A DNA stretch of 64,000 bases. Origin: Sipunculus nudus (lineage: Eukaryota; Annelida; Sipuncula; Golfingiida; Sipunculidae). Both the position numbers and the translations under genes were made by a program. The stretch is from the NCBI GenBank assembly GCA_026874595.1, contig CM049322.1, positions 39,364,840-39,428,839 on the forward strand. Direction: 5' to 3'. This document shows, piece after piece, positions 1-64,000 of this stretch. Within the stretch, counting starts at the first letter, position 1. Every line of letters starts with the position of its first letter. The notes under the pieces are model-generated. The model was not told the origin of the DNA, did not search any database, and saw only the letters and a list, made by a program, of their open reading frames with translations.

Positions 1-1170
1 GCTTGGATGTCTGCAGAGTAAACCTGAATGTAGGTGGTGCCACCTATCCTAAGATCAAGAGAGCTGTCCAGGATGTATAAACCTGCAAAATTTCAGGTGG
101 AAAAGTCAAACCACTGCTGAGAAATGAGTGATATCCCAAGGCAGATGAACAGAAAAATGGTTGTGCAAAAATGGTTGCAGGTGGCGCTACCATTTTTAGT
201 GTATGTTATAAAGCTATCAAAGGGCTACATTTGTGCAAAATTTTTAGCCTGATCAGTCAAATGGTTCATGTGATATGTGGGTTGACGTGTGGAAACAGAC
301 GCACAAATCGACACTGGGCAGCGAGGAAAGGTCAGAGGTCAACCAAAAATGAGGGCGCAGCAGTTCACATGTGACCTGATGATAAACCTGATTCACTTAA
401 AATGCAAACCAAGTTTTTTCAAACAGTTGAAAGTTATATTTCCAATAATCTGGGAATTCTGCATCTAGACATTGTGTCTAGACGTCTAGACACATTGTCT
501 AGACACCGGCCAGAGCCAGGTCAGTTTCCATGGTGATGTCTGGACCCCAACTGTTTGTACTGAGTGACCTCTTGACTTGGCTGCTGACACTCAGCATGTT
601 GTCCAATCTGTTTTCAAACACAGAAAGCCTTTTTCAATTGGCTACAATACATTTTTAAAGCTGTATTTACCCAATATATTCTTATAAAACTGGCAGAACC
701 CTACCATAGAATAATTCTTGTAAAGTTTAAACCAATCAGCTTAACAGTTTCATCATAAATCAGTGTATCAGCTAGAAGGGTTTAAAATTACATTTTCGCT
801 TGTAAAAAAACACATCAATGTAGGTGGCGCCACCAATACCTCAATTTCAGATGACATATGTGACATATTTCTGTGAAATATTGGACAATTTGGCTGGACA
901 GTTTCAGAGAAGAAGATTTTTAAAGCTTTTATAGCTTTTTTCCTATAAAATCTAAGAAAAGCTTTAAGAAAAAAATAAACAAAATCCGATAGAGTTTTTC
1001 AGATGACTGATTATTTGCAAAAAATTTGGTGATGCTAGCTTCTGCCTTTTTTGAGATAGCTATGGTTAACTTACAGACGTCAAATGATGCACGACACGAC
1101 GTACGGTGCCGCACCATCACATAAACTCACAGGTTCGCTAATGAGCACTGCACAGTGACTGTTGCATCTC
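1..1170. repeat. Dispersed repeat copies with GGTGGCGCCACC cores
   Basis: No gene seen. Segments near 30, 178 and 821 carry TAGGTGGYGCCACC-like palindromes in similar surroundings (TGCAAAATTTCAGG, AAATTTGGTGA, TGAGATAG.TATGGTTAAC). The stretch 820-1130 has a second copy at about 4020-4290, including the tail with GACGTACGG..CACCATC.CATAA.CTCAC. Confidence 0.55.
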
Positions 1171-2035
1171 CTTTGAACTCTGACCTCATTAAATATGCAT
1201 GGATTTTGCCCAGAATTTTACTTTGGTGAGATAATCTATTGGTATGTAGTTATGATGAGTTTCATGAAAATCAATCAAAACCCTGGTAAGTTAAACCCTG
1301 GTAGGCCATTCTCCCCACCCCAAATTTTTGATCTGCAATATAAAGAAGGGTCAATTCCTTTTGAACATTTATTTTTTTTTGTATATACTACATAGCTTAA
1401 TTAAAAGCAACAGCCTTTCACTGCATATATATGAATGTCCAAAAGGCTATGTATCCACCCCAAATATTTTCTATTTTTGGTTAGCCATGTTCATTGTAAA
1501 CTTTGCCCTATCACTTGTCAAGAATTTGACCTAAACATCACTTAACATTGCTTTTCCTTGTTCTTCTATCTTAACTGAAACCACATTATAATTTCTGGTC
1601 TGGTGATTACAAGAAACGCAAGATGCTCCTTAAATGAACCAGTCCCTAATGGTCCAGTAGGTAGCGCATACCAGTAAGAATGCTGAGCTGGCGCACTCAG
1701 AGGTGCCGGTAAGAATCTGTCAGCGGCAGATTTCCGCTTGTCTTAAACCTTCACTAAAAGTTTTAAAACAGACGGGAGATTTTTACTTCCAGAGAGCAAA
1801 GCTTCTTGATGCCAGGCACCCCTAGCTGAGTTGGTGACATGTCACTAGAGGACCAGAGCTGCAAAACTCTGTACCGTAAAATCTCCACTTAAAACCGCAC
1901 TTCCAATTAAAAACGCACCCAGACTTTGTGAGACCCCACAAGGGGTCCTAAGTTAAAAATCCTAAGGATCAAATGATATTAAAGAAGATATGTCTGAAAA
2001 AAATGTTCAATAGAAAATCACTGAATGGAGTCTGT
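1171..2035. other. No gene recognised
   Basis: AT-rich sequence without a convincing exon. A GC-richer patch at 1640-1770 (GGTCCAGTAGGTAGCGCATACC) may be part of a repeat but lacks a clear pol III B box. Confidence 0.4.
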
Positions 2036-2890
2036 TAGCCATATTTGATTTTGAGCAAGTCTGTAATTAAATAGGTCTGGAGTCCTCATAGGCACCAATG
2101 ATCCCTGTGAAATTAGAAAAGCTGCAGTAGGGTTGTTATTGAGATATCCCATGCTGAAGAAAATCGGGCTGTGGTGGCCATATTGGAATTCCAACAAGTC
2201 TGTAATTCAATAGGTCTGGAGCCCTCATATGTACCAACCATCCCTGTAAATTTGGGAAAGCTGAAGTGTTGTTGTTGAGTTATCATGCGCAAAAGAAAAT
2301 CAGCGATTGGGCTGTGGCGACCATATTGGAATTCCACCAGGTCTGTTATTCAATAGGTCTGCAGGCCCTATAGGTACCAATCATCACTGTGAATTTCGGA
2401 AAGCTGCAGAAGGATGTTGTTGAGTTATCGCCCGCAAAAGAAAATCAGCGACTGGGCTGTGGCATTCATATTGGAATTCCAACAGGTCTGTAATTCAATA
2501 AGTCTGGAGCCCTCATAGGTACGAACCACCCTTGTGAATTTGGAAAAGCTGCAGTATGTTGTTGTTGAGTTATCGCCCGCGAAAGAAAATCAGGGATTGG
2601 GCTGTGGTGGCCATATTGGAATTCTGACAAGTCTGTAATTCAAAAGGTCTGGAGCCACCACAGGAACTAATCATCCCTGTAAATTTGGAAAAGCTGCAGT
2701 ATGTTGTTGTTGAGTTATTGCGTGCGAAAGAAAATCAGCAATTTGACTAGGTGGCCATATTGGAATTCTGACAAGTCTGTTATTTGATAGGTCTGGAGCC
2801 AACATAGGTATTAATCATCCCTGTGATTTTGGGAGAGCTGCAGTATGTTGTTGTTGAGTTATCGCATGCGAAATAAAGTGTCACTGACGG
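2036..2890. repeat. Tandem repeat, about 144-bp unit, six diverged copies
   Basis: The phrase AATAGGTCTGGAGCC recurs at 2074, 2213, 2356, 2501, 2646 and 2790, a spacing of 139-145. Each unit also has CATATTGGAATTCCAACA, GAAAAGCTGCAGTATG and GTTGTTGAGTTATCGC. The array ends in GACGGAAGGACGGATGGACC. No coding frame runs through it. Confidence 0.85.
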
Positions 2891-4010
2891 AAGGACGGAT
2901 GGACCGACAGTGATCACTATAGGCCACCTCTTGTCAAGCGGGCCCTAATAACTTTAATACTGAATAAATACTAGTCTTGACATATAAACTGTCACACCCT
3001 ATATTATTTAAAATATTGTGGCATAAATACAATAAAAATAATACCCAACCATAAACAGCCATCTCACAAAACTCAATAGGCCATCCCACATGCTTATTTC
3101 ATAAAGACAAGTAGCATACAGACAGACAAGCTAATAATGGATATGTCATCATTTTTTTGCAAAGATAAAACACCAAATATTAATTATATATAAATCACTA
3201 CTAAATAGACACCTTAGCAATTATCTACTCTGAATTCCAATAAATTAATATAATGTTAATCACTCCTCTTGAAGTGTGTACCTGGGCCCTTAAACCAGGT
3301 ACTCAAGTTATTAATAGCACGGAGATAAATGAGCTCTGGTTCAAGGATCAAAATAACTTATTGTACAATGCAAACATAATCCTGTTAAATGAAGTAGGCT
3401 TCCTGGCAGGTGGCCAGGTTAACTATTGAATAAGGTGTGTTGTAAACTGCACATCTTGATTTAAGCTGCATTTTCTTATTGAAGTGATTAAGTGTCAGTT
3501 ATAGCAAAAGGTTTATAGTTGAGGTATCAAAATGCTGCTTTATCTCTCTTATTTAATTAATCCAACAGGTTATTTACTGTGCTACGCAAGATTTTACATG
3601 CACTGTATCAGCAGATTTCACTATAACTATAGAATTTCAGGATATTGAGTTGTGGTAGGAAGTGTTTATAAAAAAAATCATGTATTGGAAGAAAAAAAAT
3701 AACAGACGATCAATTATAAATTTATAATTTGATACCTACTATATTCCATATAATGAGGTACAGGTAACGGCCGAGTTGTTGACACTTGTTCACTGCATCA
3801 GGTGCAGATTTAGCAATACATTGTTTCCCATCTTTCAGATATATCTCTTACAGAACTAGAATATTTTTTTTACAAGTGCATACATAATTGTTTGTAATCG
3901 ATAATGCAAAAATGGAACCAACTTAAGCAAAAGAAGAAGTTCATATTTCTGTAACTTGGCCAAAATTCATCTAACCCAAACCAATTGAACAAACTTAAGA
4001 GAGCTTATCT
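2891..4010. other. No gene recognised
   Basis: AT-rich unique-looking sequence with short T and A tracts; no exon or strong repeat seen. Confidence 0.4.
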
Positions 4011-4019
4011 CTGGGTTGA

Positions 4020-4300
4020 TCTGTTAATTATTGAACAATCTTGCTGAATTATTCTATGGAAGAAGATTTTCAAAGTTTTTTTTTCAGCTTTTTCCCCGTA
4101 AAATGTAGGTTAATGCAGGTGGCGCTACAACAAAACGCTTAATCCCACAACACTGAATATGTGACAGATTTTTGCATAAAATTTGGTGAGTTTTGAGATA
4201 GTATGGGTTAACGTACAGATGATGGACGACGACCTACAGATGCAGCCACACCATCTCATAAGCTCACCAGTTCTCTTAAAAGGAAAACAACCTATCATAG
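4020..4300 (+). repeat. Second copy of the 820-1130 dispersed repeat
   Basis: Shares GAAGAAGATTTT, CAGCTTTTTCC, CAGGTGGCGCTAC, AAATTTGGTGA, TGAGATAG and a GATGGACGACGAC tail with 820-1130, in a slightly rearranged order. Confidence 0.55.
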
Positions 4301-5369
4301 ATATTTATAATCGATATTTGGCACCATTTACATTCAGTAACATTATGAAAACACTTCTTAAGTGAAAGTCTGCCCCATGTTCCATAGTATAAGGCTACTA
4401 TTAGCTACACACATATCACAAACGGAGTCAATTATGTACAAATTTAAATATAATTTCTTGGAAATATATCCCATAAAATGGCACAATTTCTAAATGTAAT
4501 TAATAACAGTTTCACGTGAAATATTTTTTAACTGTAAGCAAATAAAATAAACTCTTGAAAATGAGTGGAATTCTGACCAAGGGAAAAGGATTTATGAAAA
4601 AATAATAAATGTCCCCCCACAGTTGGAGGGTATTTGCCTCAGTTTAGCTGGTACCACAAGATGTTTTGTGTACAGTTTGTCTGTTTTGTTTAAAATAAAT
4701 AATGTATATAATATGTGGAGAACTTGCCAAAGTTGATACCAACTGTAGTCAAAACATGTCCAACGAGGACATCTAGGGGGAAAATCTGGCAAATCAGAAA
4801 AGCCCAAGAACTCCATATGGCACAAGATGGATTTTCTCTTTGTCAACATAAACATATGTCTTAGGGTTCGCGTAATATACATACATATTTTTATCTAAAT
4901 AAACCATAGCATGAATTTGTATTTTACTGTGCAAAATTACTGTATTTGTATAATTGATGTATTTGATTAAATACTGTACAAATTCAAATAAATACATATA
5001 AATATATCTGTATCCATATCTGTCATATGCACCATGCAGCTAGCCTTCTACTATTACTAAATTGAACTTTGTTGTGACAATATTAATATGTCAGTAAGAA
5101 CTATGATAAATGAACACTGGTATATGAGTACACATGAAATATATCTGTAGTGCTGAAAATAAATATATTTTCTGGGAAACCATTTATAAAATTATTTCTA
5201 AATTCTATCTGATGTCTTGTATTTGTTTTAAAAATCAATCACTTGTATTTTTATTGTTGATACAACATATTTGTATTTGTGAAATTGTGTTTGACCCCAG
5301 GTCTGACGTGCACCATGTTTGATAACAGCTTGAAGACAAACAAGCTGATACATGTAGCAATCACACTGC

Positions 5370-5798
5370 AGGCTTGGGTCAAGTACAGGGGGTCTATACT
5401 TCAGTACAAGTACAAGTACTTCAGCTTTTGACAAGTACCGTATTATTTAATTCATTCAGATTAAAAGGCTCACAAAATGTTCTGAATGTTCTTTATGAAT
5501 AATAAATATTGCAAGCTTCAGAATTATAATGTGAGCAGTTAATAACTGAGATATAGCTGGCAACAACTTTCTATCATTCTTTCATAGTGCCACCTGAACA
5601 TCACAAGGTTTGATCATGCTGTGTTTATGGTTAGTATATGTTTCTTTTTATTTATATCTTATACTTGACTAGTACCTGATTTTTCAAGTACATTTTTGGC
5701 AAGTACAAGTACTGTCCTTAGTTAAAAGTGCCAAGTACAGGGCAAGTACTCAGATATTTGTACTTAAGTACAAGTACATGTATTTAACCCAAGCCTGT
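5370..5798. mobile_element. Short inverted-repeat element rich in AAGTAC
   Basis: Begins CAGGCTTGGGTCAAGTACA and ends with the inverse (ATTTAACCCAAGCCTG). Both flanks are packed with AAGTACAAGTAC words, and the centre is AT-rich. No coding capacity. A related end lies at 52613 (GCAGGCTTGGGTTCAAACAC). Confidence 0.6.
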
Positions 5799-5799
5799 A

Positions 5800-8130
5800 A
5801 CAAAATCTTTTCTTAGCAGGAATTAATTACATCTCATTAATCATATTCCCAGAACAACCAGAAATGAATTCTCCAAAATAAGACAGGTGAATAGCCTCCT
5901 TTAAAGATATCTCTAGGAACATCCTTATCAATATCAGCTTTTCCTTATCAGTGCTGCTGGGGAGGAGGTAAGGTGCCAAATAATAATTCTTGCTGGGCTA
6001 CAGATAAAAGATAAAAATCAACTCATATTCTCAAGTCAATAAGGTATTGACCCCATTGTACCAATGAAAGGTTTACAAGTGACATCATAACTTCCAGGTC
6101 TGGGAGGTAGCCCAAACATTCAGCGACAATCAGGAATGGAGTCTACGATTAGACACATATCCAAACTAGAATCTTACGCATATCAGTTAATAAGGAGTAC
6201 TATGAATATTACTTAAAACCCCCCATCAATGGTTCCCTCATAGGTCCCATGATGTCACCTAAGGATAGACTCCAAAGCCTTCCCAGCATGCCTTGCCAGG
6301 TTGTAAACAAAGCATGATGGAGACAACAATTATCTGATTTTATTGAGAGCAGCACCAATATTGATCATTAAGTTACAATTTATGTCCCAACTGAGTCAGC
6401 ACAACTGTATTATGGGTAATATGCAGGGGTTTTTGCATGTCCTCACACTAGAATGCTGAATATTGTGATTTGAACCACTTTGGTCAGATTTGGGTAAATT
6501 TTACAGGGTAAACTCTTTGTAATGCAAAAAAAGTAAAACCAAAACATTTTTTGTTTATAGGCCTGAAGCTACCTGGGAGGCTGGAACATGGTTGGCCTTG
6601 ATACCAGGCTGAGACTGGCACAAACGGAGGCATGCGTTCCATATTCGCCTTGAATCTGATGATGGGAAATATGCTAGCACAGACTTCTGGTTGCAAGAAG
6701 GATTAAATAAATGAATCAAATGCAGCTTAGACTACGTTCACTCTACCTATCTCATCTTATTTCGCTGCTGCCATACTTGATAGGTGCCCCACCCCCCAAG
6801 TATAACATCATTTATCCTGTAGATAAACTATATAAGAGCTATGAGCTTTATTCCCCAAGGCATGAACTATGGTCACCTGTGACCTGCCCAGGTAATTAAC
6901 CCTTTGTGTATCAGAACACTTCAATAATTAGCTCTAGATAAGATGTTTATCCTTTTATGATAAGACTTGTTTATTCAATTCATTTTCTCCTTTTATCAGT
7001 TTATTTTGCAAATATCCAAAATTTCTCTTGTTAGGCTGTTCTCAAAGATGATATCCATAACTGAACAAGGTTATACTAATAAAAGTGGTATTGCATGGTT
7101 ACCTGGTACACATTTTATTTTAATTACTCCTAATATAAAACACTCAGTCTTGTTTTTCTTATATAGAACTGCATATCAGATAAATAGTCAGCTTAAATAC
7201 ACACGACTACCTTCATTAACAAAGTGTCTTTATTTATTATGACATTTATGTCCACGCAGTTTATGTGCTATATTGTGTTGGTGGTGACATTTTTGGCATT
7301 CAATTTCAAGTATATACGACCAGCACAAGAAAGGCGGTCACAACAAAATTATGCTGAAACAGAACGTAATTTAACTAGAGACAGTGTGTGATATACCTTA
7401 TATAACGTTTATAGCCCTTTAAGTTTGAGAATTTTGCATCCATATTGTATCACACACACACTGCGCCATTGATAACAAAACGTCAAAATGCGCGCGCTCA
7501 CATCAACATAAAAACATTCCCAAGTCAGACGATAATTTGTATACCTACGGCGTCATTAACGTCTCAGCAGTCATAGCTACACATTAACAAAGTAAACACA
7601 TGTGTATTTTACCTTGTGTTGTTGTTTTCTGCTTTTTATCGAGGTCTTTAGACTTGATATTTGAGGTTCACTCAAGGTGTGTTCCCGGAATGAAGGTGTT
7701 CTATCCACATGTTGCCATGCTCTCAACTCTGAGGTCAAGGTCACGTGGCTTCGTCTGAGCAGCCTACGGAACGGTAGTTCTTTGATGTGTTTCCGCGGGG
7801 TTTGGAGGGGAGGGGTCGCGTCTTGAGCATGGCTCGGTATACATATGCGTTATATGTTTAATGAACACTGTTAACTCGAGCTTAACCTAGCGTTAAGGTA
7901 AATGACCTTGAAAGCAGTTAACAGGATATATGGGTACTTTTCCATAGACAGAGTGGCAGGGCTTCTGTCCAAACAGGAGAGGGGTATGTGTTTTTCATTA
8001 AAATAAAAAAAATTAATTGGAATTTGTATAAGAGAAATGTAATTATTTAATCTATATAGGCCTACCGGTAAATATATATACAGACGACACCACTTATTTG
8101 CAAGTCGGTTAACAGAAAATGCCGCTTATT
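5800..8130. other. No firm gene; AT-rich with one GC-richer patch
   Basis: Mostly AT-rich. A possible 83-nt exon on the minus strand lies at 6573-6655. At 7680-7850 the sequence is richer in CG and in G runs (CGCGGGGTTTGGAGGGGAGG), perhaps a small CpG-rich element, but no transcript could be built. Confidence 0.35.
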
Positions 8131-8134
8131 TGCT

Positions 8135-8259
8135 TATATTCTCCTGTACATGACTGTAATAGACTACCCCTTCCCCATATCAACCCCCATAAGTGCATAT
8201 ATATATATATATATATGTATGTACATGCAGTATTTATATATATATATATGTATATATAC

Positions 8260-8311
<52 letters not shown>

Positions 8312-8378
8312 GCACTTATGGGGGTTGATATGGGGAATTTAAGGGGTAGTCTATTACAGTCATCTACAGGAGAATATA
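8135..8378. repeat. Large inverted repeat around an (AT)n core
   Basis: The left arm 8135-8197 is the near-perfect reverse complement of the right arm 8311-8378. Shared words are GACTGTAATAGACTACCCC, CCCCATATCAACCCCC and ATAAGTGCA. About 110 bp of (TA)n/(TG)n lies between. It could fold into one very long hairpin. Confidence 0.85.
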
Positions 8379-8399
8379 TATACTAACTGTACATTGAGG

Positions 8400-9055
8400 A
8401 ATATTGGTACTCCCTGTTTTTCCATCATATTATTGGGGGAGGGGGCCGGGTGGCTGAGCGTGTCATGTAAAAGAGGAAATATTCTTCATCTGTTAATTCA
8501 TGGAAATTAAATACGTTATAACACACAGTTAAAAAAGATGAGGAAACATATGCCCTCTTTCATTGCTTAGCAAATTAGAAAGCACGTACAGAGCCCATAC
8601 CTCCGCCATTTTAAGTATCAACTTCCAGGTCCACCCATAAATATAATGAACACGTGGCCAACCACGCATGCCTCATTGATTAATTGACATTCATTGGAAA
8701 AATTGATGTTGTTAAAAACAAACATTTTTTGAAACAAAGAAAAGGGGACATTAAATTGTCCATCTGTAACAAAACGTCAGTGAAATGGATTTAGGCCTTC
8801 AATTTATAGATAGTATAAGGTGAAAAAAATTATAAAAGCCACCCAGTTGTACATGCACAAACTGACTTAATGATGGTAAATTTATCAAGAAATCCAGGGG
8901 TCTTATGATCACCCTGTGAATTCCTGTGCATGATGGTGGGTGATAAAGAAAATAAAAAAAAAAACAATTCATACATTTCCCAGTTTACATTGTGCCAATT
9001 CACAAGTGTACAGAAAACAAACTAAAAACGTGACAGATAAGGATGAACAGAACAT
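8400..9055. other. No gene recognised
   Basis: AT-rich; no exon, only short A-rich tracts and a G-run near 8440. Confidence 0.4.
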
Positions 9056-9059
9056 GATT

Positions 9060-9995
9060 GATCAGAGAAAAGTTCTGTAGAGATGCCATCTTGAAAACAA
9101 TTAGACTGAATTTATACTAATTTTGTTCCCCTTCCTTAAAAGAATTGTTTTCTCTGATATGAAAATTAAAATATTAATACTCTATGACATACCTTGGAGA
9201 AAGCAGGAAAGACAATTACATCCTGCACAAAGTTAGTCAACATAGTTGGCGCGACCTGCGGGCTCGTGCGGGGCAAGATCAGATAGCAGTAACATGCTGA
9301 ATATTCTTGTTAAATTTTGTGCTGGAGGCTGCAGCCGTTTCTGAGATATTTGGTAACAGACATTGCATCATGTATGCAAACACAACAAATAGTCAAATTT
9401 TGCGATCGACAAAATCTGAACTTCCCTAATGACGCCAATTTGAAAATAATTTGACTGGATTTATTCCTCTTCCTTTAAGGAATTGTTTACTTTGATATGA
9501 GAACCAAAATAGTTTAAAAAAAAAAACAGAAAAGACCATTACAACCGACAGAGAGTAGAGCAACACACACATGGCGCCACCTGCAAGTCAAAATCAAATA
9601 GCAGTCACATGGTCAATATCCTTGTGAAATTTGGTGCTGAAAGCTACAGCTTTTCCTAGGATATTTCGTAACACACATGGCATTATGTATGGAAATACAA
9701 CAAATTGTAAAATTTTGAGACCAACAAAACATTTAACTTCCGTTAAGACGCAATCTTGAAAATTATTTGACTGTAATCATACTTTTTTTATTCCCCTTCC
9801 TCTAAGGAACTGTTGACTATGATATGAAAGCCAAACGTTAATACTTAAAGACTTATTTTGGAAGGAGAGGAAAGATCATTTTAACCAAGAGAAGTGGCGC
9901 CAGAAAAAGCTTATTCGTACATATTCATCACATGATAAAAAAAAGTTTCATGACGACAGCTGAAGCGGCTGCTGAGATATTTGGTAACAGATGGC
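9060..9995. repeat. Diverged tandem repeat, unit about 315-345 bp, near three copies
   Basis: The block (CATCTTGAAAAcAATT.GACTG, CCCCTTCCT.TAAGGAATTGTTT, GATATGA, GCTGAGATATTTGGTAACA) starts near 9080, 9428 and 9744. Two of the copies carry GGCGCCAC or GTGGCGCC cores. Confidence 0.7.
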
Positions 9996-10264
9996 GGACG
10001 CTGCGCCAGCGCATCAGTTCATAGTGAACTAGTAAGTGAGTGATTTGTGAGTATTCCGCAGGAGAGCCAAAGCCAGCCGACCCCAGTAACCATGCATGAC
10101 GGCAAAGCATATATTGGCGGAGAAAGTCTATAGAAACGTAAGCATGTCAAAGAAGCCCTGACGTTCGTTCTCTCTTGATTGTCGCCCCGAACATCTAGAG
10201 TTACGAACCATGCATATTTGAGGAAATATCAATTCTCAAAGGTCCCCAAGCCTTATACTAGATA

Positions 10265-10690
10265 CATGTATGCAATCCAGGGGCGGATCTAGGGTTTAGG
10301 AAAAAGAGGGGTCAAACCCAGGAGGTCCAGAGAAAGGTCCGTAAAAGGGGTTCTAGGCCGCAAAAATTGGTCTGAAACTCATAGGAAAGGTTGCGGCGGC
10401 GGAAAAAGGGGAAGGGGGTGGGGGTCGGGCTGGATCCGTTTCTTCAATCGCCGATCGATCGAAAAAAAATAGCCTCGCCCGCCAACTTTTTAAATAGCCC
10501 CCCCCCCCTTTCCTTACCCTCTCCCCTCCCCCTCTTCTACAGGGGCGGATCCAGGATTTAGGAAAAGGAGGGGTCCAATCCACGTGGAGTAAAGTCATAA
10601 CCTTAAAAGGTTCCTAGGTCCGGAAAAGGGGGCGGGGGGAGGTTGCAGGCCGCAAAAATTCGTCAGAAACCCATGAAAAAGGTTGCAGCG
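10265..10690. mobile_element. hAT-like element ends (CAGGGGCGGATCYAG), two nested copies
   Basis: CAGGGGCGGATCTAGG at 10278 and CAGGGGCGGATCCAGG at 10540 begin two similar segments (GTTTAGGAAAAAGAGGGGTC; CCGCAAAAATT; ATAGGAAAGGTTGC). Related ends are at 43860-44056 and 57340-57480. The TIR resembles non-autonomous hAT elements. No transposase. Confidence 0.55.
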
Positions 10691-10893
10691 GCTGCAGGTC
10701 AGATGATTTATTGATTACAGCTCAAGTGCAAAACTGTGACGTAAGACTAATATTGCCCCCAAATTTCAGGTGTTGAAACCGGAAAGTTCAGTCATCAAAC
10801 AAAAAACCCTGTCAAGACGAACGTATGATAATGTGAACCATTGTTTATAATTGAGCAAAGCGCGTCACGGCGACACGACACCGTGCTCATCAG

Positions 10894-11043
10894 GTTCTGC
10901 TTGGGCTAGCGCCAGTGCTACATTGAAGCTTTTGCTTATAGCTGGAGCAATTCTATATATAGCCATACTAATTATCATGGTCACAACATGTTTATTTTTA
11001 TCCCCTCTCTGGTCTGACAGTCTCTGTTACATTCAATACCGTT
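10894..11043 (+). pseudogene. Possible lone claudin-like exon 2
   Basis: After ctcatcag the phase-1 frame reads G-S-A-W and a long hydrophobic run (LKLLLIAGAILYIAILIIMV) ending TTC. Exon 2 of genes A and B begins E-S-P-W and G-P-V-W in the same phase and also encodes a span ending in Cys. The hydrophobic stretch is about four residues longer and no donor is found at the expected end, so this is a relic or a coincidence. Confidence 0.2.
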
Positions 11044-11299
11044 ATTTTCATCTCTGTGTATGACAATTACGAGTCAGCTAAAGTCCTTTATGATAGCTTT
11101 TAAACGTTATAGATCTGCGCCCACGTATGAGGCAGCCTTCAGATTCGCAGAAAAGATTTGTTAAAAGAAAGACATACAAGACAGGGGCTGATACAGGATT
11201 TTAGAATAGGGGGCACAGAGGGAGGGAGGAGGGATGATAAAATTTGACTGCAATGGCGCAGTCTGGGAGAACGGAAACAGCGACACCTTACGCAGAGAC

Positions 11300-11580
11300 A
11301 AATAACTAATTAATGAGAGCCCGGTCTTTCAGAATCAGTTTGGATAAGTAGCAACAGAAACAGAAATTACAGATGAGCAGCAGCAGTTTCCTCAGTGACA
11401 GGGGTCTTTTCCAATACCTGAAGTGTATTAACAGCAGATAATCCACTGATCCTTTTATAAAAGTAAATCCAAAAATGCCGATCCCACCGCACATAGGCTG
11501 TTATTAGTTTTGATTAAATATCCCTTGTTTATAATACAGTAATCAAAACACATTAAACAAGGATATTTCGTGGCAGGACA
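11300..11580. repeat. Dispersed repeat with TTTATAAAA..CCGCACA.AGGCTG
   Basis: Shares CCGCACATAGGCTGTT, TTTATAATA and the AATCAAAACA block with 14170-14400; parts also recur at 12760-12920. Non-coding. Confidence 0.5.
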
Positions 11581-11689
11581 GACGAATCTAAGTTTTGCAA
11601 AGACCATCAACTAACTAGAAAACGGGCAGTTGACAAGCGACTACACGTATCCGCGAAATCACAGACATGGGTAAAGTAGGCCTAATAGG

Positions 11690-12120
11690 CAATTGAAGGC
11701 ATTGCATGTTCCTGACCTGCCTATAAATTGGTGACATCAGAGATGGCAATAAAATTCACCAAAAACCCAATCCACAGATGGATACAACATGCAAGATTTC
11801 AGGCCGAGACACCAATCCACCACTAAGAAAATGTGCATCAATGTAGTCTATAAAAAGGGACGGCAGGTGGCGCCATCTGCCTGGTCTGTAACAAAGCTAT
11901 CAAGGACGGATACACAGGCAAAATATAAGAATGAGACATCCATCCACTCCAGGGATATGAGAGATTTTCACTCAAAGCAAAAAAGACAGATGGACGCCAC
12001 ACGAAAACAATTGTAGATGGCGCCACCAGTCTTGAGTACGAGATGGAGGTATCTTAGATAAATGGGCATGCACAATTTCAGGCCAATATGTCAATATAGT
12101 CATTTGGTCACAAAAGAGTA
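11690..12120. repeat. Dispersed repeat with two GGCGCC cores
   Basis: CAGGTGGCGCCATC at 11865 and GATGGCGCCACC at 12016 lie in a copy of the family seen at 1-200 and 32090-32310 (CATGCAAGATTTCAGGCC; TATAAAAAGGGAC). Confidence 0.55.
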
Positions 12121-12309
12121 TATTTTACCTTGAATTATGCACAATTCCTCGACTGGGTTGGTTGCCTTCAACTTACACCGAAAGGGCTCTGGTGAAATAT
12201 AGGGAAAACAGCCCGTGATGGCTTCCTCAGCAAGTACAATACCCCTACAATATCAGCTTAGAGGATCAAATTAGCGGTACCCCAGTAACGGGACGAAAGC
12301 CAGATCCTG

Positions 12310-12410
12310 TAGAGAGGTAAGCCCTGTGGGGTAGGACGCAGCCTAATAGCAAAAGCTTTGGACTTCGAAGCTCACGGTCCCCGGTTTGAACCCCGCCGGT
12401 GCCTCAACGG
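12310..12410 (+). repeat. tRNA-like SINE sequence
   Basis: A B-box-like GGTTTGAACCC at 12383-12393 follows an A-box-like region (GCCTAATAGCAAAAGC). It does not fold as a full cloverleaf by eye, so it is called SINE-derived, not a tRNA gene. Confidence 0.4.
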
Positions 12411-12419
12411 CATAATAGT

Positions 12420-12463
12420 GAAATCTCGTGATAGAACCTCATAAATTCTATCACGAGATTTTC
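12420..12463. repeat. Perfect 16-bp hairpin
   Basis: AAATCTCGTGATAGAA, nine bases, then TTCTATCACGAGATTT. It stands just after the tRNA-like sequence. There is no T tract of a bacterial terminator; probably a repeat end or structured RNA. Confidence 0.8.
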
Positions 12464-12469
12464 GCTCTA

Positions 12470-15400
12470 ATATCTTAATGACAGGTTGTGACGTCAGGAT
12501 TATTCCTAACCCCGTGCATATTAAACCTGAAATCCAGAAGGCTTAATAATAATATATCATTCTTATCATATGGTGATATGGATACCTTCATCCCCATTCG
12601 ATAGAAAACGCCAACAACAGGCCATGGACCTATCCTTAAAAAAGTCCAGGAAAACGTTTAAACACGGCAATGCGAAACAACATTCACATACGATAACATA
12701 AAAATCTATTGACAGCTAGCACACTTTTATTAGAAACTTATGTGTAACTGTAAAGTGTTATTAAAGGGGGCCAATCACCTATAAAGCATGTTGAATTAAC
12801 AATAAAAATAGCTTGTACCTTTATAAATAAATTTGTACCTGCCAAAATAACGCCCTGAAAGCGTTTGCTTACTCCTATAAACGAGTGTTATAAACAGTGG
12901 ACTGGGCGCGATCGCAGGTGTAAACATAAACACAGCGCGTGCATCGTATGACTTGGCCAAAAAATGTAATATATGTATGCGTGTTCCCACTGGCTGATTT
13001 ATTCCTTACTTTCTATATTAATTCGTATCAACTACTAATCTGGCGGTGACGTAGAGCTTATTACACGATATGCTCGATCTTTTGTCCGTGTTCCCTACTG
13101 GGATATGCGGATGTTTACGACGGGCCGGTGGCGAATAGCAATACCCGGATCTTGATGCCTGTGGGCTGATGTAGGCCTATAAACTAAATATTGATTCCAG
13201 TGTTCCGATAATATTACATTTAGACGTTTTTACTCATATTTCCCTGCCCTGTTGTTCCAACCCTAGCATATAGACGTGTTACAAGTGACATGCTCGAACA
13301 GTACAAAATATTTACAAACAATATCACCCGAAAGTCGAGCTTTGTCAAACATGACCAGAGAGGTGCAAGCGGTCACAAATAGGGAATTTTTACGGACTTT
13401 CCAAACAACACCCTTAGAAATTCTTCATTTCTGTCAAAATCTGTGGACTTTTGAAGTTATATCTTTTGAAAGAACACTTAATACTTTCTATTGAAACAAG
13501 CAAAAGACAACGGAATGGGTTGAACTGTATAGAAATAAAATTGTAGGATATCTTTAAAAAATTTCCTTAGAACAATTTAATACCCATAACAATGCCTAAT
13601 ATCAAAAGAGGACCTGTAAGTACCTCTAAGTTAAACACATACATTAGAGATAGACAGGCACGCAGGCCCTTTACCGCCCGTCCGTCAGTGGTCATTACTA
13701 CTCAAAACTAACCTCTTCCAGTTAAGCACTCTTAGACGGTCGAGACTGTTCGTCTGTTCCACTGAACACAAATCATAGAATAATTATATAATTAAGACCT
13801 GTTACTTAAGCTGTGATAAAAACATTGGCTCTGAGAAATGAACTTTTAATTCCAGGTTCAACATACAATTATAGTTTACGCTCCAATCACCAGATGTCAG
13901 CACTTGCCTGCCTATGTTGTCTAGCTCTGTCACTGAGCCTGCATGGCCGCAGATGATATACATTATAATTATCATCAGCCCCGAAACAGGACTACGCTCC
14001 ACCCCCCACCCCCACCCCTCCCATAGCCGTTAATACACGACTCAGTGGGCTGGTAAGCATGCAGGTGAGTCGTGACACAAGTCATGGGCGAGAACGCACT
14101 GCGCAGTCATCAATCCCATTGCATCAATGTCGTGGAAAACTGTCGGAAACCTAAAAGGGCCCAATCACCTATCAGACCTTTAAAAGCTAAAGGCAATCCC
14201 TTGGAGCATTTATAAAAATAGGCCAGAAAACGTGGATATCACCGCACACAGGCTGCTTGTTTTGTTTATATAAACGTGTTTATAATATGCGGGAGTCCGT
14301 CAAAATAATCAAAACAAATACAAAATGCATCTGACAGCAAGTCAGATAAGCCAGAGCTTAGTAAATGGCGTTTTGCAACAAGTGAACTTTCTACCTCCAC
14401 ATATAAGTATGCAACCTACCACCTTAAGTTACATGTTTTCTCGTTTGTCAACATTGCTGTGATTACAAACATGCTGTAGACAAACGAGTTCATACTTCCT
14501 TAACGACGGTCTTATAAGTCCTTTTTACAGCCAAATTTACCGTTAGAACATAAATATATACACAGAGGAATAGAAAAGTCACATAAATTCTTTTTCAAAA
14601 GGTAGGTGAATGGGCAGCTTTAACATTATGCTACAGATGATGAATTAACATGAAACAAAACATATGAGCTCACAAACCAAAGTGCAATCCATCTCTATGT
14701 TAACAGGGTAGATGCTGTGTGGCGTACAAGTTGGCTATCGTCCAGTGCGGACCATGTTTGTGTTCATGCGGTCAGAAATTCAACAAACATGCATACAACA
14801 TATGTTAGATGGTGTTAGAAAGTGTACAAAGAATAACAAACTATTGGTCTGGGCTATTTTGATTTACATCGTTCCTATAGTTTGTGAGGCGTTGTTAAAA
14901 ATGATGAAATATTTGGATACTCATCAAGGCTATATATAGTTCGGCCCTCTATAGAAAATGTAAAGGCAACCTGATGCTGGCTGGAGACTCTCTATTGTTA
15001 GAGGGCCGAAAGCGCCGCGACCCCTCGCGCTACTTCTGTTCAACGTTCTCCGTCTGTCATTTTATATGTTACCAAGTTTTTTTAACTCTGTATTAGATAT
15101 ACTACTTTTTTTTAACTTTTACCCGCACACGAATATCAGTTTCATTCTAAATGCGACAGATGGCGCGGCATATATCATATTCTGGGGAAACATCCGCTGG
15201 ATACATTGGGGAGGTTTGTCGTAAATGGCGCTGCGATAAACCATTCACAAAAATGAACAATTCCACTAGGTTATGGGAACTTATTTTGGACAATGACCCC
15301 TTTCGTACACACGGATCGGTACAAGACGAAAACACGGGCATTTCAAAGGCGTGACCACGGAGGTGTTGCCTGGCAACGATCTAATGGCACCAACGTCAAT

Positions 15401-15690
15401 TATAATATATGTGACTCTATACATGATTCAACTAACTCTATTATTTTAAAACCTGATCTTCTTATTAATCATAGACAGTTAATTGGTATAATACTTTGTC
15501 ATACATACGCGCGCACCCTCACACACCCACACCCACCATCACACACAAAATTTCATTTCATTTTTAATTGTACTTGCAGACGGTAAAATAACAGCAATCG
15601 TATTCATCTGATTTTTTAAATGCAAATTGATTAATTCGAGTAATGAGTGCGAACATTAATATTTCCCCTTTAATCCTTTTTTATAAACAA
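12470..15690. other. No gene recognised; scattered repeats
   Basis: Holds further copies of the AAGGGGGCCAATCACCTATA family at 12760 and 14150. An inverted pair TTCGGCCCTCTATA / TTAGAGGGCCGAA lies at 14940-15011. At 15148-15400 the sequence is open in both directions but unconvincing as coding. Confidence 0.4.
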
Positions 15691-16066
15691 CAGGTCTTAA
15701 TAAACCTCTGTGCTTTATATGTCATATATTGCATGCTATTTCAAACTCTGTTATATTTCATATTTATGTCAAACTCATGATTGCCTTGTATATAACGTTG
15801 CATGTCAGAGTTTTATATTCATGTTTAATATCACATCTTGCTGTATATTACGTTAAATGTCATAGTTATATATTTTCATGTTAAATATCCCATCTTGCTG
15901 CATAATTTTATCTTTAGTCACTTATATTAATTCTGATTGTATTTTACATATTTTATACATTGAATAAACGGTTTATCAAAACAGGGCCCTGTGGCATATC
16001 AGACAATCTTGTCTGAACGGGCTACCCTGTACAAATATGTTTTAATAAATAAATAAATAAATAAAC
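15690..16066 (+). mobile_element. LINE 3' end (non-LTR retrotransposon remnant)
   Basis: Contains CAGGGCCCTGTGGCATATC, AGACAATCTTGTCTGAACGG, a gap and TACAAATATG, ending in (AAAT)n at 16040-16065. The same 3' region occurs at 41600-42110, where the end of a reverse-transcriptase-like frame precedes it. A target-primed insertion with 5' truncation is likely. Confidence 0.55.
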
Positions 16067-16069
16067 AGT

Positions 16070-19000
16070 CATATCTGGGTATAAGCAATGACACATACTG
16101 CACCACACCATCAACTTGAAATTATGTTTACTATGCGCATATGCAGTCGTTTATTCCTGACATCCTTCATAATTGTTTTACAATATATTTTTTTCTTTTT
16201 ATATATATTTTTTTTCTTGTTGGAGGTAACCGCCTTCATTTTTTATTGCTTGCTTGAGTACCATATACATCTGCAGAGTTCCATTCCAGTTTCGGACCAC
16301 GTGACGGGGGCTTGCACTCGATTATCCTGGTGTAAACCAGGCCCGGCGTATACCACTCCTGCGGGTCCTGGGTGCGTGTCATCCCCATTGCTGGGTCATA
16401 ACACCGAGGAACCCCCGAAAGGCGCATTCGTTTGTTTAACAATATTTTAATTAGATCTACAGGAGTATGACAAACAGTTATAACATGGAACCACAATAAG
16501 TCCATTTCCAATACAAATTCATAAAAAGCCACCAGATTCCAAAATATCATGCAATGATTGCCTTGAAATGTTTTGCTATGCGTGTTTCCCATGGCTTTAT
16601 TAACGAACGATCGGCATAAAACGTGGAAACCCCTGAAAGTCCGACAGGGCCCAAATCATAAATTTTAAATGCCATGGCGGTTCTAGTAATATCGCTTGGG
16701 AAACCTGGTATTTCATTCGTGGCACGATTTAGGGAAGTGCTTTCAAAACGAAACAAAAGGGGGGAGGGGTAAACATCACAACTTATTTTCACATGTATAA
16801 ATATACTGTTTGTTAAGTGATAGTTTTGTACAGGTCATAGTGAACAGCACAAGCTAGTCTGTCACCCGATACATACAGTAATCGCTTATACATAACAAAC
16901 ATCAATAATGCATGGATGTAAACATCACAAGCTATACCAAGTCACCCCAGTTAGACCCCTCTTTTCTAAGATACCATCACAAATGTATGCAAACATCACA
17001 TATTTATTGAAAGGACGTACAGCAACTGTGATGATTACATCCATTTGTGATGTTTGGGATGTATAACACTATACTGTATGTCCCATCAATAAAACTGACT
17101 TGGGAGGCAAATTGTTAAAGACAACTGAGTCTGACATTGTCTGTAATATCAGACTACAAACCCCCACCTTTACCATTACAAAAGAAAAACGATCTTAAAA
17201 CGTCTTACTGAAAATGAAGCGAGGTCCCTGTAAATTTGCCTTTCACACCAGACATAAGGCCACTGTGACCTATATTTTCGCGCTTTTTCCATTTTACCGC
17301 ATAAACGCAGTTCAAATTTTCGCGCAAATTATTATGTATGGGATTTGAATTGTATCAAATTATCAAATTTTTTTACGATAACATAAAATATAGGTTTGTG
17401 ACGCAACCTACCTTCCACCTAACAAGCTTCGGGTAACTGCGCACATGCTTCCTTGCTACGGGCTTAGCCGCTAGTGAGAACCGTGATTGCACGGGGTAAA
17501 CAATACGTAATTACCAGGACTAATTACGTTTGATGATGCTATGGTACGACACCCAGACACGCTGTTTGACATGTGAGTAAATTGTAGAATAGCTCAACAA
17601 CAACAAAATAAATTTTGTAAGAAACATTAACGATCTATATGACACATCATTGTCTATTCATTTCGCCATTACTCTTTACTTGTATTTAACAATAATGTCA
17701 GCACCTGACGGTAAAAAAAGTGAACTACACGGACATGTCTGGGGTGTTCGAAATAATGCGGGTTCTTAATTTAGCGCAAATAATGCTCCCGTGACAAGCG
17801 CAAAAAAAAATCCCTAACAAAACCACATTCACAGTATTCTGCGAGCTATGTGAATGAACATTCTTTATATCACCCTTTAAGTCATCTGGGCATAAACTAT
17901 AAGTGCTGGGCCCAGACACTTCTAACTTAGCAGCCAGGGGGCTCCTGGTGCAACCTTCAAGAAAATCATCTTTAAGGAATGACTAGAGTCTTTGTCCATG
18001 TGTGATCTCATGACAACTTGTGGATTGTATGGAGATCATCAGATTCTGAGCCGACCTGCGGCCACAAACAACGTAAGCCTAGGTTAAACAATGGTGTTAG
18101 TAACCTTGGCACGAAGAGAGGATGTCTAAAATACTTTTCAAACCTGACCGGTTGCTGATACCAAATTTCAGAAAATCAAGTTTTTCCCTGACCCCAACAA
18201 TGACCCCCGCCTTCGAACTGAACTCTAAATATAAACTATACTTTTGTCGTTTTGAAGACCCGCTTCTCCCGCCCCAATACTAAAACCCCCTCTATATCTA
18301 CCATTAAATATTAATGGTGCATTGACTCTAACCCACAAACAACCCTCCCCCTCAAAGGAGTGACTTTTAATTCATATTTAACACCATGCAGTGCATACCG
18401 TGCACATCCATTGGTTTTAATATACAACCTGTGGTGTATGAAGCAGGGAGAAGAGGCGCCGCCCCAATATAACCACAGGTTGAGGGGACATATCATTCTG
18501 CCCCCCCCCCCCCCCTCCTATATTTTGATCAAACAACTAAATTATCCTGACTACCAGATAAATAAAGAGCAGTTTCTTGCAGGTAAGCGTTCAAACTATT
18601 GTAATTAAATAAAGTCTAATGAAATTTTGTGAAAACACAAAAGTACAATATTATTCTAAATTATTCTTGTTAATCATATAATTTGTTCATAACGTAAGGT
18701 TGCCCCCCCCCCCCTTCCAAAAAAAAAGGTGTTACGATACACTTTTACACCGCCCCCCCCCCCCCCGCTTCTTTTTTTATCAAATTGTCACATGAACCAA
18801 GGTCTCAGAACTCGTTTTCTCATCCCCGCCCTCAGCCAATAAATTTGTTCCTGCAACCCTGAATAGGAACTAAAATTTCCACTTCAGGTATAGAACTGCT
18901 GCTAGTCAGGCCATAATATATGCGCAAATCCCTTAAATATATAAACATTCTTTAAATATAGCCCTATAAGTATGTACTTAAATACTAAAAAGAATTATTG

Positions 19001-19550
19001 CACAAATAATGATGTGTCGAAACCCTACTATAATTTGAGAATTTTAGCGTGGTCCAAAAAAAAAGCGTTATTCCACTTTCTATACTTTGCCAATACACGT
19101 CCCCATGTCAACAAAACTCTCTCCGCAGACAGGTTCTTGCGTGATCGGTGTACTCGGAGTATATTTGTGTCACATCCCTGCGCCCTTATCAGACTGTGCA
19201 AGGTTAATTTCTCCTAATTTCTCGAAACCAATCATGGGGGCTGCCATTTTACATACACACTTAAACTGGATGTCACAGGTCAAATGTCAGATATGTATAA
19301 TTTTCACGGAAACATACAAAAACACTTGTCCTTGCAACAGTATCTGACTGTTAAATTAACACAGAGACGTGTATTTATATTGGAGCGGAACAAGCTAAAC
19401 AGTTTCCTAAGAAATAGTTTCGCCTCCACGACCTAGATGCTTTAACATATGGCCCTGGGGCCTTATTAAGGCTGATGGCATATTTATTCACTAACAATCG
19501 GACCACTTCTTCACATTGCCGCGCCATGCATCACATATGTATGTGAAATA
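16070..19550. other. No gene recognised
   Basis: AT-rich with poly-C runs at 18501 and 18750. Words AACATCACAA / TTGTGATGTT recur in both orientations at 16900-17070. A frame open on the minus strand at 16236-16592 has no supporting motif. Confidence 0.4.
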
Positions 19551-19621
19551 TATTATATATAGAAATAATCAGGTGTGAGGCGGTTGATGCGAAATGTGTG
19601 TGTCTGTTGGCGGATGTGTGC

Positions 19622-19622
<1 letters not shown>

Positions 19623-19670
<48 letters not shown>
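19623..19670. repeat. (GA)n microsatellite upstream of gene A
   Basis: Uninterrupted GA repeat of about 48 bp, roughly 320 bp before the gene A start codon. Confidence 0.95.
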
Positions 19671-19672
<2 letters not shown>

Positions 19673-19990
19673 ATTTGAGAAGATATTATAAGGTGTGTGA
19701 GAAATTACCGGACGGGCTGAATACCTAGCTTCGCTCATGCAGGCCTAATATAATCACAGCTCCACTCCGTCCTACAAAAGTACGTTGTGACTTTTTTATG
19801 GTGGGTGCACTGACCCAGGCAAATGGATATTATCCAGCTGTCGAGATCTTGGCGTGTATGAGCAAGTGTGCAACAGTCTGCATATACTAAGAATACAGGC
19901 AGTGTCCTACTCTGCGCAGCGTCGGGTTCAGCCCATGTTTGGAGTTGGTGGTACATAGCACACCTGAGCTAAACAGAAGCGCATGCCGAC

Positions 19991-20186
19991 ATGTCTGCAG
20001 AAAACAGGACTTGTTCGCAGATTATAGTGATCGGTGCGACTTTTATAGCGCTTATAATTCAACTTTTCCGATTTTTCAGTCAATACTGGCAAATTATAGA
20101 CGGATATGATGTTGGGATATGGTACAAGTGTACGCAAAACGGTCATGTGTGTCACGTCGGCCTGCACGGCTGGGTCGGACTTTCAG
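19991..20186 (+). CDS. Gene A exon 1
   Basis: 196 nt coding from the ATG, ending TCA G|gtgagc (phase 1). It encodes a short polar N-terminus, span 1 and the first outer loop with the GIWYKC signature. The motif QLFR..S..W after span 1 is shared with gene B exon 1 (QLFRFFSQYW against QLFRLASPFW). Confidence 0.82.
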
Positions 20187-20533
20187 GTGAGCCTACATTG
20201 TGTGTGTGTTTTGTATATATACGTGTATTATTTTATGTGCAGGCCACCTGTGCATATAGATTGATACCTGTAACTATCCCGTATAATTTACTGTTATCTG
20301 CATGGGTTAAATATTAATCGCGCTCCATATGTATGTATCGGAAATGTTCATTAATTTAATACATTTTGTATTTCGCACAGTTGGTGTTATTTGAAAGTGA
20401 TGTTAAATAAATCGTGATGCAGATGGTGGCCCACTCATTTATACTTGGTTGTGTCTCTTTGGCAATCAAGAAATTATCTAAAAGAATATGAGAGTTAAAA
20501 TACAATACCTCGTGTTTGTGTGTGTGTGTGTGT

Positions 20534-20575
<42 letters not shown>

Positions 20576-21105
20576 AAGATTTTACTTACAGCCACCTGTT
20601 TTTTTAAGAATAATGCCTTAGTTTAAGAAGGCCATTTCGTATGTCGCAAAACATACATTCCAACACGTATGTTCTAATGTGACTTAATTACTCCTTTAAT
20701 TAACTACCAACATTCCTTGTGCGAAGTATTTATTAATTTATCATATTTCAGTTAGACTTATGACAGTGTATAGATGCATGGCTTTGTGACTTTAAGCACA
20801 AGTTCATTGGTTATGTGTATCGGTGTGTTCTGATCTGGCTTACCTAAAGTACGCCACATCAGTAATAAATGATGTATTTAGGAATAAACCCCGTTAAAGA
20901 AGCTTAGTCACCTGGAGTTTCCTGGAGCAGGTGTGTTATACGCTAAATCTGGACTTTAAGTAAGCCATATCATGAATTTTATTAAAGTTGCATCAAGAAT
21001 TAAAGTAAAGAATTGACATTTGCATAGAAACGCCAAAGACAGGTACCCGGATCTTGAATATCTGTACGACAAACATTTAATTCCCTCCAATTTTACATGG
21101 AAGAT

Positions 21106-21146
<41 letters not shown>

Positions 21147-24100
21147 CATGCAGGAGAGAAACAGGGCGTATGTATACGGGCCCCTTTTAAGAGAGACCTC
21201 AGACATACCTGGCGCTCTCCTTTCGTCCTTTCATGCATGAAAAGAAAAGTTAATTGGGGGCTTTGAACGCCCGGCCGGACAAACACTTCACCCCGAACAT
21301 CTGTATACAGATGCGTTCCGCTGCATTAAGTGACCCATGACCCAGTATTTGTTGCTTTGCTATATGTGTCTTTAAGCTTTGTTGAGTGACGAAGTTGGAA
21401 TAAGCGATTTTTATCCAGTACAATTTCGTCAATACAGCAATGAATATATCTCTGAGCTCTATACGTGCTCGTCTATGCTTTAATACAATGCTTTAATTAA
21501 TTTGCATCTAAACTGTTAACATTATATTTGAATTGCCAGAGTTAGTCGCGTTTTCATGTGCTGTCGTGTTATGTGTCAGGCTGTATTATTGCGCTTGTCA
21601 GGAGGGTATGCAGTTATCCCCGTTCGTGTGTGTGTTTGTGTGTGTGTTTGTTCATAACATGACTATTGGATGGGATCTCATGACATTTTCATGGCTTTTC
21701 GGAAAGGGGCAAATGAAAAATTTGGTAAATTTTGGTGTGGATCCGGCATATGACCAATGGACATATGCAATATACGCAAATGTACATTCACTTGTATGCG
21801 AATTAATGAACCTGGGAATATTGACCGATTGAGTGAATGGCGGAAGCATGCATTCATTACAAGGTATATTTCTAGTTCAAATAGGGCGTATGTGTGAGGG
21901 TGTCTTTAATGTAAGGGTGATGGGCCAAAGGGTAAGGACTTAAAGGGTCCTATACACACAGTAGTTATGTAAAATTTACATGAAGTATCATGTTTTCTTC
22001 TCAATATTTCAGGTTATCTATCAGTTTTGCGCTCTAAAACCGTTTGCTTATTCCTATACACAAGTAGAGATACACTTACACGGGGCGTAATCAAAAGGAA
22101 CATAACGCATACGCCACCTAGTAGCCTTACCGTATATGTATACCGTACAACTTTACAAATAGGTTTTTTTTCAAGCTCCTAACTGTATTTCATCTTTCAT
22201 ATTATAGGGCTCCGCTTCAATAGAAGCAAATAGTCATCACCCTGCCCGTCTGTCTGTCCGCCTATCCGTCAACAAATTCATTTCCGGATGATAACTCCTG
22301 TTTCGATTCACATATGGATTTCAAACTTAATATATGAATGGCCCATACTAAAGCAAGAACCCTATTGAATTTTGGGTCATGAGGTCAAAGGTGAAGGTCT
22401 CAAGACTCACATTTTTTAAACTTTGTGGATGCTTTATAAGCCAAACTTTCCATGCCAGTCTTTCCATTTTACACATATAGTACACCTTCCAACGGGGAAA
22501 CATCTCTATCAATCTTGGGGTCACAAGTACAAAGGTCAAGGTCACAGGAGCCATCTGTCCACGAATACATTTCTAGATGATAACTCCAGTTTGGATTCAC
22601 ATATGGATATCAAACTTTATATATTATTTGCAAACCACTAAAGCAAGAACCCTATTGATTTAGGGGTCATGAGGTCAAGAGTCAAGGTCACAGTCCACTT
22701 ATTTTAAAAAAGATTTTAGATGCATTTTAAGCAAAATCTCTCACACTAGAGGTTCCATCTTACACATACAGCCCACCCGCCAATAGGCACCTTTAACAGC
22801 AGTCATATGTCCATGCATGGATTTCCAAAATCGTTCATAACTCAAGTTATGATTCACATGTGGATGTCAAACTTAATATATAAATGGCCCCCACTAAAGC
22901 AAGAACCCTATTAATTTTGGGATCATGAGGTCAAAGGTGAAAATCTCCAGACTCACATTTTTTAAAAACTTTCTAGATGTTTTTAAGCCAAACTTCCAAT
23001 GCCAGTCTTTCCATTTTACACATATAAGACACCTGCCAACAGGGAAACATCTCCATCATCCTTTGGGTCACAAGTTCAAAGGTCAAGGTCACAGGAGCCA
23101 TCTGTCCGCGAATTCATTTCCAGGTGATAACTCCAGTTGGGATTCACATATGGATTTCAAACTTAATATATTATATTAATTGCCCACCACTAAAACAAGA
23201 ACCCTTATGATTTTGGGATCCTGAGGTCAAAATTCAAGGTTCATTATTTAATCAGTATTCCCTATCTTATATACCCGTATTAGGTATTCCAGATTTAACA
23301 ATAACTGAGCTTCATGGACGCAACACATGCAGTGTGGCTATTTTCTAAAGGCCGCGATATTTTAGTAACAGGCAGCTTGTATTGGCCTATCTCCCCGGGG
23401 AGAACTAAAAGCGAATATTTACCATAGCTTAACAAAGGATTAGTTACCCATGTCACGTAGTCGTCCAGTGTTTTATCCATAAGTATGCAGAAAATAAACA
23501 CATTGTATCTCATAATTTGCCATAAGCGATTTATGCCTCATTCGTTACCGCTTGGTAATATGGTGAATACTAGTTGGCAAGTGGAAAGTAGCGTTCCACA
23601 CGTAGCTCAGTGGTATTTACTACTGGCGAACTACGGCTTTTTGGAGTAACCCCTTTTATCTCACTTGGCGACCTTCACCTTTATCTACGGCAATGATGGC
23701 ATCCAGTGAGCAAATGATAAAATCAAGATTTTTCCAGTGAAAATAATAGTTTTAGCGTAAAAAAATTGGAACAAATGGGATATGAAACATGTAATAAATC
23801 AGTTCCTGTCTAGTTACTAAGATAACCTATACATCCGGACATTTGGCCGTTTATTCTGTTAAGTGGACATCTAAAGGATGCAAGTGGTTTCATCTGGTGA
23901 AGTGAGAACACTATAAATCTCAGAGGTAACGAAGGCAGGATTAGCCTACACGTGATAATAAAGGCCCACTCGAAAATTCATAACTCGTTTAGGTTTTGGT
24001 TATTTCCGGGGAACCTTTCACTTAATAATAGCAAAACTAAGCTTAACTGGTTTTGGCTAAACTACTTGCATGGTTTCAGTTTCGCCATAATCATCCACTA

Positions 24101-24744
24101 TATAATTATACTGGCATGACAGTGCAAAGTATGCAATTTTCGGGCAAAGTAGTACAATTTTGTTAATTATTTGATAAATTGATACTGTTGATGCCTGTTA
24201 TAGTTAAATAAGCAATAATAGGGGTATAAACATTCTTTCGTGTTTTCATTTCCAGGTAATTAGAATCCCCAGTGCATTTGTGGATTTTTCTGTTCCTACA
24301 ACCCCTGACAAGCAGATCCGTAATCTTGTAATCCTGTGCTTTTGCATGTTCATAGGTCCCTATAACTCTTTCTTTGTCTATCTCTCTCCCTATCGCTCTC
24401 TCTCTCTCTCTCTCTCTCTCCCCGTCTCTCGCTATCTCTCTCTCTGTCTCTTTCCCTGACTCTCCCTGTCTCTATCTCTCTCATACTCTCTCTGTCTCTC
24501 TCTCACTCTCTCCCACTCTCCCTCTCCTCTCTCCCTCTCTTTCAATCTCTCCCTCTCCTTCTCACTCTCTATCTATCTCACTCTCTCCCTCTAAATATCT
24601 CCCTCTTACTCTCTCCCTCCCCTCCCCCTCTCTCTCCCCCCCCCCCCCCCCCTCTCTTCCCTCTCTCTCCCTCACACTCTCTATATCTCTCTCACTCTCT
24701 CCCCAACTCTATCAATTTCTCTCACTCTCTCACAGTCTCACTTA

Positions 24745-24816
<72 letters not shown>

Positions 24817-27814
24817 TTTTACGTGTTGTGTGAAGGCGCGTGGTGATATTTTCTGTCGACATGAAAAGCAGTGGTTGAATGCGACTTCTTCTTAAAATAT
24901 ACAGACTAGAAAAATGCATTCTCAGGAGTGGAGGCTTGCGCCATGTTGGCAGTACTTATTATGGGATGCTCCCCAAAACGTGTTTGCATTGCATTCTTTT
25001 ATTTGGCCCATATTCCAGGTTCATGTGTGCATAACTGAATGTTCATTTGTGAATATTTTTGGATGTCCTTCATGGACCCGGACCATCAGGCGGATCTACA
25101 CCAAATTCTAATCAATTCTTCATTGACCCATTCCCGAAATGCCCTGAATATTTCATAAGATTCCGTGAGTTATGGTGTGAACATACACATAAACACACAA
25201 ACAGACAAATGAACGGGAATGAAAGCATAACCTCCGTTGAGTCGGCAATAAGACATGCAGCTAGATTTTGGTTTTGCTCTTTGCAGTTGTATGGAGGTGT
25301 TTTACATCCCCCCCCCCCCCCCTCTATCTCTCGTGAATATGACAGGTAGGCGTCTGCATTCACGTCAGGACGCCATTGCTTTATTATAAGGTCAACAGAC
25401 CGTAATTTTCAAGCCTTTACAAACATCCGTTTTCTTCTTTCATCATGTGACTTCTATGACAGCCTTATGTCATGTGATTTGAATAGCACCCTTTCATAAT
25501 TTGACCTGTGTTACCATGAAAAGGGCATCTTATTAAGTGATGTGGTTTTATGTAACAGGTGTTCCAAAATCAATAAAACCCTGCATGGTTTATGGGGAAG
25601 CTACGGTATTTTAACATCATAATGACTCTAAAAGACTTTTTCTGGTCTTCAGCACTCTTGTCCATTGCTTGTGTGTGTGTGCATCTTGATCTTTTGTTTC
25701 GCAAGGCCGTATGTGTACATGAGTATGTCTATCTGTTTCCAGCCTCAAACAACTCAAACCCTGCAACCTTCTTGTATGCGTGAACGTGTGCTGGTCTACC
25801 CCTCCCGCTTCTCTATCTAACCCACACGTACACACATACATTTATTTACATGTATTAGGGCTGTGGATTGTTTAAAGATCTTTAATTCAGTTACTTTAAA
25901 CAATCCTAATATTCTGTAGGATACGTGTATATACTGAAAAGCCTCTCACCAGATGATGCTAAATTGACACCATTATGTACATACCGTTAAGCATTAATCG
26001 AGCAAGAAAGATTAATCTTCCCATGCATGTATGACGGCACTAACTGCTAATAAAGGATATGAGCCGGCTTCATTATCTGGATAAAAGTGCTGACAGTATG
26101 ATGTATGTCGTTCATATTTCCCTTTGTGTTAGCTGAAGATTTAAAAGGTAAGAAAATTACTGAAAATACGATAATTGAAGTTAATTTGTTGTTGTTTGCG
26201 TCCTTTGAGTATCGATAAATAACTCCCTTCGATTCAATGCATGAATTATTCGATGCTTTTTTCAGCACCTGTATAAAGTTGGCAGTATGACTCTGTTACA
26301 GTGTGCGCGCATTATAGAGGTTTCACTATATATGAATATATATATACATATATACATATATCAGAATACACACAGGAGCATATCAGTGTCACATAGACAA
26401 AAGACTCATTCTCCACTTTTTTCACTTTGACAACCAGATGAACGTATGACTGTGACAGGACATGCACTGATACACACAATGACATGAGGCACACTCAGTT
26501 TCACACCCACACATTTTCCTGATTTTGCCCAATAAATTTGTCAGGTGTCAGCTTTATAAATTGGATTTAAATTTAAACAGCTCGTGGGAATTCATTCACA
26601 GGTACATCCTGCAACCGCTAGAGTCTTGAATTCCAGCTGATGATACATTTTACACACGCACACTCCCACTGATGCGTATACATAGTAGCATACCAGAATT
26701 ATAGGTCAGAGTACAGAATCTCAATAGGGGCAACCCGAACAGATTTGTGTCAAAGCCAAATATTTAGGCGAAAAAAAGGTATGGTTCTCAGGCACTTTTT
26801 TTCAAAAATCAATGCGGGCAGGCGTTTTTTTTTTTTTTTTTATTTTTTTGGTATGTTTCGATAAAAATGTCAAATGATAAGGGAAAGGCATGATAAAAAC
26901 AGATTTATTTTGCTAAACAAGTAAAAGGACTTCATAACAAAGGAAATTGTATGATTTTATCTTCTTGAAAGAAATGTCCGAGCGGCTTCAGCTCAAAATT
27001 GGTATGTTTAAAATTGATGCGGGCGGTGCCTGAGAACCATCATGAGGTGTGTTGCAATAAGGTGACTTAAGTCATGTAGGTGACTTAAGCCCGGGGGCAC
27101 CTGTGTGTCACTATGGTAACCATTATGACGTCACAATTGTCACAATGGTATTTAGGCCCGCAACTGGGCTTAAGTCCAGTAAAATGTTATTGCAACAGGC
27201 CCCATACCGTTTACTTTTTTGGCCTTATATATTGGTCTTCTCACACTCGCTTGACTTCGCTATTTTTTATGAGATGAGTGAACCATAGATTTTTATCAGT
27301 ATATTTATCTCATATGACTTCAGTAATGCTGATTAAGAGGGATGGGCTTTGGACCGTCGTGATCGACCAGTCATGTATGGATTCATTCTCCAAATATGCG
27401 TGACCTGTCACTTAAGGACAGCCCCCGTCAGCTTTGGTGTGAGAAGGTCAAAGGTCAAGATCACATCTGAAGTCAGTCTCAGTTTGAGTTTCAAATGAAA
27501 AAATTCCTGTTTTGAATGTTAGCCTATAATGTCATACTGACCCATGGATCACTTCTTAAGATTGTCACCGATACTGATTACAGGATTTTCGTCGGAAGGG
27601 ACAGCCCTAGCTTATGGCGGTCGAGGATGCCTATATTTCCAGATAAAATGTACATGTAGATATTTATATATATATATATATAGTTGTACATAATCATAAT
27701 GTCAGCAACAGATCCTATTAGTATTAGGCTACATCATCTGAAATGTGCCAGAATCTAGCTCTGTACATGTTGTACGAAATTTAATCGTAATAAAAGGCTC
27801 TTCATTGATTCCAC

Positions 27815-27864
<50 letters not shown>

Positions 27865-30800
27865 CCACTCAATAGTTGTTCATCAGGGGATAATGTACTT
27901 CGTACTCATCGACCTCACAACTCAGACCAGCTATATATATTCCTTCAGCTGACAGCTATAGTCCACTATACACTGAAGTATAACACCGAACGAATTATTT
28001 ACCTGTTGCGCCAATCATCAGCTTTCATCTGCTAGTACGCAGTGGTTCACCAGCTCATCGTAGTTTCTGAACACCTATACTTAACAATATTGTATACACT
28101 GAACATAGTTTTACAGGATTACTTCTAAGAAAATAGATTTCGCTTCTCTTTCTAATACAGGATATTGTTCCTACATTCAGCCAAAATCTAGCCGATATTG
28201 CGACAAAAAGAATGTGTTCTTCATGATCAGATGCTTTCATATTTTAGCTTCCCAAGATGTTCATCTTGATCAGGTGCTTTCATATTTTAGCCTCCGTAGA
28301 TAACTTTATCAAGCGCCCAAAACTGCTTCAACATGAAGTCGCTTGTATCACATATAACATCCTTAAAATGAACTTATCTCGTTTTGATTAGCATGACGCA
28401 TTTTCTCCAATTGTTGGAATATGATCTTTCGAGGACCGAGTATTTCTCTCGTGTATACAATTTTAACTCTACAGATTTATTTTTGCAAAATTTTAAACAC
28501 CCAGCTTTCTTGATGCAAAATTAAACTGTATCGGTGTTGCCACTTGCTTAGATAAGATAATGAAAGTTTACTCTGTACACTCCGGAGAATGCCTTTGTTC
28601 ATGCCACAAAGTCGATTGTTAATCATCAACAAATAATAAAGCTGCTTAACTTTAACATAATACATAGACAACATACTCAACATTGACATGGCAAGCATTT
28701 ATACATAGATTGAAACCTGTGAAATAAGTTCGCTGGTGGGCTAGCCAAAAAGTGGTCTTAATTCACAGGTGGTTTATAAGACATGTCAGTTATAACCCCT
28801 GTAAATGCTTTCGGTTCACTCAAGGGTGGTCTTACTAGTCAGATAGTCCAATTAGATAAGTGGTCTTTCAGACAGGTTTCACTGTATTTGGATGTACACG
28901 ATCATTTGATTTATTTATGTATTTCAGAGTCACCCTGGGTGATTATCCGGTTGGTGCTAGAGGGCGCTGCCTGTTTCTTCTTCCTCATCACGCTGGTGGC
29001 ATCCAGTAGTTGCAGTCGGTCTTGCTGTGGCAAAGTCGCTGGTTATCGAGTGGCTGGCTTCTTCGCAGGATTCAGTGGTAAGCTTGTTGTTTTTAGCTCA
29101 GCTGACTATTAGTCATGCTGGGATATAGCGATGGGTCTTTGTCCGGCGTCCTTCCGTCTGTCCGTCCGGCCGTCCGGCCGGCAAGACGTCCGTCCGTCCG
29201 TTAGCAGGGCACAAATCGTAACCATAGGGGCTATGGCCATGAACCCTATGCAGTCTTAGAGGTTCTAAAAAGATCCCCTTGCAAACCTGAAATTAGGTCA
29301 CTGCGGCCTATATTCTCGAAGTTATGGGGTGTGTTTGCACCCCCCAGAAATAATTCTTTTAGCCAAAATTTTCATCCCAAACCTTCCATCTTTCACACAC
29401 AGCAAACCTACCAACAGGGGAAGAACCATAATTATTTTGAGGTCACAAGGTCAAAGGTCAAGGTCACAGAACCAACTTCTTTGAAAAGCCTCAGGATGCA
29501 TTTTAAGGAAACCTTTCATCCCAATTCTTTGATCTTTCACATGTAGCTCACCTACTAAGTGGGAGAAGAATCCTATAGATGTTGAGGTCACAAGGTCAAA
29601 GGTCAGGGTCACAGGATCCACTTTTTTTAAAAGGTTGTGGACACATTTCAAGCTAGACCTTTCATTCCAAACCTTTCAGCACTGATATCGCTTCTCTGAA
29701 AACAGGGGAAAAGACCTGTTGATTTTGAGGTCAAAGGTCAAGTTCACAGCACCTTCTTCTTGCGTGGAGTCATTTTCAGCAAACTTTTCAATCTATACAC
29801 TCCATCTGTCATATATGGCTTACCTACCAATAGGAGAAGAAGCCTATTGATGTTGAGTTCAAAAGGTCAAAGGTCAAGGTCACAATATTGTTCTAAATGC
29901 TCGTGAACATATTTCAAGTGAAACCGTTCAACCCAAACCTTCAGTCTTTCACATATGCCACATCTATGCATCACTGAATTTGATTCAAACTTCATATTTA
30001 TGGGTCTTTTTGCATGAAGAAATAACTAATTGATTTTGAGGTCAGCTGGTCAGGAGGTTAAAGGTTGCAGGTCTAAGTTATTCACTCATTGGTTGCCAAG
30101 TAATTACACCCGGCCAGATGTAAGTGGTTAGTAGTTACCCATCATTTAGAAAGAATCCAGTTGATATGTGGGCAAAAGGCCAAGGTCATAGGTCAGGGAT
30201 GTTCACAATAACTTATTTTGTAGACCATCTCTATTTTTCTTGTTTTCTTGTATATATAACCAGATGGCACTCACAACTGGTACATCTCATTATGTGCCCA
30301 TAATTGTCAGTGACACTTGGGATATATGACTCCCTTTTGTATCAGCTCATGGAGTGATAAGGATATATCATTAGTGCATAACAAAAACACTGTTGCCGGA
30401 ATGCTTTGGCCAGGCATTAAGACTATAAGAGTTAAGTGTTAAGGTTTAGCTACTGATTTATAAAATGATTGGAACATTTTGAAGTTTATATCATGGAATC
30501 ATAGCAATAAACTTAGTTTTCTAGATATATGAATATTATTATACAAATCATCAGATATACCAGCAAGTGTTTGTTCTGATAATATGTGGGTCTGTACCTG
30601 GATTTAGGATGGCTTTATTTGATTACAAGACTCTTAGTGATGCTTTCTGCATTTCTTTTCTTTTAGGTTTTGCAGTTTACCTACCCTGCTGACCCATTGA
30701 ATAGCAAGCTGATAATTAAAACAAATTGGACTTGCACTTTTTACATTTGCATGTTCATAAATCTGATATGAGAGCTCTCCAACCTGATCATGCCTTTTGA

Positions 30801-33110
30801 ATTGTTTTGGACATTCATAACTGTTACATTCCTTGAAGCAATTGCTACAAGTTTAGTGTCTTATTGGAGGATGTGTGACTTGTCAGAAAGCCATTATGTC
30901 TGCCAGGTAGCCATTTTAGAAATCCTTTTGCCAGGACAGTTTCTGTGATTTTTTTTATGTTTGGTCCCTTTTAGAGGATGTTTGTTGTTCAATTTCCGAC
31001 CTGTCAGAAATCCAATATGGCCACCAGGACGCCATCTTTAAATTCCTTTAGAACATATTATCTCAAGAACTATTAAAGTGAATGCAGTGGGATGTATATT
31101 AATGTAATCTTGCATTGGGTCAAAGATTTCTTAATAAATATGACCATCATTTATGAAAGCTCAGTACAGTTGGCTTGTATTGAATAAAAATTAATATGGA
31201 AGCACCAGTTTCACAATAATTCTTGCATGGATTTCCTTGATCTTTTGCTATATTTTGATCTTATATGTGGCCTGTGTGGTATTCCTTTTGAGACTGACAG
31301 GTATCGAGCAGGATTAGTTCCTGATAGCTCAACAACCATACATTTTGCCTCAGACCATCATTCACTATGTTTTAACCAGACATATATGATAAGAATTTAT
31401 GGCAATGTAGAAAGTTCAAACAAAATTGGCATAAAGGTTCTGCAACAATCTTACTAGAAGTTGTGAATTGCAGCCCATGATGTCGCAGGTCATGCTTGGC
31501 AGCTGAGCGTCATGACCCATGGGTCACTTGTTGATCAACATTTTCTCTCTATAAAGCGCATATATATAAAGACACCAGTTCTTTTTTCCCGATATATATT
31601 AAATGTCACGAATAATTTGAATGAAGAATTTTTATCAAACATATCTGCTAGTTTTCATGTTCACTGTGTCTAGTCATTCAGATTATCTAAAATGGATTTT
31701 AAAACTATATGTATATATTATGGCCCATATCACGATCTTGAGCAACGGTCCAGACCAAATCCGGATCCGGATTCAGTCCGGCATAAACCCCGATTGGGAA
31801 TTGAGGCTAGACCGGATTCCAATCGGTGGATAAGTATATAAGAATATTTTTATTGTATCCCCAGACAAAGTCGGGGGAAAGTATGGTTTAAGCTCGTTAG
31901 TGCCGCTGCCGCAGAGATTTGTTTTGGACGCGATAACTCGAGAAAGATATTTAACAAACTTGACATGATCATAGACATGGGTGGGAGGAAGGAGCTTATT
32001 TAAATTGGGGTCATGACCTTTACTAGGAGAATGACCTTGACCTTAAAAAAATTCTATGGGGGGGGGGGGATCATACAAATTCTTAAATATCTCAAGATAC
32101 ATTGCATGGATTGGTCCAAAATAAAAATGTAAATCCATCTTGATGTGTTTTCTGGCAACCAGACAGGTGGCGCCACCTACCTTTCCGTTTTCATAGTATA
32201 AATAAAGGCCCTTTTTCAGGAATGATTTGCCGTATTGGCCTGAAATTTTGCATGTCCATAGTTTACAGTTGGAAAAAAACTAAGCAGTACCGAGAATCAA
32301 TGCATTTTTGAATTAAGAAATAACATTAATGGAGAAATAGCTTCTATTTTCATGTAAAAGTGTGTTATGCATAATTCATGTTATTAATAATGCAGATAAT
32401 AGACAAATACAAATTACAGTGTGCTGCAACATATACTTGCAACATTACTTACACACATTATACAGATCAAATGGTTATTCTTTTGTAGAGAAAAAAAATC
32501 ATTTTTAAAAATATAAGCAGTTTTATATTGATTTGATAGTAAAAAGGGCCTTTTGGACATGAAGTTTACATATAGATACAGTCATGAGCTGGATCAAGGC
32601 TTTGTGTAACCATAACCTATAATTGATTAGACATGCAGTCATTCTCTTTGTTTTCAATTTAAGATCTGGATTTAAGTCGGACTGAATACCGATCGAAATC
32701 TTGTCTGGAGAAATCGGGAACTGGCCCAGGCCAGATCCCGGTCCGAATTTGGTCCAGTGTAAATCCCGATCGGGATCGAGTCTGGACCAATCGGCAGTTG
32801 TTGAAGATAGGGATCTGAGCCTTGACATAGATATTATATATGTACGTGTGTGTGTGTTTATGTGCTTATTTTATGTTTGAAAATATAAGTGAGACATATC
32901 AAGAGAATTATTAGTAAATGAAATTTATGTTTTCTCTCTCTAGCTCTCCTGGTTCTGGCTAGTATGTCCACATTTTGGTGGTACACCAGAGGGAGTCAGT
33001 ATCACGTGGCCGTGTGGCTCTCTATCCCGGAGATCGTCCTGGGTTTTATTGCTGCCAGTGGAATGTGTTCATTATCAAATGTTTACGTCATTAGACCACA
33101 GCGTCTGTGA
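19991..33110 (+). CDS. Claudin-like four-span membrane protein, gene A (3 exons, 170 aa)
   Basis: Spliced gene with exons 19991-20186, 28928-29077 and 32944-33110; both introns are phase 1 with GT-AG ends, and the joined length of 513 nt is a whole number of codons ending in TGA. The product has four hydrophobic spans (about residues 9-30, 70-91, 102-124 and 137-158). The first outer loop carries the claudin/PMP22 signature: Trp33, then Gly42-Ile43-Trp44 and Cys47, with a second Cys at 54. Short inner loop 90-101 is Cys/Ser rich (SSSCSRSCCGK). The family (claudin/PMP22/EMP/lens MP20) acts in cell junctions or membrane organisation; which branch this is cannot be told. The length is short for a claudin (usually above 200), with almost no cytoplasmic tail. 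Gene B, downstream on the other strand, is a paralog. The start is the first ATG before span 1. Family call fairly sure; function inferred. Confidence 0.82.
20515..20580. repeat. (GT)n(GA)n microsatellite in gene A intron 1
   Basis: GTGTGT followed by GAGAGA with a few A interruptions. Confidence 0.95.
21105..21144. repeat. (CT)n microsatellite in gene A intron 1
   Basis: Pure CT repeat of nearly 40 bp. Confidence 0.95.
21610..21850 (-). repeat. Dispersed repeat with microsatellite tail, minus copy
   Basis: Reverse copy of the element at 24905-25215: GTGTGTTTGTGTGT tail, ATGGGATCTCATGACATTTTC, GGGGCAAATGAAAAAT, GTGTGGATCCGGC. Other plus-strand copies are at 52045-52310 and 58125-58415. Confidence 0.65.
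22200..23250. repeat. Tandem repeat with nuclear-receptor half-sites, gene A intron 1
   Basis: About three diverged units of near 300 bp. Each has ATTCACATATGGATTTCAAA, ACTAAAGCAAGAACCCTATT and GAGGTCAAAGGT or CAAAGGTCAAGGTCACAGG. The second block resembles the repeat in intron 2 at 29130-30240. Confidence 0.75.
24370..24815. repeat. Long CT-rich compound microsatellite
   Basis: About 440 bp of CT with CCCT, TATC and poly-C interruptions, ending in about 65 bp of pure CT. It opens a long Ser/Leu frame that is not a gene. Confidence 0.95.
24905..25215 (+). repeat. Dispersed repeat with microsatellite tail
   Basis: Shares with 58125-58415 the words ATTCTTCATTGACCCATTC, CGAAATGCCCTGAA, TTTCAT.AGATTCCGT and the CACAAACACACAAAC-type tail. 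Related to 52045-52310 and, inverted, 21610-21850. Confidence 0.7.
25360..26770. other. Gene A intron 1; nothing recognised
   Basis: AT-rich intron sequence with short (TG)n and (TA)n stretches; no exon seen. Confidence 0.4.
26785..27042. mobile_element. Small inverted-repeat element (ATGGTTCTCAGGCAC)
   Basis: Left end ATGGTTCTCAGGCAC then ATCAATGCGGGC; right end GATGCGGGCGGTGCCTGA and GAACCAT. The interior is AT-rich with a T tract. A single end of the same family is at 52680 (ATGGTTCTCAGGTAC). Confidence 0.65.
27049..27200. mobile_element. Small inverted-repeat element (GTTGCAATAAGGTGACTTAAG)
   Basis: Left GTTGCAATAAGG.GACTTAAG, right CTTAAGTCCAGTAAAATG then TTATTGCAAC. About 150 bp, immediately next to the previous element. 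Confidence 0.6.
27815..27861. repeat. (TA)n microsatellite
   Basis: About 45 bp of TA in gene A intron 1. Confidence 0.95.
28928..29077 (+). CDS. Gene A exon 2
   Basis: 150 nt between tatttcag and gtaagc, phase 1 at both ends. It begins (G)AG-S-P-W and encodes span 2, a Cys-rich inner loop (CSRSCCGK) and the first part of span 3. Exon 2 of gene B is also exactly 150 nt. Confidence 0.82.
29130..30240. repeat. Tandem repeat with AGGTCA arrays, gene A intron 2
   Basis: Four to five diverged units with GAGGTCACAAGGTCAAAGGT, CAAGGTCACAG, TTTCAT.CCAAACCTT and CTACCAA.AGG.GAAGAA. It starts 50 bp after exon 2 with CCGTCCGTCCG-type words at 29150-29205. Confidence 0.75.
31740..32815. mobile_element. 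Inverted pair of CCGGAT/GATCGG-rich segments, gene A intron 2
   Basis: 31740-31830 and the reverse complement of 32660-32815 share GGTCCAGAC, AATCCGGA/AATTCGGA, ATTCAGTCCG and CCCGAT.GGGA words. Between them lie a poly-G run (32058) and a CAGGTGGCGCCACCTAC core (32164). It may be one old inverted-repeat element of about 1.1 kb. Confidence 0.4.
32944..33110 (+). CDS. Gene A exon 3 (last)
   Basis: 167 nt after the pyrimidine-rich acceptor tttctctctctag. It encodes the end of span 3, a short second outer loop (FWWYTRGSQYHV), span 4 and a tail ending VIRPQRL before TGA. Same length as gene B exon 3. Confidence 0.82.
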
Positions 33111-34300
33111 AAAAGACGTCACTTACAAAGAGCGAAAATCACTTATTATTATTATTATTTTTTTTTTATTGGACCACTCTCCGCCAGGAGTGGCTGTGCG
33201 ACGTTCCAATTGACGTCTGCCATATTAACTATTCCTATGGTCCTAACAACCAGATTATCTCGTATTCATAAAGGCCATGTTGTTTAAAGTCCATGTTCGT
33301 CTGCTTTCAGCCAATTATATTGCGTGTCGAACACCAGTCATTTCAATATTATAATATGCGACAGTCTGACCTCCCACCCCTCAGGTTTACGTCATGTTAT
33401 GCGGCAGTATTGGAAAATCCTACAGAGGCTAACACCTGTATCAAGCGTTAAGTTAGAGTATTATTACAACTATCTTACATAAATGATTTCCAAAAAAAAC
33501 GGGTTTTTTTGCGATATTTATAAGATACAAAAATGAATAGGGAACTGGTTTAACTCCCTTCCTCACAGCTATGCCTCGAATATATAAGTGCTAAATTGAC
33601 ACTCCCTAATTAGTTTGTAATATACGTTACCACATAAATTTACTGCATAATTATCAAGATCTGCCCAGAATTTGCTATTTATCGTACATAATCATACAAA
33701 AAAAATACATAAACAGTAAAATGCATAAACATTGGAGCTTTCCTATGCAGACGTGGATGATGGCTGATGGCTTACAGCTAACCAGAACTAAATAAATAAT
33801 CAAATGCTCTACTTATTAATCGTTACTTTTAAAAATATTGATTGGACCATATGACGCAAATAAATCGCCACCGGTCCTGTTAGCTCTATCATTACATCGG
33901 ACCTCTCCTGCCACCTACCGGACGGATCTGACGTGGAGGTGTGCAGCACGTACGCAAGGTGTGGATAGTTTAAGAGGAAAATGGACCGAGGAGGGGGCTG
34001 CAGATGTAATATTAATATCCTAGAAGATAGATCGGTGGCTGCGGATTTATTATGTCTTTATTGCATTAAGTATTTGCGGACACTGGGGTACGGGCTATAG
34101 TTGGACTCGACATAGTTACAACTCCATTCCACATAACCCCTCGATAATATTTATATAGTTGGTGATTGGCACTCTGTATGTTTGGTTGAAAGAAATGGGC
34201 GGAAGTGAGCTGGATACCAGTCTAAAATTTTAGGCAGAGAAATGCTCGGTGTTGTTTACATTTCATAGATTTTCGGAAGTTGATGTAGTTTACTGGGAAC
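33111..34300. other. Gene A 3' flank; nothing else recognised
   Basis: Probable 3' UTR then AT-rich sequence. A short inverted word CCACTCTCCGCC..GGAGTGG lies at 33174-33192. Confidence 0.4.
33791..33796 (+). terminator. Candidate polyadenylation signal for gene A
   Basis: AATAAA about 680 nt after the gene A stop. It is the first one I noticed there and lies in a simple AAATAAATAAT stretch, so the assignment is weak. Bases 33111-33790 would then be 3' UTR. Confidence 0.2.
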
Positions 34301-34305
34301 ACTCT

Positions 34306-34570
34306 AAAAATTTTTTTTTTGCTTCATAAAATTTTTTTTATGCTTCCTAAATTTTTTTTTTGCTTCCTAAAATTTTTTTTTTGCTTCCTAAAAAAATTTT
34401 TTTTTGCTTCATAAAATTTTATTTTATGCTTCCTAAATTTTTTTTTTTTTTGCTTCCTAAAAAATTTTTTTTGCTTCCTAAAAAATTTTTTTTTGCTTCC
34501 TAAAATATTTTTTTTTGCGAAATTCTATGTCGAGATCTCGAGATGTTATCTCGAGATAACGAGATAAATT
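34306..34570. repeat. T-rich minisatellite with TCGAGA palindromes at its end
   Basis: About nine units of T(8-12)GCTTCCTAAAA or GCTTCATAAAA, 20-28 bp each, then GTCGAGATCTCGAGATG and TTATCTCGAGATAACGAGAT. Confidence 0.85.
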
Positions 34571-34859
34571 TTTTTTTTTCTGTGTCCTTAATCAGCCACC
34601 GTACTAAATGGCTAGTCTTGTCAAATTTTATCTTGCCTGTTAAAAGCCAGAATTTTTTTTATATACAGTTAAGCATTCTTTTATTGTTGTGTAGACATTT
34701 GAGTTGTGTTCATGGAGAAATCATTACCAATATCAAGTAGGCATAATTTTGTTATCGAAATATAACCTAGATAACTCTCTGTGTGGAGAATGATTAATGT
34801 CCAGTGTAGCGACATCTGGTGGCGATCAAATGAATTCTCTTCACGTGTAAAACCACACA

Positions 34860-35270
34860 CTGCGCAGTCGGTCTCACCAGAGTACGACCCTGCTCGTTAG
34901 GGGTTTTGGGCGTCACAATCTGACCCCCACAATGCACCGCGGCTGCTACATACAATAATGGCGTAGGAATAATTGTATTGAAGAGGGTGGTGTTGTATGT
35001 TCAAGTCCGGTACCTTGGATAAGAATTGTTTCAAGGTGTATTACATAAACTTGGGTGTTTTACCGTAAGGACTCCAAGGAATAAGGAGAATATTTTGAAA
35101 GCATGCGCATGTGAGATGTAATAATAAGTAGTTTCTTTGAAATGTAACAAATTTTGATTTTAAAGTTTGACAGTGCATACATGTGATCACGGCCGGCCCT
35201 CACTGCCAAACAGGAAGAGGTTGTTTTTGAGTAGTTACTGCCTCTGGCGGAAGGTTGAGAAAACCATAAA
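34860..35270 (+). repeat. Dispersed repeat, copy 1
   Basis: Same order of words as 54838-55240: CTGACCCCCACAATGCACCG, ACTTGGG.GGTTT, ATATTTTGAAAGCATGC, GTTTCTTTGAAATGTAA, GAAGAGGTT and CCTCTGGCGG. Direct orientation. No coding frame shared. Confidence 0.65.
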
Positions 35271-36629
35271 TGAAGTTGTTGTGGTTTGACCACCATCTAA
35301 GTGGATAGATGTAACAGAAGATATGTATGAACAAAAAAAATTTAAATGAACAGGATTTCATATTTCGATTTAATTTATATACAACTATTTTGCATTAGAT
35401 GTTTTAACTTGCATTTACACTCACATAGTATATAACTAACTCACTTCGCACATAACAGGTGGCGTGCTTGTGTATATATAGCCATATTTGAAATTTGGGA
35501 TGGACCGTTGTAGGATATATAACTGGAAGACCAGGTGGCGCAGTAGTCCAGTGTGGAGAAATGTTTATGGGAAGGTGCTTTAAAACTTAAATAAGCGATC
35601 ATATGATTTTGATTGTGCAGTGAATGTTATGCGTTATATGGTGAAAAGTTATATATCATGTGATAATATTTGTACATATATAATATTTCCTTTTAAACCA
35701 AACACTTTCTCAGGGTGTGTTTGGTACACACAGCAGTGGTACAGCAGTGGTATACACAGTAGTTGCGATTACTTACACATGGCACAGTGACACCAGATTA
35801 GAGGGTCTTGATATATTGCGAAACATGGGTATGTAAAAAATAAAATTTATGGGTCAGTATCAGGCAGACATGAAGTGTGAGAAGGGTAGATAATTTACAT
35901 CTGACCGGCCTTGACGAATACAGACTTTTGTACAAACTGTGGTATTTATTTTGTCTCAGCACAGCACCAGACAGGGAGTACTTCCAACTGCACTGAATTC
36001 CCTCCTCAAATATTTCAAAAGACCTTTGATGACGTACACACAGACATTTTAAGGGGTCATCTCGTGTGAGATACTGTATGTGTGTGCATATATATGTTAA
36101 TATTTTATTATTCTTTTGATACCAGCTAAGTACTTACAGTCACTATTTGAATGATATCTGATATTTAACATTAAAATATTTTGCAAAAACGTCTTGTTGT
36201 CACTGTCTACAGCATTGTTTTGTTGTTAACTAGCTTAACACGCACATCCACACACCCAACCACACGCCCACATACACACATACATTTGATGGGCTCTAAA
36301 CGTATAGTTTTATTTATTTTTATCATCCTGTTTTGTATTTATGGTATAGTCAAAATAAAATTCCTTTGGAATTTATGCCATGTTGTGTGTTTTTTGCCAA
36401 GCAATGTAAATATTAAAAGTAAAATGAACTTGAAACTATCGAACATATCCCGTCCTCCCGTCCTAGATTATGGGAGTGTAGATATACGTCACACAATAGT
36501 CATGAATGCATAGCTCGGTATACATTTAAATTCAAGATAAGGCTTATCTCTCTTATAGGAGGGTCTTTAGTTCTCATGTTTGTGTTTCGAAATGTGTGTA
36601 TATATGTGTGTGATAGTGTGTTGATCTGC

Positions 36630-36769
36630 TAATTGTTTGTCCATCTGTCTGTCTTTCTTAGCATGTCTCGCGTTTCGACAAGTGCCTGTCTCAGTCACTG
36701 TCTCTTTCTCTGTCTCCCTCTTATTTTCTCTCTACATGTCTCGTTTTCTTTACCCTGCCCTTCTTTCTT

Positions 36770-36812
<43 letters not shown>

Positions 36813-36892
36813 GTCTGTTTGTCTGTCTGTCTCTCTCTCTCTGTCTCTGTCTGTCTGTCTCTCTCCCTCTCTCTTTCTGTTGTTTTTTTTTC
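36630..36892. repeat. CT/TCTG compound microsatellite
   Basis: CT-rich with (TCTG)n blocks at 36770-36795 and 36810-36865. The open Ser/Leu/Val frames here are low-complexity. Confidence 0.95.
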
Positions 36893-37044
36893 TCCATGCA
36901 GAAAATATGCAGCAAAACAGAATACGTATGTTATAAACCTAATGAAGTAGCGCTTATCATTAACGCGAAAAATATCTATATTTTCCTGCGCAATGTAATC
37001 AAATATTTTGCTGATCTATAATATTTTTTAAAATGATGATGATA

Positions 37045-37047
37045 GTG

Positions 37048-37079
<32 letters not shown>
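37045..37079. repeat. (TAA)n microsatellite
   Basis: About ten ATA/ATG triplet units. Confidence 0.9.
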
Positions 37080-37301
37080 GGCTTGGTGCAGGTAACAATG
37101 ACTCACGGGGATCTTTTAATAAACGGACTGGGCCTGTGAAATTTCCTGCAGCTTGATCTGCCGTTTTTCCAACAAACAGAGGCAAACCATCTGGTTGCAG
37201 ATAATAAAGGAATTCCCTCCCTCATTTTGTTACAAAATTAGTGGAAAAAAGAGGCCTTTACAAAGAATGTAGCACCCCTTTGTGAACAGGGTATAATTGC
37301 T

Positions 37302-38068
37302 GGTGGACGGACGTTTCGGACACGGACATTTCGGACACGGACGTTCCGGACTAGTACGTTTCGGACAGGTCTTTTTGTAAGGAAGGACGTTTCGGACAGA
37401 TCAATATTATGACCAGAAAATGACCTTTTATTATTACAATTCTTAGTGTATCAATGTAGCCATATGTTTAATGATATAGTATTCATTTGCCTGCAAAATA
37501 TTGGGATTAATTGGGGGTTCATTTTGTGGTATTTGTAAGCAAAAGATACAGTATTTTTCCAGGCAGATTTTGTAAGGAAGCAAACTGTGAAAACAGAATA
37601 GAGTGGACTAGTGACAAGGGAAATTTTGTTTAATAAAACTATGAAAACTACACAAACATAATAATCATGCACTAATATTAATGTTCATTCTATGTAATGA
37701 TAAATTCTGTCATGGCGTTGTTTAGGGTTGTTTACTTATTTTAAAAAATTCACAAATTCAGTATCCATTATCTACTTCATTTAAATTATATATTAATATA
37801 ATATATAAAAAAAAACTTAGAATAACGCACAAATATTGTTGCTCATTCCTAGAAAAATCACCATCAAATGTTATAAACTCTGCGATGGTGTTGTTCATAG
37901 GTATAGTTATTTAACAATTTCACATAAGCAATTCCTTTTTTTCACAACTTAGAATTTCTGGTAATAATATGGATCTGTCCGAAACGTCCTCTCTAGCAAA
38001 AAGGCCTGTTCGAAACACCCTAGTCCAGAATATTCTATTCCGGAACGTCGGTGTCCGAAACATACTAC
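37302..38068. mobile_element. Inverted-repeat element with GGACGTTTCGGACA ends
   Basis: Each end of about 110 bp has four to five copies of GGACGTTTCGGACA-type words and a CTTTTTGTAAGGAAGGACG block; the ends are inverse to each other. The AT-rich interior has two copies of AAACTCTG.GATGGTGTTGTT. No transposase, so non-autonomous. Confidence 0.8.
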
Positions 38069-38416
38069 ATTCATAAATGCTACTGATTTATTATGACCAG
38101 GGAGTGCTGCAGCAGGTACTGTTTGTACCACTGGCAGGCTTGCCCTGCCAGATGGCCCTCATTAGTGGACAGTTCCGGAGTAGATCTATTCGGGTTAAGC
38201 ATCACAGATTTTGTTAAACAAAATCAAATACAAACCAGAATTACACTTTGGGAGGAACCACGCTAAGGTTATTTTTTTCACTGAAATATATTCAACCAAA
38301 TACAATCTTTTTGTCGAAATACTTTCAGTTCTCGCCGACAGGCGTAGCAAGTGTGATGGGGAAATGTATGTTGAACAGGAAAGATGAAACACAATGTTCT
38401 TTTGTTATAAATGATA

Positions 38417-38422
38417 TTTATT
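38417..38422 (-). terminator. Candidate polyadenylation signal for gene B
   Basis: AATAAA on the minus strand about 190 nt after the gene B stop, a normal distance for a short 3' UTR. Position is the only support. Confidence 0.35.
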
Positions 38423-38609
38423 TTTAGTGCAAGCAGGGGATAACATATAGAAACTATAAACCGTTTTATGTTATTTCCCCGCACATTGATGGTGCTACAA
38501 ATTGATACATGTACACTTATTATTTAAAAGTTCATTCAGTCTTTGTAAAAATATTCTGACTGATACGGTCAGATGGATCAGTTATTGAAAGTCTGTGTAC
38601 GAAACTAAA

Positions 38610-38776
38610 TCAGTAATCTTCGGCTGACTTGCTTCTTCCCGCCACCCAGAGGTCACGTGCTGCCAAGAAACCGAACACCATGACGACGATGCACAGGTAG
38701 ACGTTAGCGAAGTAAAACGAGGCCATGCTTTTGGTGAACTCGAACAGGACCCCAGAACTGGCGGCCACGGCCAAGC
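38610..38776 (-). CDS. Gene B exon 3 (last)
   Basis: 167 nt after the acceptor cctatttcag. It encodes the end of span 3, the second outer loop (FEFTKSMASFYF), span 4 and a polar tail, then TGA at 38612-38610. Confidence 0.82.
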
Positions 38777-41700
38777 CTGAAATAGGTTTATAATTATTTT
38801 ATATAAATGTAAATATCAGTTCATTCACAATAAAAAAAATGGAATTGCACACTACAGAGCGCAATGTAACTGGATTTGTCCCTTTATTAAAAATCCGTGC
38901 TAATATTTAATGAAGCTTTATCGTGAATTTTTTAATTTTGATTCAAAAAAAAATTCAAATTGCGTTTTTAAACATGAACGAAACAGTATAGAGAGAAAAA
39001 TAAAACCGTTTTGAGATATTTTCATGTAGTTTGATATTAGCTCACTAAAAAGTGGGTTACTATGATTGGTTGCTTTAAATTGTTTATCAATTAAACCATT
39101 TATTATTTTCAAAATTGTTCAGACTATGCATAAACAGCCTGTATTTCCACAAAAACACACACACACACATACACGTTCACGGCAGTGTATGATAATACAC
39201 ATAAAGTCTTTATCATAAAATCCTTTAATTTTTCGTCCACGATAAAATGTATTATGAAATGCCTATTATTCAAATTACATTATTCAATATAAAATGACAA
39301 ATACACACAAACCTAGTCACCTAGTGGCTTCATGAGACAACTAACCAGTGCCATCAGAAACGGCAGACAAAACAAAATTATATTCAAAATACGATACTTG
39401 ATAAAAAGCCAAGAAAGCCATATCATGAAGGAGAAACGTATTTGTGAAACTAAAATAGGAATGCAACAACAACAAAAATATAAAAAGGAATGAAACGCAA
39501 AGGATAAAATAATTAGGAGAACGGAGGAGTATACCCTTTGGAAAAATATCCTTTTGTGAAAATAATAACAGCTATTCATTTTTATTACTCTGTTTATTCC
39601 AATATCTATAACCAATGGTTATATAGTATAAATAAATAAATATAATAAGTAACACGTGCACTTTCTCTTCAACAGAGTTTTTAACCATTATGATAGCCTA
39701 ATTATATTTTTATAATATTATAATATGATATATTGATTTAATGTAACAAATGATTACATATTTTATTATATTTTATTATAAACGGCATGATGATTATGTG
39801 CTTAGATCTTGACCTTTTTTTAAAGAATACATACTTCCGATTAAGCTGACGATTGCGGCGGCCACGCGTCCTCCTCCGCGTCCACAGCAGCACTGTCCGC
39901 AGCCCAGGGCAAGGACGAAGCTAGCCACATACAGCAGGGCGGCGGCCGTCTCTATAGCGATCACAGCCTTGTCCCACACAGGTCCTGCAGATGAAAATAT
40001 ACTGTCACCATATTGTATTATATTGTAAAAACTGTAAACGGATTTACTGTAATGTTGTATAAGACCTGTTAAATTTAAATTCAAAGAACATGTACACTAT
40101 ATATATATGTGTGTGAAAAGGGAACGTAATACTTTGAAATTTTTCACATTCCAACGAAAAGGCATTATACAGGTTTGCCTTTCCGCTTAAGATGCATCCT
40201 ACCATCATATCAAACTTTGAGTCACACTTCGCTCAGTGTAAACCTATTTTTGCCATCTTACATGCTGTCCTACATGCATATTTGTATGCATCAAGAACTG
40301 ATTTTTTTGTCAATCGTTACATCAGAATCACAATTATGAAGTGAAAAAAAACCTCCGGAGACTTTAGGGGATGAGGGCCTAGATTCCGGAATGTATCAGG
40401 AATAATATATCATTTTTATAGCAAACTATACGAAATATATGGAGCCGGTGGAAGACCACCTGTAAAATATTTCGCTTTTGCGTCATGTTTATTGTTACTA
40501 ATCAGCTACTTATGTGGATAACATCCAGGTGTTCACCTTTCCAACGGATTGGTACAAAATGAATAATGCCTTTCCGGGCACGTGTTTGCCTGACTGAGGC
40601 AGGTAAAAAAAAGGCGCTATAACACCCCCCCCCCCCCCCCTGTGTGTGTGTGTGTCTTTAATAAAATATTAACAGTTAAATGTAACATTATTACTATGAC
40701 GTTATTTTTTTAAATCTTATATATATTAAAGTATCAAATATAAGTTTGTAATTATCAACTCAAATTTTATATATACCAATATATATGTTACAATAGAGAG
40801 CACTATCTACTATAGGATTGGAAATACTGCTTTAGGAGAGATCTCAATTGGGATCTCTACAAGGAGACTTCACCATTTTGATCTCTACTGACTCGAGTCC
40901 AGTATAGTAATCACATTTGTAATCTCAACTAGGAGAAATTAAAATCCTACTTGGAGAATTTACAATACTACTAGGTGAATTCCCAATCCTACAAGGGGAA
41001 AATTTTATAGGAATAAGTTTGAGACCGCAAAAATATTTTCAAATAATATTCATTTGTTAGCTCACTTATTCATTTGCATCAACATATTTAAACAATTTAA
41101 TTTATTATGGAACAGATTGAATAGCTTTCTGAGTGTAGATGATTGATTATTAATGTTACTCTACTCTGCATGATAAAAATATCATATATTGTACTCTTGT
41201 TGTTGGAATATACCATTATGTATCTCGTCCGTGTGCAGTGCCATTTGTTGTTCTTTTGTACTGTATCATTACATGTGTTTGTGCATCTGTATTGTTTAAA
41301 AAAATAAAAAAAAAAAACATATTAAAACAACTATGCCTCACTCGCGAACCCTATATACTTAGTATATTTTGACCTATGTGTGCCCGAATATATACAGGTA
41401 AACAAACATACGGACACGAAAGTATTTTAAAAGTATCATTTTGGACACAAGATTAAAACTACATTTATATATATATATATATATTTTGTATCCAAACCTC
41501 GGACAGACAACTTGGACTTTTTTATGCCGAGGTCTTAATTTGTGGAACACATTAAAAAAAATCTCAAAGGTATTGCTCCTTTCTTAAAAGTCTTTAAAAA
41601 TGTATCATGTAATAAATCTATATATGTCATATGTTGCATACTATTTTATATTCTGTTATATTTCATATTTATGTCATACTCATGATTGCCCTGTATATTA

Positions 41701-44700
41701 CGGTGCACGTCATAGTTATATATCTTCATGTAAATATCACATCTTGCACGTCATAGTTATATATTTTCATGTAAATATCACATCTTGCTGTATATTATGG
41801 TGCACGTCATAGTTATATATTTTCATGTAAATATCACATCTTGCTGTATATTACGGTGCACGTCATAGTTATATATTTTCATGTAAATATCACATCATGC
41901 TGTATATTTAGGTGCATATGATAGTTTGTTTTCATTTTTAATATCGCATCTTGCCGTCATCATTTTATCTTAAGCCACTTTTATTAATTTTGATAGCATT
42001 TTACATGTTTTTACATTGTATAAACTGTATAGACCAATAGGGCCCTGTGGCAGATGAGACAATCTTGTTTGAACGGGTAACGGTATATAAATATGTTTAA
42101 ATAATAATGATAATATTTGTCATTAAGATAAACCGACAAAACAGTTATAATGCACATTATATTACAGTCCTCGTGAGTCTACGTGATTTCTTGTAATAAT
42201 TTGTTTTGAAGTATATTTATTAAGTTGACAATTCTTCCGACAGTGATGAATACACTGGGAAATAAATCAGGTTTAATGCTTGTAAGTGACCCGAAATATT
42301 GTCATAATTGACCCGAAACGGGGCTGTGACCTGAACACGTCACGCTTGGACGAACAAAACTACACATGTGTGAATGATCAGCAGGCCACGCGGACATGAG
42401 AGCCAGGTCAAGCCAGGTCACTTGGATCTCAAGTGTTTGCTATATAGTATTATAGAAAATATATAAGTTATAATCGGATAATATGATCTAATCTGATAAC
42501 AGAATTTTATTGTAAATTGGATTTTACAAACTTAGACTTAAACTAATATACAGGATAATATGTATATTTAAATGGAACTGGAAACACATGCAGTCATAAT
42601 GAGATGTGTTATTTTCATCGAAGCATATATGTTCTAACTTTTAGTACACGTGTCTGTATGCATCTGTGCTGTTTATGATTAATACAATGAAGGGTACAAA
42701 AATCCAATAATTATAAGGAATTTCAATCTGAAAATGATTTTTTATTTCAAATCACATACCTGTATGTTTGTTGAAAACGCATTGAAAATACATAGTTACA
42801 CTGACTGACAATGATAATTATTTCCTAGGAGCTCCAAGAGGGGGGGGGGGGGCGTCTACGTTTAAAGACCTTTATCATTTGAAAGAACATTGAACGTATA
42901 TTATCAATTAAAGGATTACACTTTTATTTAATGTTAATGAACATGTGTAGGGCATTTTTTTGCCTGGTTAATTCAGCAAGAGTCGATTAATTGTTTTCCA
43001 TAGTTTCCCTTTTTTTCGGGGGGGGGGGGAGGGGGGCGTGGAACTCAACTCAAATTAAACAAGACCGATACTAGACCGGGGAACTGTACAGCTGAATGGT
43101 AAAACGCTCGGCCCTCTCCGCTAGCGACCCGGGTTCGATTCCCGGAGTTGCTATGAGAGTCGGTTATCGTGGCCCCTGCAAGGTCGGTAGTTTTCTCCGG
43201 GTCCTCCGGTTTATACCGACTACCGAGCGCCAACATCCGAGCCATGAAGAGTGCCTTGTACTAGTTATTATGACTACTTGTACAATCCATGTAAAATAAA
43301 TAAGATTTATATTTATTAAATTAAAGCTGTTGTAACCGGTAAAACTATAATGAAAGCTAGACCTAGCATAACCTTTAATAAAATATTAATTGTCCAGAAT
43401 TCTCCGAAAACCAATTTAACAGTAAATGTTTATTATTTGAGGCCATCGATTTGGTTACGCGATAACTTGGATATTCAATTAATCCTTTGACTCATTAGTT
43501 AACCTTAAAACTTAGATCTTCAGAAGGAACCTTAACAGCATCATCGCAGGATGATGAAACCAGAACTACCTTGATCGTTACCCCTAAGAGTCCATGGCCG
43601 TTTAATTCCTTCACCTATAAATTCTTATTTTTAGATGAAATCTTTCCCGCGTCACCTGAGTCTAATGAGTCCAGAACGATGTTGAAATTTACCAACAGAA
43701 ATATGTTAATTATTCCCTGAAACAATAAGATTCCTGTTAAACACTTACTTTTAAAATGCAATCTTATCAGCATCATCCAAGTCTGGTAAAACTAAACCTC
43801 AGGAATCTATTTCTACTTTTAAAGTTTTTTTTTAGATGACATCTTACTTAGTATAACCGGAGTTGCATCTGGAAAGGAGAGGGTCCAACCCAGGAAGACT
43901 GAAAGAAAACCTGAAATGGTCCGGAGCGGAAAGGGTCCAGGTCGCAAAATTTTGTTTGAAATCCTGGAAAAAAGGTTGTTTCGGTTTAAAAAGGGAGGGT
44001 GGGGGAGGGTCCGGACCGTCTAGGGACCCCCCCCCCCGTCTGGATCCGCCACTGATGTTATATCCACGAAGTATAATTTAAAACCCCGATGCAGTGTTCC
44101 TTCTGATGTATATAAATTTATTAAATCCACATTAATTTCATACAAAATTTTAACATTTTTGAAAACTTTAAAATTTTAATGCTACACCATTTAAGCAACC
44201 ATGGTAACATCAAACTCTTTTTCAGTGTGCGAATATGTATTGTCTAAACTAAAATGGAATTTTTAATTTTTGAGTAAATAATTTGAATTTAATTTTAAAC
44301 ATGAAAGCAATATGGAGGAGGAATAGAAAAAAAGGGCTCAAGATATTGTTATGAAGTTTGATATGAGCTCACTAACAAGTAGTTTGTAATTAAAATTGAT
44401 CATAATGTAAACTTTCATATGAAAATGATTGTGAATTTCATAAATACATTTACCATTAGAAAGAGTTCTGTACCAGGTTTAAAATCAAATAATATCTAAG
44501 GGGTCTGCTGTGTATCTTCCCCGCGTAAGCCGAGTCTGATGAGGCCAGATTGATGTTGAGAGTGATATAGAGGGCTTATATTCATTTATTTCCTAAGCCT
44601 TTCAGATATTTATAATACTGCTATCTTATGTTGAATTCTTACCTGCATCATCAGAGTCTGATGAAACCAGACCGATGCTAAGCGTGACCCTGGCCTTGTC

Positions 44701-44853
44701 TGGGCTGTCCTCCGTCAGACAGTCGTACCATAGGCCGCTCCAGGTGTCATCCTTCAACATCCAGAAGGGCGACGCCAAGCGGAAGAGCTGGACAACGGTG
44801 GCGACAGCACAACACAACACCCCGAAAACTGAAGATACTTCCACTTGTCCCAT
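38610..44853 (-). CDS. Claudin-like four-span membrane protein, gene B (3 exons, 175 aa)
   Basis: Minus-strand gene with exons 44853-44643, 39984-39835 and 38776-38610; both introns are phase 1 (gtaaga...ctgcag and gtatgt...tttcag), joined length 528 nt ending TGA. The product has four hydrophobic spans (about 7-29, 75-98, 105-130, 142-160). The first outer loop has Trp31, the canonical Gly40-Leu41-Trp42 and Cys45, but no second Cys: the rest of the loop is acidic and Ser rich (SSDSDDAG). The inner loop holds CGQCCCGRGGGR. Exons 2 and 3 have exactly the lengths of those in gene A, so the two are paralogs facing each other tail to tail. The C-terminus is short and polar (AGRSKSAEDY). Claudin/PMP22 superfamily; subfamily and function unknown. 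Confidence 0.82.
39835..39984 (-). CDS. Gene B exon 2
   Basis: 150 nt after the acceptor catctgcag, ending GGA A|gtatgt, phase 1 at both ends. It encodes span 2 (begins G-P-V-W), a Cys/Gly/Arg inner loop and the start of span 3. It is clearly richer in G and C than the flanking intron. Confidence 0.82.
40790..41015. mobile_element. Possible small element (TATAGGATTGGAAAT ends), gene B intron 1
   Basis: Left CTACTATAGGATTGGAAATA and right ATTCCCAATCCTACAAGG are inverse. Between them CTAGGAGAAATT and CTTGGAGAAT words recur. Confidence 0.4.
41460..42115 (+). mobile_element. 5'-truncated LINE with reverse-transcriptase tail, gene B intron 1
   Basis: At 41536-41577 one frame reads LNLWNTLKKIS.., like the conserved C-terminal end of LINE reverse transcriptases (LWNxLP..I). 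A 3' UTR shared with 15690-16066 follows, ending AACGGTATATAAATATGTTT and an A-rich tail. Frame breaks show it is dead. Confidence 0.5.
41688..41925. repeat. 56-bp minisatellite inside the LINE 3' UTR
   Basis: GTGCACGTCATAGTTATATA starts at 41704, 41745, 41801, 41857 and 41913 (diverged). Spacing is 41 and then three times 56. Confidence 0.85.
43083..43320 (+). repeat. tRNA-derived SINE, gene B intron 1
   Basis: tRNA-like head with an A-box-like CAGCTGAATGGTAAAACGC and a perfect B box GGTTCGATTCC at 43132-43142. A body with TTTTCTCCGGGTCCTCCGGT, a word typical of mollusc SINEs, and an AAATAAATAAG tail follow. Confidence 0.75.
43860..44056. mobile_element. hAT-like element end (GTCTGGATCCGCCACTG)
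   Basis: Right end GTCTGGATCCGCCACTG is the inverse of CAGGGGCGGATCCAG at 10540. The inside shares GGGTCCAACCCAGGA and GGTCGCAAAATTTTG with 10300-10660. Confidence 0.5.
44643..44853 (-). CDS. Gene B exon 1
   Basis: 211 nt from ATG (CAT at 44851-44853) to GCA G|gtaaga, phase 1. It encodes span 1 and the first outer loop with GLWYDC. It is five codons longer than gene A exon 1; the excess lies in the loop. Confidence 0.82.
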
Positions 44854-44939
44854 TTTCGACGCTAATTAACAATTTCTTTTAAAAAAATCATCAACGCGTA
44901 AGGTGATATGCTTTGTTTTGCTTTCCAGCACCTCCGCCC

Positions 44940-44960
44940 AAAAGACGCCCTCTGGTCGCC
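44940..44960. promoter_or_regulatory. CTCF-like motif upstream of gene B
   Basis: About 95 bp before the gene B start codon the minus strand reads GACCAGAGGGCGTC, close to the animal CTCF core (CCANNAGRGGGCGC). It sits in a small GC-rich patch that may be the promoter. Seen by eye only. Confidence 0.25.
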
Positions 44961-45279
44961 GCACTATTAAGGACTGGGATATTCGTGAGTCAGTGACACG
45001 GGTGTGTAGCTTAGTAACTGACCCGAAGAGGTTTTGCTGCGTGGGGCGTTAAGGGTGACTTAGTCCATTGACCGGCCAACCGATCAAAGTATCATGCTTC
45101 ATGTAATCAATGGACTCCTCCTATACGGTCTTTTCATATTTTTACCTATGCTTGAGTAAACCCCATTTTCACATCTTTACGACAGTCGCACCCTTTGTCT
45201 ATGTAAATCTGAGTTACCGATTATAAGAATATATAAACTGTTTTAAAGGATAGGTCCTTGATTTCTCGGTGGAACTGTC

Positions 45280-45765
45280 AATCGACTTGCTCGAAGGTCC
45301 TGGACTCGGGACTTGCACTCGGACTCAGAGATAAGGACTCGAGAAATCAGTCCGAGTCCATCTCGAGTCCAGTAGAAAATAAAACTCTTATCACATATTA
45401 TAAACACTCACGTACATGTGCGAACTACTAACAGAATATTACGAAATATAAACGCTATATATATTCCAAGCTTTGCTCCCCACCGGAAGCTATAAATGTA
45501 AGTAACTATTATTGTAAACGCGTTTGGGAACTAACCTGAAAAATGTACATGATAATTTGAGAATTTCTATTTCAAGTTGTTGTTACGGATATTTGTATTG
45601 ACTCTGACTCGAACCTCTATTCAGGTTCCAAATGACGCGGACTCGAAGAAGGGGAATTAGAACCTAACCTCAAGGACTCGGACTTGGATTTGGATTCGGG
45701 TGGCCTGGACTCGGACTTGAGCTCGGACTCGCATGGTGCCTACTCGACTGCATCACTGGTATCCA
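45280..45765. repeat. Degenerate GGACTCGG repeat in two blocks
   Basis: GGACTCGG, ACTTGGA and GAGTCC words fill 45290-45375 and 45598-45765 around an AT-rich centre. A short relative lies at 52876-52935. Confidence 0.55.
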
Positions 45766-46059
45766 TAGTTACTCAAATGAGATGTCATTATTAAGCATTC
45801 TGCATTTCAGGTTCTGTATGCACAGGGCAAGACAAAATCCAGAAATTGCAGCCTGTCGTTAAAACACCATAGCGAATCTCTGATAATGTTTATTGATTAT
45901 TCAACCTTTATGCTTTAAGTTTGTGATGGGATCCGAACCAAGGGACTTTCAGCAGCATATATCCTCACCCATTGGCGTCAATTTATCTTCAAGGGTGTGG
46001 AGATGACTCGCAGACGTGGGAAGGCAATTACAGGTGGGACAACTACACACGCATTCTGT

Positions 46060-46400
46060 TTCCGTCTGTGTGGCACATTTAAAATATATTATAATTAAGT
46101 ATTTTCAAATATATTATAATTAGGAATAAGATTAAAAAAAATAAGGTGTTATGTTTCCGGTAATGCTTACTATTAAATCAGGTTTAGATTTATACTGATT
46201 CATATTAAACTCAGAAATGGAACCAAAGTCTAAAGGCCTAATTCTAATTCTAAGTATATTTCACTTTCAACATATATAAATATTATTGCATGAACAGCAG
46301 GGGGTATGATTACATTTACCATCCACCCTTTGCTGAAAAGAGTGTGTGTGTAGGGGGGAGATACCCCCCCCCCCCCTTGTATGGACGCCCCTGTCCCAAC
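46060..46400 (+). repeat. Dispersed repeat, direct copy of 53750-54025
   Basis: Both share AATATATTATAATTAG, TTATGTTTCC.GTAA, CAGGTT.A.AT, AATGGAACCAAAGTC and end in a poly-C/CCCC stretch with GACGCCCCTG. Confidence 0.6.
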
Positions 46401-46409
46401 CACTAGGCT

Positions 46410-48620
46410 TCTGCCTTCACCTGTCGATACAATACTTAATTAATGAATAACACAGTATGGTTTATCTATGTCATATAAGAAACAGTGTAAAACAACAAAA
46501 ACAACTGCCTGTCTAGAGTAGCTTAATAACAAAAAAGGAAAATATACATAAATTTTACGTGATCAGAAGATAAGTAATGGAGGGGTTCCAGGTGTCTGAA
46601 TAAAATTATAAATACAAAATAAATAGTGGCAAGGAACAGTAATTGATTCATATAGGAATCATAGTATTTCAGCAGTACGGAAATTCATATCTTAACCATA
46701 TCATGACATGGAGAAAACGTTAAATTAAGAAAAACGTAGAAGAAAACATTTTTATTTTAAGACATAATCTGAACCTATCTGTGGTATAACACCTCTCTAT
46801 ATTCCATGTGTATTTGAAAAAGCCAAACATTACCCTTAAAATCTAGCTGAGCAACGGATTGGACAAAATAAACGGGCGAACAGAGGATCTAAAGAAACGG
46901 AAGGGAGGAGGGGGGTCAGCATACTGACACAGGTAAATAAGTGTCCCAGGAATGCAGGCAAACTATAATCATATTTTCCAAGCATACGTATATGAAAGAA
47001 AAAGATAAGAGACGTAAAACCCAGCGCTGCTTTACGGTATTAATTGAGCGTCCGTTATTCTCTATAACTAAACAAAACGTAGGTCGAAATGAGTGGCGCG
47101 CAACTCTTGCACTCCCTCCAAATCCGCCCCTGGAATTCACTGAACACAGGGCTGATCTCGCGCAAAACCACCTGTGAATGACCGTGCCCCGGATGCGCGC
47201 CAACGGGTGTGATGATACGTCATGGTCACGTGACACCCTGGGGGCGGACCAGCCATTCAGAGTATACCGTTAATACTGTAAATGATTGACTCGAGACGCG
47301 AGCACAAAAAGACCTAACGGACCATGACCCGTATACAAGGAACGTATCCAGAGCGTGCTTATATTTAATCCCTTCCCGTTCACATATGTGTAAGCTGTCA
47401 AACTCTAGAGCCTCGGAACAGTATGAATAATTGTTTACACTTTTAAAACTTCGAGGCGAAATCCTTACACATTCCCAGAAACATTTCATACTCTTTACGT
47501 AGTCCCAACTAGAACCAAGTCTCCGTATGGGGGTCTTATTGGTGTAAGACTGGTAACTGTATCAATTTAATTTTTAAAATTATTTCTTACGTGCCGCTAT
47601 TCCATCCATGTGTCATATATAAAGTTAGTAAATTAAAAGGCACATTCTATAAACCCCCAAAATGCCGTTATGGTTGAAATTAATAATTTACTTGGAATTT
47701 CCTTAATTTTGGAAAACCCTACTTCTTTTACGGCTAAATTTATTACTTAAATTTTGGTTATCATTATACCTGTAAAAGTTAGATATTTGCTTAATCCACT
47801 AATCTATGTAAGATCTGGCAGTGTTAGTTTTTGACTTTACTGTCCTTAGTCCGATATTCGACCGATACTCGTGTTGTAAGGGGGCAGATATTAAGTGATA
47901 TATATAAGTTTTGATATATAATTTTTTAGGTTCTTCACCATTACAAGGTCTTCTCAAATAAATTCTTTTGTGTGAGCATTATTCTTTCAACAGTGTTAGC
48001 AATTTTGAAGCGAATGAATACATGATGCATGATATCAAATCCAAGAAAAAAATTAATCCATTTCCCCTTGGTTAACCGGGGGGGGGGGGGCAAAGGGGGG
48101 GGGGGGGTAGATAAGAAGTTAACGGTTTGGAAAAAATGGAGAATAAAATGTTTTTTTTTTTTCTCTCCATGGTTATTTGTAGAAAAACTGTGCAAAAATG
48201 CTTAAATTCGAGGCTAAATAAATATATCGGTATGTTAGTTTTTCGCTTCGCGCAATTTAATGGTAGAAGTAAATATCTGTACAGATCTGGTGAAGGATTG
48301 CTATCATTTCTTTATAACAATGATCAAGTCATATTTACACCAAAGCCTATCAAACACAATCAGCAGATACAATAGAAATTCACGATGTACAGTTTTCCAG
48401 ATTAGAGTTAAAGTATGTACATTATCGTGACTATTGTGTAAACCCAGGGACACATGCAGGGGGAATCTTAGGTTTTAGGTCTTTTAAAGTGTATATTATT
48501 TTAGTGCATTCTTCGCTGTAAATTCAGTATATGAACAAGGAACGTGCCCGAGAAGTTAAATACATATTTTAAAATTTTCCGCATAATGTTGGCGGGCACG
48601 TCCCCCGCCAACACTCTAGG
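46410..48620. other. No gene recognised
   Basis: AT-rich with CG-richer patches at 47090-47340. Poly-G runs at 48079-48107. No exon could be supported. Confidence 0.4.
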
Positions 48621-48627
48621 AAGAATT

Positions 48628-48629
<2 letters not shown>

Positions 48630-48700
<71 letters not shown>

Positions 48701-48701
48701 T
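48630..48701. repeat. (CT)n(AT)n microsatellite
   Basis: About 40 bp CT followed by about 30 bp AT. Confidence 0.95.
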
Positions 48702-49447
48702 AGTTCCCCCCTCGGTTAGTGCTACCTGGGGATTTCTGTCGGCGTACGGACCTGTAGATATTTATCTTGCAAGCTCCGGTGGAGAAACATATTGGAACTT
48801 TGTTATAAAAGTGCCTGGGGCGTAATGTTCAATTCATATATATATATATATACATGTTAATATCACCGTCACATGATAAAGGAACCCATTCACTTACCTT
48901 TCGAAAAAGAATGTGTGTGATGTTTTTGCTTTATCTGGATATATATTTATAATCTAAGGGTAATTTTGGTTGTGAAAAGTTCTTATAACATGTTTGTAAA
49001 CACATCAATGATGGCAAACGGGAAAAACATATAACCTAAGATGGAAGGTTGCATGAATACGGAGGTAGAAAGTTCACTTAAGTTGTAAAATGCCATTTAC
49101 ATAGTTCTGGCTTATCTGACTTGACACTGGATGTCCCTGTTGAATTTGTTTGATAATTTATGCAATTATAAACATGTCGATATGAACAAACAAGCAGCCG
49201 GTGAGCGGGGATATCCACGTTTTCTGGCCTATTTTTATAAAAGCTAAGGGATTACCTTTAGCTTTAAAGGTCAGACAGGCGATTAGGCCGTTTAAAGCAC
49301 ATACACACACTTGCGCAAATAAGCTATTCGTCACGTTTTTATCAACAGTTGATCTACGTACGAATGTTCTTTCACGTATGCACATGTACGCGCATGTAAG
49401 TTTTAAAGTGTAGTAACTTTGGTGACGTAAGGACACACATAATTTTA

Positions 49448-49515
49448 CTAACAAGGTCTCCGGCGCTCAATCTCGTCCACGTCGAAACCAAGAATTGCTC
49501 TTGAAGCAGCGACAC
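49448..49515 (-). pseudogene. Broken copy of goose-type lysozyme exon 3
   Basis: After tgcctcaag the minus strand encodes GVAASRAILGFDVDEIERR, then RPC and TAG TAA stops. It aligns without gaps to exon 3 of the intact gene ([19 protein letters not shown], then KHC), with the same acceptor phase, but the codons for the following Tyr...Cys segment are missing. A weak donor (TTA|gtaaaa) could instead end the exon one codon later. No convincing exon 2, 4, 5 or 6 was found around it. Most likely a decayed tandem duplicate about 4.7 kb downstream of the intact gene's last exon. Confidence 0.6.
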
Positions 49516-51555
49516 CTTGAGGCAAGGCATATAACTAAACAAACCAGCTGTCATCAGCTTGCATTAAAATGAATATCATGTATTTCATTATTTAATATTT
49601 CCTTTTTTGCTTCTAACTTGACTCTTCTTATATATGGAGAAATAAAGTGGCATGATAACAGTTGACAAAATCTCGCATAATATTTCTAAAAATAAAAGAG
49701 CAATAATGGGTACACAGACATTTTTTTTTTTTTTGGGGGGGGGGGAGAAGTTTGTATGCTTATTCATTCGTCATCACCAGCACTACTGCACTCTGTGGAG
49801 AGTTATATGGGACTTTGTAAAGCAGGGAATATGCATCTATAATTTGGAGGAGTATGAAAAATTGAATCCCATGTTGGTGTTTTGCCTCATTATCGTTTCA
49901 TAATATAATCAGATATCGCGTCAGTATATACAATGAATATTTGCGAATACAGTGAAATGTATAAGTTTTAGTTTTTGGCGGACTGTTTACACCATTGACT
50001 TGTTTATTTGAAGTAGTCGGCAATGGTTGGTGAGTGCCACAAAAGCAAACATTGATCCTCATAGTCCTACATTATGAAAGTGTCCCGTCCGATGGACGCT
50101 TTGAGCCCTACAACTGAGCGTCCAAAATAGATTCTGAGTATCACAGACTATTACCCCCACAGTGTGTGGTTGATAATTATCCGAGTGCTGGGGTCATAAA
50201 GAATGTCCAGAGAATAAATATTTGACTAAACCAAATAAAGTAACACTCAAATATAAAGAAATGTTAATTAATATTTCGGATAATAGATATGTTAAATAAA
50301 TTTGGGCTAAATGATTAATTATAAAGGAGTTATAATTATTTATAACTCAAATAATTATAACTCCATAGATTTTTACTTGTTAGTAAGAATAAACACATAT
50401 TTGGATGTCATAAGGCAAAGCTCAGATGGAGTTCAGAAGCAAATACATTTGGAAGCGCATTTGCCACTTTTCAATAGATTTCGTAATTCTTATACACATG
50501 TAATTTTAAGTTATACATGTGCACAAAAGTGATGATTTCCATGACATATTTCTAACGAATGCTGCATAAACATAAATGCATAGTTTTTAACATACCGACT
50601 TCGTCATCCATTTTAAAGTTTCGTCACATACACAATGTACCTCGATAATCTTTGCCGAATGATTCATATAACATAAATGATATGTTTCACCTGTCTCGTT
50701 ATATATTCATAAATATCAGCCTGTAGTATGTATGTAAATGAGGGTTATTTGATTAAATATGAATTATGAAAAATTACTTGTATATCATTATAAATAATAT
50801 AGATTTATCAATATAACAAATAAAATTACTAAGCAGCCAATTCACATGCATCCTGTCAATTAGTAATTACCCAGGGTGTAACGTCATATCGACCCTATGG
50901 CATTACGACAAGATTAGTGGCGCCAGAGTGTCTTTACATCTACGTGTGAGGAACGCATTATAAAGCCTTATGAAGATGCATATATTTTCGTCATTCCTGA
51001 CAACGCTTCATGGTCTACAGGTACACTGTTTATTAACATATACCAGACCAATCGTTAGCATTTTTTGTGTACATTCTAATAATACCAAACATGAGCGAGA
51101 AAAGTTACTTTTCAATCCAGCACATTGGTAAACGCCTTGGTGTGTTTGTTGAATTTATGACCGCATGAAAACAAACATGGCTCGCACGGGTTACTGGACG
51201 CAGGCAGCTCGCAAGCGATACAGGAAATGACCCATGTCCATGCAGACGATGTTTCAGCTTCGGTTGTGAGCTCACATGTAAACTATTGTGTAAATTCATT
51301 ATTTTTAGCATAATATTGAGATTTTGGGCCGTTTGCCACAATATGAATGCAACCTGTTGCAAGACCACTCCGATACATTCGTAGATGTAACTTGTATCAC
51401 GACTCGAGTAGGCTTACCAGCCCAATTATCCGGTTGCCTACTTAGGTAGGTTGTCATGGCTACCCAGTTGCGAATCACAAGGAAGATTACGAATAATAGG
51501 ATTAATATGATTTTGTGTCGTAGGAATCTTCAGACAAAAATCAAAATTAACTTAC

Positions 51556-51597
51556 GACCGGCGAAAGACAGACCAGCACGAATAGTGAGATGAGCAT
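51556..51597 (-). pseudogene. Signal-peptide exon resembling lysozyme exon 1
   Basis: ATG opens a 14-residue hydrophobic leader MLISLFVLVCLSPV followed by gtaagt; a good acceptor (aatttccgcag) lies one base upstream. The last bases and donor (GCCGGTCgtaagtt) nearly equal those of lysozyme exon 1 (GCCGGTTgtaagtt), but the exon is 2 nt longer, so the intron phase is shifted. It probably belonged to the same broken lysozyme copy as the fragment near 49.5 kb. Confidence 0.4.
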
Positions 51598-51730
51598 CCT
51601 GCGGAAATTTTAATAACTAATTGTGAGATACAAGTCAAACACAACCTACACATAATTAAGAAAACTCCATATGGTTATCTCAGAATATGATATAAAAACA
51701 TATAAAGGTGAATGCAGAGTACGTACGTAC

Positions 51731-51837
51731 CATGGTGGCGCGAACTATAAATTATTTCTGACGTTTGTTGTGTTCCCAGAAAAGTGAACTGACTCCATTC
51801 TGGATAAAGCTTTAAAAAAATACCACGTGGTTATATA
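51731..51837 (-). promoter_or_regulatory. Candidate promoter and leader of the broken lysozyme copy
   Basis: Minus-strand TATATAA (51837-51831) next to a CACGTG box (51824-51829). About 100 nt further on is a Kozak-like gccaccATG followed at once by gtacgtac, a possible donor to the exon at 51597. The spacing fits a promoter plus leader exon. Sequence appearance only. Confidence 0.3.
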
Positions 51838-51910
51838 GAAAAGTAAAATATGACCAGGGTAGCAAAAAGGAACACGTAAAATATACTCAGCATAATTGAG
51901 TATTCAATCG

Positions 51911-51912
<2 letters not shown>

Positions 51913-51972
<60 letters not shown>
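51913..51972. repeat. (TA)n microsatellite
   Basis: About 58 bp of pure TA. Confidence 0.95.
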
Positions 51973-51974
<2 letters not shown>

Positions 51975-52044
51975 GAATGATTGCCTAATTTTTTTCAAAT
52001 GCGTTCATGTATGGCATGACAGAGGCGCCCAAAAGATTATTATA

Positions 52045-52310
52045 AATAAGCATTCTCAGGAATGCCAGCCTCAACCTTGTGGGGTAGCCGTGTTTGAATT
52101 ATCTTATTGGTCCATATTCCTAGATATTCCTGAATTCCTTCTTGGATCTAGATCATGAACCGGATCCACGCAAAATATATTCGATTCTTCAATAGTGCAT
52201 AATCGAGTTGCTATAAAAATTTCATGGGATTCCGTTCAAGACTGTTTGGGTTATGTTATGAACAAACACACATTACCTATCTCTCTCTCTCTCTTTCTTT
52301 CTTTCTCTCT
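52045..52310 (+). repeat. Dispersed repeat with (CT)n tail
   Basis: Plus copy of the 24905 family: CATTCTCAGGAATG, AACCGGATCCACGCAAAATA, CGATTCTTCA and TTTCATGGGATTCCGTTCA, then ACAAACACACATTACC and CT repeat. Confidence 0.6.
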
Positions 52311-53459
52311 CTATCTCTAACTTTGTCACACAAACTTACAAACACCCACCACCAGGAATTAACACATATCTCTTGGTGGAGGCAAAAAGCCTGTTGATCT
52401 ATTGAGACTGGATTGAGGTCATTACGATGGGAATCCTTAAGTTTCATGGACTCCCTATTCTCGATTCTCGGGCACATATTCTTTTATGCTCATGAACACA
52501 TTAGTTTTACAAAATCACAGAACAGAATTTCTACGAATAAATAAGCATATTGCATATGTGCGCCCAAAGGTTTTAAGCTTTGTGATGATCCACTGTATCT
52601 TCATACGATTTGCAGGCTTGGGTTCAAACACATATGTATTTGTATCTGAAAAAGATGTTATATAGGGCCAGAAAAAGGTATGGTTCTCAGGTACTTTATT
52701 TCAGAAACCAGTGGTACATGGGTAAATTTTACACTACAGGATTTATAAAAGTTAAACGGTTTCAACATGTAGAACAATTAATCAAATCACCCATTTTCAA
52801 GCAGTAATCTACAGGTAGATTTAATTTGTCCAAACTAAAGGACTATTCCTTTTCAGTGGGCAGTGAATGAGTACTCAGGTCTGGACTTGGACTCTAGTGC
52901 GGACCCAAGCCAACTTTTGTAGAGCCTTGGACTACTCGAAGCTCGGATGAAAGAACATAACTTGAGGAATTTATCCCTTTCCAGCTGTGCTGGATTTTTA
53001 AAACCTTATGAGATTTTGAACACTGTACGTTGCATTTCGGATTCTCAAAAGCTCTAGAGACACATTTACCAGCATAAAACTCGACCTTGCGGCGGGACAC
53101 ATTCTAAATAATATAAAATTCCTCGGGATTTCTGAGTGAAAATATGGAAAGTCTCCGTATTTGAACACATATGCCATCTTTCAGGACACTTACTTTAAAT
53201 GTTATTTATTTTACATGGATTGTACAACTAGTTTTGTCACCTAATGCTAGTAACTCGACATTGCTAACATGGTGGTGTTCGGAAGTCTAAAGTGATCGAG
53301 GAAACCGAAAGGAGATGCCACTACAACCCACTCTCATAAGAAGTGGTGTCAATAATCTTCTAGGGTTCTCTCATAAGAAGTGGTGTCAATAACCTTCTAG
53401 GGTTCGGGGATGGCTCGTTTACACACCCACGCGCGTACACCCACCCATCCATACACACA

Positions 53460-53462
<3 letters not shown>

Positions 53463-53517
<55 letters not shown>
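53463..53517. repeat. (AT)n microsatellite
   Basis: About 54 bp AT, directly next to a small TA-flanked element. Confidence 0.95.
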
Positions 53518-53520
<3 letters not shown>

Positions 53521-53695
53521 TGAAACCTCATTGTGTCGAATTCGAAGGGCCCTCAGGAAACTTAGACACATCCCAGGTTCGACACAAGCGGGTTTTATTT
53601 GGTTATAACTAGAGTTGTCCGGAATAGCGAGTCTGTTACTTCGACATATGCGGGGTATTCGACTTAAGCGAGTTCGACAAATCGACGTTTCACTG
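53518..53695. mobile_element. Pogo/Tc1-type MITE (CAGTGAAACCTC), 178 bp
   Basis: Left CAGTGAAACCTCATT, right GACGTTTCACTG, flanked by TA on both sides as expected for a Tc1/mariner-pogo insertion. The inside is rich in TTCGACA words. No coding. Confidence 0.75.
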
Positions 53696-53698
53696 TAT

Positions 53699-53702
<4 letters not shown>

Positions 53703-53751
<49 letters not shown>
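53703..53751. repeat. (AC)n(AT)n microsatellite
   Basis: About 30 bp AC followed by about 18 bp AT. Confidence 0.95.
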
Positions 53752-54025
53752 ATTACAGTTCAAATATATTACAATTAGGTATTAGATTTAAAAGAATAAA
53801 GTATTATGTTTCCAGTAAAAGTTTATTCTAAACCAGGTTGAAATATGAAAATAAAATGGAACCAAAGTCATTATACATCTATTTTTTAATATGTTTCATT
53901 TACAATACATAAATTTAATTCTCTGAAAAGTGGGTGAATTACATTGACTTTCCCCGATAACAAAAAAAGTTAATTGGGAGGGTTATATTCCCCCTATACT
54001 CCCCCTATTTTGACGCCCCTGCTTG
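53750..54025 (+). repeat. Dispersed repeat, direct copy of 46060-46400
   Basis: See shared words ATGTTTCC.GTAA and GGAACCAAAGTC. It ends just before the lysozyme 3' end. Confidence 0.6.
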
Positions 54026-54223
54026 TAATCATACCGGGGAGCGAAACCGGTCAGCTGGCCGGGAGAACAGAGCTTGCTACCAGTGGGCGGTCCAGGCCAT
54101 AATTATAAAATACAACTTGTATGGTGGATCGTTATCTATATTTGATATGGCTTGTTATACCGGCTATATATCTACAGTAAGTGCATAAAGTTGAAAGAAG
54201 AACAAAGAAAAATTCGGACCACT

Positions 54224-54363
54224 TTATTGCCAGCCATGAATATCGATAAGCGCCTGCATACGTGCTATGACGTCATTGGAGAAATCATTGTTCGTTGTTC
54301 CGGCGTCCACGTTTTCCCATGATTCAACATTATCCACACCTTTATTGTACGCCGCGATGCCAC
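54224..54363 (-). CDS. LYG: Lysozyme-like exon 6 (last)
   Basis: 140 nt after the acceptor cgccag. It encodes GGIAAYNKG, then the conserved [14 protein letters not shown] block and the C-terminal IHGW, ending with TAA at 54226-54224. This is the best conserved part of the protein. Confidence 0.9.
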
Positions 54364-57300
54364 CTGGCGAAAAATTATATTAATAACAAGATTATAATTT
54401 CAAGACTGAATTTCTGTGAAATATTTGAAATACCATGTCTAATTTTTCTTTTATATCTTTATTGCAAATTCTTCGATAAATATAACGATAAAGTAAAAAT
54501 GTATTTTTCTTCTTTCTGTTGTATGACATTATAAAGACTGTACAGGCTTAATCGAATTTCGTCAGGGCCATCGATAATTGCATTTCTTTTCTGCATCCAG
54601 AGTTAGGAAAACCATACAAAGTGTACTTTCCGACAGGCTGGGTTACACTTAAAGTGTACGTATCTGCCTTGTAGGTTTCTTGCATTCGAAAAATATTCTG
54701 ACGTCATCAACGTTTTCCTCATAACATTGACGATGAACTTGAGTATTCTTTATAATGATTACCAAATATTCATGAACTGATAACCACACTCTCAAGAATT
54801 CTGGAGGACAATTGTCAGTAACAGCTGAAATGATCACACTGCGCAGACTCGCACTCACAAGTGTAGGCCTACGACTCTGCTGTTTAGGGATTGTTGGAGA
54901 CAAAATCTGACCCCCACAATGCACCGGGGCTTCTAAATACACAAGCGGCTTAGGTATTACGGTAGTGAAGAGAACCATGTAGTCTGTTCATGTTTATTAT
55001 ATAAGAAAGGTTTTAAGGCGAAATCGATATACTTGGGCGGTTTCTTGTCAAGAACTTTACGGTATAAGTAATATTTTGTAAGTATGCTCATGTGGAAATT
55101 AAACAGGTGTTTTCTTTAAATGTAAAAAAAAGATTTTAGATTTTGACAGTTGAGACAAGAATTCCTGCCTCCCCACAATGCCCAGACAGAAGAGGTTCTT
55201 TTAAAGTCAAAAATACCTCTGGCGGCAGAGTGCTTAAATGTTACACGTTGGTCATGCACGATAATCGTAAAATGATTTAATAAATGCGTGACGTCACAAG
55301 ACTGTGAATATTCATGAACATTTGGTTATACCTTGAACTTGCATTTCAATCGTCCAGTCTGGAAATTTTTGTCTAACTCCCATGATCCTCGGTATGAGGA
55401 CTTGGTCAGTCACCATGGCAATGTGCTCACAGCTGTCCCAGGGGTACACTTCACATCCCTGTCCTAGACCGGAGTTCTGAAGATGACACTAAAAGCAAAC
55501 CACTGTGTTCGTTATGAATACTATAATATTATGTCTGAAGAAGACAATAAATGAAAACTGGTCTGTGGATTATGAATAATTTATAAGTAATTGACCAAGC
55601 GGAATTTTACAGATGATACTAAAAGCTGAACAGTATGTGCTATGATATTTCACGAGTAACACTGACCAATCAGAGCTTCTACTGACGTCTTCAATAAAAT
55701 GTATATGATAACTATGAGTGGACATACCTCTTCGCACTTTCTACAGGACGCTATCAATATCAAGAGAAACCAATTAGGAATCTCGAGGGAATTAATGGTG
55801 TCAGTTCTGATGAAAGCAGGGGGAAAATGCAACTCGCGAGAACGGTGCCCTCCCTTCACTTTAATTTCAAGTTGATTTGCTTGCTGCAGCGGCAGTCTGT
55901 ATACAGTTACCGTGATTAGAGATATCTCATTGGCCTCAGATTTATACCGAGTACTATGCAGCCAGGACTCAGTCACCCGATGACTATGTTTACCTTAAAG
56001 GGACATGATCAGGAGCAATATTATTCCTATCCTTTCACACTATCAGTTCAGTTTTGCTTTTACAAACGTTTACAGCAATACCATCCTAGCACACAGTTTC
56101 GGTGCCTCACAATGGGCTGTTTAACACCTTGTTATGCCGCTCTGTGTTAGTAAACAAAGTCTCCGTGTGTCTCGTGACCAAAACAAGGCCGCGAGACCGG
56201 TGAGATGTTTCAGTAGCGTGAACATGTATAACATTTTTTGGGCCATGTCAGTCAGGGCTTCTCCGGATTGACACGTGTTGGGGCTCGAGCGATGCACGCG
56301 ATGTGTTTTTGTTGACACCTGTTGCTGCGCCTGGTCCACTATTTTTAACAGTCGTTTACAGGAGTAAGCAAACGGAGAGTACGTCCCTCTTATTTTTACA
56401 AGGCGTTCAGACAGGCATTCAGAATGCATCACAAATTAAAAAAAAAATCTAAGGCCATACGTCTTTTCTTGTTGGTTGAGTGCACACGTGTTTATCAATT
56501 TAATAAAGTAAATGTAGCTTGCCTGAAGAATGCCGTAGGCCCTACACACTGGGTTACACGATCCCCATCCATCCGTATCGTAAAGGTTACGACCTCCACG
56601 TGATACGCGGCTGCCAAGTGCGGCAACGAGGGCGGGACTAATACCTATAAATTAGAATTAGTGTTTATATATATATTCAGGCTTTCATGTACAGTAATAC
56701 CTCGCTTAACAACCACCGCCGACCACCTCACAATAACGACCACTTGTTCACGGTCCCAATTCTTTTTTTTTATACATAAGACCTCGCATAGACGACCACC
56801 TCGAAAATCCGACCACTTTAGCAAATTCCTTTTCAGTGTTCGTAAGTTCAAGGTTTTACTGCATATCATATTTCGCGCTTTCTCTGTTGTTCTTGATATC
56901 AGGACAGTATATGTATTCTTAACGATGTAAATATTAACTTACAATATTCCTCTCCGGCTCGGGTGTAACAATGTTTTCGCCGCTCAAGCTCTGCCACATC
57001 GTTAGCAACCATGGTTTGCGAGGCAGGGACCCCTGGTGGTAAAACATAAAACTAAAAGACAAATCTTCATATCAGATTTTGGTTTGCAGAAACAGAAACG
57101 ATTCAGGAGAGCTGTTTGGTGTTTGTAAACAATGACGCCTCGATCAGTTAACAACAGAACACCGTTGGTTCAACATTTAAATACTAAGCTCAACCAGCTA
57201 TCATTACCTCAGTAACACGACCACCTAAAAGGCACGAATCATAACGACCGTCTTAATGAAGCGACCGCCGTGGTGACACTATTGCCTGCTGTGAGAACCA

Positions 57301-59129
57301 CCTCAGTATTACGAACAGCCTAATTACACAGCAACCCCCCCCCCCCCTTTTCGGCAGTCATAACCTCTTTTTAAGCGTTTTACACCCTTGAACCCTCCCC
57401 CTTTTCTGGATCTGTTTTAGGTGTTATCATTTCTAACATGAACCCCTCCTTTCCCTAAATCTAGGATCCACCCCTGACCAGGCACTCCAGCCACGTGACT
57501 TACTTGAACGGCAATCACCACACTATCACCACCATTCTAGTCATGTGACTAACAGCCATGGCAACCATCAAAATAATACCATTGCAATAACAAGACCACC
57601 CCACTCATGTGAATAACTGTCATGATGACCATAACAATATCAAAACCATCCAAGTCACGTGAATAATTGCCATGATAACAGCAAAAATATCACGACCATC
57701 AATTGTCACGTGACTAACTACCACGCCGACCATTACAATACACGATCGTCTCATTCACATGATTAACTGCCATAACAACCGCCTCAATAACACGATCACC
57801 CTAGTCACGTGACTACCACGACATCCACTTCAGTAGCACGACGACCTCAGTGACACAACTACCACCCATGACGAATTTCAGTTGTTTGATCCTGGTCGTG
57901 TTAGCAGGGATTACCTTATTTACATATAAACAAATCTCACCCGAGTACGTGAGGCCGTCCTCTTCGAAAGCTGTATCAAGGCTTGCGCCGGTCGGGATCA
58001 GGGCCGACATGTTGCCATAGCAGTTGAACTGACCGGTCACAACTGAAAGGATTGACAATGGCATCATACACTTTTGATTTTACTTTAGCATTGATTTGTA
58101 TAAAATATAATAAAATATACTCTGCATTCTATGAAATGCAAGCCTCCACCATGAGGGCGGTCCTTATCCTGGGGTGCTCACAAAACCGGCTTTGCATTTA
58201 CTTATTCGATCCAAATTACCAGGTTAATTCGTGAATAAGTAACTCTACATATATGAATATTCCTTGATATCGTTGCTGAATCCGATCATGTATCGGATCC
58301 TCACCAAAAGCTGATCGGTTCTTCATTGGCCCATTCACGAAATGCCCTGAAATTTCATGAGATCCCGTTCATGACTGTGTGAAACAAACACACAAACACA
58401 TACACAAACACAAACGAATTGTACAGCATTTCATCTTAATGTATGATAATGTCTTTCCAGTATTTCCCTTGAGCACCATATTATAATCATAAAAGGTTGA
58501 AATGATCGTCAAATATTGACATGGAATTCTCTTACATTTCAGGGTTCTGTTTTTTTTTTATATTTCTGATCGTAAATGTCTTTATTATGTGAAAAAAATA
58601 ATATGTACTATCACCGAGGACGTGGCGTATACAGGAATATACAAGCATTCTGCCTCTCGGCTATATCTATGGTGCATTAAAAGGATCCGCTAATAATACA
58701 TACAGACGAAAATTTCATTTGATTCTTGCATTTTGAAAATAGCATTTGAAATATTAGTTTTGAGAAAATAACATATTCTACAGTAACACTATATCGAGAT
58801 TCAACTACGCACTATTGGCCTATTATTTAAATACCAACTGATTTTTGTTGATTTAGGGATATATTTTTAGCTAAAGTACAATCAGTTGATAAACTTTAAT
58901 AAATAGAGTTGAATGCAAACTCTAAACTGCGTTCAAAACTGACTTAGCCTGTGAATATCCCTCAATGTATTACATGATGAACCGGGTTCTGAATATAAAT
59001 TTTCAGGTCTCTCTGCTTGTGACACACACACATAGAGGCATTATATATGCCGTTTTAAACTGGACTGAAAAAAAATAATTGAAACTTACAACCGGCAAGG
59101 CTGATTACGGAGGCTAGTAAACGGAACAT
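54224..59129 (-). CDS. LYG: Goose-type lysozyme-like protein lacking the catalytic residues (6 exons, 212 aa)
   Basis: Exons on the minus strand: 59129-59090, 58042-57941, 57032-56943, 56644-56523, 55476-55332, 54363-54224; total 639 nt with consistent phases (1,1,1,0,1) and a TAA stop. Residues 1-17 are a signal peptide, so the protein is secreted. Family landmarks follow in order: CYGN...PTGAS...DGL.YSGVPAS (21-52), RAGEEYC (72-78), [15 protein letters not shown] (80-95), DGWGS (102-106), YGILQ (114-118), QKFPDW, then GGIAAYNKG and [12 protein letters not shown] near the end. Goose-type lysozymes cut bacterial cell-wall peptidoglycan, with Glu73, Asp86 and Asp97 as key residues. Here these positions are Val91, Ser106 and Ser120, so hydrolysis is unlikely. 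Seven Cys (21, 69, 78, 107, 111, 126, 134) suggest a disulfide-stabilised extracellular protein. No frameshift or internal stop is present, so it looks maintained, possibly as a binding protein or inhibitor. Family call very sure; lost activity inferred. Confidence 0.9.
54838..55240 (+). repeat. Dispersed repeat, copy 2, in lysozyme intron 5
   Basis: Direct copy of 34860-35270, lying between lysozyme exons 5 and 6. Confidence 0.65.
55332..55476 (-). CDS. LYG: Lysozyme-like exon 5
   Basis: 145 nt between catcttcag and gtataa, phase 0 in and phase 1 out. It encodes the segment after [13 protein letters not shown], then WDSCEH and QKFPDW. The third usual acidic position (QVD in goose lysozyme) reads QNS. 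Confidence 0.85.
56523..56644 (-). CDS. LYG: Lysozyme-like exon 4 (former catalytic exon)
   Basis: 122 nt from ttatag to a GC-type donor (CAG|gcaagc). It encodes [17 protein letters not shown] and then [17 protein letters not shown]. In active relatives the same helix reads ..ISRES.. with the catalytic Glu, and WGD with an Asp; here they are Val (codon GTA) and Ser (codon TCG). Flanking residues are well kept, so the alignment is not in doubt. Confidence 0.85.
56692..56861. mobile_element. Pogo/Tc1-type MITE in lysozyme intron 3
   Basis: Left (TA)CAGTAATACCTCGCTTAAC, right AAGGTTTTACTG. The inside has ACGACCACC words. It lies 48 bp upstream of the former catalytic exon in transcript direction. 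Confidence 0.65.
56943..57032 (-). CDS. LYG: Lysozyme-like exon 3
   Basis: 90 nt between taccaccag and gtaagt, phase 1 at both ends. It encodes [19 protein letters not shown] and then RAGEEYC, matching the family segment GVxASxxxAxxDLxxM...AGxxYC. Confidence 0.88.
57340..57480. mobile_element. hAT-like element end in lysozyme intron 2
   Basis: Poly-C run, TTTTCTGGATCTG, CTAAATCTAGGATCCACCCC and TGAC: a diverged right end of the 10540 family. Confidence 0.4.
57488..57845. repeat. 50-bp minisatellite with CACGTG boxes, lysozyme intron 2
   Basis: Seven diverged units, mostly 50 bp, each with GTCACGTGAC or a one-base variant (57490, 57540, 57604, 57654, 57705, 57754, 57804) and AACTGCCATGA..ACCAT. 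Confidence 0.8.
57941..58042 (-). CDS. LYG: Lysozyme-like exon 2
   Basis: 102 nt between cctttcag and gtgaga, phase 1 at both ends. It holds the mature N-terminus: Cys21-Tyr-Gly-Asn, then PTGAS and DGLTYSG, typical of the goose-type family start. Confidence 0.88.
58125..58415 (+). repeat. Dispersed repeat with CACAAACA tail, lysozyme intron 1
   Basis: Plus copy of the 24905 family, with GATCCTCACCAAAAGCTGAT, TTCTTCATTGGCCCATTC and ACAAACACACAAACACATAC. Confidence 0.7.
59090..59129 (-). CDS. LYG: Lysozyme-like exon 1 (signal peptide)
   Basis: 40 nt, ATG to GGT T|gtaagt, phase 1. It encodes [13 protein letters not shown], a hydrophobic leader completed by the first codons of exon 2. A ctctttcag tract about 50 nt upstream on the same strand could be the acceptor of a 5' UTR intron. 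Confidence 0.8.
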
Positions 59130-59510
59130 TATGCAGAATCACAAGTCTTGGCGTAATATTCACAAACAATACAATGTACACTGAAAGAGAAGCGGGAAAA
59201 CTACAGGTGGCTATCTATACATAGATACATGCACGCAAGTGCATGCTATTTATCATTTGTGGTCTAGATGTTCATAAATATCAATGCCCAAAATGCAGAG
59301 CTATCTTTTGTTCAGGAGCGTCCTCCACAGCAAGAGATGTAATTCTATTGGGAAAAAATGCAACCATCAACAGTTTTTCCACTGTTTGGACAACCTGAAA
59401 ATTCCGGTATTCTTGCTTCTTAAAAACAAGCTTGAATCGATAAAAAACTGCATGTACCTGGTCAAAAGTCGTTCTGATCCTCTTACATATTCCGTCGTAT
59501 ACACGATAGA

Positions 59511-60003
59511 GTAAGTGCATCATATACATGTACATATCACCCGTTCGAGCTTTGGGACAGGTCTTCTGTCAGGTTCGTGCGGGCCGGGTTTTCCATGGGC
59601 CGGGTACATTAGGAATAAGTGCATTATATACACAGACGTATCACTCGTCCTAGTTTTGAGACAGTGGGCGCGACTGCTTCCAGGTTCGTTCGGGCTTTGT
59701 TTTCCATGGGTCGGATACATTTAGAGTACGTGCATTATGCACACGGACATATCATTCTATACTTTTGAGACAGGTCAGTGCGACTTCGGGCAGGTTCGTT
59801 CAGGGCGTGTTTTGCATGGGAAGGGTACATTAAGAATAAGTGCCCTATATACACGGACCTTTCACTCGTTCTAGCTTTGGGACAGGTCTGCGCGACTTTT
59901 GCAAGGCTCGTATGGGCAATGTTTTGCATGGGAATGGCACTTTATGAGTACGTGCAGTATATACACGAGCATGTAATCCGTTCTATAGCCTTAGGGACAG
60001 GTG
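59511..60003. repeat. 111-bp minisatellite upstream of the lysozyme
   Basis: Four and a half units; TTCCATGGG or TTGCATGGG recurs at 59591, 59703, 59812 and 59924. Units share AGTGCATTATATACACGGAC, TTTTGAGACAGGTC and CAGGTTCGTTC. It starts about 380 bp before the lysozyme start codon. Confidence 0.85.
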
Positions 60004-60009
60004 TGGATC

Positions 60010-61235
60010 CACTGGTTTGTTTCTGATTGACTTCGCTTTGATTGAGACCTCGCAAAATTTCACTAACAATATCAGATGCTCAAGATTTAAGAAAATGTCC
60101 AAAGCGAACTCCACGTGAGGACGGACTTAAAGACAAAAAAAAAACAAAAAAAGAAAACCGGACATTTCTGAGTCAGGTCACAGAGGAGTCAAAGACTGCT
60201 ATTTTAATGATATTACATGTACATCTTCTCACTTGTGTGTCAGCACGAAAAAATTAATGCTTTGTTAATGACATTTTGTGCGCTTAATATTTGATATAAA
60301 TAAATTCACAATTTAATTGTTATACTCTGTGTAAAGGTATGTTGTATTGTGAGATCGCGAAAATGGGACCCTCGCAAAACAGCAACTAGACCTACTTGAA
60401 AATCGCGATAATTTTACGCCGCTTATATGAAACCAGCCGAAGTATACGCCACAGGTGCGTACTCAGTGAAACCCATGATTCTTCTTTGCGGTTTAATATC
60501 AATTAGGAGGTTGTATATCATAAACATAATCAAACACACGTGCTTTCCTGAATGAAAAAAAAATCGAAAGGTCACAGGGTCTTCTGAATATTCATCAAAG
60601 GCTACAAGGGCTTGCGGTCAGTGTTTAGACAAGCTATGATCCGTTGTATGCTATGTTCTCGAGTTGTAAAAAAAAGAAATCTTCGCAGTTTATTTTCTAT
60701 CGAACGTGTGCATATAGTCTGTTTCACCATCTACTTTGTAGGTAATTTTCTTAAAAGTTTACATTTTCAATAATTTCCTAGAAAACTACACATGAAAGTG
60801 ACAACCTAATATGGAAATGTAAGACTTTTACAATAAATCTCCAGTTATGTTTCAGCTTTTTTAGTCTCTTCACAATTATCTAGATGATATGATGCGCCCC
60901 TGCATGAATAGCCATCTTTGTTCCAACTGGTTATATTTTTAGAGTGTTTACATGATCATCAAATCAGCAGCTGTCAATTGAGGCTGTTTTTGCTTGTGAC
61001 CGATGACCTTGACCGCCTTAAGTGGGTCTGATATACTGTATAATGTAGATTGATTTATCATATTTTCAAATAATTCTGTTTCTTAAATAAGGTACAAGGT
61101 AGGTATTCATTTATCATTTCTTGTTGAAAATTAGGTCCTTAAATCCTCTACTCTACAATATAATTGTTCCCTTGAAATGCAACTAATAAAAATTTTCATA
61201 GAAAAAAAGGTGGTCATTAGGGGAAGAAATGGACT
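60010..61235. other. No gene recognised
   Basis: AT-rich, no exon or clear repeat. Confidence 0.4.
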
Positions 61236-61244
61236 TTAAGTTTT

Positions 61245-61510
61245 GAATAATGGCGATAGTATATAGTTAGGTCTCAAAGCCGGGGAGGCGATGAGTTTTT
61301 TCACGGTTACCCCCACAAGGGTTTCACTCACAAGGGCGCACTCATTGTGAGTGAAACACGGCCTTCCCATTGAACCTGCAGAGCGCTCACCCTGGGTCGG
61401 GGCCGACCGTGAATAAATCTGACCACCTTGACTAAGATTCGAATTCACGACCTCCCGGCTTTGAGTCCTGTACCCTGCTTCTGAGCCACAGAAGCTGGTT
61501 CTTGACCGGA
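61245..61510 (-). repeat. tRNA-derived SINE, minus strand
   Basis: On the minus strand: A-box-like TGTGGCTCAGAAGCAGG, B box GAATTCGAATC (61446-61436), then a body containing an inverted pair TTTCACTCACAATGAGTG / CTTGTGAGTGAAACCC. Confidence 0.65.
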
Positions 61511-61994
61511 ATGAACAGGCCAAGTTGCATTGCCATTACTGTGAACAACATGTGACTCTGGATCCCTTGGCCCTCACTTGTTATGATACCAAACTTGATC
61601 CCCCCTCACCCCCTCGTTTTATTCTCGCCATAACGAATATCACTGAATGATCACATTGATTATACATACATTTTCATCAATTTAGGAAACAGATGTGTCA
61701 AACACGTGCATCGGTTCCTGTATATATTTACAATGCCTTGTGATGGAGAAAAGCAGGAAAAATAGATCCACAGGTTTGGCAATATACTAGATCTTTCTGT
61801 TGGTTATATTTTGAATAGATGTGATCGATGAATGCTCCTCAATCTTCCATTTTTCCTAATTATTTTAATATACAGTTCCTTGGTAAAATATCTCGATTTT
61901 GGTGTTTACTATAAAAGCGTGCTGTGTATATGAATGACATTCTCAGACAGATCTTCCGTGTGGAGAATGCGGATTTCAAGAGCGCCACCTGGTG

Positions 61995-63217
61995 ACGGGT
62001 CTGTCGCGGAAAAACCGCAGAGAGATGGAGAATTCGCGGAGAGTTCGCGGAGAATTTGCGGTGATTTTAAATACAATAAAAATACTTTTAAAAACACGTT
62101 AAAATCACTTAAAATTACGAAAATATATTAATCTTTTTTCACTGTTAAATGACCGAAATAATAAAAATCTGTACATTCACGTAAAATTCAGCACTCAGAT
62201 GCAGGCTCTTCTCATGAGATTTTATTTGTGCCACGCCAGAGATAACGAATAGCATCAGAAGACAAATTGCGATTGCAAATGCAGTTGATTTTTGTTTCAA
62301 TCCAGAAATTAAATGAATTAAACATTTTAACCAGGGTTAATGCAACAACACTTAGTTTCTTGTTACAGTTCAGGCATTTTTACACCATTTCCTATATTAA
62401 ACGTTCTCCTAGCATACCTCAGCCTAATTATAATGCAACTGAAACCATTAGGATTGAATGTGAATGTGAATGTCAGTTAGGAGATGTATTCGAAGACATG
62501 ATTGGTTGTGATAAAAAATGAAAAAAAAAATGTTATAAGTCGTTTCATTTTAAATGTGCATATGACTTTAAAATAACTAAAACAATACATTAATGAAATG
62601 GTTTTGTGAAGATTGTACAAAAAGCTCTTGTACTATTATTGTATGTATGTGTACATTGTGGTATATATAGTTAATTTTTTTATATTATTACTATACTCTT
62701 TATTGTTATGTCCAGAAAAAAGTGTAGTGAATTTTGTACAGAATAAGAAAAAATTATAATTCTTTAACTGTGATCACAATATATATATTTATTATATTTT
62801 CTTTTATTTTTTTTTTCAATCCTATTGCCAAGTTGATTCATTAGCTTATAGGGACAATCTTTGTTTGAGTTGTAAAGTGCGTAAAGTCGAATGTTTTTGT
62901 TTCTAATTTAATTTATGCATGTAAATTAGGTCTATACACTATAATTGGTGATGGTGACTCAGACGAGTGTCAGATTTTGCATAACGCATTCACTCGGCGG
63001 TGAGTCTACATTGTTAAGCATAAAATACTTAATTATGTACATATTTTTTTATTATTTCGGTCATTTAACAGTGCGCAATTATGTTAAGAGTAATATAGTT
63101 TGGGATTAAAAGTGATTTAAAGTGTATTGAAAAGTATCATTGCACATAAAAACTCTCCGCAAATTCTCCGCGAATTCTCCATCTTTCCGCGGATTCTCCG
63201 CGTTTTAGACAGGCCGT
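61995..63217. mobile_element. 1.2-kb inverted-repeat element with CGCGGAGAATT ends
   Basis: Inverted ends of about 75 bp: left ACGGGTCTGTCGCGG..., right inverse ACGGCCTGTC...CGCGG. Each has GATGGAGAATTCGCGGAGA and more GCGGAGA words. Direct repeats TGGTG(AC) flank it at 61990 and 63218. AT-rich interior without transposase; a short frame at 62267-62521 has no motif. Confidence 0.8.
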
Positions 63218-63219
63218 TG

Positions 63220-64000
63220 GTGACAGCTAGAGGAGTGAGAAGGCTTGTTCAAGAGCTCACCGTTATAACAGGTAAATAATGTTATCAAAAACCTCCAAAA
63301 CCAGAGATTAAAATCAGTACAGTTATTGAAATAGTGACTGGTGTGACTAAGGGAAGACAGTTTGTAAACGTACAGATCCCGAATTGGTTTAGATGGACCA
63401 ACGTCGATCAAGAGCTCCCATGATATATAGCCATGTACGCAGTACGTTTTTTATAGCAACTGCACTTTTAGCCGCATGGGCTGTGTCAATAGGGCCGGGT
63501 TATTGACACATGTTTTTTTTATATAGGAATGGATCTCGGTGTACTTGGTAGGCAAAACACGATATATTTATATGCCCGGCTCACCTGAAACGTTACAGAC
63601 TATAGAACAAGGCTATGGATACAACTGACACAGAAGTGTTTAATTATTTCATGATAATAAAGAAACAATATAGCCGTGGTGCAGGACATTAACATATATC
63701 TATTTACAAAAGTGGTTTATGAAGACATAACATCAATTTTGAGAAGTGCTTTTTTAGTGCATCAATGTGCAACTTTTCCATTAATATCACCAACTGAAAA
63801 CGATTTGTTAAATTGTACCTCTCAATTTTTTAAAACTCTGAGGTTTTTCTTAAACTGAAAAAGCGAATGTTTTCTATTTTCGTATTGTATGATGGATATA
63901 CTATCCAGCTTGCAACATACACTATTTTTCCATTGAAATATTAGAATATACGAAATAATTTATCTATCCCATCGATTCTGTGAGGTGTAGAAAATATACC
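63220..64000. other. No gene recognised
   Basis: AT-rich window end; no exon seen. Confidence 0.4.

Follow-up and report, generated by a model that had tools for sequence, protein, structure and literature searches.

The window analysed here, a 64 kb stretch of genomic DNA, carries a goose-type (g-type) lysozyme gene on its minus strand at 54224-59129. A rebuild from its splice sites gave six exons, all in frame, just as the initial annotation had proposed; translation starts at 59129 and ends with the stop codon at 54224-54226:

Exon 1, 59090-59129, minus strand: start codon and hydrophobic N-terminus; the last codon is split and the donor is GTAAGT.
Exon 2, 57941-58042, minus strand: beginning of the mature protein, with the CYGN..PTGAS block.
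Exon 3, 56943-57032, minus strand: 90 nt, of equal length in all nine paralog models.
Exon 4, 56523-56644, minus strand: catalytic helix; the Glu73 site is Val91 (GTA) and the Asp86 site is Ser106 (TCG); donor CAG/GCAAGC.
Exon 5, 55332-55488, minus strand: start corrected to 55488; the Asp97 site is His120 (CAT), after Cys119.
Exon 6, 54224-54363, minus strand: GGIAAYN block and C-terminus, with a TAA stop at 54224-54226.

Two acceptors lying 12 bases apart, either of which preserves the frame, are available for exon 5. In nine paralogs found elsewhere in the genome this exon opens at the upstream acceptor with TGT-GAC (Cys-Asp; eight of nine) or, in paralog F, with GGC-GAC (Gly-Asp), and at the same acceptor the window lysozyme reads TTTTAG/TGT-CAT, giving GILQ-C-H. 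Because the nine paralogs use this upstream acceptor, we place the start of exon 5 at 55488 and reject the acceptor at 55476, from which that of the paralogs sits 12 bases upstream. The protein is therefore 216 amino acids long rather than 212, and the position equivalent to goose Asp97 is occupied by His120. The earlier reading of the QVD motif as QNS was right as to the loss of Asp97 and wrong as to the residues, having been taken from the wrong acceptor; the true reading is Q-C-H. No stop or frameshift interrupts the 216 codons of the six exons, and by inspection the N-terminus is hydrophobic, representing a candidate signal peptide. The 3' flank of the gene contains long runs of TA and CA dinucleotides (window 53470-53760).

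In a phmmer search of PDB sequences, residues 20-204 of the first, 212-amino-acid model matched swan lysozyme g (1gbs) with an E-value of 2.6e-36, followed by the goose and then further lysozyme g chains, confirming the original assignment to the goose type. Identity to three aligned vertebrate sequences, all partial, ranges from 40 to 42%. As a Pfam search assigned the protein to no family, even with a threshold of E 10, its classification rests on these PDB sequences together with the paralogs. Elsewhere in the window, none of ten other ORFs (of about 43 stop-to-stop ORFs of at least 90 amino acids) scored above the curated Pfam cut-off, two of them giving weak matches below it, and an Rfam search returned no match at gathering scores.

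Protein queries against the genome (1.43 Gb in 153 contigs) detected g-type exons at at least 11 places, the window lysozyme included, with at least 42 and at least 49 matches in two protein searches. Besides the window lysozyme these comprise the following:

Paralogs A to E: five genes between 47.04 and 47.21 Mb on the contig that also carries the window lysozyme (C17), with A at 47.04 Mb.
Copy G (L038): about 39.48 Mb, C17:39476500-39486000, minus strand, frameshifted.
Paralog F (L039): 39.51 Mb, C17:39509500-39519000, minus strand, exons 2-6 open.
Paralogs H and I (L040 and L041): contig C13, exons 2-6 open.
Paralog J: contig C1, exons 2-6 open.

Models built from splice anchors are open across exons 2-6 in nine paralogs (A-F and H-J), and all paralog counts given here refer to these nine, the frameshifted copy G being left out. 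Exons 2-6 of the window lysozyme match the nine models in structure and intron phases, with a one-base shift at the start of exon 2 in D. For exon 1, a scan of the paralogs yielded candidates in only three of the nine. In copy G the match to exon 4 is split over three frames and that to exon 5 over two; its Glu73 position is changed too (ASRDS), and this decaying relative lies about 55 kb from the window lysozyme in the same region.

The nearest paralog by identity is A (59%). A protein tree places the window lysozyme beside A-E and apart from its physical neighbor F, with very low support (SH-aLRT 27.5, bootstrap 21), while the split that holds A-E together without the window lysozyme received an SH-aLRT value of 79.1 and a bootstrap value of 22. 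The branch leading to the window lysozyme is long, at 0.51 versus 0.12 for A.

Within the catalytic helix, correctly recognized at the outset from the motif GSRVSRGG, the Glu73 site is occupied by Val91, as against Glu in all nine paralogs. The Asp86 site, where the annotated change of WGD to WGS also stands, is Ser106, with Asp in seven paralogs and Glu in the other two, and His120 takes the place of an Asp97 that is present in nine of nine. Relative to the commonest paralog codons these replacements (GAG to GTA, GAC to TCG and GAC to CAT) entail 2, 3 and 2 base changes respectively, the minimum being 1, 2 or 3, and 1 if the ancestral codon was a synonymous one (GAA, GAT) or encoded Glu at position 86. 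The window lysozyme changes six of the 45 columns that are invariant in the nine paralogs (D24N, I84V, E91V, D120H, L169V and A206M), and four of the 32 that are also invariant in the three partial vertebrate sequences (I84V, E91V, D120H and L169V). When each paralog was left out in turn as a control, between 0 and 10 of the 45 to 55 columns invariant in its comparison were changed, in no case at Glu73 or Asp97. With four of 32 columns changed, the chance that these include both catalytic ones is 0.012, and with position 86 added (three of three among five changed of 33) it is 0.0018; three catalytic losses in one gene are more than chance. PMC4914998, citing Kawamura 2006, describes the goose enzyme as inactive once Glu73 is exchanged for Ala or Gln, and from goose and cod mutagenesis the same source gives a 10 to 300 fold fall in activity when either Asp is substituted. 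From these published experiments we infer that the window lysozyme would be devoid of muramidase activity.

Outside the catalytic positions the protein is well preserved. Among the universally conserved non-catalytic residues 28 of 30 are kept, and the other two are conservatively replaced (I84V and L169V). Paralogs A, B, C and E have the same eight cysteines as the window lysozyme; D has one extra, H and I have ten, and J has eight that are partly placed otherwise. Paralog F keeps its catalytic acids and has no cysteines at all in exons 2-6, as against eight to ten in its relatives. The substrate-site residues named for mussel in PMC3448621 (Ile104, Ile132, Gly163 and Gly183) correspond to Ile116, Ile141, Gly172 and Gly192, all of which are kept in a mapping made by hand, with the conserved Asp and Cys as anchors for the offsets. 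By the same offset mapping the four cysteines named for mussel in that source are present, and the AYN motif is also kept. Of the ten proteins, the window lysozyme is the most acidic (net charge -11, pI 4.6): A has a net charge of -5 and a pI of 5.2, I of -6 and 5.5, and H of -1 and 6.8, while B, C, D, E, F and J have pIs of 8.7 to 9.4, and swan lysozyme, calculated from a partial sequence, one of 9.4.

To characterize the constraint acting on the gene, codon models were fitted on a tree of six genes, namely the window lysozyme and A to E. A single omega for all branches (0.218) gave a lnL of -3109.17, a free omega on the window lysozyme branch -3103.71, and an omega fixed at 1 on that branch -3137.69. 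Neutral drift over the branch as a whole is rejected, and constraint prevailed over most of it. The free value of 0.055 falls on a saturated branch, the pairwise synonymous distance to A, the closest paralog, being saturated as well, and as synonymous sites are saturated it provides no usable point estimate of omega.

The best reading of this gene, which we hold to be probable while well short of certain, is that it encodes a secreted pseudoenzyme that is kept by purifying selection and possibly binds glycans without cutting them. In such a scenario a diverged member of the multigene g-type (GH23-like) family would have lost catalysis through the replacement of Glu73 by Val, Asp86 by Ser and Asp97 by His, with purifying selection maintaining the remainder of the protein. 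The product would most likely be secreted and most likely adopt the g-type lysozyme fold with the cysteines of its close paralogs. Its cleft may still hold peptidoglycan or a related glycan without hydrolysis, and it might serve as a recognition or modulating factor alongside active paralogs. As the cysteines are kept along with the named cleft residues, non-cleaving glycan binding appears to be the simplest use for such a protein, and because the protein is strongly acidic this suggestion has to be made with caution. The initial annotation had likewise proposed a pseudoenzyme kept by selection, with peptidoglycan binding, inhibition or a structural part as its possible role. The proposal of a selected pseudoenzyme gains from the rejection of neutrality over the whole branch, the open reading frame and the retention of fold residues, cysteines and substrate-site residues, and has to be qualified by the possibility of a recent death of the gene.

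The main functional rival, which we regard as possible though not favored, is that the protein acts in signaling or immune modulation, in the manner of mammalian LYG1, instead of binding glycans. Human LYG1 is described as being without the catalytic Glu and Asp (PMC11576321), mammalian LygA1 copies are stated to have lost activity (PMC4243810), and PMC8273552 reports an action on T cells for LYG1, which it calls a classical secretory protein. The strong acidity of the window lysozyme, unlike a typical cell-wall-seeking lysozyme, would also suit such a role. Against this stands the retention of the AYN motif and of the substrate-site residues named above, which preserved glycan contacts or constraints of the fold explain more simply.

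It is rather unlikely, on the other hand, that the gene died recently, having just lost its function and now drifting with a frame that is open by chance. In favor of a recent death, the window copy alone has a GC donor at exon 4 (CAG/GCAAGC, a GC-AG intron, window 56523), all nine paralogs having GT, and this donor, one of the main doubts about the favored reading, could mark a first step of decay. GC donors in a CAG/GCAAG context can function. The presence of the frameshifted sister G at about 39.48 Mb in the same region points in the same direction. To gauge how much recent drift the data allow, the branch was divided into a stretch under constraint followed by a neutral tail, with 198 non-catalytic codons set against the three catalytic codons. 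For the non-catalytic codons the best neutral tail is zero; with six genes the lnL drops by 1.9 at a tail of 0.2 substitutions per codon and by 6.2 at 0.5, and with ten genes by 1.7 and 5.5, respectively. A neutral tail hence stays within 2 lnL units as long as it does not exceed about 0.2 substitutions per codon, and recent drift or death of the gene to this extent is compatible with the data. In simulated drift over 202 codons, counting stops only, the probability of a stop-free frame was 0.42 after 0.1 substitutions per codon, 0.19 after 0.2 and 0.013 after 0.5. Omega averages would not reveal it: as the frameshifted G, compared with its neighbor F, appears just slightly relaxed with an omega of only 0.38 (versus 0.27 for B against C and 0.26 for H against I), such averages are blind to a recent death.

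Nevertheless, no stop or frameshift has accumulated, and the 28 of 30 non-catalytic universal residues noted above are intact. Moreover, the three catalytic codons are best fitted by a long release, and coupling them to the non-catalytic codons at one time of release costs about 10 lnL units, or about 4 without position 86, which is changeable in two paralogs. Taken jointly, the catalytic codons point to a neutral phase longer than the remaining codons permit, a decoupled pattern that positive selection on the replacements would yield just as well. Constraint was probably also maintained after the catalytic loss, apart from a possible short neutral tail.

That the protein is still an enzyme, with Asp100, Asp102, His120 or a different chemistry performing catalysis, is very improbable. 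Asp100 and Asp102 do adjoin the WGS motif, His120 stands at the Asp97 site, and the named cleft residues are kept. However, the Asp102 that the initial annotation had named among the candidates for a compensating acid near WGS is nothing special, being present also in paralog F (TDGWGD), which has its own catalytic set. Furthermore, the Val at the Glu73 site cannot serve as an acid, and the loss of activity cited in PMC4914998 for the Ala and Gln mutants of goose Glu73 also speaks against it. An error in the gene model or assembly, with the acids residing on another exon or the codons being sequencing errors, is equally hard to credit: the wrong exon 5 start shows that such errors do occur, but four exon-4 queries of the 64 kb window gave the known exon 4 as the sole significant match (all others having E-values of 0.07 or more), so that nothing else evident in the window could supply the acids; the codons differ by 2, 3 and 2 bases from the commonest paralog codons, which single sequencing errors do not give; and genome searches found no second near-identical copy.

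Duplicated g-type families in which one copy has lost these catalytic residues have already been reported repeatedly (PMC4243810, PMC11576321 and PMC4914998). The closest parallels in gene architecture are mussel MGgLYZ1 and MGgLYZ2 and other mollusc g-type lysozymes, with which the window lysozyme shares six exons, a 90-nt exon 3 (likewise 90 nt in both mussel genes), four cysteines given as conserved across the mollusc sequences aligned in that study (Cys60, 69, 107 and 129) and the hand-mapped substrate-site residues (PMC3448621). The label 'mollusc-type' is applied here in a provisional sense, solely from the pattern of cysteines and exons described in PMC3448621. The mussel enzymes differ in keeping Glu82, Asp97 and Asp108 (mussel numbering), where the window lysozyme has Val, Ser and His, and the two recombinant mussel proteins are described as active (PMC3448621), while the window lysozyme is acidic. 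Mammalian LYG1/LygA1 resembles it in being one retained copy of a duplicated g-type family that has lost its catalytic residues (PMC4243810 and PMC11576321); this likeness is one of description rather than of sequence, and the loss, being in another lineage, was presumably independent. Teleost LygF2 (medaka and tetraodon) and cod LygF1a and LygF1d are also named as known g-type copies of this kind. The catalytic Glu is replaced by Ala in the two cod copies (PMC4914998), and other g-type copies in the teleost species with altered LygF1 or LygF2 are described as keeping the residues. As far as the published description of the cod copies extends, no signal peptide was found for them, in contrast to the hydrophobic N-terminus of the window lysozyme, and cod LygF1a is about 95% identical to the active LygF1b, as compared with 59% between the window lysozyme and its nearest paralog.

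As exceptions in the g-type family Mukherjee and Moroz (2024) list human LYG1, two sponge (Corticium) genes and a Lottia gene (PMC11576321). Lottia LYZg3 and the two Corticium genes resemble the window lysozyme as invertebrate g-type members with changed catalytic residues; in that account a change of Asp to Tyr is the sole one described for LYZg3, and the Corticium genes are described just as not conserved at the catalytic residues. No mollusc g-type lysozyme lacking all three residues was found described in the literature searched, a weak negative. Judged from its sequence, the window lysozyme appears to repeat the vertebrate and sponge pattern, with one altered copy beside unaltered ones, in a mollusc-type family. 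A 2014 survey noted that several vertebrates retain catalytically dead g-type lysozymes of unknown function (PMC4243810). The window lysozyme, for which nine sister genes serve as controls, suggests a recurrence of this pattern outside vertebrates and offers a tractable comparison for asking what the g-type fold does once cutting is removed. There is a slight chance, which we mention as a long shot, that it functions as a soluble decoy or regulator that occupies peptidoglycan or absorbs PliG-type bacterial lysozyme inhibitors, freeing the nine acid-bearing paralogs; if so, it would point to a division of labor within one expanded lysozyme family.

The paralogs themselves display further variation. 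H and I, on contig C13, have WGE in place of WGD, and both contain an insertion rich in cysteine, about 12 residues long, between this motif and GILQ. Upstream of paralog I, on the minus strand (L041 7485-7535), lies a stretch that weakly resembles exon 2 (AGRYFCYGSVILSDHTG), which is perhaps a gene remnant or else a chance similarity.
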